A stretch of 64,000 nucleotides of DNA, from the NCBI GenBank assembly GCA_021740915.1, contig JAIOYW010000006.1, positions 1 to 64,000 on the forward strand. The letters are read 5' to 3'. Below the pieces are notes generated by a model that was given only the letters and a program-made list of their open reading frames with translations, did no database searches and was not told where the DNA came from. The translations under genes were made by a program, and so were the position numbers. Each line of letters begins with the position of its first letter. Position 1 is the first letter of the stretch. This document shows, piece after piece, positions 1-64,000 of the stretch. The stretch comes from Ignavibacteriales bacterium. Its GTDB lineage: Bacteria; Bacteroidota; Ignavibacteria; Ignavibacteriales; Melioribacteraceae.

Positions 1-2
1 TA

Positions 3-1484
3 ATCGGTATCGTTGCTCACGTTCCTAACTATCTCTTCATCTGGGACGGAACTCAGTTTGCTACACCTACAGTTATCGAAGCAAATTCAGATCCTTCACT
101 CGTTTTCGCTGGTGATGCTATCTTTGCTCCGGTTTCCGGCAACAGAGCTCTTTTTGAGTTCTACAGAAGTGATGATTTCGGCGCTACATTCACCAAATAT
201 GATGATATAGCTGCTTATTCACCTTCACCAATCTATTACGGCGCCAATGGCGGCGTTGAAGTTGACGCTTTCAAATCGCCGAATGAAATGTATGTTGGTT
301 ATGTTGGAAGTAATGCAAATAACGGTCACGTAGTTGACGGCGTTTCAAAAGACAGCGCTGACTGCCTCTGGCTTGTATTTTCAACCGATGGCGGCGCTAC
401 ATGGGCTGGCAAAACACTCGGTTATGACGGCGATAATGATGGACAGCCTGATTATACCGTAGAATCAATGTTTGTTGACAGTGCTACAGTTACACTTCCT
501 TCAGGCGCTACAGAAACAGTATTTGTCGGCGCAGATAAAAACTTCTACTATCATCCGTTATTCGAGAACTTTGGTCAGGCTCATGGCGCAGTTGGCAACG
601 ACGGCGTATTCCATGTTGTTGCTAATGGCTACGGACAGTGGTATTCTGAAGTATTTACCGTAAGAACCGGCGAAGGTGATGTTGAAGTTCAGCTTTATGG
701 CGGAGATCAGTTCCCTGTAATTTACTGGAATTCAACCCATCCTGAAATAAATGGATCACCAGTTTGGATGTCGATTGATGATTATGCAGTTGCAAGTTTC
801 CAGGCTGCTGACCGCGATTATCCGGGCAATGGTCTTGGACAGTGTTTCCCGCAGATCTCAACCAGCGAAGACGGCATGGTTCTCTATGCTAACTGGGGCG
901 GACCTCAGTTCACTGCTGACACTGTAGATTTCGATGAAAACGATCAGTATTACACCGATGGTTATCATGCTTTCTCAGTTGACGGCGGAGCTACATGGAC
1001 TTATGGCGGTGTTTTCCAGGATAAAAAAGAAGTTGGCGAACTCTTTATGCACGCTTCAAATACATTAGAGATGGTTGATGCCAACACCTACAGAGCTCAC
1101 ATTCTTTTTGTAGAAGGTGTCAGCCCGTTCCAGAACACAAGCGGTACAGGCCCGGTTTGCGATCTCGTTTATCAGACCTTTGATATAACAGTTACCGGCG
1201 TTGAAGATGGTCCTGTTGCTGATAGCTATACACTTTCACAGAACTATCCTAACCCGTTCAACCCTTCAACCACTATCAACTATACACTCGCTCAGAGCGG
1301 TCAGGTTACCTTAAAGGTATTTGACGTACTCGGAAGTGAAGTTGCTTCACTGGTTAACGAAGTTCAGAACGCAGGTTCACACAAAGTTAACTTCGATGCA
1401 TCAAGCCTTTCTTCAGGAGTTTATGTTTATACCTTAACATCAGGTGCATTCACAAGCTCACAGAAAATGATGCTCTTGAAATAA
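3..1484 (+). CDS. T9SS-secreted Asp-box (BNR) repeat protein, 5' partial
   Basis: The reading frame is open from the first bases of the window, so the true start and signal peptide lie upstream. The visible part has sialidase-type Asp-box motifs: STDGGATW, SVDGGATW and a weaker SDDFGATF. It ends in a type IX secretion type A sorting domain that begins near NYPNPFNP and closes with the usual SSGVYVY and terminal MMLLK. The protein is therefore probably exported through the outer membrane by T9SS and anchored or released at the surface. Asp boxes mark a beta-propeller but do not prove sialidase activity; the substrate is unknown. A strong hairpin follows the stop, so this gene ends a transcription unit. 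Confidence 0.85.
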   Translation: MGIVAHVPNYLFIWDGTQFATPTVIEANSDPSLVFAGDAIFAPVSGNRALFEFYRSDDFGATFTKYDDIAAYSPSPIYYGANGGVEVDAFKSPNEMYVGYVGSNANNGHVVDGVSKDSADCLWLVFSTDGGATWAGKTLGYDGDNDGQPDYTVESMFVDSATVTLPSGATETVFVGADKNFYYHPLFENFGQAHGAVGNDGVFHVVANGYGQWYSEVFTVRTGEGDVEVQLYGGDQFPVIYWNSTHPEINGSPVWMSIDDYAVASFQAADRDYPGNGLGQCFPQISTSEDGMVLYANWGGPQFTADTVDFDENDQYYTDGYHAFSVDGGATWTYGGVFQDKKEVGELFMHASNTLEMVDANTYRAHILFVEGVSPFQNTSGTGPVCDLVYQTFDITVTGVEDGPVADSYTLSQNYPNPFNPSTTINYTLAQSGQVTLKVFDVLGSEVASLVNEVQNAGSHKVNFDASSLSSGVYVYTLTSGAFTSSQKMMLLK

Positions 1485-1497
1485 TCAATTATACCTT

Positions 1498-1530
1498 ATC
1501 TCCGGCTGTCTGAATAAGACAGCCGGAGAT
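1498..1530 (+). terminator. Strong hairpin terminator after the T9SS Asp-box gene
   Basis: A perfect 14-bp inverted repeat (ATCTCCGGCTGTCT paired with AGACAGCCGGAGAT) with a 5-base loop starts 13 bases after the stop codon. A second small hairpin (TTCCTG/CAGGAA, 1531-1546) follows. The T-run is short, so termination strength is inferred from the stem. Confidence 0.8.
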
Positions 1531-1602
1531 TTCCTGTTTTCAGGAATATAGTCTTTATAACGATATTATTGTCAATAATTAAAACAGCATAAGAGGTAAT
1601 TG

Positions 1603-2514
1603 ATGCGATCAAAGAAGATTTTTTCAGTTTTTGTCGCATTGGCTTTTATATCACTGATAACTGCCGCATGTGTTGAAGAACCTGAAATAGCTCAGCCGGA
1701 GAGACCTTACTCGACGATGAGAATAATGAATGCCACTACTAATGTAGCAACAATGAACATTAAAATAGATGGCGCAGCTCTAAACAGTTTCAAAACACTC
1801 ACTGGCAGCAGTGTTGCTAATGATCTTGCAAAATATGCAATTACAAATTATTTTGATCTGAAAGCCGGCGATAGACTTTTTATGATCGTCAATGGAACAG
1901 ACACGGTATATAATACTATTATGAACTGCCCATCATGGGAAGAAAACGCAGTATTATTTGCCGGTACCTATGACGCGGATGCTGAGAAATCAACATTTGG
2001 ACCGTTGTTTGTTTATAACGGAATGTCATACCTTGATGACTACAGAAGATCGACATACGAAGGGGATACTGTTGCAGTAGGAACTGATCACTTTGTTCTT
2101 AGGAATGTATCCAAAGACCTTTTTATAACATTTGTTAACGCCTCAACAGCAACACCTACTGCAGAATCTGTTGTAAGTGTCCTTGGGGTAAATTTAATAA
2201 AAACAATTCAGGCAAAAAAGAACACAGACGGCGCAGAAGAAACCGTGACTGATACATCAGCCGTGGCTCTTGCACAGGATGGCGATGCTCTCGACGAATT
2301 GGCATATGGTAATTATACCCGTGCACTTGGCACAGCGGGAGATTATATTGCTAAATTTATTGTGGATATCGACGGAACACAAGATACTATAACGTCTGCT
2401 TCAACTTCGCTTACAGCTCAGACATTGTCTTACTTTATACTTGCCGGCCCGGCTAACAATCCGGAGATCGTTATTGCAAATAATGAAGCGATGCTTAAAG
2501 CCAGATCTAAATAA
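1603..2514 (+). CDS. DUF4397-like exported lipoprotein
   Basis: A 303-residue protein. I chose the ATG at 1603 because AGAGG lies six bases upstream; a TTG immediately before it is less likely. The N-terminus is a lipoprotein-type signal: basic MRSKK, a hydrophobic stretch and ITAAC with Cys23 as probable lipidation site. Residues about 37-110 (RIMNATTNVATMNIKIDGA, later aromatic and glycine positions) resemble the DUF4397 beta-sandwich seen in Bacteroidota envelope proteins; this assignment is by eye. It lies 38 bases upstream of a TonB-dependent receptor and is likely cotranscribed, which suggests an accessory envelope role. No catalytic motif was seen. Confidence 0.75.
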   Translation: MRSKKIFSVFVALAFISLITAACVEEPEIAQPERPYSTMRIMNATTNVATMNIKIDGAALNSFKTLTGSSVANDLAKYAITNYFDLKAGDRLFMIVNGTDTVYNTIMNCPSWEENAVLFAGTYDADAEKSTFGPLFVYNGMSYLDDYRRSTYEGDTVAVGTDHFVLRNVSKDLFITFVNASTATPTAESVVSVLGVNLIKTIQAKKNTDGAEETVTDTSAVALAQDGDALDELAYGNYTRALGTAGDYIAKFIVDIDGTQDTITSASTSLTAQTLSYFILAGPANNPEIVIANNEAMLKARSK

Positions 2515-2552
2515 AATCGGTAAGTTATTGTAAAATATTAGGGGAGAAAAAA

Positions 2553-5426
2553 ATGCCCAAGTTTACAAGAATATTTGTTTTGATGCTTTTCCTGCTGCCA
2601 CTCGCGCTCTCGGCACAAACAGGAAAAGTTGTTGGTTCAGTGAAAGATTTGGAAACCGGCGAAGCGCTGCTTGGCGCTAATATTATAATCGAAGGAACAA
2701 GTCTTGGAGCTGCATCCAACGAAAACGGAGAATTTATTATTCTCAACGTTCCTCCTGGAACGTACAGATTGAAGGCACGATATATTGGTTACCGCGAAGT
2801 TACTCTGACGAATATCAGAGTATCGGTGAACCTTACTACTGAGGTTTCATTTGCTTTGCCTTCAGAATCTTATACGACCGAAACTATTACGGTTGTTGCT
2901 CCGAAACCTCTCATTAATAAAAACATTACCAACTCAACCGGTATTGTTAGTAAAGAAGATATACAGAACCTGCCGATAAGGGGAGTTAATGCCCTCGTAT
3001 CCACTCAGGCTGGTGTTGTTAATCAGGGTGGAAACCTCTACATCAGGGGCAGCCGCAGCGATGCAGTTGCATACTATGTTGACGGTGTTCTTGTTAATAA
3101 CCCTGTATTCGGCGGAGCAAGATCTGCTCCTATCAGCAACGCAATCGAGGAAATTCAGGTACAGGCCGGCGGTTATTCTGCTGAATACGGCGGAGCCAAT
3201 GGCGGTATCATTTCCACATCAACCCGCGGCGGCAGTGAAAATTATAATGTATCCGCTGAAATTATCACTGATAATTTTATTGAGCAGGGTTCCGGGAAAA
3301 CTTTCCTCGGCACATACAGCTACGGTTACTCAGAGTATGTTCTTACTGCAGGCGGCCCGGTTATCCCCGGAATGAAAAATTTCCGCTTCTTCCTCGCTGG
3401 AAATAATGTTTTCCAGAGAACTCCGGCAGCCTATCGCAGAGCATATGAATTTACCGATATTCCGGTCAGAGCCGGAGCATTGAGGGACACAATTGATATT
3501 TCTTATCCATCAAATTATGTTAAGAATAATGCAAACAGTTCCTATCAGTTCTCAGGAAACCTGACCTATGACATGCTGCCATTCACATTCAGGCTTAATG
3601 GAAGTTACCGTTACGCTACAGCACGCAGCGGTGTTGGCTGGACAGCTCTTGCCAATGAAGCAAATGCCGGGCTGAATGAAGATCAGACACTGACAACAAG
3701 TCTGAAAATTACTCATGTTATTAATCCCAATTCTTTCTATGATGTTATCGTTAATTATTTTGATGATTTCTACATAGATATGGATCCGGTTTTCAAACAT
3801 GACATACTTGCATATGGCGACTCAATGGCTAATGCTGCTATTGGACGCGATTTGCAGGGAGATAGCAGGAACATTGCCAACTGGTCAGCTTTTGCCCAGT
3901 CTTTTACGAGTTCTGCACGTCCATATAACCTCTATAGAAAACAGAGTACCAAGAGTTACGGCGGAAAGCTGAATTTCCTCTATCAGCTTGGCAAACATCA
4001 TGAATTCAAAACCGGTGGTGAGTTTACCTATTATACAATCCGCCGTTACAGTATCGCTCCGTTTGCAATTGCTCAGAATCTTGGCGCAATCGCCGATGGC
4101 GATGTACGTGGAATTTATGATCGTCTCGATAATTATGGTTATGATGTTTACGGAAATGCTCTGGATGCGGGTTATACCGGTCCTGACGGTCCGAAGAATC
4201 CGGTTTTTGCAGCTTTTTACCTGCAGGATAAAATGGAATTCTCTGACCTTGTAGTTAACTTCGGCTTTCGTTTTGACTATATAGATGTTGACTCAAAAAC
4301 TTTCATCGATCCGTCTAACGTACAGTTCGACAGCGATGGTGTAATTGATCCTGATTATATGGTTGATGTGGATCCATTTATGCAGGTAAGCCCCAGGTTA
4401 GGATTTTCTTTCCCTGTTACTGACAGAACGGTTTTTCATGCTCAGTATGGAAAATTCATTCAGCAGTCACAGCTAAGAAACCTTTATCTTGGATTTAACC
4501 TTGCATCTGACATCATTAAAGGCGGTTATGCGGAATTGAACCCGGTTGGTTACGGGCTTCGTCCGGAAAGAACAACTGCTTATGAAATGGGCTTCCGTCA
4601 GCAGTTAGGTGAAAGTTTTGCTTTCGACCTAACAGGATTTTACAAAGATATCAAGGATCAGATCCAGCTCCGTCAGATTTTCGCCGATCCAACAGCTCAG
4701 CACGTTAAATATTATGCTCTGCTTAATGGCGACTTTTCTACGGTTAAAGGTTTTGAAGTTAAACTTGATCTCAGGAGAACCAACAGACTTTCAGGTACAG
4801 TCGATTATACATATTCAAATGCAGAAGGTACGGGATCAACTCCGAACGATGCAGGAAGAACAGTATGGCAGTCTCCATCTGCTGAACCATTCTTCCCTGT
4901 CCAGATTGCACCGCTTTCCTTTAACCAGACTCACCGCGGAGCAATTAATTTAGATTATCGTTATGCAAATGATGATGGTCCGGAAATATTTGGTGCAAAA
5001 GCTCTTGAAAATTTCGGTCTGAACGTTCTTTTCTCATTCACAAGCGGATTTAACTATACACGCTGGGATGGATTTGGAAACGCAAGAGTGCCGAATGAAG
5101 CGCTGAATACATCAACAACTCCCTGGACTTTCCAGATCGATGCAAGGCTTGATAAGTCTTTCAGCGTTGGTCCGTTAAATCTGAATGCTTACATCTGGGT
5201 AATTAATTTACTGGATACCAAAAACATTGTTGGAGTATTTAATACCTCAGGCGATCCTGTTGATGACGGCTGGCTTGCTTCAACTGAAGGCGGCGGAATC
5301 CTGAATGGCTATACTACTGAAGAAGACAAGCAGATGTATAAAGATCTCTATCTGGCAAGTATCTATAATTCAGGTAATTTCGGAACTCCAAGACAGATCA
5401 GATTAGGTATAAGGTTAGATTATTAA
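2553..5426 (+). CDS. TonB-dependent receptor with CarboxypepD_reg-like domain
   Basis: A 957-residue outer-membrane protein. It has a signal peptide (MPKFTRIFVLMLFLLPLALSA), then a carboxypeptidase-regulatory-like domain at about 24-105 (GSVKDLETGEALLGANI, NENGEFIILNVPPGTY, IGYRE), a plug domain at about 110-230 with a typical IRGSRSDAVAYYVDGV stretch, and a long C-terminal barrel rich in aromatic beta strands ending in IRLGIRLDY. The ATG has a strong AGGGGAG ribosome site. Proteins of this type import large ligands in a TonB-driven manner or serve as surface receptors; the ligand cannot be told from sequence. It sits between a DUF4397-like lipoprotein and a large exported protein, with a PorV-like protein after that. 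Confidence 0.92.
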   Translation: MPKFTRIFVLMLFLLPLALSAQTGKVVGSVKDLETGEALLGANIIIEGTSLGAASNENGEFIILNVPPGTYRLKARYIGYREVTLTNIRVSVNLTTEVSFALPSESYTTETITVVAPKPLINKNITNSTGIVSKEDIQNLPIRGVNALVSTQAGVVNQGGNLYIRGSRSDAVAYYVDGVLVNNPVFGGARSAPISNAIEEIQVQAGGYSAEYGGANGGIISTSTRGGSENYNVSAEIITDNFIEQGSGKTFLGTYSYGYSEYVLTAGGPVIPGMKNFRFFLAGNNVFQRTPAAYRRAYEFTDIPVRAGALRDTIDISYPSNYVKNNANSSYQFSGNLTYDMLPFTFRLNGSYRYATARSGVGWTALANEANAGLNEDQTLTTSLKITHVINPNSFYDVIVNYFDDFYIDMDPVFKHDILAYGDSMANAAIGRDLQGDSRNIANWSAFAQSFTSSARPYNLYRKQSTKSYGGKLNFLYQLGKHHEFKTGGEFTYYTIRRYSIAPFAIAQNLGAIADGDVRGIYDRLDNYGYDVYGNALDAGYTGPDGPKNPVFAAFYLQDKMEFSDLVVNFGFRFDYIDVDSKTFIDPSNVQFDSDGVIDPDYMVDVDPFMQVSPRLGFSFPVTDRTVFHAQYGKFIQQSQLRNLYLGFNLASDIIKGGYAELNPVGYGLRPERTTAYEMGFRQQLGESFAFDLTGFYKDIKDQIQLRQIFADPTAQHVKYYALLNGDFSTVKGFEVKLDLRRTNRLSGTVDYTYSNAEGTGSTPNDAGRTVWQSPSAEPFFPVQIAPLSFNQTHRGAINLDYRYANDDGPEIFGAKALENFGLNVLFSFTSGFNYTRWDGFGNARVPNEALNTSTTPWTFQIDARLDKSFSVGPLNLNAYIWVINLLDTKNIVGVFNTSGDPVDDGWLASTEGGGILNGYTTEEDKQMYKDLYLASIYNSGNFGTPRQIRLGIRLDY

Positions 5427-5468
5427 GAAAAGCCTAATAATAAGATATTAAATATCTGGAGTGTTAAA

Positions 5469-8400
5469 ATGAGAAGAAAAAAAGTTTTATTAATATTAAT
5501 TATGTTTGCCCTGGTCGGCGCTTTGTCCTACGGATTCTATGAAAGATCCGAAGGCGGCAAAGGGCTGGGCAAAACGTCCGCAAATGATGATACTGATTAC
5601 ATTGCAGTAAATCAGATCAAAATGTGGATAGGCAACAACGGTATGGGTTCTCATGATCCCGTTACCGATGGTTCAGGTATGTACTGGCCAGGCGGCGAGA
5701 ACGCCACAATAACGGCTATCTTCGCTGATGGTCTGATTTTCGGCGCAAAACTCGGTCGTGAAATACGTGTTGGCGGTGCAACCTATCGTTACGGTCTGCA
5801 GGCTGGTAAAATTCTCGATAACGGACTAGCCGATGACCCAAGCAAAAGTTCATATCGTATTTATGATGTAAGAAAAGGGGATTCTCCGGAACAAAATCCT
5901 GACGTAGCCGAATGGCCCTGGCAGGATGGCGCTCCCTGGGTTGATGCCAATAATGACGGAATCTATAACCCCGCTGATGGCGACACCCCTGAATATGTTG
6001 GCGACCAGGTTCTCTGGTGTGTTTCTAACGATCTCGACCCCGGGCGCACTACATTCTTATACGGTACTCTTCCAATGGGTGTAGAAATTCATACTATGGT
6101 TTTTGGTTTTAACAGAACCGGAGATCTTGGTAATATGGTCTTTAAGAAATATAAGATCATAAATAAAGGAACAAAGACATTAAAAGATATGGTGCTTGGC
6201 TACTGGTCTGATACCGATCTGGGTGACGCAAACGATGATTTTACCGGTTGCGATACTCTGCTTAGCCTTGGATATACATATAATGGCGACAATAATGATG
6301 CCGCTTATTATGGTGAAAATCCTCCGGCAAACGGATACGACTTTTTCCAGGGACCAATTATTCCTTATGATCCCAATAATTCACTTATTCAGAATTTCAA
6401 CTTACCCGATTCAGCCAAATTTCTTGGCGGCTGGAGAAAGGGATATACAAACCTTCCAATGACAGGATTCACTTTTTACATAAACGGTGATGCTACATAT
6501 AGCGATCCTGATCTTGGAGTTGCAAATGGTTCAGTTGAAATGTATAATTATCTGACCGGCAGAATATGGGATGGTTCAGAATTTATTGATCCGCATACAT
6601 CACAGCCGACTGTTTTCTGTCTTGCTGGTGATCCAGTTGGTGGAACAGGCTGGTATGAGGGACCAATTGGCTGGCCCGGCGGTCAGCCACCGGAGGACAG
6701 ACGTCACCTTATGGCTTCAGGCCCGTTTAATATGGCGCCCGGAGATACTCAGGAAGTGGTTGTCGGTATTCTGATGGCGCGAGGCGCTAATAATATAGCT
6801 TCAGTTACTGAATTGAAACGTCTTGATAATTCAGCTCAGACAGCTTATGACCTCGATTTCGATCTGACACCGGCTCCATCCGCTCCGCGTTTGCACGGTT
6901 TCTCACAGGATCAGAAACTCACTTTGTGGTGGGAAACAAATGCTGAATCCTATGAAGCTCCCGATCCGCTTATTTATGGACAGGGTCTGCCAGATACAAC
7001 CTATACGTTTGAAGGTTATCGCATATGGCAGTTCTCTGACCTCACGGGATCTGATCCGAAATTACTCGCTGTATTCGACCTGAAAAATGGCATTAAGGAT
7101 ATGACCGAGCAGGTAACTGTCGGTGGAGTTACTTTTACTCAGGTGGTTTTCTCCGCAGCGGATGAAGGTGTATCCAATTACTATGAAGTGACTGTGGATA
7201 AATTATTAAACACAGAACTTGTTAATGGTTCACCTTATTTCTTCGCTGTAACTGCGTATGGTTATTCCCAATACAGTGTTCCGCTTTTCCTTGAAAGCCC
7301 GCCGGTTATTCAGGTATTTTATCCAAGAAAACCTGCTATTGATGAATCTTACCCGATTAACGCCGGGGACGATTTAGTTGGTCAGCCGGTTGCTGGCGAT
7401 GCAGATGCAACTGTTAATATGAAAGTTGTTGATCCTTCTTCACTTAAAAATGCTGTTTATAGAATCGAATTAACCGGAACAGAAGCCGATCTTTCATATA
7501 TGCTGATCAACAAAACTTCCGGAGACACACTCTTAAGAAACATGAAAGATTTCGGCAGCGACTCCACAAATAAACCAGTTGCAGAAGGATTCTATGTAAG
7601 AGTGGTTAATGAAGGTAAAACTGCAATTTTGGGAAAATCAGCTACAGCAAAATCACGAATCAAAGATTTTGTGGAAGTTGTCGGCGGAGAAGTTCAGGGT
7701 AATGTTTTCGATGAACTTAATTCTACAGGTGCCTGGAAAGTTGTTCCTTACTTAACAACTGCAAACAGCATCGAAGAACTGAATATCAACGATAATATCG
7801 GTTATGATGACTATGAATTCAGATTCGTAGCTCCGGGAGCCGGAAGTGAATTTTACACTGCCGGTTACTCACTGCCGATCAACCCGTGGACAAGAGACGA
7901 TATTCTTGGTAAAGGCAGAATACCGGTAGAAGTATGGAATACTACGACAAATACAAGGTACTCTGTTAAAATCCTCGATAAGGTTTCATCAGATCCGACA
8001 TGGGTTCCTGACAGCGTTTGGACGTTAAGACCAAACGGACAATATGAACCTCTGTTTGTTCAAAGTAAACCTCCTTATGTTGAACCAATGCCGGCAAAAT
8101 CAGGTTCATCTTTGCCAGCTGAGCAGATATTTGGAAAGTTTGTTTTCAGCGGAGCATTACCTGCACCTGGAACGGTTGTGCGCGTTACAACGCATAAGCC
8201 GCTGCAGCCCGGAGATGCTTATGAATTTACTGTTACTGCTGGTACCGGTGGAATTCCTGCATCTGCAAAAGATAAACTTGATCAGATAACTGTTTATCCG
8301 AACCCGTATTTTGGAACACAAGAGCTGGAACAGACAAAATACAGCCGTTTCGTAAGATTCCTTGGACTGCCAAAAACAGCTACCATTAGAATCTACACTT

Positions 8401-8591
8401 TATCCGGTGTATTCATAAAGAGAATTGACAAAACAAGTCCATCTGATTTTGTTAATTGGAATCTCTTAAATTCGGACAATCTGCCGGTTGCAAGCGGTAT
8501 GTACTTAGCGCATATAGATATGCCGGGCATCGGAACAAAGATAATGAAGATTGCCGTGATTATGGAAACGCAATACATAGATAGAATGTAA
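5469..8591 (+). CDS. Large exported protein with degenerate T9SS-like C-terminal domain
   Basis: A 1040-residue protein starting with a signal-anchor-like sequence (MRRKKVLLILIMFALVGALS). The body is rich in Gly, Asp, Asn and aromatic residues, with no enzyme motif I recognise; part of the middle (about 470-620) looks like fibronectin type III-type sandwich sequence. The last about 100 residues start with VYPNPYFG and run through TIRIYTLSG, VASGMYLAHI and a closing strand, which is the layout of a T9SS type A sorting domain, but the NPFNP form is replaced and about ten extra residues follow the normal end. It follows the TonB receptor by 42 bases and precedes the PorV-like gene, so it may be a partner of the receptor at the cell surface. 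Confidence 0.8.
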   Translation: MRRKKVLLILIMFALVGALSYGFYERSEGGKGLGKTSANDDTDYIAVNQIKMWIGNNGMGSHDPVTDGSGMYWPGGENATITAIFADGLIFGAKLGREIRVGGATYRYGLQAGKILDNGLADDPSKSSYRIYDVRKGDSPEQNPDVAEWPWQDGAPWVDANNDGIYNPADGDTPEYVGDQVLWCVSNDLDPGRTTFLYGTLPMGVEIHTMVFGFNRTGDLGNMVFKKYKIINKGTKTLKDMVLGYWSDTDLGDANDDFTGCDTLLSLGYTYNGDNNDAAYYGENPPANGYDFFQGPIIPYDPNNSLIQNFNLPDSAKFLGGWRKGYTNLPMTGFTFYINGDATYSDPDLGVANGSVEMYNYLTGRIWDGSEFIDPHTSQPTVFCLAGDPVGGTGWYEGPIGWPGGQPPEDRRHLMASGPFNMAPGDTQEVVVGILMARGANNIASVTELKRLDNSAQTAYDLDFDLTPAPSAPRLHGFSQDQKLTLWWETNAESYEAPDPLIYGQGLPDTTYTFEGYRIWQFSDLTGSDPKLLAVFDLKNGIKDMTEQVTVGGVTFTQVVFSAADEGVSNYYEVTVDKLLNTELVNGSPYFFAVTAYGYSQYSVPLFLESPPVIQVFYPRKPAIDESYPINAGDDLVGQPVAGDADATVNMKVVDPSSLKNAVYRIELTGTEADLSYMLINKTSGDTLLRNMKDFGSDSTNKPVAEGFYVRVVNEGKTAILGKSATAKSRIKDFVEVVGGEVQGNVFDELNSTGAWKVVPYLTTANSIEELNINDNIGYDDYEFRFVAPGAGSEFYTAGYSLPINPWTRDDILGKGRIPVEVWNTTTNTRYSVKILDKVSSDPTWVPDSVWTLRPNGQYEPLFVQSKPPYVEPMPAKSGSSLPAEQIFGKFVFSGALPAPGTVVRVTTHKPLQPGDAYEFTVTAGTGGIPASAKDKLDQITVYPNPYFGTQELEQTKYSRFVRFLGLPKTATIRIYTLSGVFIKRIDKTSPSDFVNWNLLNSDNLPVASGMYLAHIDMPGIGTKIMKIAVIMETQYIDRM

Positions 8592-8598
8592 TTTTAGG

Positions 8599-8616
8599 GG
8601 GAGGGGCGCCTCTCCC
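8599..8616 (+). terminator. GC-rich hairpin between the large exported protein and PorV-like gene
   Basis: Eight bases after the stop, GGGAGGGG faces CCTCTCCC with one G-U pair and a minimal loop. It is followed by TTAATTAAA rather than a clean T-run. It may partly terminate transcription or protect the upstream mRNA 3' end. Confidence 0.4.
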
Positions 8617-8653
8617 TTAATTAAACGTATTGCAAATTTTAAGGAGATTAAAA

Positions 8654-9688
8654 ATGTCAGGTAAATTAAATAAAATACTAATGATCGCAATGATGCTTGC
8701 GCTCTTTGCCGACGTTTTTGCCGGAGGCGGTAAAAGAAACGGTACGGGAGGCGCACAGGAACTTCTGCTTCCTGTCGGCGCCCGCGGATTGGCGATGAGC
8801 GGAGCTTATCTTTCCGGGATCACAGGATTGGATGCGATCTTTTACAATCCTGCCGGTTTGGGCGTTTCCGATGTAAGCGCTGAAGCGATGTTCTCATATA
8901 TGAGTTACGTTGCTGATATCAATTTCACGTTTGCAGCTGCAGCAGTCCACATGGAAGGTTTCGGTTCACTTGGTTTCAGTATAAGATCACTTGATTTTGG
9001 TGATATTCCTGTTACCACAGTTTCCGATCCATATGGAACGGGTTCTACCTTCTCTCCGACATTTGTTGTTGTTGGTGCAACCTATTCTAATGCTCTTACA
9101 GACAGGATTCGCGTAGGTGTTAACTTTAACCTCATCTCCGAAACCATTATGCGCTCTAGCGCTACAGGTTTTGCTATGGATGCCGGTGTTCAGTATAACG
9201 GACTTGCCGGTGTTGAGGGTCTTAAATTTGGTGTAGTTCTGAAAAACCTCGGTCCTCAGATGTCATATGACGGACCGGATCTTCTGCGTACTGCAATAGA
9301 TCAGAATGGAAACAGAGGTCCGCAGCTCTATAGTATTAAGGGCGCTCCCTTTGAACTTCCTTCTCAATTGGAACTTGGTCTTGCTTATGAGCAGCGTTTC
9401 AGTGATGAGTATCAGGCAATATTCGCAACTGCTTTTCAGAATAACAACTTTTCAAATGATGAATACAAATTTGCCGGTGAATTTAATTACGATCAGACGG
9501 TTTACATCCGCGCCGGATATACCTTTGTTAATGAAGCTGGTGACGATGCGGATGAGTATTTGTTCGGTCCGACATTCGGAGCTGGATTCAGGGTTCCTGG
9601 CGATATGAAAATCGTAGTTGATTATGCTTTCAGACAAGCAGAATTATTCGATTCAAATCATATGGTTACGGTTAAACTTGGATTCTAA
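8654..9688 (+). CDS. PorV/PorQ-family outer-membrane protein
   Basis: A 344-residue protein. The ATG at 8654 is preceded by AAGGAG seven bases upstream, which favours it over an in-frame upstream codon at 8630. Signal peptide MSGKLNKILMIAMMLALFADVFA is followed by the family signature near the mature N-terminus: LLLPVGARGLAMSGAY, then an AIFYNPAGL segment. The rest is a predicted 14-strand FadL-like barrel ending in a hydrophobic aromatic strand (MVTVKLGF). PorV escorts T9SS cargo to the attachment complex and PorQ/PorZ act at the surface; this member could be either or a paralogue. Its position behind a T9SS-tagged protein fits that role. Confidence 0.88.
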   Translation: MSGKLNKILMIAMMLALFADVFAGGGKRNGTGGAQELLLPVGARGLAMSGAYLSGITGLDAIFYNPAGLGVSDVSAEAMFSYMSYVADINFTFAAAAVHMEGFGSLGFSIRSLDFGDIPVTTVSDPYGTGSTFSPTFVVVGATYSNALTDRIRVGVNFNLISETIMRSSATGFAMDAGVQYNGLAGVEGLKFGVVLKNLGPQMSYDGPDLLRTAIDQNGNRGPQLYSIKGAPFELPSQLELGLAYEQRFSDEYQAIFATAFQNNNFSNDEYKFAGEFNYDQTVYIRAGYTFVNEAGDDADEYLFGPTFGAGFRVPGDMKIVVDYAFRQAELFDSNHMVTVKLGF

Positions 9689-9710
9689 AATCTACAAGGT
9701 TGTTTAAACG

Positions 9711-9738
9711 AAAAAAGGCTGAGCGATCAGCCTTTTTT
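9711..9738 (+). terminator. Rho-independent terminator after PorV-like gene
   Basis: AAAAAAGGCTGA (9711-9722), loop GCGA, then TCAGCCTTTTTT (9727-9738): a perfect stem ending in six T. It closes the envelope cluster, 22 bases after the stop. The A-run on the 5' side means it could also act on the other strand, but no gene lies there. Confidence 0.92.
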
Positions 9739-9758
9739 CGTAATATAAGGGGAGAAAA

Positions 9759-11108
9759 TTGAAAACTTTATTATTCATTGTATTAATGGTGGGAATATCC
9801 TTCGCGCAGGGTCTTAAAGCCGAATTTGATTATTCTGTTTTCCCTGTTGATAAAGAAACATCCTCGCTTGAAATTTATTATTCCTTTTTAACCGATGATA
9901 TGCTGCCTGCTGAAAAGAATGGTAGTAAAATCGTAACAGGAATATTGGGTTTAAAATTATTTAAACTTGGTTCTAAAGAGTATATTGTTAACGATAGCTG
10001 GAACTTTGAAGAGGATCTTGTTAAGAATCCTAATCCTACATTTACAGGGCTTTTACGATTTAACGTACAGAAAGGCACCTATAAAATGGAAATAAGTGGA
10101 ACTGATTCAAATTCAAAAAAATCAAAAAATTCTAATTTTGAAATTGAAATCAAAGGGTTACCGGACGATAATCTTTTTCAAAGCGATATCCAGATGGCTT
10201 CAAAAATAGATCAGGTTAATGGCGGTGAAAAAAGTATATTTTATAAAAATACTTATGAAGTTGTACCAAATCCTTCGCTGATGTATGGAAAAGGATTACC
10301 GCTTGTTTATTTTTACTCCGAAATTCATAATATCCACAAAAACGGTGGTGCCGGAATACTTAAAATCGATCATTTATTATTAAATGCACGTAATGAAAAG
10401 GTCTATCAGAAATCAAAAATTATAACTGTCAAAAACGGATCAGCTGTTGATGTAGGAGTAATTAATGTAAAAAAAATGCCGGGAGGAATTTATACCCTCG
10501 CAGTATCAGTGAAGGACACAACCTCCGGTGATTACAATAACAGTTACAGAAAAATTTATGTTTACAACCCTGATATTATAGATTCAACACTTCTTGTTGC
10601 TACAAATGCTGATGCACTTGGAGGTGCTCTTGCAGTTATGTCCGAAGAAGAGTTGGATGAATATTTTAACAAATCTGCTTATGCTGCAACCGAAGATGAA
10701 AAAAAATCTTTTAAGAGTCTGAAAACAGTCGATGGAAAGAAAAATTTTCTGAATAGTTTTTGGAAAAAACGTGATGCTGATCCTGTAACTGAAGAAAATG
10801 AATTCAGAAATGAATATTTCAAGCGCATAGAGTATGCAGACAAATCATTCTCTTCGCTTATTAATAAAAAAGGATATAAATCGGACAAGGGAAGAGTTTT
10901 CGTGACATATGGAAAGCCAAGTGAAATATCACGTTACCCAAACAGTGATGATTCCTACCCTTACGAGGTATGGTATTATGAGAGTATGGAAGGAATGTCA
11001 ACATTCGTTTTTGTCGATTACAGCGGTTTTTCCGATTACCGGCTGATTCATTCAAATAAACGTGGGGAATTATCATTACCTAACTGGGAGGCTAAAGTAA
11101 GGAGATAA
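9759..11108 (+). CDS. GWxTD domain-containing exported protein (first copy)
   Basis: A 449-residue protein with a TTG start behind AGGGGAG. Signal peptide MKTLLFIVLMVGISFAQG is followed by a beta-rich region, and the C-terminal third holds the GWxTD-family core: EEELDEYF, KKSFKSL, FWKKRDADP, EFRNEYFKRIEYAD, then GRVFVTYGKPSEI and EVWYYES. The function of this family is unknown; it is common in Ignavibacteria, Gemmatimonadota and related groups. A paralogue starts at 13028 with the same architecture, and a GT39/TPR membrane protein lies between them. Here the eponymous GWxTD tetrapeptide itself is replaced (FWKKRDADP occupies that region). Confidence 0.85.
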   Translation: MKTLLFIVLMVGISFAQGLKAEFDYSVFPVDKETSSLEIYYSFLTDDMLPAEKNGSKIVTGILGLKLFKLGSKEYIVNDSWNFEEDLVKNPNPTFTGLLRFNVQKGTYKMEISGTDSNSKKSKNSNFEIEIKGLPDDNLFQSDIQMASKIDQVNGGEKSIFYKNTYEVVPNPSLMYGKGLPLVYFYSEIHNIHKNGGAGILKIDHLLLNARNEKVYQKSKIITVKNGSAVDVGVINVKKMPGGIYTLAVSVKDTTSGDYNNSYRKIYVYNPDIIDSTLLVATNADALGGALAVMSEEELDEYFNKSAYAATEDEKKSFKSLKTVDGKKNFLNSFWKKRDADPVTEENEFRNEYFKRIEYADKSFSSLINKKGYKSDKGRVFVTYGKPSEISRYPNSDDSYPYEVWYYESMEGMSTFVFVDYSGFSDYRLIHSNKRGELSLPNWEAKVRR

Positions 11109-11148
11109 AATTTCGTATTTTTGAATTTAAATAATTGAAAAGATCTCC

Positions 11149-13035
11149 GTGAATAATAGCACTAAAACAATATCGCCTGAGGTATCGGGTGGTACATTGA
11201 AATCAATATTTTTACCTGCCGGCAATCCCGGTTACTCTTTATATTTCATAATTGCATTGGGATTTCTGCTGAGAATATATTATGTATTCGAGACTGCCGG
11301 CACACCCTTTTATCAATTTCTTTTTTCGGATTCAAAAATTTATGCCGATTGGGCGGCAAGTATAGCCTCATCCAATGAATGGATTGGTAAAGGTGCTTAT
11401 TTTATGGCTCCTGCATATCCATATTTCCTTGCAGTATTTTATAAAATATTTGATGATCCGATTCTTCCGGTGCGAATAATTCAGGTTTTTATCTCAACAC
11501 TGAATATTTATCTCATATATCTGGCAGCCAATAAAATATTTGATAGCAGGAAAGCGATAATTGCTGCTTTGCTGACTGCCTTTTACGGACCATTTATTTT
11601 TTATTCCGGTGCGATTCTTTCTGAAACGTTACAGGTTTTTGTTATCACTTTAGGATTGCTATTTCTCGCAAACGCAATCAAATCAAATAATTGGCAGAAC
11701 TGGTTGTATGCAGGTCTGGTATTTGGCGTATCTGCGATTTTCAGAGCAACTATACTGCTCCCAATCGCGATAATAATTATTTATTGTTTAATTACACTCA
11801 CAAGTAAAAAAGTAAAAACTGAATACACAAAAAGTGTATTAACAGTGTTTATCGCAGGTGTCCTTTTCCCGATTGCTTTGATTTTCGGAAGAAATTTATT
11901 CGTTACAGGTGAACCAATTCTTTTAACCTCCAATGGCGGGATTAATTTCTACATCGGAAATAACGAACGCTCGCCTGGTGTTTTTGTTACACCTACTGAA
12001 TTCGATTTTTATTCTGATCTTGCCGGGAAACAATTCGCTTCACAGCAGTCAGGAAAGCAATTATCATCGTCTGAAGCTTCTTCATACTGGTATGGAAAGG
12101 CATTCGCATATCTTAAGGATAATCCGGGCAAGGCACTCACTCTTTATTCGAAGAAGGCTTTTTTATTCATTTTCGGCAATGAAAATCCACAATCTACAGT
12201 CATGAATCCGGAATATTTTAAACAAAATTATTCAAACTTGTTGAAATTACCACTTATTCAATTCGCTTTGATCTCTATTCTTTCTATTATTGGATTCTGG
12301 TCGTTCTACCGCAATGGTAATTTTGTGTATTTACTTTTTACGTTGGGATATTTTATTTCAACTATCATTTTTTTTGTTAATGGACGATTCAGACTCGGTC
12401 TTACACCATTATTGATAATTTTTGCTTCTGCAGCTGTTCTTCATTTATTTGAGCTTTTTTCAAAAGCCAAAACTGCAAATGCGTTGAAATTAATATCAAT
12501 ACCCGCGGCGTTTTATGTCTTCTATATTCTTATAATTCCGAAACCGGCATTTAATGATTACGATGCATATTTCCATCTTGGGGAAATTGCATATCAGAAC
12601 AAGGACTATGACAAATCAATCGACTATTACAACCGGTCGCTATTTTTTAAAGACCACTATATGTCATATATGAACATGGGAAACGCTTTTGCAATGAAAA
12701 GGGATTTTCGGAATGCCGTCGGATCATATCAAAAAGCTATTGCAAGAAATCCAAAGTATCTATTAGCCCATTTCAATCTTGCGTTTGCGTACAATCAATC
12801 GAATAATTACAATCTGGCGATAGAAACATATAATAAAGTTATCGAATTAAACCCTGCTTTTGAAGATGCTTACAGAAATCTTGGGATAACATATTATGTG
12901 CTGGAAAAGTATGAAGAAGCAATCCTATATTTTGAAAAATTTATACAGATTTCAACAAGGGAAGATATAAAAGCAATGGTAAGGCAGGATATTGAAAACA
13001 GTAAGAGAAAAATTGCAGAGAGAAATAATGAATAA
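11149..13035 (+). CDS. Glycosyltransferase family 39-like membrane protein with C-terminal TPRs
   Basis: A 628-residue protein with a GTG start lacking a clear ribosome site, so the start is uncertain. Residues about 30-465 carry 10 or more hydrophobic helices. The first periplasmic loop has DSKIYADWAASI, the acidic Asp position typical of C-type (GT39/ArnT/PMT-like) glycosyltransferases, and the loop around FAPAYPYFLAVFYKIF matches the family. Residues about 490-610 form at least three tetratricopeptide repeats (AYQNKDYDKSIDYYNRSL, NPKYLLAHFNLAFAYNQS, NPAFEDAYRNLGITYY). The predicted role is transfer of a sugar from a polyprenyl-phosphate donor to protein or lipid outside the membrane. Flanking GWxTD genes make them candidate partners or substrates. 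Confidence 0.82.
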   Translation: MNNSTKTISPEVSGGTLKSIFLPAGNPGYSLYFIIALGFLLRIYYVFETAGTPFYQFLFSDSKIYADWAASIASSNEWIGKGAYFMAPAYPYFLAVFYKIFDDPILPVRIIQVFISTLNIYLIYLAANKIFDSRKAIIAALLTAFYGPFIFYSGAILSETLQVFVITLGLLFLANAIKSNNWQNWLYAGLVFGVSAIFRATILLPIAIIIIYCLITLTSKKVKTEYTKSVLTVFIAGVLFPIALIFGRNLFVTGEPILLTSNGGINFYIGNNERSPGVFVTPTEFDFYSDLAGKQFASQQSGKQLSSSEASSYWYGKAFAYLKDNPGKALTLYSKKAFLFIFGNENPQSTVMNPEYFKQNYSNLLKLPLIQFALISILSIIGFWSFYRNGNFVYLLFTLGYFISTIIFFVNGRFRLGLTPLLIIFASAAVLHLFELFSKAKTANALKLISIPAAFYVFYILIIPKPAFNDYDAYFHLGEIAYQNKDYDKSIDYYNRSLFFKDHYMSYMNMGNAFAMKRDFRNAVGSYQKAIARNPKYLLAHFNLAFAYNQSNNYNLAIETYNKVIELNPAFEDAYRNLGITYYVLEKYEEAILYFEKFIQISTREDIKAMVRQDIENSKRKIAERNNE

Positions 13036-14431
13036 TATTGTTAATTTTATTAAAATCAGAATACTTGCCACACTCTTAGTGATTCTAATATTTACAAGTA
13101 ATTCCTTTTCGCAGAATTATTTCAATTTTGAATTTGACTACGCCCAGTTTGGATATGATACGACACAGAATTATGTTGAATTCTATTACTCTTTTCAGAG
13201 AAATCAGCTTACCAGATACGAATTAAACGGCTCCTTTAATGTAGGTGCGAAACTTAAAGTAAAACTGATTGATAAAAACTCCGGAAACATAACTCTTAAC
13301 AAGCAATATGTGGTTAATAGTCCGGTTTATGAGGCTGTAGCTGATAGCGACGGAACTTCCCTTGTCGGGGTTATTGGGTTGTTGATTGGTGACGGTGAAT
13401 ATCAAATCCAGATTACAGGCAGTGATAATGTTGATTCCCTAAAAAGTAAAACTATAGATGATCTGATCAATATTCGCAGGCGCAAACTGGATAAATTCAG
13501 TCTGAGCGATATCCAGCTTGCATCAAATATCCGAAGCGAAGATGCAAATTCAAAATCGATATTTTATAAAAACACTCTTGAAGTTATACCAAATCCGGTT
13601 TGTGTTTACACCGAAACAAGTCCAATACTTTATTATTACTGTGAATTATATAGTTTGAATCAGGATTCGACAGTTAAAAATTATGAATTAAGAAAAATAC
13701 TTCTTAATAGCCGTCAGAAACCGGTTTATAACCGCCCCAAAAATATTTCTACTGAACAAAGTTCGATTGTTGAGGCGGGAATTCTTAATCTGAAAAAATA
13801 CCCGACAGATTCCTATACACTTATTCTTACACTAATTGATAAAGAGAGCAACACAGCTTCTTCTTCTTCAAAAAAATTCTTTTTTATCAATCCCTCAGTT
13901 ATTGATTCCTCGGATAATTCCATTTTAGCGTCAGGATATATTGGCAGCGAGTTCGCGCTTTTATCGGAAGAAGAGATTAACGATATTTTTGACAAAACAC
14001 GATACATTGCAACTTCCGATGAAATGGATCAATACGAAAAACTTGATTCGCTTAATGCTAAACGGGAATATATGTATAAATTCTGGGGGAGAAGAGATGC
14101 CGATCTTTCTACCGAAGACAATGAGTTTAAGAGTGAGTATTTCCGCAGATTAAATTATGTAAACCAGGCTTTCAGTGCTCTGAATAAAGTAGGCTACAAA
14201 TCAGACAGGGGCAGAATTTATCTCGTTTATGGTGAACCGGATCAGATTGACAGGTATCCGAACGAAACCAATATGAAGCCGCATGAAATCTGGTATTATA
14301 ATTCTCTGGAAGGTGGGGTTCAATTCATTTTCGGGGATCTTACCGGTTTTTCGGATTACGAACTGCTGAGTTCGACCAAACGAGGGGAAATCAGAGATGA
14401 TTACTGGACGAGGAGAATTTATTCGAATTAG
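13028..14431 (+). CDS. GWxTD domain-containing exported protein (second copy)
   Basis: A 467-residue paralogue of the protein at 9759. I chose ATG 13028, which overlaps the upstream stop in the string ATGAATAA, a typical coupled start; a codon at 12992 would put 12 charged residues ahead of the signal peptide. Signal peptide residues 1-29 end in SNSFSQ. Shared with the first copy: FSLSDIQLAS, SIFYKNTLEVIPNP, SEEEINDIFDK, FWGRRDADLSTEDNEF, EYFRRLNYVN, GRIYLVYGEPDQIDRYP and EIWYYNS. The two copies are diverged throughout, so the duplication is old. Translational coupling to the GT39/TPR gene implies a joint function. Confidence 0.85.
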   Translation: MNNIVNFIKIRILATLLVILIFTSNSFSQNYFNFEFDYAQFGYDTTQNYVEFYYSFQRNQLTRYELNGSFNVGAKLKVKLIDKNSGNITLNKQYVVNSPVYEAVADSDGTSLVGVIGLLIGDGEYQIQITGSDNVDSLKSKTIDDLINIRRRKLDKFSLSDIQLASNIRSEDANSKSIFYKNTLEVIPNPVCVYTETSPILYYYCELYSLNQDSTVKNYELRKILLNSRQKPVYNRPKNISTEQSSIVEAGILNLKKYPTDSYTLILTLIDKESNTASSSSKKFFFINPSVIDSSDNSILASGYIGSEFALLSEEEINDIFDKTRYIATSDEMDQYEKLDSLNAKREYMYKFWGRRDADLSTEDNEFKSEYFRRLNYVNQAFSALNKVGYKSDRGRIYLVYGEPDQIDRYPNETNMKPHEIWYYNSLEGGVQFIFGDLTGFSDYELLSSTKRGEIRDDYWTRRIYSN

Positions 14432-14521
14432 CCGGTAATTATTTAATCAGTAAAATTTATTAATCCATTAGAGAAAAGCAGTTTTTGTAATAATCTAATT
14501 ATTATGAATTTAATGTCTCTG

Positions 14522-14541
14522 TTTTTGAAAATTTTCAAAAA
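14522..14541. repeat. Perfect 20-bp AT-rich palindrome upstream of the acyltransferase gene
   Basis: TTTTTGAAAATTTTCAAAAA reads the same on both strands. It lies 91 bases after the second GWxTD gene and about 100 bases before the acyltransferase start, so it may be an operator or a weak bidirectional terminator. AT-richness makes chance occurrence possible. Confidence 0.5.
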
Positions 14542-14639
14542 GAATAAATTGTAAAATTCCCGGCAAAATAAAAAAGACAATAATTCTCAAAATATGATAA
14601 TTACTTCATTCATAAATCTCATTGCGGAGTTTCTGCATA

Positions 14640-15491
14640 ATGAGTAAGTATTTAACTTTTCTTATTTTCAATACATTTGCGTATTCATTAGGAATACTGC
14701 CATTGAAAATTTCACGAAAAATTGCCGCCAACCTGGCATCCTTTTTTTATTACTTTGTTCCGATTCGCAAAAAAGTTGTTCTAAAGAATCTCGGTATTGC
14801 CTTTCCGGAAAAAACAAATGCTGAGATCAGGAGTATTGCCCATAAGCATTATCGCAGTGTAATGATTACGATGGTGGAAATATTCCGTATGGCGAGAATA
14901 TCTGAAAGTGAACTGAGGGGCATGATAAAAGCCGAATCGTTGGATATTGTCCATGAGACGGCAAAAAAAGGAAAAGGGTTATTCCTTCTTTCTGCTCATT
15001 TTGCAAATTGGGAACTTGGCGCAGTAGCTATGGGTGTTTTTACAGGGAATGGCATTCACATGCTGGCAAAAACACAAAGCAATCGCCATATCAATATATG
15101 GATGAATGATATGCGTACAAGATTTGGCAATGAAATTATCCAGGTTGGTCCATCTGTGAGAGAAATATTTAAAGCAATCTCTGCCGGGCACATTGTCGGT
15201 ATGGTTGGGGATCAACGAGGCTCACGCGAAGGAATGAGGGTGAAATTTTTCGGAAGAGAAACGGCAGTATATCCCGGGACAGCTTCAATTGCTCAAAAAA
15301 CAGGTGCCCCGATCATTACTTACTGGATTGCAAGGGAAGCCGATGGAGTATATTCATTAAGAGCCGAGCCTTTTGAAACAGAGGGCAAGACTGTTGAGGA
15401 AATAAATCAGGAATATATGTATCGCCTTGAAAAACTGATCCGCCAATATCCTGAGCAATGGTTCTGGCTCCATAATATCTGGAAATATTAA
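14640..15491 (+). CDS. Lipid A biosynthesis acyltransferase (LpxL/HtrB family)
   Basis: A 283-residue inner-membrane-associated enzyme that transfers an acyl chain to a lipid A precursor. I use ATG 14640, with GCGGAG about ten bases upstream; a codon at 14622 is less likely. The catalytic HX4E motif is HFANWE (His120, Glu125); further family blocks are VVLKNLGIAFP, MVGDQRGSREGMRVKFFGRE and the PEQWFWLHNIWKY end. A hydrophobic N-terminus anchors it. It overlaps the next gene, a heptosyltransferase-like protein, by one base, so both are cotranscribed and point to an LPS-bearing outer membrane. Which of the secondary acyl positions it uses cannot be seen. Confidence 0.92.
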   Translation: MSKYLTFLIFNTFAYSLGILPLKISRKIAANLASFFYYFVPIRKKVVLKNLGIAFPEKTNAEIRSIAHKHYRSVMITMVEIFRMARISESELRGMIKAESLDIVHETAKKGKGLFLLSAHFANWELGAVAMGVFTGNGIHMLAKTQSNRHINIWMNDMRTRFGNEIIQVGPSVREIFKAISAGHIVGMVGDQRGSREGMRVKFFGRETAVYPGTASIAQKTGAPIITYWIAREADGVYSLRAEPFETEGKTVEEINQEYMYRLEKLIRQYPEQWFWLHNIWKY

Positions 15492-16528
15492 TGTCTGAAC
15501 GGACTCTTGTTATTCAAACTGCCTTTCCAGGTGATTCTGTATTAACAATCCCGATGTTGAAATATCTTAAATCCAGATCACCTGAGGTGGATCTCGACGT
15601 AGTATGTGCACCCGGTTCAGCCTCAATCTTTGCTTCGCTTGAAGAAATAAGGAAAGTATGGATTTTTGAGAAGAGAGGAAGTCAGAAGTCAATATTTTCG
15701 ATATTCGACTTTGCAGCCAAACTCCGAAAGGAAAAATATGCGAAAATCTATTCCGCACACAGATCATTCCGCAGCGCTTTACTGACATTTTTATGCCGGC
15801 CGGATGAATCGTATGGTTTTTCAAATGCTTCGGCAAAATATTTTTATCGTAGTATAATAGAATACAGAAAGGATTTTCATGAAGTTCGCCGCAATTTGTT
15901 TTTAGCGGGTATGGATAAAGAAGATCATGATTGGAAAATTCAGCCGACAATTAAACCAGGTGAAAAAGATAAGGCGTCCGTAGTTTTTCTTTTAAAAACT
16001 CTTGAGGCTGAGAAAAAATACGTGATACTTGCTCCGGGCTCAGTCTGGGAAACAAAAATATATCCGCTGAAATATTATATCGAAATAGCAAACTCGCTTG
16101 TCGGGAAGGGGTATAATGTTCTAATATCGGGCGGAGAAAGTGATGAACTGTTGTGCAGTGAAATTGCCGACAGAGCAGGGAGTGGAGTATTTGATATTTC
16201 GGGGCAGTTAACTTTGACTGAATCGGTGGCTCTATATTCAGGCGCATCTCTTATTGTTTCAAACGACAGCGCTCCGGCACATCTTGCCATGGCCGCAGGA
16301 GCCCCGGTACTGATGATTTATTGTTCAACTATTCCGGATTTCGGATTCTATCCATACCTGGAAAATTCACGTTATATCAGTCTGGATGGATTAAAATGCA
16401 AACCCTGCGGAATTCATGGCCATCATAAATGTCCGGAGCAACATTTTAATTGTGGGAACAATCTCAAGCCGCAAACGATCATTAAATTAATTGACGAAAT
16501 CCTGGAGGCCGAACACAGTAAATCATAA
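15491..16528 (+). CDS. Glycosyltransferase family 9 (ADP-heptose:LPS heptosyltransferase-like)
   Basis: A 345-residue GT-B protein. The N-terminal Rossmann half starts TLVIQTAFPGDSVLTIPMLKYL, the family form. The C-terminal half has ILAPGSVWETKIYPLKYY, ISGGESDE, IFDISGQLTLTE, and the nucleotide-sugar motif SNDSAPAHLAMAAGAPVL. Near the end are cysteines KCKPCGIHGHHKCPEQHFNC, a cluster common in GT9 enzymes. The predicted role is adding heptose to the LPS inner core. It starts one base into the acyltransferase stop (TAATG), so translation is coupled. Exact acceptor and whether it is heptosyltransferase I, II or III are not determined. Confidence 0.9.
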   Translation: MSERTLVIQTAFPGDSVLTIPMLKYLKSRSPEVDLDVVCAPGSASIFASLEEIRKVWIFEKRGSQKSIFSIFDFAAKLRKEKYAKIYSAHRSFRSALLTFLCRPDESYGFSNASAKYFYRSIIEYRKDFHEVRRNLFLAGMDKEDHDWKIQPTIKPGEKDKASVVFLLKTLEAEKKYVILAPGSVWETKIYPLKYYIEIANSLVGKGYNVLISGGESDELLCSEIADRAGSGVFDISGQLTLTESVALYSGASLIVSNDSAPAHLAMAAGAPVLMIYCSTIPDFGFYPYLENSRYISLDGLKCKPCGIHGHHKCPEQHFNCGNNLKPQTIIKLIDEILEAEHSKS

Positions 16529-16778
16529 TTTTTGAAGAATTTTCATATAAAAATAACATAGCTGAGAAAAAAAATATTTAGACATTGATATCATTCAGGC
16601 GATGAACTTTCACTCCAAATGATGAAATTGTAATTATTTTAGCATAATTTCGCTCAGGTCGTAATATCACAGGTAATCCATAAATTAAATTATCATTTCA
16701 GATCACTTAGTAACTTATGATTTTTTTTATATATTATATCTTCTAAAAATTTTTCGATTAAAGGTTTTCGGCGCAACG

Positions 16779-17636
16779 ATGAAGTTTCTGAAATTAAAGG
16801 ATCTGCACAAATCATCGGTGTACATCACACCAAATTTTCCTGTACTGACAACAAAGCGGTACAAACTCAGTTTTTATCGCGCGCTGAGCTACGTTATCTT
16901 ATATTCCTTTTTTGTAGCATTGACACTGGTAGGAATCCTCACATTTACACCGGCAAAAAAAGTACTGTTTTTTATTGAAAATGAGGAGATCAGGAAACAT
17001 ACCGACCAGATAGCCGTACTTGAAAAACAGATCACCCTGCTGACTAAAGATTTAACTTCAATAACATCGACGAATAGAAAATTAAAATATGCTGTATTTC
17101 TTGCCGAGGGTGACTCAATTGATTCAACAAATACGGCTTACGACTCCCTACGTAAAAATCAAAATGAGTTGAACCCGGTTAAAGGACATGTACTTGCCGG
17201 ATTATTCAATTTTATTGAAAGAATATTTATTAGTCAGTTTGAGGATTCGGGACTGTTTTTTATTGAGCCGGTTCTTGGTTATATAGTAGATGGTTTTAAT
17301 CCTGATAAGGGGCATCTCGGAATCGATTATGCTGTTCCTCGCGGGACGCCCGTTTCTGCACCAGCGCCCGGGTACGTAATTTTTTCGGGTTACACAGTCC
17401 TTGATGGTTATACTCTGATGCTTGAGCACAAAGACGGCTACAAGACAGTATATAAGCACCTTGAGCAGATTATCTGCCATGAAAGAGAATACATCATGCA
17501 GGGGCAGCTAATAGCTCTGAGCGGTAATAGTGGTGTTAATACCTCCGGAGCGCATTTACACTTTGAAATCTGGAAAGAAGGAAAGACCATTGATCCATTA
17601 AGGATACTAATCAATCAGCGGGAGAAAGAGAAATGA
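16779..17636 (+). CDS. Membrane-anchored M23 family metallopeptidase
   Basis: A 285-residue protein with one transmembrane helix at about 36-56, a coiled coil at about 68-108 and a C-terminal LytM domain. The zinc ligands are intact: His179 and Asp183 in HLGIDY and His259/His261 in HLHFEIW, so it should be an active peptidoglycan endopeptidase rather than a regulator. The start at 16779 is the first ATG of a frame that carries a plausible cytoplasmic N-terminus. It overlaps the bactofilin gene by four bases (ATGA). Comparable M23-bactofilin pairs (H. pylori Csd1-CcmA, alphaproteobacterial LmdC-BacA) shape the cell, which I take as the likely role. Confidence 0.92.
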   Translation: MKFLKLKDLHKSSVYITPNFPVLTTKRYKLSFYRALSYVILYSFFVALTLVGILTFTPAKKVLFFIENEEIRKHTDQIAVLEKQITLLTKDLTSITSTNRKLKYAVFLAEGDSIDSTNTAYDSLRKNQNELNPVKGHVLAGLFNFIERIFISQFEDSGLFFIEPVLGYIVDGFNPDKGHLGIDYAVPRGTPVSAPAPGYVIFSGYTVLDGYTLMLEHKDGYKTVYKHLEQIICHEREYIMQGQLIALSGNSGVNTSGAHLHFEIWKEGKTIDPLRILINQREKEK

Positions 17637-17983
17637 GCAAAAACCGTGAAGGCTCAAGCGAAGATGTTTCCATCTTAAGCAGCGGTGTTAAAATTGAAGG
17701 TAAACTTTACAGCGAGGGTAATGTCCGGATCGACGGTGAAATTATCGGCAATGTAATTGTTAATGGAAATCTCACTCTTGGGGATGGATCGCAGGTCAAT
17801 GGTGAGGTCAAGGCTCAGAATATCACAATCAATGGCGTGATCGATGGAAAAATAGTTTCTGCAAATAAACTTGTTCTTGAAAGTAAAGCTACCATCAAAG
17901 CTGATATTTACGCTAAGATACTGGTGGTTGAGGAAGGTGCACAATTTGAAGGCAGGAGTTCTTCAAGCTCAACTGAAGAATAA
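17633..17983 (+). CDS. Bactofilin (polymer-forming cytoskeletal protein)
   Basis: A 116-residue protein made almost entirely of a short-repeat beta-helix: SILSSGVKIEGKLYSEGNVRIDGE, with repeating G-x-I/V-x-G turns through about residue 105, then a Ser-rich tail. The length is typical of single-domain bactofilins. Bactofilins polymerise without nucleotide on the inner membrane and recruit cell-wall enzymes. Translation is coupled to the M23 peptidase upstream through a four-base overlap. Ten bases further on the ATP synthase genes begin, so the two sets may share a transcript. Confidence 0.93.
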   Translation: MSKNREGSSEDVSILSSGVKIEGKLYSEGNVRIDGEIIGNVIVNGNLTLGDGSQVNGEVKAQNITINGVIDGKIVSANKLVLESKATIKADIYAKILVVEEGAQFEGRSSSSSTEE

Positions 17984-17993
17984 TTAGGGTTCT

Positions 17994-18227
17994 TTGAAAA
18001 AAGCGGAAAACTATCGCGAGATTGCTCCATATATCGGGTTGGGCACTCAACTTGCTGCAACCATTGTGATTATGTTTTTCCTCGGAAAATGGCTGGATGA
18101 AAAAACCGGCTGGTTTCCTGTTCTTACAATATTCTTTGCTCTTTTCGGTGGTTTTGCAGCTATTTATAACTTTATTAAAACTGTTTTGCAATTAAACGAC
18201 AAAAATAAAAGTGGAAAAAACAGTTAA
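17994..18227 (+). CDS. atpZ: AtpZ-like small membrane protein of the ATP synthase cluster
   Basis: A 77-residue protein with a TTG start in TTGAAAAAAGCG, 10 bases after bactofilin. It has two membrane helices: residues about 15-32 and 41-63, with the family loop GKWLDEKTGWFP between them. AtpZ, known from Bacillus pseudofirmus and others, assists ATP synthase function and Mg/Ca supply together with AtpI. It overlaps the next gene by 17 bases. The ribosome site is weak, so expression may depend on readthrough from upstream. Confidence 0.85.
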   Translation: MKKAENYREIAPYIGLGTQLAATIVIMFFLGKWLDEKTGWFPVLTIFFALFGGFAAIYNFIKTVLQLNDKNKSGKNS

Positions 18228-18576
18228 AACAGCTTTAATTATTTTTGTGATCTATATTTTGATTGCGTTTGCGCTGATATACTCAGGAAAAATCGGAATG
18301 ATTGAATCGGTCATATCATTTTTTCTAAATCTTGCCAATACAGCTTTTGCCCTTTATTTTTATGAAAAAGGAAAAAACCGAAAAAACCAAATATTTCTGT
18401 TTTACGTGCTCGGAGGAATGGGGCTCAGACTTCTTGGAATAGCACTGGCTTTCATTATTTTAGTCTTATTCTTGAATATTGATATATATAAATTTATATT
18501 TATGTTCTTTTTTTTATATTTTTGTTTACTTGCTGCAGAAATTTTGCACTATAAAACTAACGTAAGCAAGATTTGA
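18211..18576 (+). CDS. ATP synthase I (AtpI)-like four-helix membrane protein
   Basis: A 121-residue protein with a GTG start inside the end of atpZ. Four hydrophobic helices lie at about 7-24, 31-50, 60-84 and 90-110, with a conserved-looking helix GGMGLRLLGIALAFII resembling AtpI. AtpI assists assembly of the c-ring and sits next to atpB in many operons, as here (7 bases before atpB). Sequence identity to classical AtpI looks low, so it is an assignment by size, topology and position. Confidence 0.7.
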   Translation: MEKTVKTALIIFVIYILIAFALIYSGKIGMIESVISFFLNLANTAFALYFYEKGKNRKNQIFLFYVLGGMGLRLLGIALAFIILVLFLNIDIYKFIFMFFFLYFCLLAAEILHYKTNVSKI

Positions 18577-18583
18577 AGAGGTT

Positions 18584-19423
18584 ATGTACCAGGATACTAC
18601 ACACGTTGTAACAGATTCGCTGTCAGCAGTAGCCGGAAAAGAGGATACGGGCTGGATTCTTCATCATGTACTGGATGGGAAATATCTTGATTTTTCACCA
18701 TTCGGGATGATTCCGCTTCCGCATATTACACTTTTCGGCATTGATATGTCGATCACCCGCCATCTTGTTGTAATGTGGGTGGCTGTGATTTTGCTGATTA
18801 TTTTCCTAAGACTTGCAGCAAAATCTTACAAAAAATCGCTCGCGCCTAAAGGTGTTGCAAACTTTCTGGAAGTTCTGATCGTGTTTGTGAGGGATGATAT
18901 CGCTAAACCCAGCATAGGGCATGGATTTGAAAAGTTTATGCCTTATCTTCTGACGATATTTTTCTTCATTCTCACCTGCAATTTCCTGGGACTTATCCCT
19001 TATTCAGCGACAGCGACCAGTAATATTTCAGTGACTGCTACTCTTGCCATTATATCCTTCCTTTTTATTCAGGGAGGCGGTATAATGAAAAACGGATTTT
19101 TCGGGTATTTTAAGGGACTTGTTCCCCATGGAATACCTGTGTTTCTCATTCCTATTATGATTGTGGTTGAGTTTTTGGGCTTGTTTACAAAACCTTTTGC
19201 ACTTGCCATACGACTTTTTGCAAATATGACCGCCGGGCATATAGTGATTTATGCACTGATCGGGCTTATTTTTATTTTGAAAACTTATTTTGTGGTACCT
19301 GTTTCGGTATCATTTGCACTTTTTATTTATTTGCTTGAAATTCTTGTTGCATTGATTCAGGCTTACATTTTCACAATGCTGAGCGCCTTATTTATTGGTT
19401 TGGCGGTTCATCAGGATCATTAA
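18584..19423 (+). CDS. atpB: F-type ATP synthase subunit a
   Basis: A 279-residue Fo stator subunit in the inner membrane, forming the proton half-channels. The essential arginine is Arg210 in ALAIRLFANMTAGH, by coincidence the same number as in E. coli. The upstream helix has the NFLGLIPYS motif and the last helix has LVALIQAYIFTMLSALFI. The N-terminus carries about 55 extra residues before the first membrane segment, as in other Bacteroidota and Chlorobi. It starts 7 bases after the AtpI-like gene and lies 26 bases upstream of atpE in the usual order. Confidence 0.97.
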   Translation: MYQDTTHVVTDSLSAVAGKEDTGWILHHVLDGKYLDFSPFGMIPLPHITLFGIDMSITRHLVVMWVAVILLIIFLRLAAKSYKKSLAPKGVANFLEVLIVFVRDDIAKPSIGHGFEKFMPYLLTIFFFILTCNFLGLIPYSATATSNISVTATLAIISFLFIQGGGIMKNGFFGYFKGLVPHGIPVFLIPIMIVVEFLGLFTKPFALAIRLFANMTAGHIVIYALIGLIFILKTYFVVPVSVSFALFIYLLEILVALIQAYIFTMLSALFIGLAVHQDH

Positions 19424-19449
19424 AAAAATAAAATATCAGGAGGATATTA

Positions 19450-19677
19450 ATGGATTCATTAGCATTAGCTTATCTGGCTGCCGGTTTCGGTGCAGGATTA
19501 ACAATTATCGGTGGCGCTTTTGGTATCGGTAAATTAGCAAGTTCTGCAATGGAAGCAAGCGGAAGACAGCCTGAAGCTGCCGGCGATATCAGAACTTCGA
19601 TGATCATTGCAGCTGCGCTCATCGAGGGTATTTCTCTGTTCGCCCTTGTTATATGCATTCTCCTCGCTCTTAAGTAA
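19450..19677 (+). CDS. atpE: F-type ATP synthase subunit c
   Basis: A 75-residue hairpin protein forming the rotor ring. The two helices are joined by the polar loop GRQPEA (38-43). The ion-binding carboxylate is Glu59 in AALIEGIS. Residues that mark sodium coupling in Ilyobacter-type rings (Gln in helix 1, Ser-Thr after the Glu) are Ile26 and Gly-Ile here, so the ring is predicted to move protons. A good AGGAGG ribosome site precedes the ATG. It is flanked by atpB and atpF. Confidence 0.97.
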   Translation: MDSLALAYLAAGFGAGLTIIGGAFGIGKLASSAMEASGRQPEAAGDIRTSMIIAAALIEGISLFALVICILLALK

Positions 19678-19719
19678 TCGGTATTTACCGTTTATAACTT
19701 TACTTAAAAGGAATAAAAA

Positions 19720-20262
19720 ATGCATTATCCTTTAACCTTAGCATTTCTGGCTTTTGCCAGCGGCGAGGCAGGCAGTCCGTTGGATGTTAATCCCGGACTC
19801 ATCATCTGGACAGCTCTTACTTTTGTAATTCTTTTGCTCATCCTAAAAAAGATGGCTTGGAAACCGATTCTCTCTTCATTGAATGAAAGAGAAGAGTTTA
19901 TTAAATCATCTCTTGAAAAAGCTGAAAAAGCGGCTAAAGATGCAGAAAGACAGAGTGAAGAAAACAGGAAAATGATTTCCGCAGCCGAAGATGAAGCTCG
20001 TCTGATCGTTGCAAGTACCCGGGAAGAAGCCGATAAACTTCGCGTAAAGCTCATTGATGAGAGCAAAGTTGAGGCAAAAAAGCTTATTGATTCGGCTATG
20101 GCTGAAATTGAAAGAAAGAATAAAGAAGCTTTTCTGAAGCTGAAAGAGCAGGTAGCTGAAATCGCAATTGACGCTGCTGAAAAAATTCTCAGGGAAAATC
20201 TCGATAAAGAGAAGCAATCGAAGCTTGTTGAAAAATACTTAAAAGACGTCCAGAATAACTGA
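19720..20262 (+). CDS. atpF: F-type ATP synthase subunit b
   Basis: A 180-residue peripheral stalk subunit: a short periplasmic N-terminus, one membrane helix at about 25-46 ([20 protein letters not shown]), then a long charged coiled coil to the end. The stretch [19 protein letters not shown] is typical of b subunits. AAGGA precedes the ATG. The TGA stop overlaps the atpH start by one base, coupling the two stalk proteins. Confidence 0.95.
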
Positions 20263-20810
20263 TGAGTAATTACAGCGTATCTTCCCGTTATGCCAAAGCT
20301 CTGCTGGAGATTGCCAGGGAAAAATCCATTTTTGAAAAAGTTTCGGGTGATTCGGCAGATATTTATCAGACTTTCAAAGCGTCCCGTGAACTTAGGAATA
20401 TTATGGCAAGCCCTGTCTTAAGTTCAGAGAAAAAACTTTCTATTGTTGACTCTATCTTTAAGGATAAAGTCAGCCCTGAAAGTTTGAATTTTCTCGGTTT
20501 TATCATTCGTAAAAAGAGAGAAACTCTGGTCACGGGTATTTATGAAAGATTTCTTGCTCTCAGGGATGAAGAACTTGGGATTGTTAATGCCGAAGTTTAT
20601 AGTGCTTCCGAACTTAACGAAATGTTGAAGAAGGAATTGATATCGAAAATAGAAAAATATACTGGTATGAAATCAAGGACTTCTTTCGCGGTTCGCTCCG
20701 ACCTTGTTGGCGGATTTGTGATTAAAATCGGGGATAAAGTACTCGATGCTTCAGTTACAAACCAACTAAAGGTTATTAAGAAGAAATTGATTCATGAAGT
20801 TATATTATAA
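20262..20810 (+). CDS. atpH: F-type ATP synthase subunit delta
   Basis: A 182-residue protein connecting F1 to the stalk. The N-terminal helical domain begins SSRYAKALLEIAREK, and the C-terminal domain has LVGGFVIKIGDKVLDASVTNQL, the conserved end of the OSCP/delta family. The start overlaps the atpF stop. It lies 21 bases upstream of atpA, whose ribosome site AAGGAAA is in the gap. Confidence 0.96.
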   Translation: MSNYSVSSRYAKALLEIAREKSIFEKVSGDSADIYQTFKASRELRNIMASPVLSSEKKLSIVDSIFKDKVSPESLNFLGFIIRKKRETLVTGIYERFLALRDEELGIVNAEVYSASELNEMLKKELISKIEKYTGMKSRTSFAVRSDLVGGFVIKIGDKVLDASVTNQLKVIKKKLIHEVIL

Positions 20811-20831
20811 AATTTAATTCAAGGAAAAAAC

Positions 20832-22385
20832 ATGGCAGAAGTCAGACCGGATGAAGTTTCCTCTATATTGCGGAAACAACTTTCTGGCTATGAAAGTGCG
20901 ATAGATATTTATGATGAGGGTACCGTCCTGCAGGTTGGAGATGGTATAGCCAGAGTTTATGGTTTATCCAAAGTAATGACGACAGAACTTCTTGAGTTTC
21001 CAAATGATGTTTTCGGCATGGTTCTGAACCTCGAAGAGGATTCCGTTGGCTGCGCTCTTTTTGGTGAAAGTATGCTCATCAAAGAAGGCGATAAGGTTAA
21101 AAGAACCAAACGACTTGCATCCTTTCCTGTAGGAATGAATCTTTTAGGAAGAGTAGTTGATCCGCTTGGAATTCCATATGACGGCAAAGGACCTGTTCAG
21201 TTTGAGAAACAGTCCCCTATTGAAAGGAAAGCCCTTGGCGTTATCGCCCGACAGCCGGTTAAAGAGCCGCTTCAGACTGGTATCGTAGCGATTGATGCTA
21301 TGATCCCGATTGGTAGAGGGCAGAGAGAGCTTATCATCGGCGACCGTCAGACAGGTAAAACTGCGGTTGCGATCGACACGATTATTAACCAGAAATTCAC
21401 TCACTCTGAAGATGCGAAAAATGCAGGAGTCACTCCGGTTTATTGTATCTATGTGGCGATTGGTCAGAAAAGTTCAACTGTTGCTCAGGTTGTTGCAAAA
21501 CTTGAAGAGTCTGGCGCGATGGAATACACTACTGTTATCAGTGCTCCGGCATCTACACCGGCTCCGCTGCAATATATTGCGCCTTATTCTGGTGCAACAT
21601 TAGGTGAGTATTTCCGTGATAATGGCAAGCATGCCCTGGTTATTTACGATGATCTTTCCAAACAGGCTGTTGCATATCGTGAACTTTCACTTCTTTTACG
21701 CCGTCCACCAGGACGTGAGGCGTATCCCGGAGATATTTTTTTCCTTCATTCAAGATTGCTTGAACGTTCATCGAAACTGAGCGATGAACTCGGCGGCGGA
21801 AGTCTGACAGCGCTCCCCATAATTGAAACACAACAGGGTGACGTTTCTGCGTATATTCCGACGAACGTTATCTCAATTACAGACGGACAGATTTATCTGG
21901 AACCAAACCTCTTCAATGCAGGTGTTCGCCCGGCTATTAACGTCGGTATAAGTGTTTCCCGCGTGGGAGGCAATGCCCAGATTAAAGCTATGAAAAAGGT
22001 TGCCGGATCACTTAAGCTTGATCTTGCACAATATCGTGAGCTTGAAGCATTTGCTAAATTTGGTTCAGACCTCGATAAAGCAACACTCCGTACTCTCTCC
22101 AAGGGAGAAAGACTTGTAGAATTACTGAAACAGGGGCAGTTTGCTCCAGTCCCGGTTGAAAAACAGGTTGTGAGTGTTTTTGCAGGAACACAAGGTTTCC
22201 TTGAGACGGTTCCTGTAAGTGATGTAAAACGGTTTGAAAAGGAAATGCACGAATTTATTGATATGAAATATCCTGATCTTTTCGAGAAGATAAAAATATC
22301 TAAAGTTCTTGATGATCAGACTACTGCTAAACTAAAAGACGCACTCAATGAGTTTGTTACAAAATTTAAGGTGAGCGGGAACTGA
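20832..22385 (+). CDS. atpA: F-type ATP synthase subunit alpha
   Basis: A 517-residue F1 subunit with normal length. The Walker A motif is GDRQTGKT at 170-177; the family signature around the arginine finger is [14 protein letters not shown]. It carries non-catalytic nucleotide sites and alternates with beta subunits in the F1 hexamer. A strong terminator follows the stop, before atpG, and the beta and epsilon genes (atpD, atpC) are not in this window. Such separation of atpD/atpC from the remaining genes is known in Bacteroidota and Chlorobi. Confidence 0.98.
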
Positions 22386-22406
22386 TCAAAATTAAATATT
22401 TAATGT

Positions 22407-22439
22407 AAAACCAATACCGTTAATGACGGTATTGGTTTT
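22407..22439 (+). terminator. Strong terminator between atpA and atpG
   Basis: AAAACCAATACCGT (22407-22420), loop TAATG, ACGGTATTGGTTTT (22426-22439): a perfect 14-bp stem ending in TTTT. It sits 21 bases after atpA and 32 bases before the atpG start. The symmetric A/T flanks would let it work in either direction. Confidence 0.85.
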
Positions 22440-22471
22440 ATTGTATTTAATAAACTCAATTTTAAAATTAT

Positions 22472-23359
22472 ATGGCAACATTAAGAGATATTAAAAGACG
22501 CATAGTGGGTGTTAAAAATACCCAGCAAATCACCAAAGCGATGAAAATGGTCGCTGCGGCAAGATTACGCCGTGCTCAGGAGAATATGACTCAGGCGAGG
22601 CCTTATTCCCGTAAGATTCTTGAAACTCTTAATGATCTGATGGCTCTGGAAAAAGAGATAAACAACCCTCTCTTTCAGAAAAGGGAAGTTAAGAAAATAG
22701 CGATTCTCTGTGTTACATCAGACAGGGGGCTCTGCGGTGCTTTCAACATGAATGTTATTCGTAATACTGAAATGTTGATTATGGATACCTATGCAGACTA
22801 CAATCGCGAGGGGAATCTTCATCTTTATTGCATCGGCAAAAAGGCTAACGATTATTTTTCGAAAAGAGACGTTACTATTGCAGCAGCGCATATAGGAGTT
22901 ATGTCGCATTTGAAATTTGAGTTCGCAGCCTCAATTGTTTCACAGCTCACTCAGAAATATATTGCTGGTGAATATGATAAGGTTTTACTTGTACACAATG
23001 AATTTAAGTCAGTTATTCAGCAAAAGTTAACTGAAACACAACTATTACCTATTGAAGCGCTTGAAGGTATCGAAACGAAAACAAATCACGATGCCGAATT
23101 TTTATTTGAGCCAGGGAAGACGGAGATATTTGATTACCTTATTCCCAAACATCTTAATGCGCAATTCTGGAGAATCCTGCTCGAATCCTATGCCGCCGAA
23201 CTTGGCGCCCGGATGACAGCCATGGACATGGCGACTGAAAACGCCAAAGAAATGATCAGATCATTGCAGCTTACATTTAATAAAGTACGGCAGGCAGCTA
23301 TTACAAAAGAACTTCTTGAAATTGTTTCAGGAGCCGATGCCCTTAAGAGCAGCAGCTAA
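22472..23359 (+). CDS. atpG: F-type ATP synthase subunit gamma
   Basis: A 295-residue rotor shaft subunit. The N-terminal helix reads RDIKRRIVGVKNTQQITKAM, and the C-terminal helix has the signature around ALLESYAAELGARMTAMD-like sequence (here LLESYAAELGARMTAMD) and FNKVRQAAITKELLEIVSGA. The ATG lacks a strong ribosome site. It is separated from atpA by a terminator and followed only 21 bases later by ffh, so it may be expressed with the SRP/ribosome cluster from its own promoter or by readthrough. Confidence 0.97.
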   Translation: MATLRDIKRRIVGVKNTQQITKAMKMVAAARLRRAQENMTQARPYSRKILETLNDLMALEKEINNPLFQKREVKKIAILCVTSDRGLCGAFNMNVIRNTEMLIMDTYADYNREGNLHLYCIGKKANDYFSKRDVTIAAAHIGVMSHLKFEFAASIVSQLTQKYIAGEYDKVLLVHNEFKSVIQQKLTETQLLPIEALEGIETKTNHDAEFLFEPGKTEIFDYLIPKHLNAQFWRILLESYAAELGARMTAMDMATENAKEMIRSLQLTFNKVRQAAITKELLEIVSGADALKSSS

Positions 23360-23380
23360 TACTGGGAAAAATACTCTTTT

Positions 23381-24718
23381 ATGTTCGAAGATCTGACATT
23401 TAAAATAGAAAAAGCCCTTAAAAAGGTTACAGGGCAGGGTAAGATATCTGAAGCGAACGTCTCCGATACGTTACGTGAGGTCAGACGTATCCTCCTTGAT
23501 GCTGATGTCAATTACAAAGTTGCGAAGCAGTTTATTGACGACGTTAAAGACAAGGCCATGGGGCAGGATGTCCTCCTTTCGGTGACGCCGGGTCAATTAT
23601 TAACAAAAATATTTTTTGATGAACTTACTGCACTTATGGGCGGAACTTCATCATCACTTACTCTTAATCCTATTGGTACGACAATTATTCTTCTTGTCGG
23701 ACTTCAGGGGTCTGGTAAGACAACTTTTGCAGGCAAACTTTCTAAATACCTTAAGGACAAGAACAAACGTGTTCTTCTTACTGCTGCCGACGTTTATCGC
23801 CCTGCAGCAAGGGAACAGCTCAAGTTGCTCGGTAAGCAGATAGATGTTCCGGTCTTTTCTATTGACGAGAGCAACGATGCTCTAAGGATTGCCAAGGAAT
23901 CTGTTAGATTTGCTTCAGAAAAAGGTTATAATGTTGTAATTATTGATACTGCCGGCCGCCTTCACGTAGATGAAGAGCTGATGGATGAAATCACAGCAAT
24001 TAAAAATGTGTTGAACCCTACGGAGACACTTTTTGTTGTTGATTCAATGACTGGGCAGGACGCGGTGAATTCTGCAAAGGCATTCCATGACCGTGTTTCA
24101 TTTAATGGAGTTGTTCTTACTAAGTTAGATGGTGATTCCCGCGGGGGATGTGCTCTTTCGGTTAAAGCAGTTGTTAATAAACCGATAAAATTCGTGAGCA
24201 TGGGCGAAAAACTTGAAACACTTGAAGTATTTCACCCCGATAGAATGGCTTCCAGAATCCTGGGTAAAGGTGATGTTGTAAGTCTTGTTGAAAAAGCCCA
24301 GCAGCAATTTGACGAAAGGGAAGCACAGGATCTTGAGAAAAAAATGATGTCGAATAAATTCGACTTCGAAGATTTTCTCAAACAGATAAAAATGATTAAA
24401 AAAATGGGGTCGCTTAAATCACTTATGGGAATGATACCCGGTATAAGCGGTTCACTTAAGAATGCGGATGTTGATGATAAGCAGCTTGTCAGAATAGAAG
24501 CAATTATTCAATCAATGACAAAACAGGAAAGATCAGATCCGAAAGTTCTAAACGGCAAGCGGAGACTCAGAATAGCAAAAGGCAGCGGGACTTCAATACA
24601 GGAAGTAAACCGGCTTATAAAGCAATTCACTGAAATGCAGAAAATGATGAAAATGCTTACTTCCAAAGGGGGTAAGCACATGCTTGGAAAAGGCATGAGA
24701 AATTTAAGATTTAATTGA
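23381..24718 (+). CDS. ffh: Signal recognition particle protein Ffh
   Basis: A 445-residue GTPase that binds signal peptides of nascent membrane proteins and docks with FtsY. The order is N domain, G domain with GLQGSGKTTFAGKL (G1), TAADVYRPAA, DTAGR and TKLDGDSRGG motifs, and a Met-rich M domain (KQIKMIKKMGSLKSLMGMIPG, then MQKMMKM) that binds 4.5S RNA. Length is typical. It heads the run ffh-rpsP-khpA-rimM-trmD-rplS, a classic order. Confidence 0.97.
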   Translation: MFEDLTFKIEKALKKVTGQGKISEANVSDTLREVRRILLDADVNYKVAKQFIDDVKDKAMGQDVLLSVTPGQLLTKIFFDELTALMGGTSSSLTLNPIGTTIILLVGLQGSGKTTFAGKLSKYLKDKNKRVLLTAADVYRPAAREQLKLLGKQIDVPVFSIDESNDALRIAKESVRFASEKGYNVVIIDTAGRLHVDEELMDEITAIKNVLNPTETLFVVDSMTGQDAVNSAKAFHDRVSFNGVVLTKLDGDSRGGCALSVKAVVNKPIKFVSMGEKLETLEVFHPDRMASRILGKGDVVSLVEKAQQQFDEREAQDLEKKMMSNKFDFEDFLKQIKMIKKMGSLKSLMGMIPGISGSLKNADVDDKQLVRIEAIIQSMTKQERSDPKVLNGKRRLRIAKGSGTSIQEVNRLIKQFTEMQKMMKMLTSKGGKHMLGKGMRNLRFN

Positions 24719-24743
24719 TTTATTAAAACGGAGGATTATTTAA

Positions 24744-25199
24744 TTGGCAGTTAAGCTCAGATTACGCAGAATGGGTAAGAAAAAACAGCCGATATACAAG
24801 GTTGTGGCAGCAGATTCGAGAGCTCCGAGAGACGGAAAGTTCATCGAAGCTATTGGGACATACCATCCCAAATCGAATCCTGCACGGGTCGAGATCGATG
24901 AAGATAGAGCGTTGTATTGGTTAAATGTTGGCGCTCAGCCGACCGATACGGTGAAAAATCTGTTGCGCGAGAAAGGCATAACCCTTAGAAGAGAACTGGC
25001 TAAACAGGGTCTCTCGGATGAGGACATTGATAAAAAAATGTCTGAATGGTACACAGCTAAAGGCATTGTCCCACAGGAAACAGTAAAAAAAGTCGAAAAA
25101 GCAGTTGATTCTGATCAAAATAATGTTAATAATACAGAAGTGAAATCTGATGATAATGCAGAGGTAAAGGGTACTGCTTCTGCGGAATCGGGCGAATAA
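24744..25199 (+). CDS. rpsP: 30S ribosomal protein S16 with C-terminal extension
   Basis: A 151-residue protein. The TTG start is supported by GGAGG nine bases upstream and by the family start [20 protein letters not shown]. Residues 1 to about 85 are the S16 core, including [15 protein letters not shown] and [10 protein letters not shown]. About 65 further charged residues (Lys/Glu then Asp/Asn/Glu-rich) extend it to nearly twice the E. coli length, as is common in Bacteroidota. It precedes khpA by 53 bases. Confidence 0.96.
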
Positions 25200-25252
25200 T
25201 ATTCGCGTAAAGTAATCGGTACCCAAAACTTACATATTTTATAGGTACTGTT

Positions 25253-25486
25253 ATGAAAGACTTTGTACAGTTCATTGCGAAATTTCTAGTCGATAATCCG
25301 GACTCGGTATCGATCGAAGAAGTAAGCCCCAATGAAAAAACCGTCGAGCTTACGTTAAAAGTAGCTCCGGACGATGTCGGTAAAGTCATCGGCAAACAGG
25401 GTAAAACTGCACAGGCAATGAGAACGTTGCTTACAGCAATCGCCGCAAAAGAAGGTAAAAGAGCAATCCTAAAGATTCTCGATTAA
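25253..25486 (+). CDS. khpA: KH-domain RNA-binding protein KhpA
   Basis: A 77-residue single type II KH domain. The GXXG RNA-contact loop is GKQG at 47-50 (VGKVIGKQGKTAQAMRTLL). KhpA proteins bind many RNAs, often with KhpB/Jag, and the gene is typically found between rpsP and rimM as here. It ends nine bases before the rimM start. Confidence 0.94.
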   Translation: MKDFVQFIAKFLVDNPDSVSIEEVSPNEKTVELTLKVAPDDVGKVIGKQGKTAQAMRTLLTAIAAKEGKRAILKILD

Positions 25487-25495
25487 AACTTTTCT

Positions 25496-26008
25496 TTGCA
25501 CGATTATGTATTAATCGCAGAAATTAAGTCTTTCAGAAAAGATCTTTTTTTTCTGCTGTTATCTTATTCTGATTTCCCCGAAAGGTTCAGATACCTTAAA
25601 ACCGTATTCATTGAACTCTATGGGCAGTTTACTGAAATCGGGGTGGAAAAGGTTTCGGTTGAAAAAAACAATGTGTATTTAAAATTAGCCGGATTTAATT
25701 CTGTTTCCCTTGCAGAATCGATTAAAGGAAAAAAGTTGTACGTGAAGGAAACAGATTCGGTGAAACTTGAGAAGGACGCGTATTTTATTCACGATCTTAT
25801 CGGAAGTTTGGTTTATCGAAACGAAGAGAAGTTGGGGGTAATAATTGATGTCCTCAGCTATCCGGCAAATGATGTTTATGTTGTGAAAGATGATGGCGGA
25901 AATGAGATCCTTCTCCCTGCTATTAGGGACCTGATACAGGAATTTGATCCAGGGAAGAAAGTAATGATTCTTTTTCCCGGGGACGATGATTTATATGATG
26001 AGGATTGA
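25496..26008 (+). CDS. rimM: Ribosome maturation factor RimM, divergent N-terminus
   Basis: A 170-residue protein with a TTG start and no clear ribosome site, probably coupled to khpA. The C-terminal PRC-barrel half is recognisable: DLIGSLVYRNEEKLGVIIDV, NDVYVVKDDGGNEILLPAI and the VMILFPGDD end. The N-terminal domain has lost the usual glycine-rich GRI-x-x-x-HG-x-x-GE block; at that place it reads AEIKSFRKDLFFLLL, although the ERFRYLKTVFIE part fits. RimM assists 30S head assembly and binds S19. Its place directly before trmD supports the assignment despite divergence. Confidence 0.88.
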   Translation: MHDYVLIAEIKSFRKDLFFLLLSYSDFPERFRYLKTVFIELYGQFTEIGVEKVSVEKNNVYLKLAGFNSVSLAESIKGKKLYVKETDSVKLEKDAYFIHDLIGSLVYRNEEKLGVIIDVLSYPANDVYVVKDDGGNEILLPAIRDLIQEFDPGKKVMILFPGDDDLYDED

Positions 26009-26678
26009 TGTAATTTCTGCTGTTCCGGATCTTCTTCTGAGTCCTTTGCAAAATAGTATTATTCAAAGGGCGCAGAATAAGAAAAAAGTTGAAATAGTTA
26101 TTCATAATTTGCGTGATTATGCCTTCGACAAGCATAAGCAGATTGATGATAAACCATTTGCCGGAGGAGCCGGCATGCTACTTAAACCGGAACCGTTCTT
26201 TGAATGTATAGAAAAATTACAAAGTGAACGAAAATATGATCATATTGTTTTTACTACTCCAATGGGAAAACTCTATGATCAGCACTATGCAAAAAAGCTC
26301 TCACTTGCCGGTAATATTCTTATAATTACCGGGCATTATAAAGGAATTGATGACAGAGTGCGCAGTACATTTGCTACCGATGAGATTTCTATCGGAAACT
26401 ATGTGCTTAGCGGAGGAGAATTACTCGCACTTATCATTATAGATTCAGTTGTTAGATTAATACCTGGTGTTCTGAATGATAGTGAGTCAGCATTGAACGA
26501 TTCGTTTATTGATGGACATGAGATAGAAGCCCCTTATTATACTCGTCCTGAAAAATACAAGGGGGGCGATGTTCCTGAAGTTTTACTATCGGGAAATGAA
26601 AAGTTAATTAAGGAATGGAAAAGTCGTGAATCAGAACGGCTGACTGAAATTTGGAAGAAAAATAATAATCTGGAGTAA
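25995..26678 (+). CDS. trmD: tRNA (guanine37-N1)-methyltransferase TrmD
   Basis: A 227-residue SPOUT methyltransferase that forms m1G37 and prevents frameshifting. Family blocks are MRIDVISAVPDL, KPFAGGAGMLLKPEP, GHYKGIDDRV and the knot YVLSGGELLALIIID. Three in-frame ATG codons exist (25986, 25995, 25998); GGGGA at 25979-25983 is too close to the first, so I chose 25995. The start overlaps the rimM stop. Three bases separate it from rplS. Confidence 0.96.
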   Translation: MMRIDVISAVPDLLLSPLQNSIIQRAQNKKKVEIVIHNLRDYAFDKHKQIDDKPFAGGAGMLLKPEPFFECIEKLQSERKYDHIVFTTPMGKLYDQHYAKKLSLAGNILIITGHYKGIDDRVRSTFATDEISIGNYVLSGGELLALIIIDSVVRLIPGVLNDSESALNDSFIDGHEIEAPYYTRPEKYKGGDVPEVLLSGNEKLIKEWKSRESERLTEIWKKNNNLE

Positions 26679-26681
26679 AAG

Positions 26682-27029
26682 ATGGATAAGTTAAATTCAT
26701 TAGAACTTGTTCAAAAAAACGAGGAAATTGTAAGCTTCAAACCCGGCGACAGAGTAAAAGTGTATGTCAGGGTTATTGAGGGTGATAAAGAAAGAATTCA
26801 GCCTTATGAAGGTGATGTAATAAGCATACGCGGTAATGGTACGAATGCAACATTTACAGTTCGGAAAATATCAAGTGGAGTCGGTGTTGAAAGGGTGTTT
26901 CCTTTCTATTCACCTAAGATACAGAAAGTCGAACTTGTACGTGAAGGAAAAGTCAGAAGAGCGAAATTATTCTATCTCCGCAGCCTTTCTGGTAAAGCCG
27001 CTCGTATCAAAGATAAAAATCTCAGATAA
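26682..27029 (+). CDS. rplS: 50S ribosomal protein L19
   Basis: A 115-residue protein at the 30S-50S interface. Family blocks are [50 protein letters not shown] and [18 protein letters not shown]. The preceding CTGGAG is a good ribosome site. It is the last gene of the SRP/ribosome run, as in many bacteria, and a large hairpin follows. Confidence 0.97.
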
Positions 27030-27059
27030 TACCTGTTTTATCTAATATGCAAAAATTCA

Positions 27060-27096
27060 ATAATCTTCCCGCTCCATTCCGGGGCTGGAAGGTTAT
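27060..27096 (+). terminator. Terminator after rplS
   Basis: ATAATCTTCCCGCTCC (27060-27075) faces GGGGCTGGAAGGTTAT (27081-27096): 15 of 16 positions pair (two as G-U), with a 5-base loop. TTTT follows a few bases later. It ends the ffh-rplS transcript. Confidence 0.8.
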
Positions 27097-27238
27097 GTGT
27101 TTTCGGTAATAATATATAAAACTGCATTAGTTTGATAATATTTCCTAAAAAAATCAGAATCCGACTCACCAAATCTTAATCTAATATTAATAGTTTTGTG
27201 TTTTAATGATTTATTTAATCTAACCGGATTAGATCAAA

Positions 27239-28012
27239 ATGCTACCTGAAAAAATATACTTCCCCTATAATTATTTCACTGCACTTATTGGCTTTGGATT
27301 GGACCCCGAGTTACAGAGCCGCATTGTATTTGAACAGTCGGGCAAAATCGCTCAGAGATTGGAAAATAATCATGATGCAGTTGGTCTCATTCCTTCTCTT
27401 GAGATCTTATCGCATCGGGAATTGCTGATATCGAAAACATTTGGAATTACCTTCGATGAACAGATAGCTATCAGTTATTATTATTTCAAACCACGCGAAG
27501 ATAATATTACTGAAATTAAATTATCAGGCGACATTTCTATCAATGAGGAAATTCTTACAAAAATAATATTTAAGGAAAAGTTTGGGCTTGATATTCAGGT
27601 GGCTCTTTCTGATAAACCTCTTGAATTAGGGTCCGCCGACTATATTTTGGCAGGGAATGCTAATTTTAAACAGGAATTACTGGAAAAATCATTCAGTATT
27701 ACAGATCAGGTTTGTGATCTGATCGAATTGCCTTATGTCAATTTTTTACTGGCTTCAAAGAATGAAATTCTGCTCCGTCATATGAATAATGCGATGGGTT
27801 CAATTGATAAAAACATCCAGGATAATGCCGGTAAGGTAATGAAGCCGCTACTGCAGAACGATTTTTTATATGAATATTTTATGGCAAATATTGGTTCAGT
27901 TTACTTCAAGCTTAACGATGATGATTTAAAAGGATTGGATGAACTGCTCAAACTCCCGTTTCTCCATTTGTTGTCAGAGGATATACCGGAGCCAAAATTT
28001 ATTGGAATGTAG
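27239..28012 (+). CDS. MqnA/MqnD-like periplasmic-binding-fold protein, divergent
   Basis: A 257-residue soluble protein without signal peptide. The pattern of VGLIPSLEIL near residue 60, a central region, ADYILAGNA near 140 and DLIELPYVNFLLASK near 165-180 resembles the two-lobed fold of the menaquinone futalosine pathway enzymes MqnA (chorismate dehydratase) and MqnD. The glycine-aspartate block and several conserved positions of real MqnA are changed, so it may be a paralogue with another ligand. No other menaquinone gene is near. The ATG lacks a clear ribosome site. It stands alone between the rplS terminator and a gene-poor stretch. Confidence 0.5.
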   Translation: MLPEKIYFPYNYFTALIGFGLDPELQSRIVFEQSGKIAQRLENNHDAVGLIPSLEILSHRELLISKTFGITFDEQIAISYYYFKPREDNITEIKLSGDISINEEILTKIIFKEKFGLDIQVALSDKPLELGSADYILAGNANFKQELLEKSFSITDQVCDLIELPYVNFLLASKNEILLRHMNNAMGSIDKNIQDNAGKVMKPLLQNDFLYEYFMANIGSVYFKLNDDDLKGLDELLKLPFLHLLSEDIPEPKFIGM

Positions 28013-28345
28013 TTCCTCTTTTAATATCTCATTGTTCCGTTTATTCCCGAAGACTCAAATGGTATCTCAGCCTAATAAAATGTGGGAAAGTCAATTTTAC
28101 GATGCAGTTAAATCACTTCGGTTTTCAATTCTGAAGCCAGAAGGATAGAGCATCAAAAAAATCGAATTATTTTGACAACCCTTATCTATCCTCAAATTAA
28201 TCTGATCAAATGTATCTGACTTAGTCGGGCAGCATAGTATATTCGATGAAACGATCAATTGAATCATCTGAATTTAGGAGTAATATGCCCTGTTACAATA
28301 AAAATTCTTATTGACAATCTCATTGATTTAGACTATTTATACTTG

Positions 28346-28699
28346 GTGAAAAAAGAAACTTATCGCAACTTAATTTTACGCTGGATTATATTCCCGCTTC
28401 TGCTCATCGGGCATATTCAGGCATCTTTTTCTAATATTTCAGTTAGCCCGAAATATGCCAGTAATTTTTCCGAACAACAGTTCTTCAACGATTCGGCATC
28501 TTTTCCTTCTCTGATTCAGATATCACAGAAATCGGGGAATAAAATTTTCAGCATACCAAAAAGCAACGATATTGAAATTAATTCAGAATATTCTCTAAGT
28601 TCAAGAAAACTTATATTTTCGGAATTATTAATTATCAACCACCTCTTTTATCTCCCCCTGCAAAATTTACTCACAGTCAAGAAAACAACAGACGCCTGA
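28346..28699 (+). CDS. Hypothetical exported small protein
   Basis: A 117-residue frame starting at GTG 28346 (TTG 28343 is equally possible). From there the N-terminus looks like a signal peptide: basic KKETYRN, then LILRWIIFPLLLIGHIQASFS. The rest is Ser-rich and without a known motif. There is no ribosome site ahead of the start, and the composition matches non-coding DNA nearby, so it may not be real. It lies upstream of the NSS transporter group. Confidence 0.3.
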   Translation: MKKETYRNLILRWIIFPLLLIGHIQASFSNISVSPKYASNFSEQQFFNDSASFPSLIQISQKSGNKIFSIPKSNDIEINSEYSLSSRKLIFSELLIINHLFYLPLQNLLTVKKTTDA

Positions 28700-28755
28700 C
28701 CTCTCACCTTTTATAATTTTTAATTAAAATAAACTCTAAAATTAAAGGTGATCAA

Positions 28756-28869
28756 ATGGCTGTTGACAATAAAACAGAAAACACCAGCATATTTTTCTAT
28801 GTATTCATTGGTGTTATTGGTTTAGGATTTTTATCATTATTAGGTCTTTTAGTTTCATTAATTATGTGA
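28756..28869 (+). CDS. 37-residue one-helix membrane microprotein upstream of the NSS transporter
   Basis: The ATG follows AAGGTGAT by a few bases. The product begins MAVDNKTENT, then has one hydrophobic helix from about residue 12 to the end (FFYVFIGVIGLGFLSLLGLL). A terminator hairpin starts 16 bases after the stop, and the transporter begins 58 bases after it. I infer a small accessory or regulatory subunit of the transporter; the alternative is an unrelated one-helix peptide. I do not recognise the family. Confidence 0.65.
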   Translation: MAVDNKTENTSIFFYVFIGVIGLGFLSLLGLLVSLIM

Positions 28870-28885
28870 TCAACAATTAGTTCAA

Positions 28886-28912
28886 GGGGCGGTAACATCC
28901 GCCCCTTTTTTT
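28886..28912 (+). terminator. Rho-independent terminator in front of the NSS transporter
   Basis: GGGGCGG (28886-28892), loop TAACAT, CCGCCCC (28899-28905), then seven T. The T-run ends three bases before the transporter's ribosome site AGGGA (28916-28920). It either ends the microprotein transcript or attenuates the transporter. Confidence 0.9.
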
Positions 28913-28927
28913 ATCAGGGAAATTGTA

Positions 28928-30565
28928 ATGAAAGAAATAAAAGGCGAAAGATGGGGGAGCAGGATAGGTCTTATTTTTGCGGTTGCCGGAAATGCAGTCG
29001 GACTTGGTAACTTTTTGAGATTTCCCGCTCAGGCAGCCCAAAATGGTGGGGGAGCATTTATTATTCCTTACCTTGTGGCTTTCCTGTTAATGGGGATTCC
29101 TTTGTTATGGGTGGAATGGGCAATAGGAAGGCACGGTGGAAAATATGGATATAATTCAACTCCGGGCATGTTTCATAAGCTTGGGAAAGGAAAATATCTG
29201 AAGTATATCGGAGTTTTTGGAATTTTTAATAACCTTGTAATTGCTGCATATTATTGCTACATCGAATCCTGGACACTGGCTTACGTTTGGCATAGTTTAG
29301 CAGGAACGTTCACCGGACTTGATTCGAATGCGATCTCAGCTTTTTTTTCAGCCTATCTTAATATCGATAATACTAATTTCATCAACATTCCCGGGACTGG
29401 AATTATCTTTTTTATTTTGACCTTAGGGCTTAACCTATGGATATTATCGAAGGGATTGAGTAAAGGAATTGAAATAGTGAGCAAAATTGCACTTCCGGCA
29501 TTGATATTATTTGGGGTGATTCTTGCTATGCGGGCGTTTACGCTTGATGCAGGGGAGAGCGGGGCTGTTTACGATGCAATGACAGGTTTTAATTTTCTCT
29601 GGACGCCAAAATTTGAGTCACTCAGCGATCCAAAAGTTTGGCTTGCAGCAGCAGGACAAATATTTTTTACTTTATCAGTAGGAATGGGATCTATCCATTG
29701 TTATGCTTCTTACCTGAGAGAAAAAGACGATATTGCCCTGAATGCGAGCGCTGCCGGATGGATGAATGAATTTGTTGAAATTATTCTTGGTGCATCAATC
29801 GTTATCCCTATCTCGGCTGCTTATCTTGGATTGGAATGGGTGAGGTCAAATGTAGGGTTTGAGATGGGATTCCGGACGATGCCTTCACTATTTCAAAACT
29901 GGGGACCCGTTCTTTCAGTAATTGCCGGGGTTGTATGGTTTGGACTGCTCTTTTTTGCAGGAATAACGAGTTCACTTGCAATGGGGCAACCTGTAATGGC
30001 ATTTTTTCAGCAGACTCTGAACCAAAGCAGAAAAAAATCTGCGGTTACATTTGGTATCCTGACCTTACTTTTAGCTCTTCCCTGCATACTATTTTACAGA
30101 ATGGGAGTATTTGGAGAATTTGATTATTGGGCAGGAACTTTTGCCCTGGTTGTGTTTGCTACAGCAGAAATGATAATATTTGCCTGGGTATTCGGTATTG
30201 AGAATGCCTGGGGTGAGATAAGGAAAGGCGCTGATATGTCGATACCAATGGTTTATAAATTTGTGCTGAAATATATAACACCGATCTTTCTGATCGCTGT
30301 TTTAGTAGGATCGACATTAAAACCAGCGACCGGAGACTGGATTTTGGAGCTCACTAATTTATTTAATGGAGAGGGTTGGAATTTCGCAGCCGATAGTGTA
30401 GTTGGGACAATCTTACATATTGGCTCTGAAAACCTGGCTTATTTTGCGAATGGAGTTCCGACAGAAATATTTTTTAAGGACATTTCCAGATTACTGCTTA
30501 GTATTTTATTCATCTCTCTATCTTTTTTGACTTACCGGCACTGGAAAAAGGAGGAATCAAAATGA
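28928..30565 (+). CDS. Sodium-dependent amino acid transporter (NSS/SNF family, MetP-like)
   Basis: A 545-residue inner-membrane symporter with about 12 helices. Helix 1 carries the signature GLIFAVAGNAVGLGNFLRFP with the unwound sodium and substrate site; helix 6 has FFTLSVGMGSIHCYASYL. Length and motifs fit the MetP-like branch, which uses a small subunit. AGGGA lies seven bases before the ATG. It overlaps the downstream MetS-type gene by four bases (ATGA). The likely substrates are amino acids such as methionine, alanine, tyrosine or tryptophan; the exact one cannot be read. Confidence 0.93.
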   Translation: MKEIKGERWGSRIGLIFAVAGNAVGLGNFLRFPAQAAQNGGGAFIIPYLVAFLLMGIPLLWVEWAIGRHGGKYGYNSTPGMFHKLGKGKYLKYIGVFGIFNNLVIAAYYCYIESWTLAYVWHSLAGTFTGLDSNAISAFFSAYLNIDNTNFINIPGTGIIFFILTLGLNLWILSKGLSKGIEIVSKIALPALILFGVILAMRAFTLDAGESGAVYDAMTGFNFLWTPKFESLSDPKVWLAAAGQIFFTLSVGMGSIHCYASYLREKDDIALNASAAGWMNEFVEIILGASIVIPISAAYLGLEWVRSNVGFEMGFRTMPSLFQNWGPVLSVIAGVVWFGLLFFAGITSSLAMGQPVMAFFQQTLNQSRKKSAVTFGILTLLLALPCILFYRMGVFGEFDYWAGTFALVVFATAEMIIFAWVFGIENAWGEIRKGADMSIPMVYKFVLKYITPIFLIAVLVGSTLKPATGDWILELTNLFNGEGWNFAADSVVGTILHIGSENLAYFANGVPTEIFFKDISRLLLSILFISLSFLTYRHWKKEESK

Positions 30566-30681
30566 GTCTCGAAGCAATATTAATGATGGGTGCGACGTGG
30601 TCTGTTGTAATCTTTTTTTCGGGCAAATTCCTGATAAAAGCGCTGAGGAAAGGAGAATTTGACGAAACAAACCGTATATAA
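30562..30681 (+). CDS. MetS-family NSS transporter small subunit
   Basis: A 39-residue protein, missed by length cut-offs. It starts MSLEAILMMGATWSVVIFF, has a single membrane helix and ends in a charged tail (LRKGEFDETNRI). The AAGGAGG ribosome site lies inside the transporter gene, and the start overlaps its stop, so production is coupled. In Corynebacterium the small MetS protein is required for MetP transport; this is the corresponding partner by size, topology and position. Confidence 0.88.
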   Translation: MSLEAILMMGATWSVVIFFSGKFLIKALRKGEFDETNRI

Positions 30682-30855
30682 ATTTATCGTCAAAGATTTT
30701 ACAAAGTTTGTTGATTATTTACTTAAGTATTATGCGATTCAGAATAACAAAATAAATTAAAATTTTTGCGGACGAAGAGGGATTATCCTACTGATCAAAT
30801 AGAATGAAAAAAAGTATTAGTATCGGAACCTGTTACTTGACAGAAGAATCAGGAA

Positions 30856-33024
30856 CTACAAAAGTAGAATAACACTTCCACGCAAATCTGTCCAGGTGTC
30901 TGATTTTTGAAAAAGTCGAAATTCATCAATTCCGCCAGGAAAAAATTCAGCAAGTTCATCCAGGGTTTGACCGGAATAATTTTGAATATCGGTTTGATCA
31001 GCTAACATTTTCACCCACCTGCATACACTATCAGGAAGCACCCACTCACCTTCAGCATCGTTTAAGTGCACCGTCAATATAGACGAACTGGCATCTGTTC
31101 TTCTAATTGCCGGTTTGGTTGTCACCCACAATATCCGTTGATTTCTGCTAAAAGGTTTCGGGATATCGAGCAATTTTCTTATATGGTTTTTTTTGACGGT
31201 TGCTGGAGGCATTTTTTGATCGAACCATTTATTAACAGGCTTATCCATTCCTGACCCGTTCAAATAATTTGACAACGCAAGATTTAATCCCTGATAGTAA
31301 TCAGAGTAATTAAGACCACTATTATCATCGTGCGCAAGGTCGTTGTTTGCAAATGGATTATCTCTTGATGACTTGATTCTGACACCGAAATAATCGGGAT
31401 TTGCAGCGACCGGACTATGAGTGGTCAAAGCAAACTGGTGCCAGAATCCGGAAGTAAAAAGCTCATTCAGGAAAAATTGTCTAACCAGATCAAGACTGTT
31501 AATTATCTCTTGTTCGGTTTGTGAAGGGAAGCCAAACATCAGGTAAGAATGGATCATAATTCCAGACTCTGAAAAATTGCGGCATGTTTTTGCCACCTGC
31601 TCAACTGTCACGCCTTTATTAATCAATTTAAGCAGTCGGTCATCAGCAACTTCAATTCCACCGCTGACGGCAATACAACCGGAAAGTGAGAGCAGCCGGC
31701 ATAAGTCTATAGTAAAAGCCTTCTCAAATCTGATATTTCCCCACCATGTAACATTTATTTCACGCCTTAGAATCTCAATTGCAACCTCCCGAAGAAGTGA
31801 AGGGGGAGCAGCTTCATCAACAAAATGAAAATTTCTGATGCCTGTTTGTCCGATCAGATCTTCCATCCAATTAACGATTGTTTGAGCTTTGGCAGGGTCA
31901 TAACGCCCGATATAATCTAATGAGATGTCACAAAAAGTGCATTTTTTCCAATAGCATCCATGGGCAGTCGCAAGTTTGTTCCAATAGCCATCAGACCACA
32001 AGCTGTGCATAGGATTAGTGGTTTCAGTTACTGAAATGTAATTGCCGGGGTCAATGCCCACCAACGAAGGGGGAACGAGTGAATTATGTGCGTGTATTTT
32101 ATTGTCAGCATTATCAAAATATGAGAGAGTTCCGCTGATGTTAGTTAGAGTCCTGACCCAATTGAATTTACGATCCTGATCTGTCAGGTTCTTAATTATG
32201 TTAAGAAGAGGCAGTTCTCCATCATCGAAGGTGAGAAAATCAATGTAGTCAAACAATCGCTTATCTTTAATAAGCCGGAGTTCGGTATTAACATAGCCGC
32301 CGCCGAATGCAATTTTTATCTCAGGAAAGTTTTTCTTCAGAAAGTCGGCAGAGATAAGCGCACTTAGGAGATTGCCAGGGAAAGGTATTGTAAATCCCGC
32401 AAAAAGGGGCTTATCCGATATGATTTTATTCTCAAGAAGCCGAAGCATAATTATTTCAATCACGTTCCTTTCTTTTCCAATCTCATCAATGAAAGGTTGG
32501 AAACTTGCAGCGCTAATGGAAATTTTTTCAGCGTATCGGCTGAGTCCGAAATGGGGCGTAACATTATTCCGTATAAAGCGGGTAAGATCATCAATAAAAA
32601 GAGAACAATAAAATTTCGCTTGATCGAATCCGTGGTGATTCCCAAATTTTTCTGCTGCATAATGAGAATGAGCAAAAGAATAACCCTGTGGGATAAATGA
32701 TTCTTTTGAAAACAAATATGATAATCCGTTCTCCTTCCCCTGAAGAAAGCGGATGACATCTTCAACCAATCGCGTATATACGTGCTTAAGATTCCAAAGA
32801 CGAATATCATAAGGATCTGCAATCGATTCAGGCGAAACGTTTGCAAATATTTCACTAAGACCGGTTGCTGAAAATATTTTAAGTGTAGCTTCAAGCGAAA
32901 GATCATAACTCTCGGCATTTATTTTCTGTGATCTCAGAAATCCGCTTAGTTGTGTCACAGAAGGATAGGTGGTGTTGATCTGTGAAAAAGGAGGAATAAT
33001 CAGAATTATTTTTTCAGTGCTGAT
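30856..33024 (-). CDS. B12-binding-domain radical SAM protein
   Basis: A protein of 722 residues if it begins at an ATC codon at 33024, or 700 from the first standard codon (GTG 32958). I chose 33024 because the frame upstream of the GTG encodes the family N-terminus IILIIPPFSQINTTYPSV and AGGGA lies six bases before ATC; no ATG, GTG or TTG exists in frame between the stop and the GTG. The N-terminal half is the cobalamin-binding-type Rossmann domain (FGGGYVNTEL, DDGELPLL) without a DxHxxG motif; the core has CYWKKCTFC (Cys357, 362, 365 in this numbering), a CX4CX2C cluster, and GGIEV, then a C-terminal extension. Its substrate is unknown. Confidence 0.88.
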   Translation of the reverse strand: MSTEKIILIIPPFSQINTTYPSVTQLSGFLRSQKINAESYDLSLEATLKIFSATGLSEIFANVSPESIADPYDIRLWNLKHVYTRLVEDVIRFLQGKENGLSYLFSKESFIPQGYSFAHSHYAAEKFGNHHGFDQAKFYCSLFIDDLTRFIRNNVTPHFGLSRYAEKISISAASFQPFIDEIGKERNVIEIIMLRLLENKIISDKPLFAGFTIPFPGNLLSALISADFLKKNFPEIKIAFGGGYVNTELRLIKDKRLFDYIDFLTFDDGELPLLNIIKNLTDQDRKFNWVRTLTNISGTLSYFDNADNKIHAHNSLVPPSLVGIDPGNYISVTETTNPMHSLWSDGYWNKLATAHGCYWKKCTFCDISLDYIGRYDPAKAQTIVNWMEDLIGQTGIRNFHFVDEAAPPSLLREVAIEILRREINVTWWGNIRFEKAFTIDLCRLLSLSGCIAVSGGIEVADDRLLKLINKGVTVEQVAKTCRNFSESGIMIHSYLMFGFPSQTEQEIINSLDLVRQFFLNELFTSGFWHQFALTTHSPVAANPDYFGVRIKSSRDNPFANNDLAHDDNSGLNYSDYYQGLNLALSNYLNGSGMDKPVNKWFDQKMPPATVKKNHIRKLLDIPKPFSRNQRILWVTTKPAIRRTDASSSILTVHLNDAEGEWVLPDSVCRWVKMLADQTDIQNYSGQTLDELAEFFPGGIDEFRLFQKSDTWTDLRGSVILLL

Positions 33025-33195
33025 GGAATTTCCCTGGTGACTTAAATAAACAATTTATATAAAGAATAAAATTCATAAATTGAAACACAATCCGGTACAA
33101 AAATATGGAGTAAAAAATTTAATAAACAAATTAAGCAGTGGATGATCAGAAATTAGCACGGTCTTATGATTTAGATCTGATTGGCCAGTTTTCCT

Positions 33196-34431
33196 TCATC
33201 TGATTTTTATAAATTTCTGAGTAAACCATTTTTTCCCATCGTGTAGTTTTAAGAAGTACACACCAGCATTAAAGTGTTGAAGGGGTAAAAAAGAACTGCC
33301 ATTTGAATGATTTTGTTCAAATACCATTTCTCCAAGCACATTAAATATCATAATTCGCGAATTCACAGGGATCATTTTACCTGGCTGCAATGAGAGCGTA
33401 ATATAACCATTTGTTGGATTAGGGAACAGGTAAAGTGCAGTTGATGTTGTTTCCGTATTATCGACTTTTGAAGATACCACCCGACTAAGACAGTCTCTGA
33501 AAAATTCAGCAACGCTATCATTATATGCCTGAAATTCAGGCTCCGAATTCCCGAGATAAAGATTTAGTTCATTGTGATCGTAAGGAGATGTATTAAATAA
33601 TGTGACCGGAATATTGTTATTTACCAGGACATCCGCAAAGCGGGTCGCGAGATCAATACGCTCAGGAGTACCTTGGTGAACGAGCATAAAATCCGGAATG
33701 TCTTTATTTTCATCTATGAACCGAATCGGGGAAGCCTGTCCCCAGATTGCAGTATCAGCACCAAATGCATTAATATAGGATACCCATTGCTCATCTCCTG
33801 CTGTCGGATAATTTGACATATAATACGGAATATCGTATGAAGCCGGATCGAGAGAGCAGGTGCATTTTATCCATTTAATAGATAATCCGACTTCCTGCAG
33901 ATAACTTTCATCCGTACTAATTAATGAAAACAGATGCCCGCCTGATGAACTGCCAATCAGTGCAATACGGTCTGTGTCTCCACCAAAATATGGAATATTT
34001 TCATAAACCCACCGTACAGCTTTTGCAGCATCTTTTGGATGAGCAGGAAAAACAATCCTTTCGGGATTAAAGATATCAGGTGGATTGGGAGAAAGTCGAT
34101 AATTAATACTTACAAAAATATAGCCAAGGCTTGTAAAAAATTCATCCTTATAACGTGTCTGAGTTTTATCTCCTATCCGCCAGCCTCCGGCATGTGCCCA
34201 GATCATAACGGGTTTTAATCCGTTTCCGCCATTTGGTACATATATATCAAGGCTTAGTAGATTATTATCGACTCCTGGTTTAGTATCGTACTGAATATCT
34301 TGAAATTTTTGATATGATTGAGCTGGTACAGACTTCACAAAAATAATCCATATTAGAAAATTAATAATTGCTAAAAAGTGAATGTAACGAAAAGTATTGA
34401 ATTTAGTATTTGGACTAAAAGCGAATGTCAT
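33196..34431 (-). CDS. Secreted alpha/beta-hydrolase (esterase-like) with T9SS sorting tail
   Basis: A 411-residue protein from ATG 34431; an in-frame TTG at 34449 is possible. The signal-type N-terminus ends near VPAQS. The catalytic part has the oxyanion HAGGW, the nucleophile GSSSGG, a later Asp region and a His in SPYDHNEL, as in the BD-FAE/carboxylesterase group. The last about 80 residues are a T9SS sorting domain (FPNPTNGYITLSL, MIFNVLGEMVF, AGVYFLKLHDG, FIKIR). It should act outside the cell on an ester, for instance of plant polysaccharide; that is inferred. Both neighbours have their own spacing. Confidence 0.88.
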   Translation of the reverse strand: MTFAFSPNTKFNTFRYIHFLAIINFLIWIIFVKSVPAQSYQKFQDIQYDTKPGVDNNLLSLDIYVPNGGNGLKPVMIWAHAGGWRIGDKTQTRYKDEFFTSLGYIFVSINYRLSPNPPDIFNPERIVFPAHPKDAAKAVRWVYENIPYFGGDTDRIALIGSSSGGHLFSLISTDESYLQEVGLSIKWIKCTCSLDPASYDIPYYMSNYPTAGDEQWVSYINAFGADTAIWGQASPIRFIDENKDIPDFMLVHQGTPERIDLATRFADVLVNNNIPVTLFNTSPYDHNELNLYLGNSEPEFQAYNDSVAEFFRDCLSRVVSSKVDNTETTSTALYLFPNPTNGYITLSLQPGKMIPVNSRIMIFNVLGEMVFEQNHSNGSSFLPLQHFNAGVYFLKLHDGKKWFTQKFIKIR

Positions 34432-34728
34432 TATAAAATATCTAACCAAATTAAAGAATGTTTTTCAAAGCGATTAAGTTTTTGTAAGATCAAATAATAC
34501 TGAAAATATTACTTTTTGTTTACTAAGTCAATATACTGATTGATTTATGAAAAATCTTCAGAGTGTGCAGGAAATGAACAGAACATATTGAGAAGATTAA
34601 TTTATTAATCTGAACGATATTTAACAAAAGAAATTCTAATTGGGAAATTTAATTACTCCTCCCACTTGAATGCTTAATGATTGTTAAGTAAATTAAGAGT
34701 AACTTTTCATCATAATACGGAGGAACAG

Positions 34729-35439
34729 GTGAAAGGAACACAAAATCTACAGCGAGCCCGCCATTATCTCAATTCCCATATTGATCCTTCAAAAAGGCTC
34801 AAATCGGGTGGACCTTGCATTACCCTCTCCCGGCAAACAGGCATTGGCGCCGAGAATATCTGCGAATATTTGGTAAAAAAACTTGAAGAGAATGCCGCAG
34901 AAGGCTTTTACGAATGGACATATTTCGATAAAAACCTGATCGATTATGTGATACAGGATCATGAATTACCGGAAAATGTTGACAAATATCTCGACGAGTC
35001 CACTCTGTTATCGGTAGAGAATATGTTTTCTGAAATGCTATCTCTCCACCCTTCAAAAATTGAACTTCTCAACAAAACTGCTAAAACAATTTTACGGCTT
35101 ACGAATATTGGCAACTGTATTATTGTTGGAAGAGGTGCAAACATTATCACGCAGAACCACAGAAAGGCATTTCATGTCAGGCTTGTTGCCCCGGCTGAAG
35201 ACCGGACAAAAACGGCTGTTGAATTATATGGACGAACAGCAAAAGAACAGACAGCCTTCATTGAAAAGGAAGATAAAGCCAGAAAGAATTTTATCAAAAA
35301 GTATTTTCATAAGGATATCAGCGACCCGCTTCTTTATCACCTGATTTTTAACGTCAGACTTTTAAAGGCCGAGGAAATAGCTGAGACCATAGCGCTTTGT
35401 ATAATGTCTAAATATCCGGAATACTTTAAGAAGCAGTAA
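34729..35439 (+). CDS. Cytidylate kinase-like family protein
   Basis: A 236-residue protein starting at GTG 34729, chosen because CGGAGG lies five bases upstream; an earlier in-frame TTG at 34681 has no ribosome site. The N-terminal part ITLSRQTGIGAENICEYL resembles the P-loop of cytidylate-kinase-like proteins, then a lid-type region, IIVGRGANIIT and a VRLVAPAEDRTKTAVELY block. It lacks the clear GKS form of Cmk, so the phosphoryl acceptor is uncertain; proteins of this family are widespread and mostly uncharacterised. It is divergent from the esterase gene across about 300 bases. Confidence 0.8.
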   Translation: MKGTQNLQRARHYLNSHIDPSKRLKSGGPCITLSRQTGIGAENICEYLVKKLEENAAEGFYEWTYFDKNLIDYVIQDHELPENVDKYLDESTLLSVENMFSEMLSLHPSKIELLNKTAKTILRLTNIGNCIIVGRGANIITQNHRKAFHVRLVAPAEDRTKTAVELYGRTAKEQTAFIEKEDKARKNFIKKYFHKDISDPLLYHLIFNVRLLKAEEIAETIALCIMSKYPEYFKKQ

Positions 35440-35694
35440 CAAATTTTATTATTCTTTGTTTTTATGTACTCAGTCGATTGCTGAAAGTATAAAGTTACTA
35501 ACTCTGGAGTCTCAACCGGAGCAGTCGCATTATCTGGTGCAGGGTTTTATAATTGTAAACTAATCTTGATATTTTCAAAATATTAACGATTCTTATATAA
35601 AGTAATTGTCATTTATCGATCATTGGGCTTAATGGTTTTAATTCAGGAAAGGTTAACTTACTGCCCTTGATAAAAATTTTCTAACGAGATTGTT

Positions 35695-36882
35695 TTGAAG
35701 AAGATAATATTAAAAAAAGGCAAAGAACGTTCATTGCTCAGAAAACACCCATGGATTTTCAGTGGGGCAATAGAAAAATCGGAAAATGATATCGCTGTTG
35801 GCGAAACGGTTGAAGTTTTGAGTTCAAGCGGTGTTTTTCTGGCTCGTGCAGCTTTCAGCCCGCATTCTCAGATCAGGGCCAGAATTTGGACTTTCGATCC
35901 GGAGGAGAAAATTGACAGTGATTTTTTTGATAAGAAGATTACCCAGGCTTTAAGATACAGAGAATCCCTTCCAAATCTTGTAGGCGAAAGATCGTTAAGG
36001 ATTGTGAATTCGGAATCCGATGGATTACCAGGTTTGATTGTTGACCGGTATGAAAATATCCTTGTTGTGCAGTTTCTCAGTGCCGGGACAGAACAAAACA
36101 GAAAATTGATTCTCGAATCGCTTAAAAAGATAGAAAATATTTCAGTTATTTATGAACGCTCTGACACCGATGCAAGAAAGAAAGAAGGTCTTACACTTTC
36201 AGCGGGAATTATTCAGGGTGAACTACCTGACAGGCAGATTAAGATAATTGAATCTGGTATCAATTATAATATTGATATTGAGACCGGACATAAAACGGGA
36301 TTCTATCTCGATCAGAAACTTAACAGAAGAATACTTAAAAAATATGCAGCGGGGAAAAGAATTCTTAATTGTTTTTCATACACCGGCGGTTTTTCACTTG
36401 CAGCAATTGCAGGAGGAGCAAAGGAAATTACCAATATCGATTCTTCGCGGGAGGCACTCGAAACTCTAAATCTAAACATGAACCTGAATAACATGGACAT
36501 AGGCAGATCAAAGAATATTTGCGGGGATGTATTCCGTGAGCTGAGGTATTTTCGGAATTCCGGAGATAAATTTGATCTTATCGTGCTTGATCCCCCAAAA
36601 TTTGCGGATTCTCAGGCGAAGATGGAAAAAGCGGCAAAAGGGTATAAGGATATTAATTATCAGGCTTTCAGGATACTCGAAGAAGGCGGCGTACTTTTTA
36701 CATTTTCGTGTTCGGGCCTGATGCAGCCTGAACTGTTCCGTAAAATTGTTGCGGATGCAGCTCTGGATGCAGGAAGAAAGATAAGATTTGCCGAGCAATT
36801 ATTTCAGTCACCCGATCATCCGTTCGGCGGTGAATTTCCGGAAGGGCTTTACCTGAAAGGGGTAATCGTCATTGCTGAATAA
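35695..36882 (+). CDS. Class I SAM-dependent rRNA methyltransferase (RlmI-like)
   Basis: A 395-residue protein with a TTG start. An N-terminal PUA domain (LKKGKERSLLRKHPWIFSGAI) is followed by a linker domain and a Rossmann methyltransferase core: ETGHKTGFYLDQKLNR, motif I NCFSYTGGFSLAAIAGGA, and the catalytic-region LIVLDPPKFA. This is the arrangement of RlmI, which makes m5C1962 in 23S rRNA. The C-terminus has SPDHPFGGEFPEGLYLKG, typical of the family. It stands alone, with a terminator for the opposite gene downstream. Confidence 0.92.
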   Translation: MKKIILKKGKERSLLRKHPWIFSGAIEKSENDIAVGETVEVLSSSGVFLARAAFSPHSQIRARIWTFDPEEKIDSDFFDKKITQALRYRESLPNLVGERSLRIVNSESDGLPGLIVDRYENILVVQFLSAGTEQNRKLILESLKKIENISVIYERSDTDARKKEGLTLSAGIIQGELPDRQIKIIESGINYNIDIETGHKTGFYLDQKLNRRILKKYAAGKRILNCFSYTGGFSLAAIAGGAKEITNIDSSREALETLNLNMNLNNMDIGRSKNICGDVFRELRYFRNSGDKFDLIVLDPPKFADSQAKMEKAAKGYKDINYQAFRILEEGGVLFTFSCSGLMQPELFRKIVADAALDAGRKIRFAEQLFQSPDHPFGGEFPEGLYLKGVIVIAE

Positions 36883-37000
36883 TTTGAAGGCGAAGTTGTC
36901 ACATAAGTACAAATGGTTCTAGATTGTCTAATGTGCCGGGCTTTTCACAATGTAAGATGTTTTAAGATTAAAGAAAATCATCTGATTTTTCAAAAATAAA

Positions 37001-37022
37001 AAGCCGCCCTTTTGAGGCGGCT
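37001..37022 (-). terminator. Terminator after serA
   Basis: Reading on the minus strand, AGCCGCC (37022-37016), a 7-base loop and GGCGGCT (37008-37002) are followed by TTTTTATTTTTG. It is 24 bases past the serA stop. Facing the opposite convergent gene, it could work as a bidirectional element. Confidence 0.88.
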
Positions 37023-37045
37023 AAACTCAATAAAGATAAAACTGC

Positions 37046-38236
37046 TTACATTGCAACATGAGAAACAGTCAGTACATTTGGATTAACTCTTATCGCTTCG
37101 ATCATTTCACCGGTTGCAGGTTTTCTTAATTTCATCGTACAGGTTGCAACAATACCCCCATCAAAAATCAGGTTTTCGACTTCTTCAATGTTAATATCAG
37201 CATCACGTAATACATCCAGCACAGAAGCAAGCACACCAGGTTTGTCATAGTGTTTTACGACAAGCTGATACATTTGTTCGGTGATTTTTGCTTTATTAAC
37301 CCAGTGAGCAATAACTCCGCTTTCAATGTATTTGGATATAATATTAACTGTTTCTTCAGCCACAGCATTCTGTGCCTGTTCAGTCGAAGCGCCTATGTGA
37401 TGAGTAACATAAACATTTTCAAGTTCCATCAGCGGTGAAGAAACAGAACCTGTTTTGCCTTCCGGCTCATCCTTGAATACATCAAATGCAACACGCAGAT
37501 TTTTTTCTTTAACAGCTTTAATCAATGCTTCTTCATCAACAACCTCTGCGCGCGAAGTGTTTATAAGATAAGCTCCCGGCTTCATATAACTGAACATTTT
37601 ATCATCAAAAAGTCCACGGGTTTGCGGAGTCAGCGGCAGATGGATAGATACGATATCTGCGATCGGAAGGATTTTATCCATTTCATCGAAATCCTTAATG
37701 GCAACTCCCTCAATTCGTGAAATATCTTTGCCATAAACACTCATTCCAAAAGCAAGCGCTCTTTTTGCAACTTCTTTCCCGATATTACCGACACCAACTA
37801 TTGCAAGGGTCTTACCGAGCAAACCCTCAGCCTTTGAATATTCACCTTTGTTCCAGATTCCTTTTTTGAAATCGGCAACGTTATGCGGAATTCTTCTATC
37901 GAGAGAAATCATAAGCCCTATGGCAAGTTCTGCAACAGCCACAGCATTTTTACCGGGGCAGTTTGCCACATAAACGCCTTTTTTATTTGCTGCAGCTACA
38001 TTGATATTATTTACACCGGCGCCGGCTCTGACAATAAGATTAAGGTTACTTGCATTCTCGATTGCAGCAGCATTCACTTTTGTTGAACGTACTACAAGTA
38101 TGTCCACCTCTTTGGCTGCTTCAATCAGATCATCTTCACCAAGTTTCGGTTCGTAAATTACTTCGATATCATTTTTCCTGAGAATATTTGTATAATATTC
38201 CGGAAACTTATCTGCAATTAACACTTTCATTTTCAT
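37046..38236 (-). CDS. serA: D-3-phosphoglycerate dehydrogenase with C-terminal ACT domain
   Basis: A 396-residue enzyme for the first step of serine synthesis. The catalytic residues are visible: Arg in VRAGAGVNNI, Glu in FDVFKDEP and His in THHIGAS. The NAD-binding motif is VGVGNIGKEVAKRAL. Residues about 318-396 form an ACT domain (YDKPGVLASVLDVLRDADINI) for serine or other effector feedback; the length is that of the short type without the ASB domain. ATG 38236 is preceded by GGAG at a normal distance. No other serine gene is nearby. Confidence 0.93.
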   Translation of the reverse strand: MKMKVLIADKFPEYYTNILRKNDIEVIYEPKLGEDDLIEAAKEVDILVVRSTKVNAAAIENASNLNLIVRAGAGVNNINVAAANKKGVYVANCPGKNAVAVAELAIGLMISLDRRIPHNVADFKKGIWNKGEYSKAEGLLGKTLAIVGVGNIGKEVAKRALAFGMSVYGKDISRIEGVAIKDFDEMDKILPIADIVSIHLPLTPQTRGLFDDKMFSYMKPGAYLINTSRAEVVDEEALIKAVKEKNLRVAFDVFKDEPEGKTGSVSSPLMELENVYVTHHIGASTEQAQNAVAEETVNIISKYIESGVIAHWVNKAKITEQMYQLVVKHYDKPGVLASVLDVLRDADINIEEVENLIFDGGIVATCTMKLRKPATGEMIEAIRVNPNVLTVSHVAM

Positions 38237-38415
38237 AGTTGCTCCTTTTTCATTCTTAATTTTAATGACTGAATTCTAAAAAGTCAATCATGTTCCCAAT
38301 TTTTTATTGTGATAAATTGCTAAATAAACACAACAATCTGCCAATTCGAGCAAAGTAAAATAATTCTGAAATTAAATTCCGGCATATCCGTGAATCGGAA
38401 GCATATTCTCCGGAA

Positions 38416-40083
38416 TTAATTCCTTTTTAGCATTGGTATCTTTACACCAAACTTCTTAGCATTGGAAATTGCACGTTCATAACCTGCGTCAGCATGACGC
38501 ACTATTCCCATACCCGGGTCATAAGTCAGAACCCTTTGTAATCTTTCAGCAGCCTCCGGAGTTCCGTCGGCGACTACAACCATGCCAGCGTGAATAGATT
38601 TCCCTATGCCAACACCGCCGCCATGATGCATCGAGACCCATGAGGCTCCTCCGATAGCATTAAGCATTGCATTCAGAATCGGCCAGTCAGCGATAGCATC
38701 GCTACCATCAATCATGCCCTCTGTTTCCCGGTTAGGAGAGGCGACAGATCCGCAGTCGAGGTGATCGCGTCCGATAACGATCGGGGCTTTAACCTTTCCT
38801 TTTGCAACAAGATCGTTAAAAATACGTCCCATCTTGGCACGCTCGCCATAACCAAGCCAGCAAATCCTTGAAGGGAGACCCTGGAAATGTACTTTCTCGC
38901 CTGCAAGTTTAATCCATCTTGCAAGAGATTCATTTTCCGGAAAAGCTTCGAGCACTGCCCTGTCTGTGGTGTAAATATCCTCAGAATCGCCGGATAATGC
39001 AGCCCATCGGAATGGTCCCTTTCCATCGCAGAAAAGCGGCCGGATGTATTCAGGTACGAAACCGGGGATATCGAATGCGTTCTCAACCCCATTTGCCTTA
39101 GCCTCGCCACGGATATTATTCCCGTAATCAAAGGTTATTGCACCGCGTTTTTTCATTTCGAGCATCGCATTCACATGAACGGCGATCGTTTCTCCCGATT
39201 TCCGGATATATTCCGCCGGGGCATTTTCTCTCAGTATCAGAGCTTGCTCATAGGTCATTCCCATTGGCACATAACCATTGAGTGTGTCGTGTGCAGAAGT
39301 TTGATCTGTAAGTACATCGGGGATGATATTTCTCTTTAGAAGTTCAGGTAAAACTTCGCCACAATTTCCAAGTAGTCCAACCGATAAAGCTCTTTTGCTT
39401 TCTTTCGCATCAAGTACTAATTTTATGGCTTCATCCAAATTCTCAGCGATCACATCAAGGTAGCCTGTGAGCACACGCTTCTCCATACGCGATCTTTGGA
39501 CTTCTATTCCAAGATAAGCAGCCCCATTCATAGTTGCTGCAAGCGGCTGTGCTCCGCTCATACCGCCGATACCACCAGATATAACAAGTTTACCAGCGAG
39601 TGACCCACCGAAATGTTGCCTTGAGCATTCAGCGAATGTTTCATAGGTGCCTTGAAGTATGCCCTGTGTCCCAATGTATATCCACGATCCGGCTGTCATT
39701 TGACCGTACATTGTGAGTCCTAAATTCTCCAGACGCCTGAATTCATCCCATGTTGCCCAGTCCGGAACAAGGTTTGAATTAGCAATTATAACCCTGGGAG
39801 CATTCAGATGCGTTTTAAAAATTCCAACAGGTTTACCGCTCTGGACTAAAAGTGTCTCATCGTTTTCGAGTGTTTTCAGTGAGGCAACAATAGCGTCGAA
39901 AGCTTCCCAGTTTCTTGCAGCCTTTCCTGAGCCGCCATAAACAATAAGATCTTCCGGTCGTTCGGCAACATCCGGATCAAGATTGTTCAATAACATTCTC
40001 AACGCAGCTTCCTGTATCCAGCCTTTAGTAACTAAGCCGGTACCATGATGTGCTTTGATAATTCTTTTTTCCATTTTATTCAT
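38416..40083 (-). CDS. hutU: Urocanate hydratase
   Basis: A 555-residue enzyme of histidine breakdown that turns urocanate into imidazolone propionate, with NAD as electrophile. Conserved blocks are [53 protein letters not shown] and [26 protein letters not shown], shown here only in part. ATG 40083 overlaps the upstream stop as ATGAATAA, so I prefer it; an ATG at 40074 is possible. It is last in the add, 111-residue, hutU group. Histidase and imidazolonepropionase are not in the window. Confidence 0.95.
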
Positions 40084-40411
40084 CAAAATGATTAGACAAT
40101 AAACTTTCGTATTGAGTGAGTAATGATCTATAAAGCCATTTTTTGAAAAACCAGCTTGTTTTTATCTGCTTTTGCAGATAATCCCTGTTTTGTTTAATCT
40201 GATGTACTAAACGAATTTTTTCATCCTTTGTGAATTTAACAGTCTCGGTACTGGAATTCAGTTTTTCAATTATTGAGTTAAATGCTCTGATATCAGGCTG
40301 AAATTTCTCATTTCCTGACATCTGGTTAATGGCTTGTTTACAAAAATTAACAATGACCTTCTTTTCGTTTTTATTAAAGTCGAAATTATAGTTTTTAAAT
40401 AGTGGTTTCAT
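40076..40411 (-). CDS. Hypothetical protein between add and hutU
   Basis: A 111-residue, strongly charged protein that I do not recognise. It is Lys- and Asn-rich, predicted all-alpha, with an internal helix ([20 protein letters not shown]) and Trp/Phe-rich end ([20 protein letters not shown]). No signal peptide or membrane helix is seen. It starts two bases after the add stop and overlaps hutU by eight bases, so it is translated in step with both enzymes and may be a helper of this purine/histidine catabolic group. Confidence 0.75.
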
Positions 40412-40413
40412 AT

Positions 40414-41505
40414 TTAGAATGTTTTAAGTGACAATAAATTTTCGCGCATTTTCTGGTATCCAGGCTTTATCACATTGTAGATGTAGTGCAGCCTCTCTTT
40501 GTGTGGAAGAAAAGCAGATTTCATTGCATTGACGTTGAGTTTTTCGATATCATCGAAATTAAGCCCGAATAATTCTGTTGCAGTCAGGTATTCTTTAGTT
40601 AGTGTAGTATCACTCATTAACCTGTCATCTGTATTAAGAAAGACCCTGAATCCGGCTTTATAGAATTTTTTGAAAGGATGGTTCTCAATTTTATCAACTG
40701 CACCGGTATGGACATTGCTTAAAAGGCAGATTTCGAGCGGGATTCTCTTATCGAGGACGAATGCGGCAAGGTCGCCCATGCCGGTCAGATTTCCTTCACT
40801 ATCGAAAGACATATCCTCTATAAGTCTGGTGGCATGTCCTATTCTGTGCGAACCACAAATCTGAATTGCCTGCCAGATTGATTCCTTGCCGAAAGCCTCT
40901 CCTGCATGAATAGTAATATTAAAATTTTCTCTTTTTATGAATTGAAAAGCTTCCAGATGTTTCTTGGGCGGGTAGCCGCCTTCTTCGCCTGCCAGGTCGA
41001 ATCCCACAACTCCCTGATGCCGGTAGTTAACAGCAAGTTCAGCAAATTCAAGTGTGTTTTTCATGTTTCTCATACCGCAGAGGATGAGTCCATATCCAAC
41101 CCCATACTTATCTTTTCCTCTTTGCAATCCAGTAAGAACAGCATTTATAATATCATCATAATATAGTCCTTTGGAAGTGTGAAATACTGGTGCAAAGCGG
41201 GTTTCAACATAACAAATTCCATCATTGTGCATATCCTCAATCATCTCAAATGCAATACGATCAAGAGCATCTTTCGTCTGCATAACAGAAGTTGTATGCT
41301 CGAAGCCGCTGAGATATTCAACCAGATTACCTTTATTTGCACCCCGAAAAAACCACTCTGCCAGTTCCCCGGGATCTTGTGTCGGCAGTTTTTTATACTT
41401 CATCTCTTTTGCGATTTCGATAACTGTGGATGCCCTGAGACCGCCATCGAGATGATCGTGCAGCATTACTTTTGGAACGTTCCGGATTACTTCTTCTGTC
41501 TTCAC
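40414..41505 (-). CDS. add: Adenosine deaminase
   Basis: A 363-residue zinc enzyme that converts adenosine to inosine. I chose GTG 41505 because AGGAG lies about five bases upstream; the frame continues to 41541 but without support. Zinc and catalytic motifs are intact: His16/His18 in MLHDHLDGGLR, HAGE, RIGHATR, and the LNTDDRLMS block. CLLSNVHTGAV fits the classical adenosine deaminase branch rather than guanine- or futalosine-type relatives. It heads the add, unknown, hutU operon. Confidence 0.93.
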   Translation of the reverse strand: MKTEEVIRNVPKVMLHDHLDGGLRASTVIEIAKEMKYKKLPTQDPGELAEWFFRGANKGNLVEYLSGFEHTTSVMQTKDALDRIAFEMIEDMHNDGICYVETRFAPVFHTSKGLYYDDIINAVLTGLQRGKDKYGVGYGLILCGMRNMKNTLEFAELAVNYRHQGVVGFDLAGEEGGYPPKKHLEAFQFIKRENFNITIHAGEAFGKESIWQAIQICGSHRIGHATRLIEDMSFDSEGNLTGMGDLAAFVLDKRIPLEICLLSNVHTGAVDKIENHPFKKFYKAGFRVFLNTDDRLMSDTTLTKEYLTATELFGLNFDDIEKLNVNAMKSAFLPHKERLHYIYNVIKPGYQKMRENLLSLKTF

Positions 41506-42056
41506 AATTTTCTCCTGTCTGATATTGTATGAATATCTCAAAAATTATTCCGGCAACTGAAATATTTTCGATATTCAAATATCCGAAAAATGGAACACTT
41601 TTTTCGCATTTGTTCGCTATGTTTCTCAATTTTGCAGAGTGCACTACGAGACTATTTACTTTGAATGCTATTGCCTGATTCTTTCAAAATCCTTTCGAAA
41701 GAATCTGTCTTAAAAATACATTTCAGCAGTAAATTTGCCAGAGGATGCCTTTAATTCCATAACTTTCAGAGGACATCCCCCCGATAATCATTACTGAAAA
41801 TGAAGTGATAACCTTATCGTAAAATTTTCCGAAATGTACGATTTATTAATCAAATTGCATTTATTTCTTGAATAGTGATTATTTTGCATTTTGCAAAATA
41901 TAATCGCAAAATTTTTTAGTTATTAAACAAGCATGATCTGACTGATCATATAATAGAAGTAAGGCGATATGAATTTTATCAGCAATACTATTTTTAGCAG
42001 AACAGAAAATAATCCCTATAATAAATCAAAAGTCACTAATTAATATTTCAGGAAAA
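41506..42056. other. 551-base divergent intergenic region
   Basis: No convincing reading frame or RNA gene. It lies between divergent genes (add on minus, an ATP-grasp-like gene on plus), so it must hold the promoters of both; none has a clear TAnnTTTG match. It is AT-rich, with a short palindrome ATTTTGCAAAAT at 41888-41899 that could be an operator. Confidence 0.5.
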
Positions 42057-43280
42057 ATGACTGAGTCATTTAAGGAAATTTATTCGCATTATAATCGTAT
42101 CATCGCACATCACGAAGCATCAAGGTATCCTTTTTACTATTTAAAACCATTCATTATTGATAACCGAATGATGAATGTTTTTCAGAAGCTGAAAAATTTA
42201 TTCTTGAAAGCGATTAACCGATATATTGATAATTACCAGGATTACAATCATATTATTGATTTTCCAGATCGCGTGCATAAAATACTTGAAATGGATAGGC
42301 AGTTCGGGCAAAAAATAGGGGCATTTCGACCTGATTTTATTATTGATCATAACGGACAAATAAAATTTGTTGAGATAAATGCACGGTATTTTGATGGCTT
42401 TTTACTGAGCGGAATAACAGAAAAAATTATGGAAAAAAAATGCGGATGTTATTCATATATCGATGGAAAGAAACCTGTGGATTTGTTGATCGAATACATT
42501 TTTACGTATTTCGCTGATTATAACAAAATTGTTTTTATCAAAGGTTCTGTTAATGACGGCGACAACCGTTATTATCTACCACTTTTCGAAAAGCTCGGAA
42601 TCGAAGTGATACGGGTGAGGCCCGATGAGATTGCAGCGAACTCAAAATTATTCAGAGATGCTGCTGTTATAAGCCATATGAATCAAAGGGAAATAAATAA
42701 ACTGGGAATGGCCGAGATAGAAATACTTTCATCGGCTAAAATGTTAAATAATTTGACCACAATTTTTTTAGTCCATGATAAAAGATTTCTGGCTGTTTTA
42801 AGTGACAAGAATTTTCAAAAAACTGTTTTTGATTCAGATGAGATAGATTTCATATCACCTTATATCATTCCTACATTCACCCGAAGAGGGGATCATAGAA
42901 CATGGGAGATGGCTCGCAAAAGCCGTAAGGACTGGATTCTCAAGCCATTTGATCTGGATAGAAGTGATGGAATAGTTCCAGGGAATCTCGTGGATGATAA
43001 AACCTGGGAATTTACATTCGAATCTCGAAAGATTGAACGTATGGTATTACAACCAATAATTCACCAAAAAACTTTTTCGGGAAAAACAAGTATCGATGGT
43101 AAGATTCACACTGATTACCTTACAGGAGGGCTCATGTTTTTTGATGAGCAGTTTTTTGGACCGGGTGAATTTCGGGCAAGCTCTCAGCCTGTTGTTAACT
43201 GGATTAAAGATGACCGCAAGATTTTCCCCTGGATAACAGACGATTACGCTGGATTTAAGGGGGATTATTTCTCTATATGA
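42057..43280 (+). CDS. Circularly permuted ATP-grasp-like protein
   Basis: A 407-residue cytoplasmic protein with no signal peptide. Residues 88-113 contain PDFIIDHNGQIKFVEINAR, with Glu106 and Asn108 forming the metal/ATP-type E-x-N motif; residues 290-306 have SRKDWILKPFDLDRSDGI, with Lys296 as probable ATP-binding lysine. The E-x-N motif comes before the lysine, the order seen in glutathionylspermidine-synthase-type circularly permuted ATP-grasp folds. The protein likely joins a carboxylate and an amine using ATP. No neighbour explains the substrate. The start has GGAAAA ahead. Confidence 0.65.
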   Translation: MTESFKEIYSHYNRIIAHHEASRYPFYYLKPFIIDNRMMNVFQKLKNLFLKAINRYIDNYQDYNHIIDFPDRVHKILEMDRQFGQKIGAFRPDFIIDHNGQIKFVEINARYFDGFLLSGITEKIMEKKCGCYSYIDGKKPVDLLIEYIFTYFADYNKIVFIKGSVNDGDNRYYLPLFEKLGIEVIRVRPDEIAANSKLFRDAAVISHMNQREINKLGMAEIEILSSAKMLNNLTTIFLVHDKRFLAVLSDKNFQKTVFDSDEIDFISPYIIPTFTRRGDHRTWEMARKSRKDWILKPFDLDRSDGIVPGNLVDDKTWEFTFESRKIERMVLQPIIHQKTFSGKTSIDGKIHTDYLTGGLMFFDEQFFGPGEFRASSQPVVNWIKDDRKIFPWITDDYAGFKGDYFSI

Positions 43281-43676
43281 CGAACGGAGCTGTGCAAAAC
43301 ATATTTTCTAAGAAAAATTATTGGATGTCGGATTACTTTTTAATGGAAACCTCAGCGGGTCATTTTTTTTGTTTTGCAATTCAAAAAAGATATTCGACCT
43401 GGAAATAAAATCCATCTCAACAAATTTCGATAATTCTGCTATCAGATATGATTTTGCCTTCCAGTTTTTAGATTAATTTTAAATCGGTCAGAGCTCCGTT
43501 TAATAGACTCATTTTTTTTTACCTGACTGAGCTAAAAGGTTATGATTTTGGTAGTTTTATTGCACTAATATCTTATTGGTTTTAGTATTCTTTTCCCTTC
43601 TTTTTATTATCTTTAACATCTGAAATGAATTCTGTTTGCATTAAAATTTATTACATATAATTCAACGGGAGTTGCC
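43281..43676. other. 396-base intergenic region without a gene
   Basis: AT-rich, with several T-runs and no frame longer than chance. It carries the promoter of the TPR lipoprotein gene downstream, which I could not place exactly. A 9-base inverted pair (AACGGAGCT and AGCTCCGTT) 200 bases apart is probably coincidental. Confidence 0.5.
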
Positions 43677-44837
43677 ATGAAACGAATATTATTATCCCTG
43701 GTGATGATAACAATGGCTCTGGGGATAACAGCGTTCCAGTGTTCATCGACAGAATTAACAAGCGCCAGGCTTTATATTCAACAAAAGAATAATCCTAAAG
43801 CAAAAGAAGCTCTTCTAAGAGAAGTCGAAAAAAATCCGAAAAGCGATGAAGGTTATTATCTGCTTGGTTACATTTATGGTGAAGAAAGCGATTATACAAA
43901 GATGGTCGAAAGTTTTGACAAATCGCTTGAAATCAGCAAAAAATTTGAAACCAAGATCAAAGAAAGCCGCAAATTTCACTGGGCGGATAATTTCAACAAA
44001 GGTGTCTCGTATTTTAACCGGGCTCAGGCAGTCGGCACTGAAGACAGCATTAAAATGTATTTTGATCGTTCAATCGAAACTTTCCATAATGCAATTCTAT
44101 GTGAACCAGATTCCGCTGATACTTACAAAAACCTGACTTTTGCGTTTCTTAATGCAAATAGATCAGATGAAGCAGAAGAGCCTTTGAAAAAACTTATAAA
44201 GATGAAAGGAACTGCAGATTCGTATGTAATGCTTGCCCAGCTATATACTGATAAAGGCATAAAGTCGATGGAATCCTTTAAAACCGGAAAAGATAAAGCT
44301 GACAGTCTTGAATCAATAGCTTTTTATGATAAGACAATCACACTTCTCGGAGAAGCACGTAAAAAATATCCGGACAATGGAGATTTACTGCTCCTTCTAT
44401 CGAATGCCTATGTATCTGCAAACAAATTAGATGTTGCAAAGGATGCATTCAAAGCTGGTGTTGAAAAAGATCCAGGCAATAAATATTACCGATATAATTA
44501 TGGCGTTTTGCTTCTTGGCGCCAATGATTTTGAAGATGCATCCGAGCAGTTTAAAGCTGCTGTTGGTCTCGATAGCGAGTACCAGAATGCTGTTTACAAT
44601 CTGGCTGTCACATATGTTAAATGGGGTTCAACTATCCGCGAAAAGGCAGAAGCTGAAGGGAAAGAGGACGAATCCTATAAAGAGAAATTTAAATTAGCCC
44701 TTCCTCATCTCGAAAAATATGTCGAGTTAAAATCTGATGAACCGGCTGTTTGGGAATTATTGGGAAGGGTTTATGCAAACCTTGGTGAATCCGAAAAATC
44801 AACTAAAGCTTTTGAAAAAGCAGATTCATTAAGATAA
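43677..44837 (+). CDS. TPR-repeat lipoprotein
   Basis: A 386-residue exported protein. The signal MKRILLSLVMITMALGITAFQC fits a lipoprotein, with Cys22 next to an unusual Gln at -1. Four or more tetratricopeptide repeats follow (NPKAKEALLREVEKNPKS, EGYYLLGYIYGEESDYTK, DPGNKYYRYNYGVLLLGAND, AVWELLGRVYANLGESEK), so it is a helical scaffold in the envelope. GGGAG precedes the ATG. Function and partners are not indicated by neighbours; it ends with a terminator. Confidence 0.88.
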   Translation: MKRILLSLVMITMALGITAFQCSSTELTSARLYIQQKNNPKAKEALLREVEKNPKSDEGYYLLGYIYGEESDYTKMVESFDKSLEISKKFETKIKESRKFHWADNFNKGVSYFNRAQAVGTEDSIKMYFDRSIETFHNAILCEPDSADTYKNLTFAFLNANRSDEAEEPLKKLIKMKGTADSYVMLAQLYTDKGIKSMESFKTGKDKADSLESIAFYDKTITLLGEARKKYPDNGDLLLLLSNAYVSANKLDVAKDAFKAGVEKDPGNKYYRYNYGVLLLGANDFEDASEQFKAAVGLDSEYQNAVYNLAVTYVKWGSTIREKAEAEGKEDESYKEKFKLALPHLEKYVELKSDEPAVWELLGRVYANLGESEKSTKAFEKADSLR

Positions 44838-44858
44838 CCTATTTTCAGATTTGGATAT

Positions 44859-44898
44859 AACCCACAATTTATTCCATATAAGTTGTGGGTTCTTTTTT
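44859..44898 (+). terminator. Terminator after TPR lipoprotein
   Basis: AACCCACAA (44859-44867), 15-base loop, TTGTGGGTT (44883-44891), then C and six T. It lies between the lipoprotein stop and the next ATG. Confidence 0.85.
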
Positions 44899-44913
44899 AA
44901 TAATGAGGATAAA

Positions 44914-45234
44914 ATGAACAAAGAAAATCAATCTCAACAGATCAATATAGAATTAGGCGAAAAAGAAGCAGAGGGTATTTATTCGAATCTTGCTATTATT
45001 ACTCATTCTCCTGCGGAGTTTGTTATTGATTTCACAAGAGTTTTACCCGGTGTGAATAAAGCAAAAGTTTTTGCGAGAGTAATTACGACTCCTCAGCACG
45101 CAAAGATGCTCTTAAAAGCGCTCACAGAAAATGTCGAAAAATATGAGGCGAGGTTCGGCGAAATAAAACTTGAAGGACACCCGCAGCAGCCATTCGGTTT
45201 TGTGAGCAATAGCAAGACTGAAAAAATAAACTGA
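44914..45234 (+). CDS. DUF3467 family protein
   Basis: A 106-residue protein with ATG 44914 and GAGGAT upstream. Core blocks QINIELGEKEAEGIYSNLA, HSPAEFVIDFTRVLPG and HAKMLLKALTENVEKYE are those of DUF3467, a small conserved family of unknown role in Bacteroidota and other phyla. No membrane helix. It stands between two terminators, so it is monocistronic. A signature of Gly-Glu-x-Glu near the N-terminus and a Lys-rich end are all that can be added. Confidence 0.85.
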   Translation: MNKENQSQQINIELGEKEAEGIYSNLAIITHSPAEFVIDFTRVLPGVNKAKVFARVITTPQHAKMLLKALTENVEKYEARFGEIKLEGHPQQPFGFVSNSKTEKIN

Positions 45235-45268
45235 AACTTTAAATTAAAGTTATGATTTTTTGATTGAA

Positions 45269-45294
45269 TCGGCAGGGAGACACCTGCCGGTTTT
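45269..45294 (+). terminator. Terminator after DUF3467 gene
   Basis: CGGCAGG (45270-45276), loop GAGACA, CCTGCCG (45283-45289), then G and TTTTG. It begins 35 bases after the stop. Confidence 0.75.
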
Positions 45295-45546
45295 GTTTCA
45301 GTAATGAAATTTCTGAAATCTGCCAATTGTGAAGATCGTTTATCTAACTGATTGAGATCAAAATTACATTGATAATATTAGGATTTTAAGTTCAGGATGA
45401 CATTTGTAATTATATTTTATCATCTGACGCCTACCCCGGTAAAAGAAAATTTGTAAAATTTCCAATTCTTCGTACCTGCCCCTTATTACTCCTATTATGT
45501 CGTGTGATTTTATTAATTTTGGGTGTTAAAACTTATTACGGATTTT

Positions 45547-46818
45547 ATGCGATATTTTGAAAACGAAAGCTATTCTTACAGGAACGATGTCTTATTTGTT
45601 GAGGATGTCGCTGTAGGCGATATTTCTGAAAAGACCGGAACCCCGGTATTCATCTATTCAAAAAAACACATTTCAGATCGTTTCCGTCAGTTCGCTGACG
45701 CATTCAGGGATATAGATCATCATGTTTTTTACGCTTCAAAAGCCAATTTTAATATTAATGTGATCAATATCTTTCGTTCTCTTGGAAGCGGTATTGACGT
45801 AAATTCAGAAGGTGAAATGATCCGCGCCTTAAAGGCAGGAGTCGCTCCGCAGAATATAATTCTTTCCGGTGTTGGTAAGACCGCCGATGAAATACGTGCC
45901 GGATTAGATTCAGATGTTTTGATGCTCAAAGCCGAATCGGAAGAAGAAATTGAACTTATTGCCAAAATTGCAGAATCAAAAAACAAAAAAGCGAGAGTAG
46001 CGATCCGGGTAAACCCGGAAGTTGACGCAAAAACACATCCTTATATTTCAACAGGACTTGCACAGAATAAATTCGGCATCAATGAAAAAGATGCGGAATC
46101 ATTATATCTTAAATACAACAATTCCCGGTGTATTAAATTCACCGGCATCGATATGCATATCGGCTCACAGATAACATCTTTGCCGCCCTTTATCGAAGCG
46201 GTTGAGAAGCTGTCTGCCCTGTATTTCAGACTTAAGTCGCAGGGGATAACCCTTGAACATTTTGATGTAGGGGGTGGAATGGGTGTTGTTTACAAGGAGG
46301 AAAATCCTTTCAGCATTCATGAATTTGCTGAAGCTTTGAAACCTCATCTGCGAAAATTGGGGTGCAAAATCCTTTTTGAGCCCGGCAGGTTTTTTATGGC
46401 TAATTCAGGGATTCTTGTTTCAGATATACTTTACACCAAAAAAAATGATAAAAAGAATTTCCTGATCACTGATGCAGCAATGACCGAACTTATGCGACCG
46501 AGTCTCTACGGATCTTATCACAATGTTCAGCCTCTAATAAGGAATAAATACCCTGAAATAAAAGCTGATATTGTCGGACCAGTTTGTGAATCCGGAGACT
46601 TCATAGCGAAGGACAGGGAGATAGAAGACCTGAAACAGAATGATAAAATTGCGATAATATCCGCCGGGGCTTACGGTATGGTTATGGCGTCGAATTATAA
46701 TGGCAGGAGAAGACCTCCGGAAGTAATTGTGGACGGTGATAAGTATTTTATTACGAGGAGCAGGGAAACATTCGATCATCTGCTTTATGACGAGAAACTG
46801 ATTAAGGAATTAATTTAA
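45547..46818 (+). CDS. lysA: Diaminopimelate decarboxylase
   Basis: A 423-residue PLP enzyme for the last step of lysine synthesis. I use ATG 45547; a GTG at 45523 would add eight residues and has no better ribosome site. The PLP lysine is Lys65 in FYASKANFN; other blocks are GIDVNSEGEM, HIGSQITSL, GGGMGVVY, EPGRFFMANSG and GPVCESGDFIAKDRE. Length is typical. It is followed 13 bases later by a small zinc-ribbon gene and lies downstream of a terminator, so it begins its own unit; about 250 bases upstream hold no gene. Confidence 0.95.
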   Translation: MRYFENESYSYRNDVLFVEDVAVGDISEKTGTPVFIYSKKHISDRFRQFADAFRDIDHHVFYASKANFNINVINIFRSLGSGIDVNSEGEMIRALKAGVAPQNIILSGVGKTADEIRAGLDSDVLMLKAESEEEIELIAKIAESKNKKARVAIRVNPEVDAKTHPYISTGLAQNKFGINEKDAESLYLKYNNSRCIKFTGIDMHIGSQITSLPPFIEAVEKLSALYFRLKSQGITLEHFDVGGGMGVVYKEENPFSIHEFAEALKPHLRKLGCKILFEPGRFFMANSGILVSDILYTKKNDKKNFLITDAAMTELMRPSLYGSYHNVQPLIRNKYPEIKADIVGPVCESGDFIAKDREIEDLKQNDKIAIISAGAYGMVMASNYNGRRRPPEVIVDGDKYFITRSRETFDHLLYDEKLIKELI

Positions 46819-46831
46819 GGAATATCCGGTT

Positions 46832-47128
46832 ATGGCATCACGATACAGAAATATCTTTGTGCCCATTGATGCGAGTCTCGGCTCAGAGTGTCCGCATTGC
46901 AATGAGAAAAATAAGCTTCAGCAATCCTCACCAAAAAATGTAAAAGACAGATTTATATACAGATTTACCCCTTACAGAAGATACACCTGCTCAAACTGTC
47001 GAAACAGAACATTCATCTATAGTTATAAACTCAATCCGGAATGGTACAAGATTGCTTTTTTCTATCTTTTTATAATGCTTGCAGGTTCATTTGTCATTTA
47101 CACGGCGATTAAAAAACTATTACGTTAA
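46832..47128 (+). CDS. Small zinc-ribbon membrane protein
   Basis: A 98-residue protein with two CxxC knuckles, CPHC (about 20-23) and CSNC (about 53-56), forming a treble-clef or zinc-ribbon unit, and one hydrophobic helix at 74-92 (IAFFYLFIMLAGSFVIYTAI). The basic region between the knuckles (KDRFIYRFTPYRRYTC) may contact nucleic acid or lipid. Such proteins are common in Bacteroidota and uncharacterised. It lies between lysA and the S9 peptidase with short gaps, so it is probably cotranscribed. Confidence 0.8.
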   Translation: MASRYRNIFVPIDASLGSECPHCNEKNKLQQSSPKNVKDRFIYRFTPYRRYTCSNCRNRTFIYSYKLNPEWYKIAFFYLFIMLAGSFVIYTAIKKLLR

Positions 47129-47145
47129 AAACTCGGGGAAACTTA

Positions 47146-49170
47146 ATGAATAGATTATTATTTCTAACTGTTCTGTTCGGTCTTACTTTATTTGGACAGC
47201 AGAAAAAAACGCTTGGTCCGGAAGAATTATGGCAGATGGAAAGGCTTGGGACGTATGCTGTTTCTGATGACGGACTGAAATTATGGTTTTCGACGACAAA
47301 ATATGATATGTCTTCGAACAAGGGAAATTCATTGTTTTATTATTATGATCTCTCCAAAAATGAGTTGAAAAATATAGCTGAATTATCCGGAGCGGGTTCT
47401 CCTTCTATTCATCCGGATGGAAGATTGAATTTCCTGAAAGATTCGCAATTATGGCAAGCTGATCATGATGGATCAGATGCGAAAAAACTGACTGATATTT
47501 ATTCCGGGATCGATAGTTATTTAATGATACCCGGCAGCGATAAAATCGTTTTCACATCTGCCGTTTACCCGGATTGTGATGATCAGGACTGCATTAAAAA
47601 CAGAGATGAAGAAGCATCATCATCTAAGGTCAAAGCAGAGATTTTCACCGAACTCCTATATAGACACTGGAATTCATGGCGTGGAGAAAAAAGGAGCCAT
47701 CTTTTCCTATACGATATTAATACAAAGTCGCTTTCAGATCTCACTCCGAATGCTGCTTATGATGTTCCGCCGACAGCGCTTGGGGGATCATTTGATTTTG
47801 CTGTCTCTCCCGATGGCAGGGAAGTGGCATTTTCCGCTAATAAAACGAAAAATCCATCATGGAATACAAATAATGATGTCTTTATAATTGATCTGACTGA
47901 TCCGGAATTTGAGCATAAAATGATTTCGACAGGTGAAGGAAATGACAACCAGCCTGTTTATTCCCCCGATGGAAAATATATCGCGTTTAAATCTATGAGA
48001 AGACCTGGTTTCGAAGCAGATAAATATGAAATCATTATTTATGACAGAAAAACAGGTATTAATAAAAATATTACCTCTGACATTGATATTTCTGCCGGTG
48101 ATATTGTTTTTTCCTCAGATGGGAGTTTTATCTTTTTCGATGCGGCGAATGAAATTAACAATTCAGTTTACAGAATTAATATACAGACAGGTGAGACGGA
48201 CTTGCTGATTAAGGAAAGAGTTAACTCCGATCTTAAACTGGCTGCAAAGGTTGGGCGGCTCTACTTTAAGAGGCAAAGTACCATAAGTCCGGTAAACATT
48301 TGTTATTATGATCTCAACGAGGGGAAAATAAACCCTGTAACAAATTTAAATGAGGAAATACTTTCTAAGATCGGGATGAACGAAGCAGAGACTTTCTGGT
48401 GTGAAGGAGCTGAAGGGGCTAAAGTTCAGTCGGTCTTGATCAAACCACCATACTTCGACCAGAATAAAAAATACCCGATGGTATTTCTAATCCATGGAGG
48501 TCCTCAGGGACACTGGTCGGATGATTTCCATTTCCGTTGGAATATGCAGATGTTTGCATCGCGCGGATATGTTGTTGTTGCTCCAAATCCAAGGGGAAGT
48601 GTCGGCTACGGGCAAAAATTTACAGATGAGATATCCGGTGATTGGGGTGGAAAGGCTTATACTGATTTGATGAATTCATATGATTATGCCGTTTCCAATT
48701 TTGGTTTTATTGATAAGGAAAACACATTTGCTGCCGGAGCATCCTATGGCGGGTACATGATTAACTGGATTGCCGGTCATACTGACCGCTTCAAAGCTTT
48801 GGTCTCACATGCCGGTGTGTTTAATCTTGAAAGTATGTACGGCGCAACAGAGGAACTCTGGTTCCCTGAATGGGAGTTTAAGGGAACACCCTGGGAAAGC
48901 CGTGAAATTTACCATAAATGGTCGCCTCACATGTTTGCTCATAACATCAAAACTCCTATGCTTGTTGTTCATGGTGCATTTGATTTTAGAGTGCCTGAGG
49001 GACAGGCATTCGAATTGTTTACATATTTGCAGCGACTTGGTGTGAAAAGCAAATTTTTGTACTTCCCGGATGAATATCATTTTGTGACAAAACCGCAGAA
49101 CGCTCTTTTATGGTGGAATACTGTTCTCGGTTGGTTTGACGAACATAATTCGAATTTACAAGGAAAATAA
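47146..49170 (+). CDS. S9 family serine peptidase (acylaminoacyl/dipeptidyl peptidase type)
   Basis: A 674-residue exported peptidase. The signal is MNRLLFLTVLFGLTLFGQ. Residues about 30-400 form a WD40-like beta-propeller (SPDGREVAFS, YSPDGKYIAFKSMRR), and about 420-670 the alpha/beta-hydrolase. The nucleophile is Ser533 in GASYGGY, with Asp in HGAFDFRVP and His in YFPDEYHF. It cleaves short peptides, probably in the periplasm. It ends one base before the next ATG region and shares a transcript with downstream genes. Confidence 0.94.
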   Translation: MNRLLFLTVLFGLTLFGQQKKTLGPEELWQMERLGTYAVSDDGLKLWFSTTKYDMSSNKGNSLFYYYDLSKNELKNIAELSGAGSPSIHPDGRLNFLKDSQLWQADHDGSDAKKLTDIYSGIDSYLMIPGSDKIVFTSAVYPDCDDQDCIKNRDEEASSSKVKAEIFTELLYRHWNSWRGEKRSHLFLYDINTKSLSDLTPNAAYDVPPTALGGSFDFAVSPDGREVAFSANKTKNPSWNTNNDVFIIDLTDPEFEHKMISTGEGNDNQPVYSPDGKYIAFKSMRRPGFEADKYEIIIYDRKTGINKNITSDIDISAGDIVFSSDGSFIFFDAANEINNSVYRINIQTGETDLLIKERVNSDLKLAAKVGRLYFKRQSTISPVNICYYDLNEGKINPVTNLNEEILSKIGMNEAETFWCEGAEGAKVQSVLIKPPYFDQNKKYPMVFLIHGGPQGHWSDDFHFRWNMQMFASRGYVVVAPNPRGSVGYGQKFTDEISGDWGGKAYTDLMNSYDYAVSNFGFIDKENTFAAGASYGGYMINWIAGHTDRFKALVSHAGVFNLESMYGATEELWFPEWEFKGTPWESREIYHKWSPHMFAHNIKTPMLVVHGAFDFRVPEGQAFELFTYLQRLGVKSKFLYFPDEYHFVTKPQNALLWWNTVLGWFDEHNSNLQGK

Positions 49171-49171
49171 A

Positions 49172-49531
49172 ATGGACCCACTTGGAAGAGATAATTTCTT
49201 TGATGACAACGAACCTGAGCTATTGATGAGTTCAAATCCGATAAAAGATGAGAGCGAAGTTGACGAAAATCTCTGGGTTAAACTTGAACGGGTTGGAAAA
49301 AAAATATCATTTGCCAAGGATATCCTTGCACTATATCGTTATCTGAAAGATCCGATAATAAGTTGGCACCGTAAGTCAATTATTATCGGAGCATTAATAT
49401 ATTTTATTACTCCGATTGACGCGATTCCGGATATTGCTCCACTGATCGGCTATCTTGATGACCTTGGAGTAATTACAGCACTTCTCAAATATCTTGGCAG
49501 CGAACTTATTCCTTATTATCAGGGACACTAA
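49172..49531 (+). CDS. YkvA/DUF1232 domain membrane-associated protein
   Basis: A 119-residue protein from ATG 49172, with AAGGAAA upstream; an earlier start inside the peptidase gene is not supported. The C-terminal half holds the DUF1232 block: [36 protein letters not shown]. The N-terminal part is acidic. The family is thought to be membrane-associated but is uncharacterised. It follows the S9 peptidase directly and precedes a NUDIX gene by five bases. Confidence 0.85.
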
Positions 49532-49536
49532 AGCTT

Positions 49537-50085
49537 TTGAAAGGGCTGGAATTAATTGATAGGAAGAAGATTTATTCCGGGAAGGTCTTTAAGGTAATTG
49601 TTGATGAATTGAAATACACAAGTTCAGGCAACCAGACATTCCGCGAGGTGGTGGTGCATCCGGGCGGAGTTGTAATTGCTGCAGAGACCGGTAACGGCAA
49701 ATTTATTCTTGTCGAGCAGGAGCGTTATCCAATCGGGAAAGCAATGTTGGAATTTCCGGCAGGCAAGTTGGAGCCGGGAGAAAACCCGCTTGATTGCGCA
49801 GTCCGTGAACTTGAAGAAGAGACAGGGCAGCAAGCTGCTGAAATCCATAAACTCGGCAGTATTTATACTTCTCCGGGTTTCTGCGATGAGGAATTATTCC
49901 TATTTTATGCCCGCAATCTTAAAATGGGAACGATAAACCGGGAGGAGGGCGAGCAGGGAATGCTCGTTCACTTTTTAACAGCCGGGGAGATCGAAAATAA
50001 AATATTATCAGGCAAAATAAACGATGCAAAAACGATTTCCTGCTTTTACAGAGCCATGAAGTTTAGCCGGACTGAAAAAGTTTGA
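49537..50085 (+). CDS. NUDIX hydrolase, ADP-ribose pyrophosphatase type
   Basis: A 182-residue enzyme with a TTG start. The full NUDIX box lies at residues 76-98 ([20 protein letters not shown] and following TG), with REL-EE catalytic glutamates. The N-terminal part ([18 protein letters not shown], then [12 protein letters not shown]) matches ADP-ribose pyrophosphatase (NudF-like), which hydrolyses ADP-ribose to AMP and ribose-5-phosphate. Substrate assignment is inferred. A hairpin overlaps its 3' end. Confidence 0.9.
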
Positions 50086-50099
50086 CGAGTCGGGCTAAA
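50062..50099 (+). terminator. Hairpin over the 3' end of the NUDIX gene
   Basis: TTTAGCCGGACT (50062-50073) faces AGTCGGGCTAAA (50088-50099) with one mismatch. It spans the stop codon at 50083-50085. The T-run is weak (TTCTTT). It could serve as a bidirectional element with the opposing murI gene. Confidence 0.5.
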
Positions 50100-50188
50100 T
50101 TCTTTAAATGATTGTAATCGTTTATTGAGTCTTGAAAAAATTCTACCGGCATCAAAGAATTGACCCGGTAGAAGCAGATAAATCAAAA

Positions 50189-51013
50189 TCAGATCAGCCC
50201 AAGCAGATATTCGATATCAACTTTTTTCAAAGAATCAATTTCCTTTCCCAGGAATCTTTCGGCTACCGATTTGAATTTTTCAGGAAGATCACTCACGAAG
50301 TATTCATATCGCCCCGGAGTTTCTCTGTAATTACGTAATCCTTCATTTATAAGGTAATATTCAACCGTAATAGCAGCCGCAGTGCCGGAATCAATCATTT
50401 TCACCCCGTCACCAACTGCCTTCTTAATCACATTGGTCAGAAGCGGATAATGTGTACATCCAAGAATAAGTGTATCTATTCCGTAATCTTTTAATTCCTG
50501 CAGGTATTCTTTTGCGATTAATTTTGTTGCCCTATGATCTACCCAGCCTTCCTCAGCTAACGGGACAAATAGCGGGCAGGCTTTTTCGATTATATCGAAT
50601 CGGGAGTCGATTTTCAGTAATTCGTTTGAATAAGCTTTATTATTAACAGTTGCATTTGTACCGATCACACCAATTTTTCCGGTTCCGCTTTGTTTGGAAG
50701 CAAGAGCGGCTCCTGGAAAGATCATTCCGATAACGGGAACATCGAATTTTTCACGGAGTGCCGGCAATGCGACTGAAGATGCAGTATTACAGGCAACTAC
50801 TATCAATTTAACATTTTTCTGAACAAGAAACCCGGCGTCCTGAAGTGAATATTCAATGACAGTCGAATTTGATTTTGTACCATAAGGAACCCGTGCAGTA
50901 TCGCCAAAATAAATAATATTTTCATTCGGCATTTTTTCTGCAATTTTTTTTACAACTGTCAATCCGCCAATGCCGGAATCGAAAACCCCTATCGCATCAT
51001 CTATAGTCGCCAT
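50189..51013 (-). CDS. murI: Glutamate racemase
   Basis: A 274-residue enzyme supplying D-glutamate for peptidoglycan. Asp12 in VFDSGIGG, Cys75 in VVACNTASS and Cys186 in LILGCTHYPLL are the expected catalytic set. It starts one base after the glnD stop, so translation is coupled to glnD. The end (about 50189) is the last gene of the minus-strand run; no clear terminator is seen after it. Confidence 0.96.
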   Translation of the reverse strand: MATIDDAIGVFDSGIGGLTVVKKIAEKMPNENIIYFGDTARVPYGTKSNSTVIEYSLQDAGFLVQKNVKLIVVACNTASSVALPALREKFDVPVIGMIFPGAALASKQSGTGKIGVIGTNATVNNKAYSNELLKIDSRFDIIEKACPLFVPLAEEGWVDHRATKLIAKEYLQELKDYGIDTLILGCTHYPLLTNVIKKAVGDGVKMIDSGTAAAITVEYYLINEGLRNYRETPGRYEYFVSDLPEKFKSVAERFLGKEIDSLKKVDIEYLLGLI

Positions 51014-51014
51014 A

Positions 51015-53561
51015 TCAGAGTATCTCTTCTATTGATTCGTTGAGCTCGAATTTTATAAGCTCAAACTCGTTTTCGGATACTTTGTTGTGATTCCGGTCGA
51101 GGACATAAAAGGCATCCACAACATCATCGCCGCTGGTCGAAATTTTAGCAAAGAAAATTGACATACCCAATTTATTCAGGGTTGATGTAACCTGGTACAA
51201 AAGACCAAGCCGGTCAGGAGAAATTACATCAATGATAGTATATTTCTCATGCTTCTCAAGAACAATTCTTACTCTGCTTTTTCTCCTGAAAATTTTACTT
51301 TCCAGCCTCCACCATTTTGATTTAACTTTTTTAATTTCAGCAGGAATATGAAGCTCATTATTCACAGCGGCAATCATATCACTTCGTATTTTTTGATATT
51401 TTTCAGGTTCGACAGTTTTACCCGACCGAAAATCGGTAACGTTAAAATTATCAATAATAATGCCGTCATTGCGGGTATATATTTTTGCATCGTGAATATT
51501 AAGGTCGTTTATTGTTAGTACACCGCAGAGTTTTGAAAGAAGTGCTGAATAGTCCCTGGTTATAACTGTGATGGATGTAAATCCTTCGGATTCATTAAAG
51601 AAAACAGAAGTTTCACCACCCTTTTGAATTTCATCGGCATGTGCTTCAATTTCTTTTTGGGAAAATTCAGTGAGGTAGCTGATATCATTAATCGCATCTA
51701 TATGTTCAATTACGGATTCACCCAGGTGCTCTACTGCTTCCTCATACTTTTCACGGGTTTGCAGATGAAGCAATTCTTCGCCTGAAATATTGTCTTCGAG
51801 CATCAGGGCAGTCTTACGGTAAAGTTCGTGCAGTAATTCACTTTTCCATTGAGTCCATACTACAGGGCTAACAGCGGAGAGATCAGCGTAAGTGATAAGA
51901 TAAAGAAAATCAAGAACGTGACGGTCACTAAATATTGAGGCGAAATTATTTAGTGTGGATGGGTCATTCAGATTCCGCCTGAAGGCTATTTGCTCCATAG
52001 TCAAATGATGCCTGACCAGGAATTTTACAAGGTCAACTTCATCTGAATCATAGCCGAGCCCAGGTAATGCCGAACCGGCAATTTCGGCTCCCATAATTTC
52101 ATGCCCCGATATTCCATGCGGCTTTGCAATATCATGGAATAATACAGAGAGGAAAAGCAGATCTTTTCTTTTGAGTGAATGATATAATTTAGCTATCGGG
52201 GATGTCTCTTTATCCAGTTTTTCAAGATTGTTAATTGCAACAATTGTGTGTTCATCAGCAGTATAGCAATGATAAACACCGGGTTGAAAAAATCCCACCA
52301 AATCTTTAAAATCAGGAAGGAATACGCCGAGTACTCCGAATTCATTAAGTGCACCGAGTGTTTTCCCGACATTTTTCGGCAATCTTAGAATTTCTCTGAA
52401 AAACACAGAAGACTCGGAATCATCATCAGGATTTAATTCAGATTCTTCAACTCTGTCAAGTACTTTCGCTCGCAGATTGTCTTCAAATCGTCCGTCGTAA
52501 TAACCCCTATAATAAAAAGCTCTGAGGATGTCAGAAAGAGAAAGCTCTTTTTGATGCGATAGATTTATTGTTTTACCCTGAAGAAAAAAGTCCTCATCAA
52601 GTTCAATATTAAATTTATCCGAGAGTTTTTCTGAAAACTGAGCCGCAAAACTTTTCATTAAGGTTTTCGAAAAACGAAAAATTGTATTTGCAGCCTGGAA
52701 ATATTTTTTCATCATAGGAATCCAGGAGGAATCGTTTTCAGCAATTTTATTGGCGATTTTTTCCTGATATAAAAACTCCAGTCTGTCATTTTTCCTGCCG
52801 GATTCGAGATGAAGTAAATTCCTTGCGTTCAGTATTAATTTATAACTTTGAAGAAGGTTTCCGGCAGTTCTGGCATTTATAGTTCCATCTTTCTTCAATC
52901 GTTTGATAAAATTTTCGGTGTAAGTAATCTCATTCTGCTCAGCAAATATGCTGTTGTTAATAAAGGAATACATCCACTCAATTGAATGAAGATCGCGCAG
53001 TCCCCCTGCTGAATACTTTATATTCGGCTCAAGTACTTTTGGTGAATCTCCATATTTTTCATGCCGCAGTTTCTGATCTTCAAAAAATCTTTCAAGCAGG
53101 TCTGCACGGAATTTATCGTCAAGTAGCCCAAAAAGTTGTTTGTTCCATTGATTATAAACATCAACACAGCCATAAATAAATCTGGTTTCAAAAAACTGAG
53201 TGAAGGCGTGCAGGTCTTCTTCGAGGAATTTGCGGATGTCGCTGAATGTCCTGATTGTATGGGCAACATCTATACCAGCATCCCAGAGATCAGTAATTGC
53301 ATTTCGGATAAGATTTTCTCTCTCAGGAGTCAGTTCCGGGAGGATAAACATAATGTCAATATCGGAATAAGGAGAAAGTTCTCTTCTACAGAAACTGCCC
53401 GCAGAGACAACCGCAAAGTCCATATTCCGTTCAGAAAGAATGCGGATGATAAATTCTTCAACGGCAAGACTATTCCGAACACAGAGATTAAATGCATCTT
53501 TCCAGTTTTCCGGATTCTCGAAAATTTCCCTTCTGGTATTTTCGTATTCAGCTTTAAGCAT
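51015..53561 (-). CDS. glnD: Protein-PII uridylyltransferase / uridylyl-removing enzyme
   Basis: An 848-residue nitrogen sensor. N-terminal nucleotidyltransferase motif GSFCRRELSPYSDIDIMFI at about 55-73; a middle HD domain with VLFHDIAKP; two ACT domains at the end (about 690-770 and 775-848, the last starting IIDVISPDRLGLLYQVTS). It uridylylates PII proteins when glutamine is low and removes UMP when it is high. No PII gene or glnE lies in the window. It follows the tpl terminator and is coupled to murI. Confidence 0.95.
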   Translation of the reverse strand: MLKAEYENTRREIFENPENWKDAFNLCVRNSLAVEEFIIRILSERNMDFAVVSAGSFCRRELSPYSDIDIMFILPELTPERENLIRNAITDLWDAGIDVAHTIRTFSDIRKFLEEDLHAFTQFFETRFIYGCVDVYNQWNKQLFGLLDDKFRADLLERFFEDQKLRHEKYGDSPKVLEPNIKYSAGGLRDLHSIEWMYSFINNSIFAEQNEITYTENFIKRLKKDGTINARTAGNLLQSYKLILNARNLLHLESGRKNDRLEFLYQEKIANKIAENDSSWIPMMKKYFQAANTIFRFSKTLMKSFAAQFSEKLSDKFNIELDEDFFLQGKTINLSHQKELSLSDILRAFYYRGYYDGRFEDNLRAKVLDRVEESELNPDDDSESSVFFREILRLPKNVGKTLGALNEFGVLGVFLPDFKDLVGFFQPGVYHCYTADEHTIVAINNLEKLDKETSPIAKLYHSLKRKDLLFLSVLFHDIAKPHGISGHEIMGAEIAGSALPGLGYDSDEVDLVKFLVRHHLTMEQIAFRRNLNDPSTLNNFASIFSDRHVLDFLYLITYADLSAVSPVVWTQWKSELLHELYRKTALMLEDNISGEELLHLQTREKYEEAVEHLGESVIEHIDAINDISYLTEFSQKEIEAHADEIQKGGETSVFFNESEGFTSITVITRDYSALLSKLCGVLTINDLNIHDAKIYTRNDGIIIDNFNVTDFRSGKTVEPEKYQKIRSDMIAAVNNELHIPAEIKKVKSKWWRLESKIFRRKSRVRIVLEKHEKYTIIDVISPDRLGLLYQVTSTLNKLGMSIFFAKISTSGDDVVDAFYVLDRNHNKVSENEFELIKFELNESIEEIL

Positions 53562-53597
53562 GGTTTTTGATCCCGTTAAGCCGGAGACATATAAAAA

Positions 53598-53672
53598 TGC
53601 CTTATTCCCGCATTATTAAAAACCTCAAAAATAAACGATTAGAGATCAATAATAAAGTGAGGGAATAAGGCA
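53598..53672 (-). terminator. Large-loop terminator between tyrosine phenol-lyase and glnD
   Basis: On the minus strand TGCCTTATTCCC (53672-53661) pairs perfectly with GGGAATAAGGCA (53609-53598), and ATTTTTATATG follows at once. The loop is 51 bases. It begins 14 bases past the lyase stop. Confidence 0.65.
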
Positions 53673-53685
53673 AAAGTAAAAATGA

Positions 53686-55077
53686 TCAGATTTTTTCGAA
53701 TCTTGCCTGGAAAAATCTCAGGTATTTTGGTTCGTAAACCATTTTAAGACCTTTTATCGATTTTCTCTGGTCATATACATTAGCAACAGATTCAACTGTA
53801 ACATCAATATGAGCCTGTGTATAAACCCTTCTTGGGAAAGTAAGCCTTACAAGTTCGAGTTTTGGATACCGATGTTTCCCAGTAACCGGGTCGCGCCCTG
53901 AAGACACGATGCCTCTTTCCATTCCTCGAACACCAGAATCCTGATATATTGCAGCAGCAAGCGTCTGAGCAGGGAATTCATCCTGAGTAATATGATCGAG
54001 GAACCTTCTTGCATTCATGAAGATTGCATGACCACCGATTGGATTTACTATCGGGAGACCATATTCGAGCATTTTTTGACCGCAGTATTCAATCTGCCCT
54101 ATTCTTGTTCTGATATTATCAAATTCAATCATTTCTTCGATACCGCGAGCCATTGCTTCCATATCACGCCCAGCGAGTCCGCCATAAGTATGCAGTCCTT
54201 CATATACTACAACAAGATTTCTTGCTTCTTCATATACCTTTTCGTTTTTTGTTGCAAGAAAACCGCCAATATTAACCATGAGGTCTTTCTTAGCACTGAC
54301 CCATACGCCTTCGAAATACGAATTCATCTCAAAGAATATTTCCTGTATTGTCTTATCAGCGTAACCTTCTTCCTTTGTTTTAATAAAATAGGCATTTTCG
54401 GTAGCCCTGGTTGCATCGAACCATAATGCAACACCATATTTATCGCAAAGAGTTTTAACCTCCTTTAGATTTGCCATCGAGAATGGCTGTCCGCCTGCCA
54501 TGTTTACAGGTCCTGCCATACTTACGTAAGGAACTTTATCGGCACCAACCTTTTTGAAAAGGTCTTCAAGCTTCTGTGTGTCGATATTCCCTTTGAACTG
54601 GTGTGTGCTGTCCGGATCATGCGCTTCATCAATTATTACATCTACAAAAGTACCGCCGGCTAATTCCTGGTGGAGTCTTGTAGTAGTGAAATACATGTTC
54701 CCCGGAATATAATCACCTTCTTTGATCAGGATTTTTGAAACTAGATGTTCAGCGGCTCTGCCCTGGTGTGTCGGCACAAAAAAGGGCTGCCCGTAATATT
54801 TCCTGACATTATCCCAGAGATAGTAGAAATTTTTTGACCCTGCGTATGCTTCATCACCGAGCATCATTCCTGCCCATTGGTAATCGCTCATCGCATTTGT
54901 TCCGCTATCGGTGAGCAGATCGATATAAACGTCTTCAGATTTCAGGAGGAAAGTGTTATAACCTGCTTCCTCCAAAGCTTTGCTGCGCTGTTCATAAGTC
55001 GTCATTTTAATCGGTTCAACCACTTTGATCTTAAATGGTTCAGCCCAGCTCTTTTTAATATTCTTATTTTCAATCAT
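53686..55077 (-). CDS. tpl: Tyrosine phenol-lyase (beta-eliminating lyase)
   Basis: A 463-residue PLP enzyme of the tryptophanase/tyrosine phenol-lyase family. The PLP lysine is Lys264 in SAKKDLMVN, Asp221 in FDATRATENAYFIK holds the pyridine. Three positions that separate the two activities match the tyrosine phenol-lyase side: Thr131 in NMYFTTTR, Arg388 in GMERGI and Phe455 in YLRFF (Thr124, Arg381, Phe448 in the Citrobacter enzyme), whereas tryptophanase has Asp and His at two of them. So it should split tyrosine into phenol, pyruvate and ammonia. The ATG follows AGGGAG. It is 27 bases after queF. Confidence 0.82.
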   Translation of the reverse strand: MIENKNIKKSWAEPFKIKVVEPIKMTTYEQRSKALEEAGYNTFLLKSEDVYIDLLTDSGTNAMSDYQWAGMMLGDEAYAGSKNFYYLWDNVRKYYGQPFFVPTHQGRAAEHLVSKILIKEGDYIPGNMYFTTTRLHQELAGGTFVDVIIDEAHDPDSTHQFKGNIDTQKLEDLFKKVGADKVPYVSMAGPVNMAGGQPFSMANLKEVKTLCDKYGVALWFDATRATENAYFIKTKEEGYADKTIQEIFFEMNSYFEGVWVSAKKDLMVNIGGFLATKNEKVYEEARNLVVVYEGLHTYGGLAGRDMEAMARGIEEMIEFDNIRTRIGQIEYCGQKMLEYGLPIVNPIGGHAIFMNARRFLDHITQDEFPAQTLAAAIYQDSGVRGMERGIVSSGRDPVTGKHRYPKLELVRLTFPRRVYTQAHIDVTVESVANVYDQRKSIKGLKMVYEPKYLRFFQARFEKI

Positions 55078-55104
55078 TACAGCTCCCTGGCAATTTTATG
55101 AGTA

Positions 55105-55560
55105 TTAGTTGTATTTTCCGTCCTTATTCCGTTTGCGCTCGTTATCCTCTTCCTCATCAATTTCATCGAGGTCATCCAAATCGTCTAATTCATCATATTC
55201 ACCATAATCATCTGAGTCGTATTCGACTTCAATCACAGACGAAATTCCGCCTCTCGTATTAAATTCAGCAGTGATTTTCAGATAAATCGGATCAAGTGTA
55301 TCTACAAGATCGTCAAGAATCATATTTGTAACTGCTTCAAAGTAAACACCTTCGGTGCGATATGACTGAAGGTACATTTTGTACGATTTCAGTTCAACAC
55401 ATAATTCATTAGGGACATATAGCAAGTTAATCGTCGCGAAATCCGGCTGACCAGTTTTCGGACATAAAGAAGTAAATTCCGGAGAAATGTGTGTGATATC
55501 ATAATCTCTATCCGGATATGGATTTTCAAATGTTTCTAAAATATTTTTCCTGTCTTTCAT
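55105..55560 (-). CDS. queF: NADPH-dependent preQ0 reductase QueF with acidic tail
   Basis: A 151-residue T-fold enzyme reducing preQ0 to preQ1 in queuosine synthesis. The nucleophile is Cys33 in [14 protein letters not shown] with Asp40 nearby; [13 protein letters not shown] and [13 protein letters not shown] follow. Residues 112-151 form a very acidic, then basic tail ([20 protein letters not shown] and on), absent from short QueF proteins. It starts two bases after queC and is cotranscribed with it. Confidence 0.95.
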
Positions 55561-55562
55561 GT

Positions 55563-56252
55563 TTATCCTTTATAATAAATTGGTTTTTTATGGTATGCTA
55601 TCGGATCATCAAACCCGGCTTTCTGAAACCCCCTGAGACGCAATGCACAACTGTCACATTCCCCGCATGCTTTTTCATCACTGCTATAGCATGACCAGGT
55701 GTATTCGAGCGGGGCTTTTAATTCGATACCCCTTTTTACAATCTGATCTTTGGTGAAACTGATGACTGGTGTTGCAATCCGAATACCGCTGTCCGGTTTA
55801 GTTCCAGTATCAATAACTCTTTGAAATGCCTCATAAAATTCCGGACGGCAATCCGGGTAACCTGATGAGTCTTCATTTACCGCGCCAATATAGACCCATT
55901 TAGCTCCGATGACTTCTGCCCAGCTTGTGCAGACGGCAAGAATATTAGAATTTCTGAAAGGCACGTATGAAGTCGGAATATCAAGATTATCCAGATTCGC
56001 CGCTGAAACATCGATATTATGATCAGTCAGCGATGATCCGCCTATGACAGCCAGATGACGGAGGTCAATCACCAGCCTCTTTTCGGCATTGTAATGGTCA
56101 GCGAGTTTGTGAAAGCACTGTAATTCTTTTTCTTCCGTCCGTTGTCCATAATTTATGTGTGCGAAAGCCAGGCGGTGATCAAGTGAAGCAATAGCAGCAG
56201 TGACACAGCTATCCATCCCTCCGCTCACGGCAATAACGGCAATGTCTTTCAA
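55563..56252 (-). CDS. queC: 7-cyano-7-deazaguanine synthase QueC
   Basis: A 229-residue ATP-dependent enzyme making preQ0 from CDG. The PP-loop is SGGMDS at 10-15, and zinc is held by cysteines in [15 protein letters not shown]. The start is TTG 56252, chosen because the sequence begins [12 protein letters not shown] and no ATG lies upstream in frame. Length is usual. It heads queC-queF-tpl on the minus strand; queD and queE are not in the window. Confidence 0.95.
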
Positions 56253-56624
56253 TATGATAAGTCGTTTATTTCTAATCCTTAAAGATAGTAAAAGGGGAGT
56301 TGATTAAAAAGGAAAAGTGAATTTGGATTAGCTGTATGAGGATTTGATTTCGAATTCTAATTGGAAGCAGAGAGAATGCATTTTCAGCGAAGATGATATG
56401 AGGGCAACTAGAATTTTCAAGGATATTTTTCTCCTGTGAAATCAATCTTTTTACATCACTCTGAGATTAGATTCAGGAGTAAAATAATCATAATCCGAAA
56501 AAATATTTACAAATAAGTAATAATTACCTAACATCTGTCTTAAAAAAATGTTAAATTCGATTCAAATAGTTTTTTGTCGTCTATTAATAATCACACTGAA
56601 TTTTAACAAACTGAAGGAAGGATT
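56253..56624. other. 372-base divergent intergenic region
   Basis: It lies between queC (minus) and the Sua5 gene (plus) and must hold promoters for both. It is AT-rich, has no frame of note, no hairpin with a T-run and no preQ1 riboswitch that I could recognise upstream of queC. Confidence 0.5.
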
Positions 56625-57236
56625 ATGGATTACTACGAGCTTCATCCTGTAAATCCTCAGGCGAGGTATATTAATAAAGCTATCGAAACTCTGAAGAACG
56701 GCGGTGTTATAATCTATCCGACCGATACACTCTACGGTATCGGGTGTGATATTTTTAACAGAGATGCCCTTGAAAGAGTTTATCTTATTAAAAATGAGCC
56801 AAATGACAAATTATTCAGTTTTATCATTCCTGATCTAAAGGAAATTTCAAACTATGCAAGAGTATCGGATTATGCATACAAAGCTATGAAAAAGCTGCTT
56901 CCGGGACCATATACTTTTATCCTCCCCGCGGCTAAAGAGGTGCCTAAAAAATTGTGGTCGAAACGAAGCACAGTTGGAATCAGAATTCCTGCACACCCGG
57001 TGGCAATAAATCTTGTAAGAGACCTTGGTCATCCGATAATCAGCACCAGTGTTACGAACAGAAAAGGCGAGCCGATTTATGATCCTGAAGAAATAAGGGT
57101 TGTTTTTAATCCAAGTGTTGATCTGATGTTATCTGTAGGACATCTCGAGGGTGTCGAATCAACGGTTGTCGATCTTAGTGGTGACGAAGCTGATGTTATC
57201 CGTGAAGGTGCCGGAGATACAAGCTTTTTCGAATGA
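56625..57236 (+). CDS. L-threonylcarbamoyladenylate synthase (Sua5/YciO/YrdC family)
   Basis: A 203-residue enzyme. GGVIIYPTDTLYGIGCD, then KRSTVGIRIPAHPVAI and ISTSVTNRKGEP are the family's ATP/threonine-binding blocks; VESTVVDLSGDEADVIREG closes it. It makes threonylcarbamoyl-AMP for the t6A37 modification of tRNA, or is a YciO-type paralogue. The length fits TsaC rather than the longer Sua5. GAAGGA precedes the ATG. It ends just before a convergent terminator shared with the subtilase gene. Confidence 0.92.
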   Translation: MDYYELHPVNPQARYINKAIETLKNGGVIIYPTDTLYGIGCDIFNRDALERVYLIKNEPNDKLFSFIIPDLKEISNYARVSDYAYKAMKKLLPGPYTFILPAAKEVPKKLWSKRSTVGIRIPAHPVAINLVRDLGHPIISTSVTNRKGEPIYDPEEIRVVFNPSVDLMLSVGHLEGVESTVVDLSGDEADVIREGAGDTSFFE

Positions 57237-57256
57237 TATTATTATTTCTTATAACA

Positions 57257-57284
57257 AAACCCGTCCGGTTTTCCGGACGGGTTT
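57257..57284. terminator. Bidirectional terminator between convergent genes
   Basis: AAACCCGTCCGG (57257-57268), loop TTTT, CCGGACGGGTTT (57273-57284): a perfect 12-bp stem. It sits between the Sua5-family gene (plus) and the subtilase gene (minus) and has T on both sides in each reading. Confidence 0.85.
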
Positions 57285-57305
57285 GCAGATTAAACTCCAC
57301 TCAAT

Positions 57306-60131
57306 TTATTTCAGAAGCATCATTTTACGGACTGCCGAAAATTTTCTTCCATCCTCTCCAACGGCATTAATCTGATAAAAATAGACTCCTGACGAAATAT
57401 CGGATCCATCGAACCGAATCACATGTTCACCGGCAGATTTCCTGCCTTCATTGATTGTTTTGATCTCCTTCCCAAGGATGTCAAAAACTTTAAGTTCAAC
57501 CACACCTCCATTTTCAAGACTATAACTTATTGATGTCATTGGGTTGAAGGGATTAGGGTAATTACTGCCCAAATAAAAAGTATGCCTGTTCATTTCATCG
57601 CTGCTCAGAGCAGTAACTAAGGAAGGATATTTAAGTTTTGCAGCAGTGACAGAATTTTGCAGGTCGGGGAGGTCATCACCCGCGGCAATTACAAACCCGA
57701 CGTCAAGAGTGGCGCCGGCTGGAATTGAATATGGTCCCCCGGAGACGACAAAAGAAATGTCGGCTGGTCCTTTTGCCAGTGAAACACCAAGTCCTGCCGA
57801 TAGAGAGCTGAATTTTTCCGCCTCTGAGAATCCATCATATAAATTAAAATCAGTGCCGTCATTATCTATTGCTCTGAAATTGTATTTATCTGATGATATT
57901 AACCCTGCTCCAATAAAAGCGCCTACAGGATTAAGATCGGAATTATAAGCATAACCGAAATTATTTATCTGATCATATCCAACAACATTATCGTCATAAT
58001 CAACTTCGTCAATGTCCCAGTCAAAAAATAATCCTGCGTAAAAATTGGATAAGGCAAATGAATTTCTGTTCTCAAGTAAATATTTAAGCACAATATATTT
58101 ATTATCGGGAGCAGTTGTAAATGAAAATGTCTGCAAAACTGTTCTGATCCCAAGAGAAAAACTACCGGCACCAGCATCATCAAAAACACCATAACCCTGC
58201 TGATCGGCAATAGATCCAGGTTCACTGATCTGAAATTGATACATCGTCAGGAAGTCTGTGTTTTGAGTGTTGGAATCGTTCCCGCGTGCTGCATCCATAA
58301 CAAGACCGCTTCCGGTTCCATACATAAAAGCACCCTCAAACAAGAAACTGCCGCTGTTCAGGTATTTGAAACCATCTCCCCTCAGATTATCGGGGTAATC
58401 GTTATAACCGAGGGACCCTTTGCTGGTAATCGTAAGTGCAACATCATTTGCGCCCTGAGTGCCGTAAGTAGGATTAACGGCGATAGTTAACCATTGAAAA
58501 TCGGCGTAATTCGAACCCGAGTAGTTAAGAACAAAACTGATCTCACTGTTTTGCGGTATTGTTGATGATATCCGGAAGCGGAATTGTGAAGAATTGTTAT
58601 TGAAACTAGACAGGCTGCCAACTTGTCCTGAAGTAAAAGAAGAGTTCAGCAAGGTTATGCCTGATGAAGCTGCTTCAAGGTTAACTGTGACACTTGAAAA
58701 AGCATTAAGGTAATTGAAAAACTCTGCACTTATAGAAACTTCTTCACCCGGTTCAAAAATTCCATCACCGTCTCCCAAATCTGTTAACGAAAAGGATATA
58801 GCTCTCACAGAATAAGATGCCACATTTGATAATGCCTGAAATGCGTTTATCCTGCCCTGCCCTAATTGTCGGGCAAACAAAGGATTTAACATATCCACAT
58901 CATCAGCATTAATGCGGATTTGTTCTCCCACCTGTTCTCCGGTGTAGTTGGGGAATTTTGCTTTAACCAGCGCAGCCAATCCTGAAGTGAGAGGAGAAGC
59001 CATTGAAGTGCCGCTCACAGAAATGTAAGTATCGTTTTGCCAGGTATTATAGATCGCCTGAGCAGGAGCAATAACATCTATTTTATGACCGTAATTACTT
59101 GAAGACCATCTTTGATCTGTTGATGTTGAGCCACCGACTGATAAAACCTTATCAAAGGAAGCCGGATAAAAGAAAGAATTGCTATTATTATTACCTGCAG
59201 CCGCCACAACCAAAGCGCCCTTAGAAGCAGCGTAATTTATGACTTCCTGTCCCGCAAGTGAAAATCCAAAACTTCCCCAGCTGCAATTTATGATGTCTGC
59301 ACCATTGTCGGCTGCGAAAATAATTCCCTGATACCCGTATGAGATAAGCGGGCTGCCTGTATTGGATCTCACATCATCCCTTGAAGTTTTTACTGGCATA
59401 ATACTTGAATTATATCCGATTGAAGCAACTCCGATGCCGTTATTAGTTACCGCCGCAGCGCATCCAGCTACATGCGTTCCATGGTCAGGCCTATCCTCCA
59501 TCGGATTATTATCCGGAGTCCCGTCCAATCCGCCAAAATCCCATCCCCTGAGGTCATCGATGTATCCATTTCCGTCATCATCAACCCCTGGCAATCCGTT
59601 TTTTTCAGAAGAATTCTCATAAATATTCTGTGCCAGATCAGGATGGTCCCAGTCCACACCAGTATCAATAATTGCAATTATCACATCAGGTTCACCTTTG
59701 CTGATATCCCAGGCTTCCCGGGCTCTAATGTTAGTAAGATAGTACTGATTGGATAATTGCGGATCGTTTGGTTCGAATACAGGTTCGTAAAGATACCACG
59801 GTTCTGCCCAAAGAATTCCTTTTTTCTTGCTGAATTTACCGGAAACATAATCAGGATCAACCGGTGATTTATATTCAAGAATATATATGTCGTTTTTCCA
59901 ATCGGTAACCTCCCGATCATAGAAAGGTTTTACACTGACCGGTGCAAGGTTTTCATATTCTCCCATCAGGTAAGCGACCGGAGAATCATACTCTTTGATG
60001 ATGCCGGAATCAATCTTAATTACAACATAGCCTGATAAATAAAGTCTGCCGGATTTTCCAGCAACTGAAGAATGTATATCAGACGAAATGATAAAAACAA
60101 TCAGCAGAAATAATATTCTTAAAAATTTCAT
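57306..60131 (-). CDS. T9SS-secreted S8 subtilisin-like serine peptidase
   Basis: A 941-residue protein from ATG 60131, with AGGA six bases upstream; a longer frame to 60257 lacks a signal-type start. Signal MKFLRILFLLIVFIISSDIHS. The catalytic triad is Asp156 (AIIDTGVDWDHPD), His217 (DHGTHVAG) and Ser376 (GTSMASP), with Asn314 in AAGNNN for the oxyanion hole. A prodomain-type region precedes it, beta-sandwich modules follow, and the last 85 residues are a T9SS sorting domain (NYPNPFNPMTSISYSL, AGEHVIRFDGS, MMLLK). It should act as a cell-surface or secreted protease. Confidence 0.95.
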   Translation of the reverse strand: MKFLRILFLLIVFIISSDIHSSVAGKSGRLYLSGYVVIKIDSGIIKEYDSPVAYLMGEYENLAPVSVKPFYDREVTDWKNDIYILEYKSPVDPDYVSGKFSKKKGILWAEPWYLYEPVFEPNDPQLSNQYYLTNIRAREAWDISKGEPDVIIAIIDTGVDWDHPDLAQNIYENSSEKNGLPGVDDDGNGYIDDLRGWDFGGLDGTPDNNPMEDRPDHGTHVAGCAAAVTNNGIGVASIGYNSSIMPVKTSRDDVRSNTGSPLISYGYQGIIFAADNGADIINCSWGSFGFSLAGQEVINYAASKGALVVAAAGNNNSNSFFYPASFDKVLSVGGSTSTDQRWSSSNYGHKIDVIAPAQAIYNTWQNDTYISVSGTSMASPLTSGLAALVKAKFPNYTGEQVGEQIRINADDVDMLNPLFARQLGQGRINAFQALSNVASYSVRAISFSLTDLGDGDGIFEPGEEVSISAEFFNYLNAFSSVTVNLEAASSGITLLNSSFTSGQVGSLSSFNNNSSQFRFRISSTIPQNSEISFVLNYSGSNYADFQWLTIAVNPTYGTQGANDVALTITSKGSLGYNDYPDNLRGDGFKYLNSGSFLFEGAFMYGTGSGLVMDAARGNDSNTQNTDFLTMYQFQISEPGSIADQQGYGVFDDAGAGSFSLGIRTVLQTFSFTTAPDNKYIVLKYLLENRNSFALSNFYAGLFFDWDIDEVDYDDNVVGYDQINNFGYAYNSDLNPVGAFIGAGLISSDKYNFRAIDNDGTDFNLYDGFSEAEKFSSLSAGLGVSLAKGPADISFVVSGGPYSIPAGATLDVGFVIAAGDDLPDLQNSVTAAKLKYPSLVTALSSDEMNRHTFYLGSNYPNPFNPMTSISYSLENGGVVELKVFDILGKEIKTINEGRKSAGEHVIRFDGSDISSGVYFYQINAVGEDGRKFSAVRKMMLLK

Positions 60132-60390
60132 TTTGTTCCTGTGCAATTGATAGAGGGAGTTTGTTTCAAAACGATTCTTAACATATCTAAAATAATAATA
60201 ATCATTAAAATATAATAGTTTATTAATCAGTCCCTTAAAAAAGACCACTTGTCTCATTCCCGACGATTATTTACAAATGAGTACCGAAATGATGCAAATT
60301 CGGGATAAATTTCACGGGCATTTCAAGGATATCTTCTTGCCTTCAGTATTAGACCGTATTATATTCCTTCACACAAAAAAAAGTAAATGT

Positions 60391-61455
60391 ATGCCATCTT
60401 TTTTGAGACATAGAAGTGATACAATTAGAATAATCAGCTTCTTTCTTTTTATTGTGCTGCTGATATCTTTTCAAAGCTGCCGCGAATTGCCTAACGATGT
60501 TGAATCAAATGCTGATTTAATAATAATTAATTCTACAGAGGAAATTGTTGAAACAGGGTCAAGTGTCGGGCTGGATCTCTCAATACCGGCTGCTACCAAA
60601 GCATTTTCGGTAACGTGGTTAACTGATAAAGGCAGAATAAAAGGAACTGGGAACAACGTAATCTTTGAGGCTTCCGGAAATTCAGGGATAGCAACGATAA
60701 GGGCAAAAATTTATAAAAATGGGGTTTTTTTTGCTGAAAAGACGATTAAATTGCCAGTCTATAAACAGCGGGTCATTCTTAAGGCAGACGACCTATTTCG
60801 TGATCCGATAAACGTTATTCCAGTCAAGTGGCAGAAGTTTTTTGAGATTATCAGGAAGAAAAAAATAAAAGCCAGCCTTGGGATAATAGGACAATCATTA
60901 GAAAACGGAAATCAGGCTTACTTTAAAGCAGTCAAATCACTTGTTAATGAAGGCAGGTTTGAAATTTGGAATCATGGTTACGAACATTTTTTTGGAAGAA
61001 CCAACGCCCGAGGCGAGATATACGATGAATTCAGGAATACGAGCTTAGATTACCAGATAGAGCACATAAGAAAAACACAAGACCTTTCCAGACAAAAATT
61101 AGGAATTATCCTGAGAGCATTCGGATCACCCGGAAACGGTTATGATGAAAACACTTCCCGCGCTCTGGAAGAATTTCCTGAGATAAGGATATGGTTTTTT
61201 GCAAAATCGAGGATAGAAACAAAAATATTGATTCCCCGTGTTATGGATGTTGAATTCCCTGCCCCAACTCCTGATTTTAATAAATTCCTGCAAAACTATT
61301 CATCTAAGGAAAAACTGATAACACTTCAGATACACCCTTATTCCTGGCAGGCAGGCGATTTTATAGAATTTGAAAAAATTATTGATTACCTTATATCTGA
61401 AAATGTTGTGTTTATTTTGCCATTCGAATATTTAAAAAGCATCAGATCCAAATAG
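60391..61455 (+). CDS. Polysaccharide-deacetylase-like lipoprotein
   Basis: A 354-residue exported protein. ATG 60391 gives a lipoprotein signal: MPSFLRHRSDTIRIISFFL, then LLISFQSC with Cys31 as acceptor; an upstream in-frame ATG at 60277 adds 38 residues and hides the signal. An Ig-like region (about 45-135) precedes a NodB-type deacetylase-like domain with LKADDLFRDP (Asp-Asp), WNHGYEH (His-x3-His metal pair) and an LRAFGSPGNGYDE block. The residues for metal are there, so hydrolysis of acetyl groups on a glycan is likely but unproven. Divergent from the subtilase gene. Confidence 0.75.
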   Translation: MPSFLRHRSDTIRIISFFLFIVLLISFQSCRELPNDVESNADLIIINSTEEIVETGSSVGLDLSIPAATKAFSVTWLTDKGRIKGTGNNVIFEASGNSGIATIRAKIYKNGVFFAEKTIKLPVYKQRVILKADDLFRDPINVIPVKWQKFFEIIRKKKIKASLGIIGQSLENGNQAYFKAVKSLVNEGRFEIWNHGYEHFFGRTNARGEIYDEFRNTSLDYQIEHIRKTQDLSRQKLGIILRAFGSPGNGYDENTSRALEEFPEIRIWFFAKSRIETKILIPRVMDVEFPAPTPDFNKFLQNYSSKEKLITLQIHPYSWQAGDFIEFEKIIDYLISENVVFILPFEYLKSIRSK

Positions 61456-61722
61456 TTATTCGAAGTTTGAAGCCAGATTATGTTTTTGTCGGTTGGGATG
61501 GTAAAGGGTTTATTTTGTTGAAATATCTGCCGTATCACCTGATAATTGTAAATTATCATTTCTTTTTATTTGGGAATACTATTCCGCACCGTTCAAGTTT
61601 TATCATAAAATTTACTGAATGGAAAGAATCACACATCAGGTCATAATCACCTAAAATAAAGGAATTCTTATGTTTTTTTTTATGCCGGGAAAGTAATTAA
61701 ATAATTTAACCCGGAAATATTC
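61456..61722. other. Intergenic sequence ahead of the rplM promoter
   Basis: Together with the promoter and leader this makes a 334-base gap. Nothing coding or RNA-like was found. It is AT-rich with T-runs, and contains no hairpin strong enough to call as the terminator of the deacetylase-like gene. Confidence 0.4.
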
Positions 61723-61753
61723 TTGACATTTTGCAAGAATAAGAATAAATTTG
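61723..61753 (+). promoter_or_regulatory. rplM: Bacteroidota-type promoter of the rplM operon
   Basis: TTGACA (61723-61728), 17 bases, then TAAATTTG (61746-61753), an exact match to the TAnnTTTG -7 element used by Bacteroidota sigma. Transcription would start near 61760, about 30 bases before the GTG, whose CGGAGG ribosome site follows. Confidence 0.75.
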
Positions 61754-61789
61754 TAGTCTTTGTTAAAAGCGTTTTGCCGGAGGATATAA

Positions 61790-62230
61790 GTGAAACAGGA
61801 AAGAATAACAAAATTTATTAAGACTGAAGATGCCGACAGGAAGTGGTATGTTATTGATGCGACCGATCAGGTTTTAGGAAGATTGGCAGCTAATGTGGCG
61901 AGGGTGATCAGGGGAAAACATAAAGCAATTTTCACTCCAAATATGGATACGGGCGATTTTGTGATAGTTATAAATGCCGATAAAGTCCGTCTGACCGGAA
62001 AACGCCCGGAATTAAAAACATATTTTTCTTATTCAGGTTATCCTGGCGGTGCAAAGTTTAAATCATACAAAGAAGTTGCAGCTACTCACCCTGAAAATAT
62101 TATTCAGTCGGCTGTTAAAGGTATGCTTCCTAAAACCCGTTTGGGCAGGAAATTAGTTAAGAAGTTAAAAGTTTATGCAGGTGCGGAGCATCCACATACA
62201 GCTCAGAAACCTGAAGTTTTAAGTTTTTAA
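61790..62230 (+). CDS. rplM: 50S ribosomal protein L13
   Basis: A 146-residue protein with a GTG start behind CGGAGG. Family blocks are WYVIDATDQVLGRLAANVAR, IRGKHKAIFTPNMDTGDFVI and MLPKTRLGRKLVKKLKVYAG, then the YAGAEHPHTAQKP end. L13 is an early 50S assembly protein. It lies 12 bases before rpsI and has a recognisable promoter upstream. Confidence 0.98.
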   Translation: MKQERITKFIKTEDADRKWYVIDATDQVLGRLAANVARVIRGKHKAIFTPNMDTGDFVIVINADKVRLTGKRPELKTYFSYSGYPGGAKFKSYKEVAATHPENIIQSAVKGMLPKTRLGRKLVKKLKVYAGAEHPHTAQKPEVLSF

Positions 62231-62242
62231 ATTGGAGTATTA

Positions 62243-62629
62243 ATGGCTGATAAAATATTTGTCGGAAGAAGAAAAAACGCTATAGCCAGAGTTTTATTAA
62301 GGAACGGTTCAGGAAAAATTGTTATTAACAACAAACCTCTTGAAACATATTTTCCTATTCTTTTCCATCAGGAAGACATCCTTTTACCTTTTCAGTTGAC
62401 AGAGACTGTTGGTAAATATGATGTGCATGTGACTGCAGACGGCGGCGGAATATCAGGACAATCAGAAGCAATACGGCTTGGAATCTCCAGGGCGCTTGTT
62501 GATATTAATCCTGAATATCGTCCTATGTTAAAGAAAGACGGTTTATTGAGCCGCGACCCCAGAATGGTGGAAAGAAAGAAATACGGAAGACCGAAAGCTC
62601 GTAAGAGATTCCAGTTCTCCAAGAGATAA
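62243..62629 (+). CDS. rpsI: 30S ribosomal protein S9
   Basis: A 128-residue protein, here starting VGRRKNAIARVLLRNGSGK, with a G-rich GGGISGQSEAIRLGISRAL block, and the C-terminal basic tail RKKYGRPKARKRFQFSKR that reaches the P-site tRNA. ATG 62243 is preceded by GGAG. It is followed by a 106-base leader and then rpsB. Confidence 0.98.
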   Translation: MADKIFVGRRKNAIARVLLRNGSGKIVINNKPLETYFPILFHQEDILLPFQLTETVGKYDVHVTADGGGISGQSEAIRLGISRALVDINPEYRPMLKKDGLLSRDPRMVERKKYGRPKARKRFQFSKR

Positions 62630-62661
62630 TTTTTTAATTAACCAATATTCATACTTTCCGA

Positions 62662-62701
62662 TTTGCTGCCTGTGTCCCGGAATAATGGGATCGTAAGCAA
62701 A
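62662..62701 (+). promoter_or_regulatory. rpsB: Possible structured leader of rpsB
   Basis: In the 106-base gap TTTGCT (62662-62667) faces AGCAAA (62696-62701), enclosing TCCC/GGGA (62675-62678, 62687-62690). A nested two-helix structure of this kind is what autoregulatory S2 leaders have, but the pairing is short and I cannot confirm it matches the known rpsB leader. Confidence 0.35.
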
Positions 62702-62735
62702 GCTGAAGAAAGTAGAAGTTAAACAGGAGCAAACA

Positions 62736-63632
62736 ATGTCAAAAGTAGAGTTGACGACTCTTATTGAAGCCGGTGCGCATTTCGGGCACCTCACACGCAG
62801 ATGGAACCCAAAGATGAGACCATATATTTTTATGGAAAAAAATGGGATCCATATCATTGACCTCAAAAAAACTCAAAAAGCAATTGAAGATGCTGCCAAA
62901 GTAATGCGTGAACTCGCAGGCGAAGGCAGAAGGGTGCTTTTTGTCGGGACAAAGAAACAAGCTAAAGGAATAATTGCTCAGGAAGCATCCCGCTGTGAAA
63001 GCAACTGGGTTTCAGAGAGATGGCTTGGTGGGATGTTAACAAATTTTGCGACTATACGCAGAAGCGTTAAAAGATTGCAGAATATTGACAAAATGGAAAG
63101 AGACGGCACCTTTGATAAAATCACAAAGAAAGAAATTCTCTTTTTCAACCGTGAACGTGACAAACTCCGTAAAATTCTGGAAGGTGTTGAAACAATGACA
63201 AAGATCCCCGGTGCGATCTTTGTCGTCGATATCAAAAAAGAATCAATTTCAGTGCAGGAAGCACGCAGACTAAGTATCCCGATTTTTGCAATGGTGGATA
63301 CGAACTGCGATCCTGACCAGGTTGATTATGTTATCCCTGCAAACGATGATGCTGTCAGAACTATTGAAATTGTTTCCAAAGCACTGGCTGATGCCGTTAT
63401 TGAGGGCAATGCCAAAGCCAAAGAAATGAGAGCCGAGGAATCAGCTGAAGCTGAAAGGGCAAGAAAACAGCGAGATGAAAATGATAGCGAATCCAGAGCA
63501 AAAGTAAGAAGAGTAAAATTCGAAGGCAAATCCTTCAAAAAAGATGATAAACCAGAAGCAAAAGAAGCCCAGAAACAAGCACCGGCTGAAAAGCCCGCTG
63601 ATGCTCCGGCTGCTGAAGCTAAAGGTGAGTAA
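62736..63632 (+). CDS. rpsB: 30S ribosomal protein S2 with charged C-terminal extension
   Basis: A 298-residue protein. Core blocks are [38 protein letters not shown] and [11 protein letters not shown]. About 60 residues after the core are Lys/Glu/Ala-rich ([12 protein letters not shown] and on), longer than in E. coli. ATG 62736 is preceded by AGGAG. rpsB-tsf is the usual pair; tsf follows after 25 bases. Confidence 0.98.
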
Positions 63633-63657
63633 AATATAAATAAATTAAGGAAATACG

Positions 63658-64000
63658 ATGATATCAGCTGCTTTGGTTAAAGAGTTAAGAGATAAAACCG
63701 GCGCCGGCATGATGGACTGTAAGAGCGCCCTGACCCAGGCAAACGGTGATTTCGAAAAAGCTATCGAAATTCTCAGGAAGAAAGGCGCTTCTGTAGCTGC
63801 TAAAAGAGCCGAAAGGACAGCCAGTGAAGGAATTGTGCTTACAAAAGTAATTGATGATGGCAAAAAAGGCTATATAGTTGAAGTTAACTGTGAAACAGAT
63901 TTTGTTGCCAAGAGTGATGATTTTCTGAATTTTGCCAATGTAGTAATGGATGTTGTTCTTGAAAAAGAACCTGCAGACGTTGAAGCATTGTTAAATCTGA
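63658..64000 (+). CDS. tsf: Elongation factor Ts, 3' partial
   Basis: The frame starts at ATG 63658, with AAGGAAA before it, and is open at the window end after about 114 residues. The N-terminal UBA-like part has [19 protein letters not shown], and the core [13 protein letters not shown] follows. EF-Ts catalyses nucleotide exchange on EF-Tu. The remaining about 60% of the protein is outside the window. Confidence 0.97.

Follow-up and report, generated by a model that had tools for sequence, protein, structure and literature searches.

The gene for a cobalamin-type radical SAM enzyme in an Ignavibacteriales bacterium lacks a standard start codon ahead of its conserved N-terminus, and its translation probably begins at an isoleucine codon, the ATC at 33024-33022 on the minus strand of the window, the 64,000-nucleotide stretch of DNA analysed here. 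The gene is thus a likely new member of the already known class of AUH-start genes.

The minus-strand frame 30856-33054 comprises 732 codons; it opens directly after the TAA at 33057-33055 and closes with the stop codon at 30858-30856 (Table 1). Neither ATG nor GTG nor TTG occurs in the 32 codons between this TAA and GTG 32958; these codons encode the residues IVYLSHQGNSISTEKIILIIPPFSQINTTYPS and correspond to the conserved N-terminus. The preliminary description of the locus had stated the absence of a standard start in this interval, the presence of an ATC with AGGGA six bases upstream and the position of a conserved strand and loop ahead of the GTG; the frame reads as described, the six bases AATTCC separate AGGGA 33035-33031 from ATC 33024-33022, and the N-terminus carries the motif PPF.Q.N and, in the predicted model, the strand KIILII. 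Stretches of at least 32 codons free of standard starts are not rare in this genome (16 of 588 genes); the unusual point is that a conserved coding sequence begins within such a stretch. The gene is the sole copy in its genome, whose assembly comprises 4.35 Mb in 35 contigs, and two further hits there, with E 3.3e-13 and 2.6e-4, each span just a part of the protein.

Table 1. Coordinates of the radical SAM gene, its start region and further genes of the same genome that lack a standard start.
Feature	Position	Strand	Basis or remark
In-frame stop TAA 5' of the frame	33055..33057	-	sequence
AGGGA, Shine-Dalgarno-like	33031..33035	-	GGG at -10 to -8, the genome's G peak
ATC, most likely start codon	33022..33024	-	RBS score, boundary of coding constraint
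B12-type radical SAM gene, read from ATC, 722 codons and stop	30856..33024	-	frame, Pfam, orthologs
First beta strand KIILII, residues 5-10 counted from ATC	32995..33012	-	AlphaFold2 model
Conserved loop PPFSQINTTYP	32962..32994	-	alignment of 11 sequences, codon divergence
GTG, sole standard start ahead of the gene body; judged internal valine 23	32956..32958	-	RBS, model
C357, C362, C365 (CYWKKCTFC), presumed iron-sulfur cluster ligands	31930..31956	-	invariant in A1 and A2
rsgA of the same genome, ATC start	L196:11739-12704 = C8:171739-172704	-	start survey
Deacetylase-like gene	C10:222531-223787 = L123:18531-19787	-	125 codons ahead of first standard start
Wzx-like membrane protein gene	C10:177438-178667 (L121)	-	86 codons ahead of first standard start

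The ATC is set apart from the neighbouring codons by its ribosome-binding site (RBS). An RBS profile was derived from 254 confidently assigned ATG starts of the same genome, which show a G peak at -9/-8, and was applied to every in-frame codon from 33054 to 32958 (n=33). ATC 33024 reached 3.78, the top score of the 33 codons, corresponding to the 86th percentile of real starts and the 98th of the null, and thereby combines a good ribosome-binding distance with a better score than any standard start, as GTG 32958 obtained -2.02 (4th percentile of real starts). The preliminary description had proposed an ATC or ATT start and had noted that the ATC, given the AGGGA ahead of it, stands at the expected site of a start. 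The ATC is favoured by its RBS, by coding constraint and by the precedent of infC and rsgA, whereas the in-frame ATT codons score at most 1.51; the G's of AGGGA do fall on the G peak of the genome, but its longest match to the Shine-Dalgarno sequence is AGG, and it is a fair Shine-Dalgarno core, no better. A start model fitted over 618 genes of the genome, with start-codon penalties set by hand, also chooses the ATC, 3.4 above the GTG.

The second line of evidence is the divergence at the three codon positions, which was determined for 11 of the 12 order orthologs (one without the motif used) in an ungapped alignment from PPF. Upstream of the ATC, the values for positions 1/2/3 are 0.74/0.65/0.70, from the ATC to PPF 0.52/0.37/0.63, from PPF to the GTG 0.16/0.02/0.54 and downstream of GTG 32958 0.39/0.39/0.69; the constraint between the ATC and PPF is weak, and this segment is partly non-coding in relatives, whose starts lie nearer to PPF. 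From this pattern it follows that the protein-coding signal starts ahead of PPF and not at GTG 32958, and the aligned sequences indicate that the stretch ahead of the GTG is under coding constraint, whereas no such constraint is seen ahead of the ATC. Predicted RNA folding is no better than that of shuffled sequences in the ATC region (z 0.93) and better in the GTG region (z -2.69). Rfam gave no match to a regulatory RNA up to E 1 in 32800-33400, and no sigma-70-like promoter is listed immediately upstream of the gene, the window total being 8 against 8.3 expected.

The protein matches Pfam PF04055 (Radical_SAM) with E 1.9e-13 and 51.4 bits, compared with a gathering cut-off of 29.5, whereas all 19 NCBIfam matches are well under their cut-offs, the best being TIGR04479 with 95 of 600 bits. 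No solved structure is related to it by sequence at E 0.001. An AlphaFold2 model, which was built from 22 sequences and has a mean pLDDT of 86.2, predicts an N-terminal alpha/beta domain that opens with a strand, as in B12-binding radical SAM proteins, and its top fold matches are the cobalamin enzymes TsrM (6wte; E 1.7e-13) and OxsB (5ul4, 5ul3; E 6.0e-13), with 13-16% identity and a partial overlap (TM-score 0.38-0.46 on the query). Membership in PF04055 is thus based on the profile and the predicted fold. Radical SAM proteins usually carry the cysteine motif CX3CX2C, and other spacings are known in some members; here the spacing is CX4CX2C in the alignments A1 and A2. In the predicted model, the first strand lies between the ATC and GTG 32958, and a protein starting at the GTG would be deprived of strand 1. 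Downstream of the strand, P11, P12, F13, Q15, N17 and Y20 are invariant in 11 sequences. The product is presumably an intact cobalamin-type radical SAM enzyme with a metabolic function, for which cobalamin binding is predicted.

The gene is present in 14 of 164 genomes of the order at E 1e-60 or better, the genome under study included, and ten orthologs with 47-54% identity were aligned from a search of 58 genomes, which also included it. The named relatives L032-L034 are metagenome-assembled genomes (MAGs) called Ignavibacteria or Ignavibacteriaceae bacterium, and two of these loci are duplicate DNA (L032 = L008, the latter a locus of this order; L034 = L114). Genus-mates of the genome do not appear among the matches listed in the order-wide search for this gene. 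Altogether 94 related loci were examined, the window included, of which 90 contain the PPF.Q.N motif; 88 of these 90 are distinct. The nearest standard start 6-16 codons ahead of PPF is ATG in 43, GTG in 24 and TTG in 20 of these 90 loci, and none is found in three; the window is the sole locus without any standard start upstream of the motif. The two others are L059, which has an ATG 20 codons ahead of PPF, and L054. In the latter, a Saprospiraceae MAG ortholog (L054:2990-3025), a GTG lies 5 codons and an ATT 8 codons ahead of PPF, making it a possible second case of a non-standard start in the family.

Within the order, an N-terminus is available for 12 orthologs, which begin with ATG (10), TTG (1) or GTG (1). 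The comparison with close relatives, to which the preliminary description had pointed, bears out the conserved N-terminus, but an ATC start occurs in 0 of 12; since relatives do not share it, we class the gene as a likely rather than a proven AUH-start member. Eight of the 12 orthologs start seven codons ahead of PPF, where the window has GAA 33015. As this usual ATG column of the order lies three codons downstream of the ATC, a simple change from ATG to ATC, the other origin that had been suggested for the codon, is not visible. The ATC itself stands ten codons ahead of PPF, a position at which many relatives outside the order have ATG, GTG or TTG. A separate observation concerns the Hymenobacteraceae, in which 31 classified of 32 loci (between L038 and L104) start with GTG (16) or TTG (15) and none with ATG, compared with 35 ATG, 25 GTG and 13 TTG for flanking genes assigned by the same crude method, which considers coding signal only and ignores start type, in species that are related to one another. 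Weak starts may perhaps have been selected for the radical SAM gene in this family.

AUH starts in two other genes of the order, infC and rsgA, are seen in many genomes, so that the sequence-based case for them is firmer than that for the single radical SAM gene. The infC gene of the genome under study opens with GGAGTTAATTT-ATT-AGC-ACA and has no standard start upstream. The infC sample comprised 51 loci (L115, L138-L187), namely the genome's own, the best-scoring 30 among the 151 genomes that gave a match and 20 picked by hand, including carriers of the radical SAM gene; 14 of the 51 could not be aligned at the N-terminus. Among the remaining 37 loci, 34 lack a standard start, and the start position holds ATC in 31, only ATT in five and neither in one. 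By sequence, the main infC start codon of the order is thus ATC, unlike the ATT known from E. coli. For rsgA, 36 loci (including L207-L242) of 145 genomes with a match were inspected, and 33 of them have an isoleucine codon (ATT 15, ATA 13, ATC 5) exactly six codons ahead of a KIES-like anchor, often directly downstream of a GGAGG-like patch. Standard starts are absent in 22 of the 36 rsgA loci, lie within 12 codons of the anchor in ten and only farther upstream in four. By eye, several of these 14 loci have the standard codon within or upstream of the GGAGG-like patch; L226 and L242 look like ordinary ATG starts, and some of the 14 may use their upstream standard codon. Elsewhere in the phylum, a standard start is near in all 12 alignable rsgA loci (17 examined). 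In the open-licence papers searched, no report of an rsgA start at an isoleucine codon or of ATC starts in Ignavibacteria was found.

Such starts are few in the genome itself. Start codons were surveyed in 818 kb with 618 genes, using a model with hand-set penalties per start codon, which picked ATG for 514 genes, TTG for 74, GTG for 22 and ATC, ATT or ATA for eight. The eight are infC, rsgA, the radical SAM gene, a deacetylase-like gene, a Wzx-like gene, prfB, one frameshifted C14 gene and a restriction gene of C6. We assigned the names prfB, rsgA, restriction gene, Wzx-like and deacetylase-like from the protein letters. Three were dropped as start cases: prfB, taken as the programmed frameshift of RF2, the C14 gene, which is frameshifted, and the C6 restriction gene, which is decayed. 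The radical SAM gene is therefore one of about five in the 818 kb sample. The deacetylase-like gene likely starts at an ATC behind TAAGGA; its single homolog outside this genome among 160 genomes (L137) has 34% identity and probably a TTG start, and Pfam returned nothing for it or for two C14 fragments. In the Wzx-like gene, the ATT chosen by the model is the 16th codon, and an ATT or CTG farther upstream is a possible start, as is decay of the 5' end. An initial survey of codon usage separated coding from non-coding DNA poorly, and a dicodon model together with the start model was used instead. The dicodon surveys, which have no RBS term, rank the radical SAM gene low on account of its short N-terminal extension, and similar genes could escape them. 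Broken frames were also observed in the 818 kb, at C8:114568-114861 (in-frame stop), C14:13127-14263 and C14:31943-32452 (frameshifts and an in-frame stop) and C6:33288-34978 (the decayed restriction gene); they are decayed genes or assembly errors, and some resemble genuine gene decay.

The alternative with the best standing, which we nevertheless consider unlikely, is that the codon is truly ATG or the assembly otherwise wrong, through an error in the consensus or in a single base, or through a minor variant of the strain. ATC is one base from ATG, the locus is known from one fragmented assembly, no second assembly of the species was found in the 58-genome search, the 164-genome search of the order or viral contigs, which leaves room for a base error or a recent mutation, and further damaged frames exist in the sample (C14, C6, C8). 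However, part of this damage resembles true gene decay, the usual ATG column of the order lies three codons downstream and so gives no hint of an earlier ATG at the ATC site, and the ATT of infC and the ATC of rsgA have counterparts in relatives, so that such codons are not all errors in this genome. It is distinctly improbable that the start was recently lost and that the gene, newly silenced, keeps its conserved N-terminus as a relic. This would agree with the standard start kept in all 12 order orthologs with an N-terminus and with the Wzx-like and deacetylase-like genes, which also lack one and could be decaying too, but the 722 codons are free of stops and frameshifts, and neither the cysteines nor the seven invariant residues ahead of the GTG have been lost. 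Taken together, base error, strain variant or recent silencing hold an appreciable minority of the probability.

Somewhat less probable again is initiation at another non-standard site, either an in-frame codon (ATA 33009, ATT 33006 or CTG 33003) or CTG 33017, which is out of frame and would need slippage on the A6 run that follows it to yield LKKIILIIPPF. The ortholog shape M-K-x-L-L-I-I-PPF would suit the latter, and the RBS scores of CTG 33003 and ATT 33006 are middling; these sites reach 1.19-1.51 compared with 3.78 for the ATC, whereas CTG 33017 scores -1.83 and would call for both a rare start and a shift of frame. A start at GTG 32958, with the residues upstream not made, is very improbable: it is the sole standard start ahead of the gene body, but its RBS score is poor, strand 1 and seven invariant residues would be lost, and the third-position bias upstream and the predicted folding at the GTG speak against it.

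If translation begins at ATC 33024-33022, formylmethionine would be placed at an isoleucine codon to give fMet-Ser-Thr-Glu-Lys-Ile-Ile-Leu-Ile-Ile-Pro-Pro-Phe..., and the N-terminal peptide would be expected to begin with MSTEKIILIIPPF or STEKIILIIPPF. The purine patch AGGGA would position the ribosome, and the ordinary CAU initiator tRNA would pair with AUC despite a mismatch at the third base. The initiator anticodon-arm pattern GGGNTNATNNCCC, a search that would overlook an initiator tRNA with a different arm, occurs at 34 places in the genome, compared with six for the reversed pattern. Among five of the 34 places examined, one normal CAU initiator tRNA gene was detected, and Rfam found a tRNA only at the CAU place of three places tested. 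The other four of these five are not tRNA genes according to ARAGORN, and the idea of a dedicated initiator tRNA carrying an isoleucine anticodon was rejected for them. With the normal CAU tRNA as initiator, decoding of AUC would involve a mismatch at the third base.

In a purified system, IF3 disfavours weak third-base pairs, and the results given in that account do not include AUC paired with the anticodon CAU (PMC10158994). In S. aureus, reporter expression from AUU and AUA starts is described as about 10% of that from AUG in poor medium and, for ccpN, as up to 30% in rich medium (PMC13009471). This IF3 effect and these yields suggest that synthesis of the radical SAM enzyme would be low and IF3-sensitive, and it may increase under IF3 limitation, in the manner of infC. 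For the radical SAM gene, we infer that initiation does occur at the ATC and that it would be inefficient and dependent on IF3.

The isoleucine start codon is shared with infC of E. coli (AUU) and of S. aureus (AUA). E. coli infC is reportedly under autocontrol via its AUU codon, as described in 1987 by Butler and in related work. Unlike infC, whose expression is controlled by its own product, the radical SAM gene presumably codes for an enzyme of metabolism, and relatives do not keep its ATC. An arXiv paper is also said to treat bacterial genes that prefer non-AUG starts. Like the radical SAM gene, cvfC1 (AUU), ccpN (AUA) and citZ (AUA) of S. aureus are described as AUH starts outside infC; however, they were established by ribosome profiling and reporter tests, whereas the present case is a prediction from sequence, and conserved extended Shine-Dalgarno motifs are reported for cvfC1 and ccpN, compared with the short AGG match here (PMC13009471). 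In the same study, the non-canonical start of citZ is confined to one lineage, and AUC is never named in the main text (PMC13009471); in view of citZ, conservation among relatives is taken here as a supporting feature of AUH-start genes and not as a requirement. No switch from AUG to AUC is listed in the part of a comparative study that covers 61,358 reconstructed AUG starts from 36 genome triplets (PMC5622118), and ATC, AUC, ATT and infC are not mentioned in PMC11445065.

For annotation, a gene finder restricted to ATG, GTG and TTG would be expected to clip the first strand of the radical SAM enzyme and, in the order, to set the infC start wrongly, as well as the rsgA start in many cases. More tentatively, it is possible that the order runs a small set of AUH-start genes under IF3 control, composed of infC, rsgA and species-specific recruits such as the radical SAM enzyme. 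If so, a change in IF3 activity would adjust genes of ribosome assembly and metabolism jointly. If initiation at AUC is true, the order would be a natural comparative system, comprising a conserved pair of genes and one or more recent recruits, in which the gain, retention and IF3 regulation of AUH start codons could be followed, a question that, in the papers cited here, has so far concerned a handful of genes.
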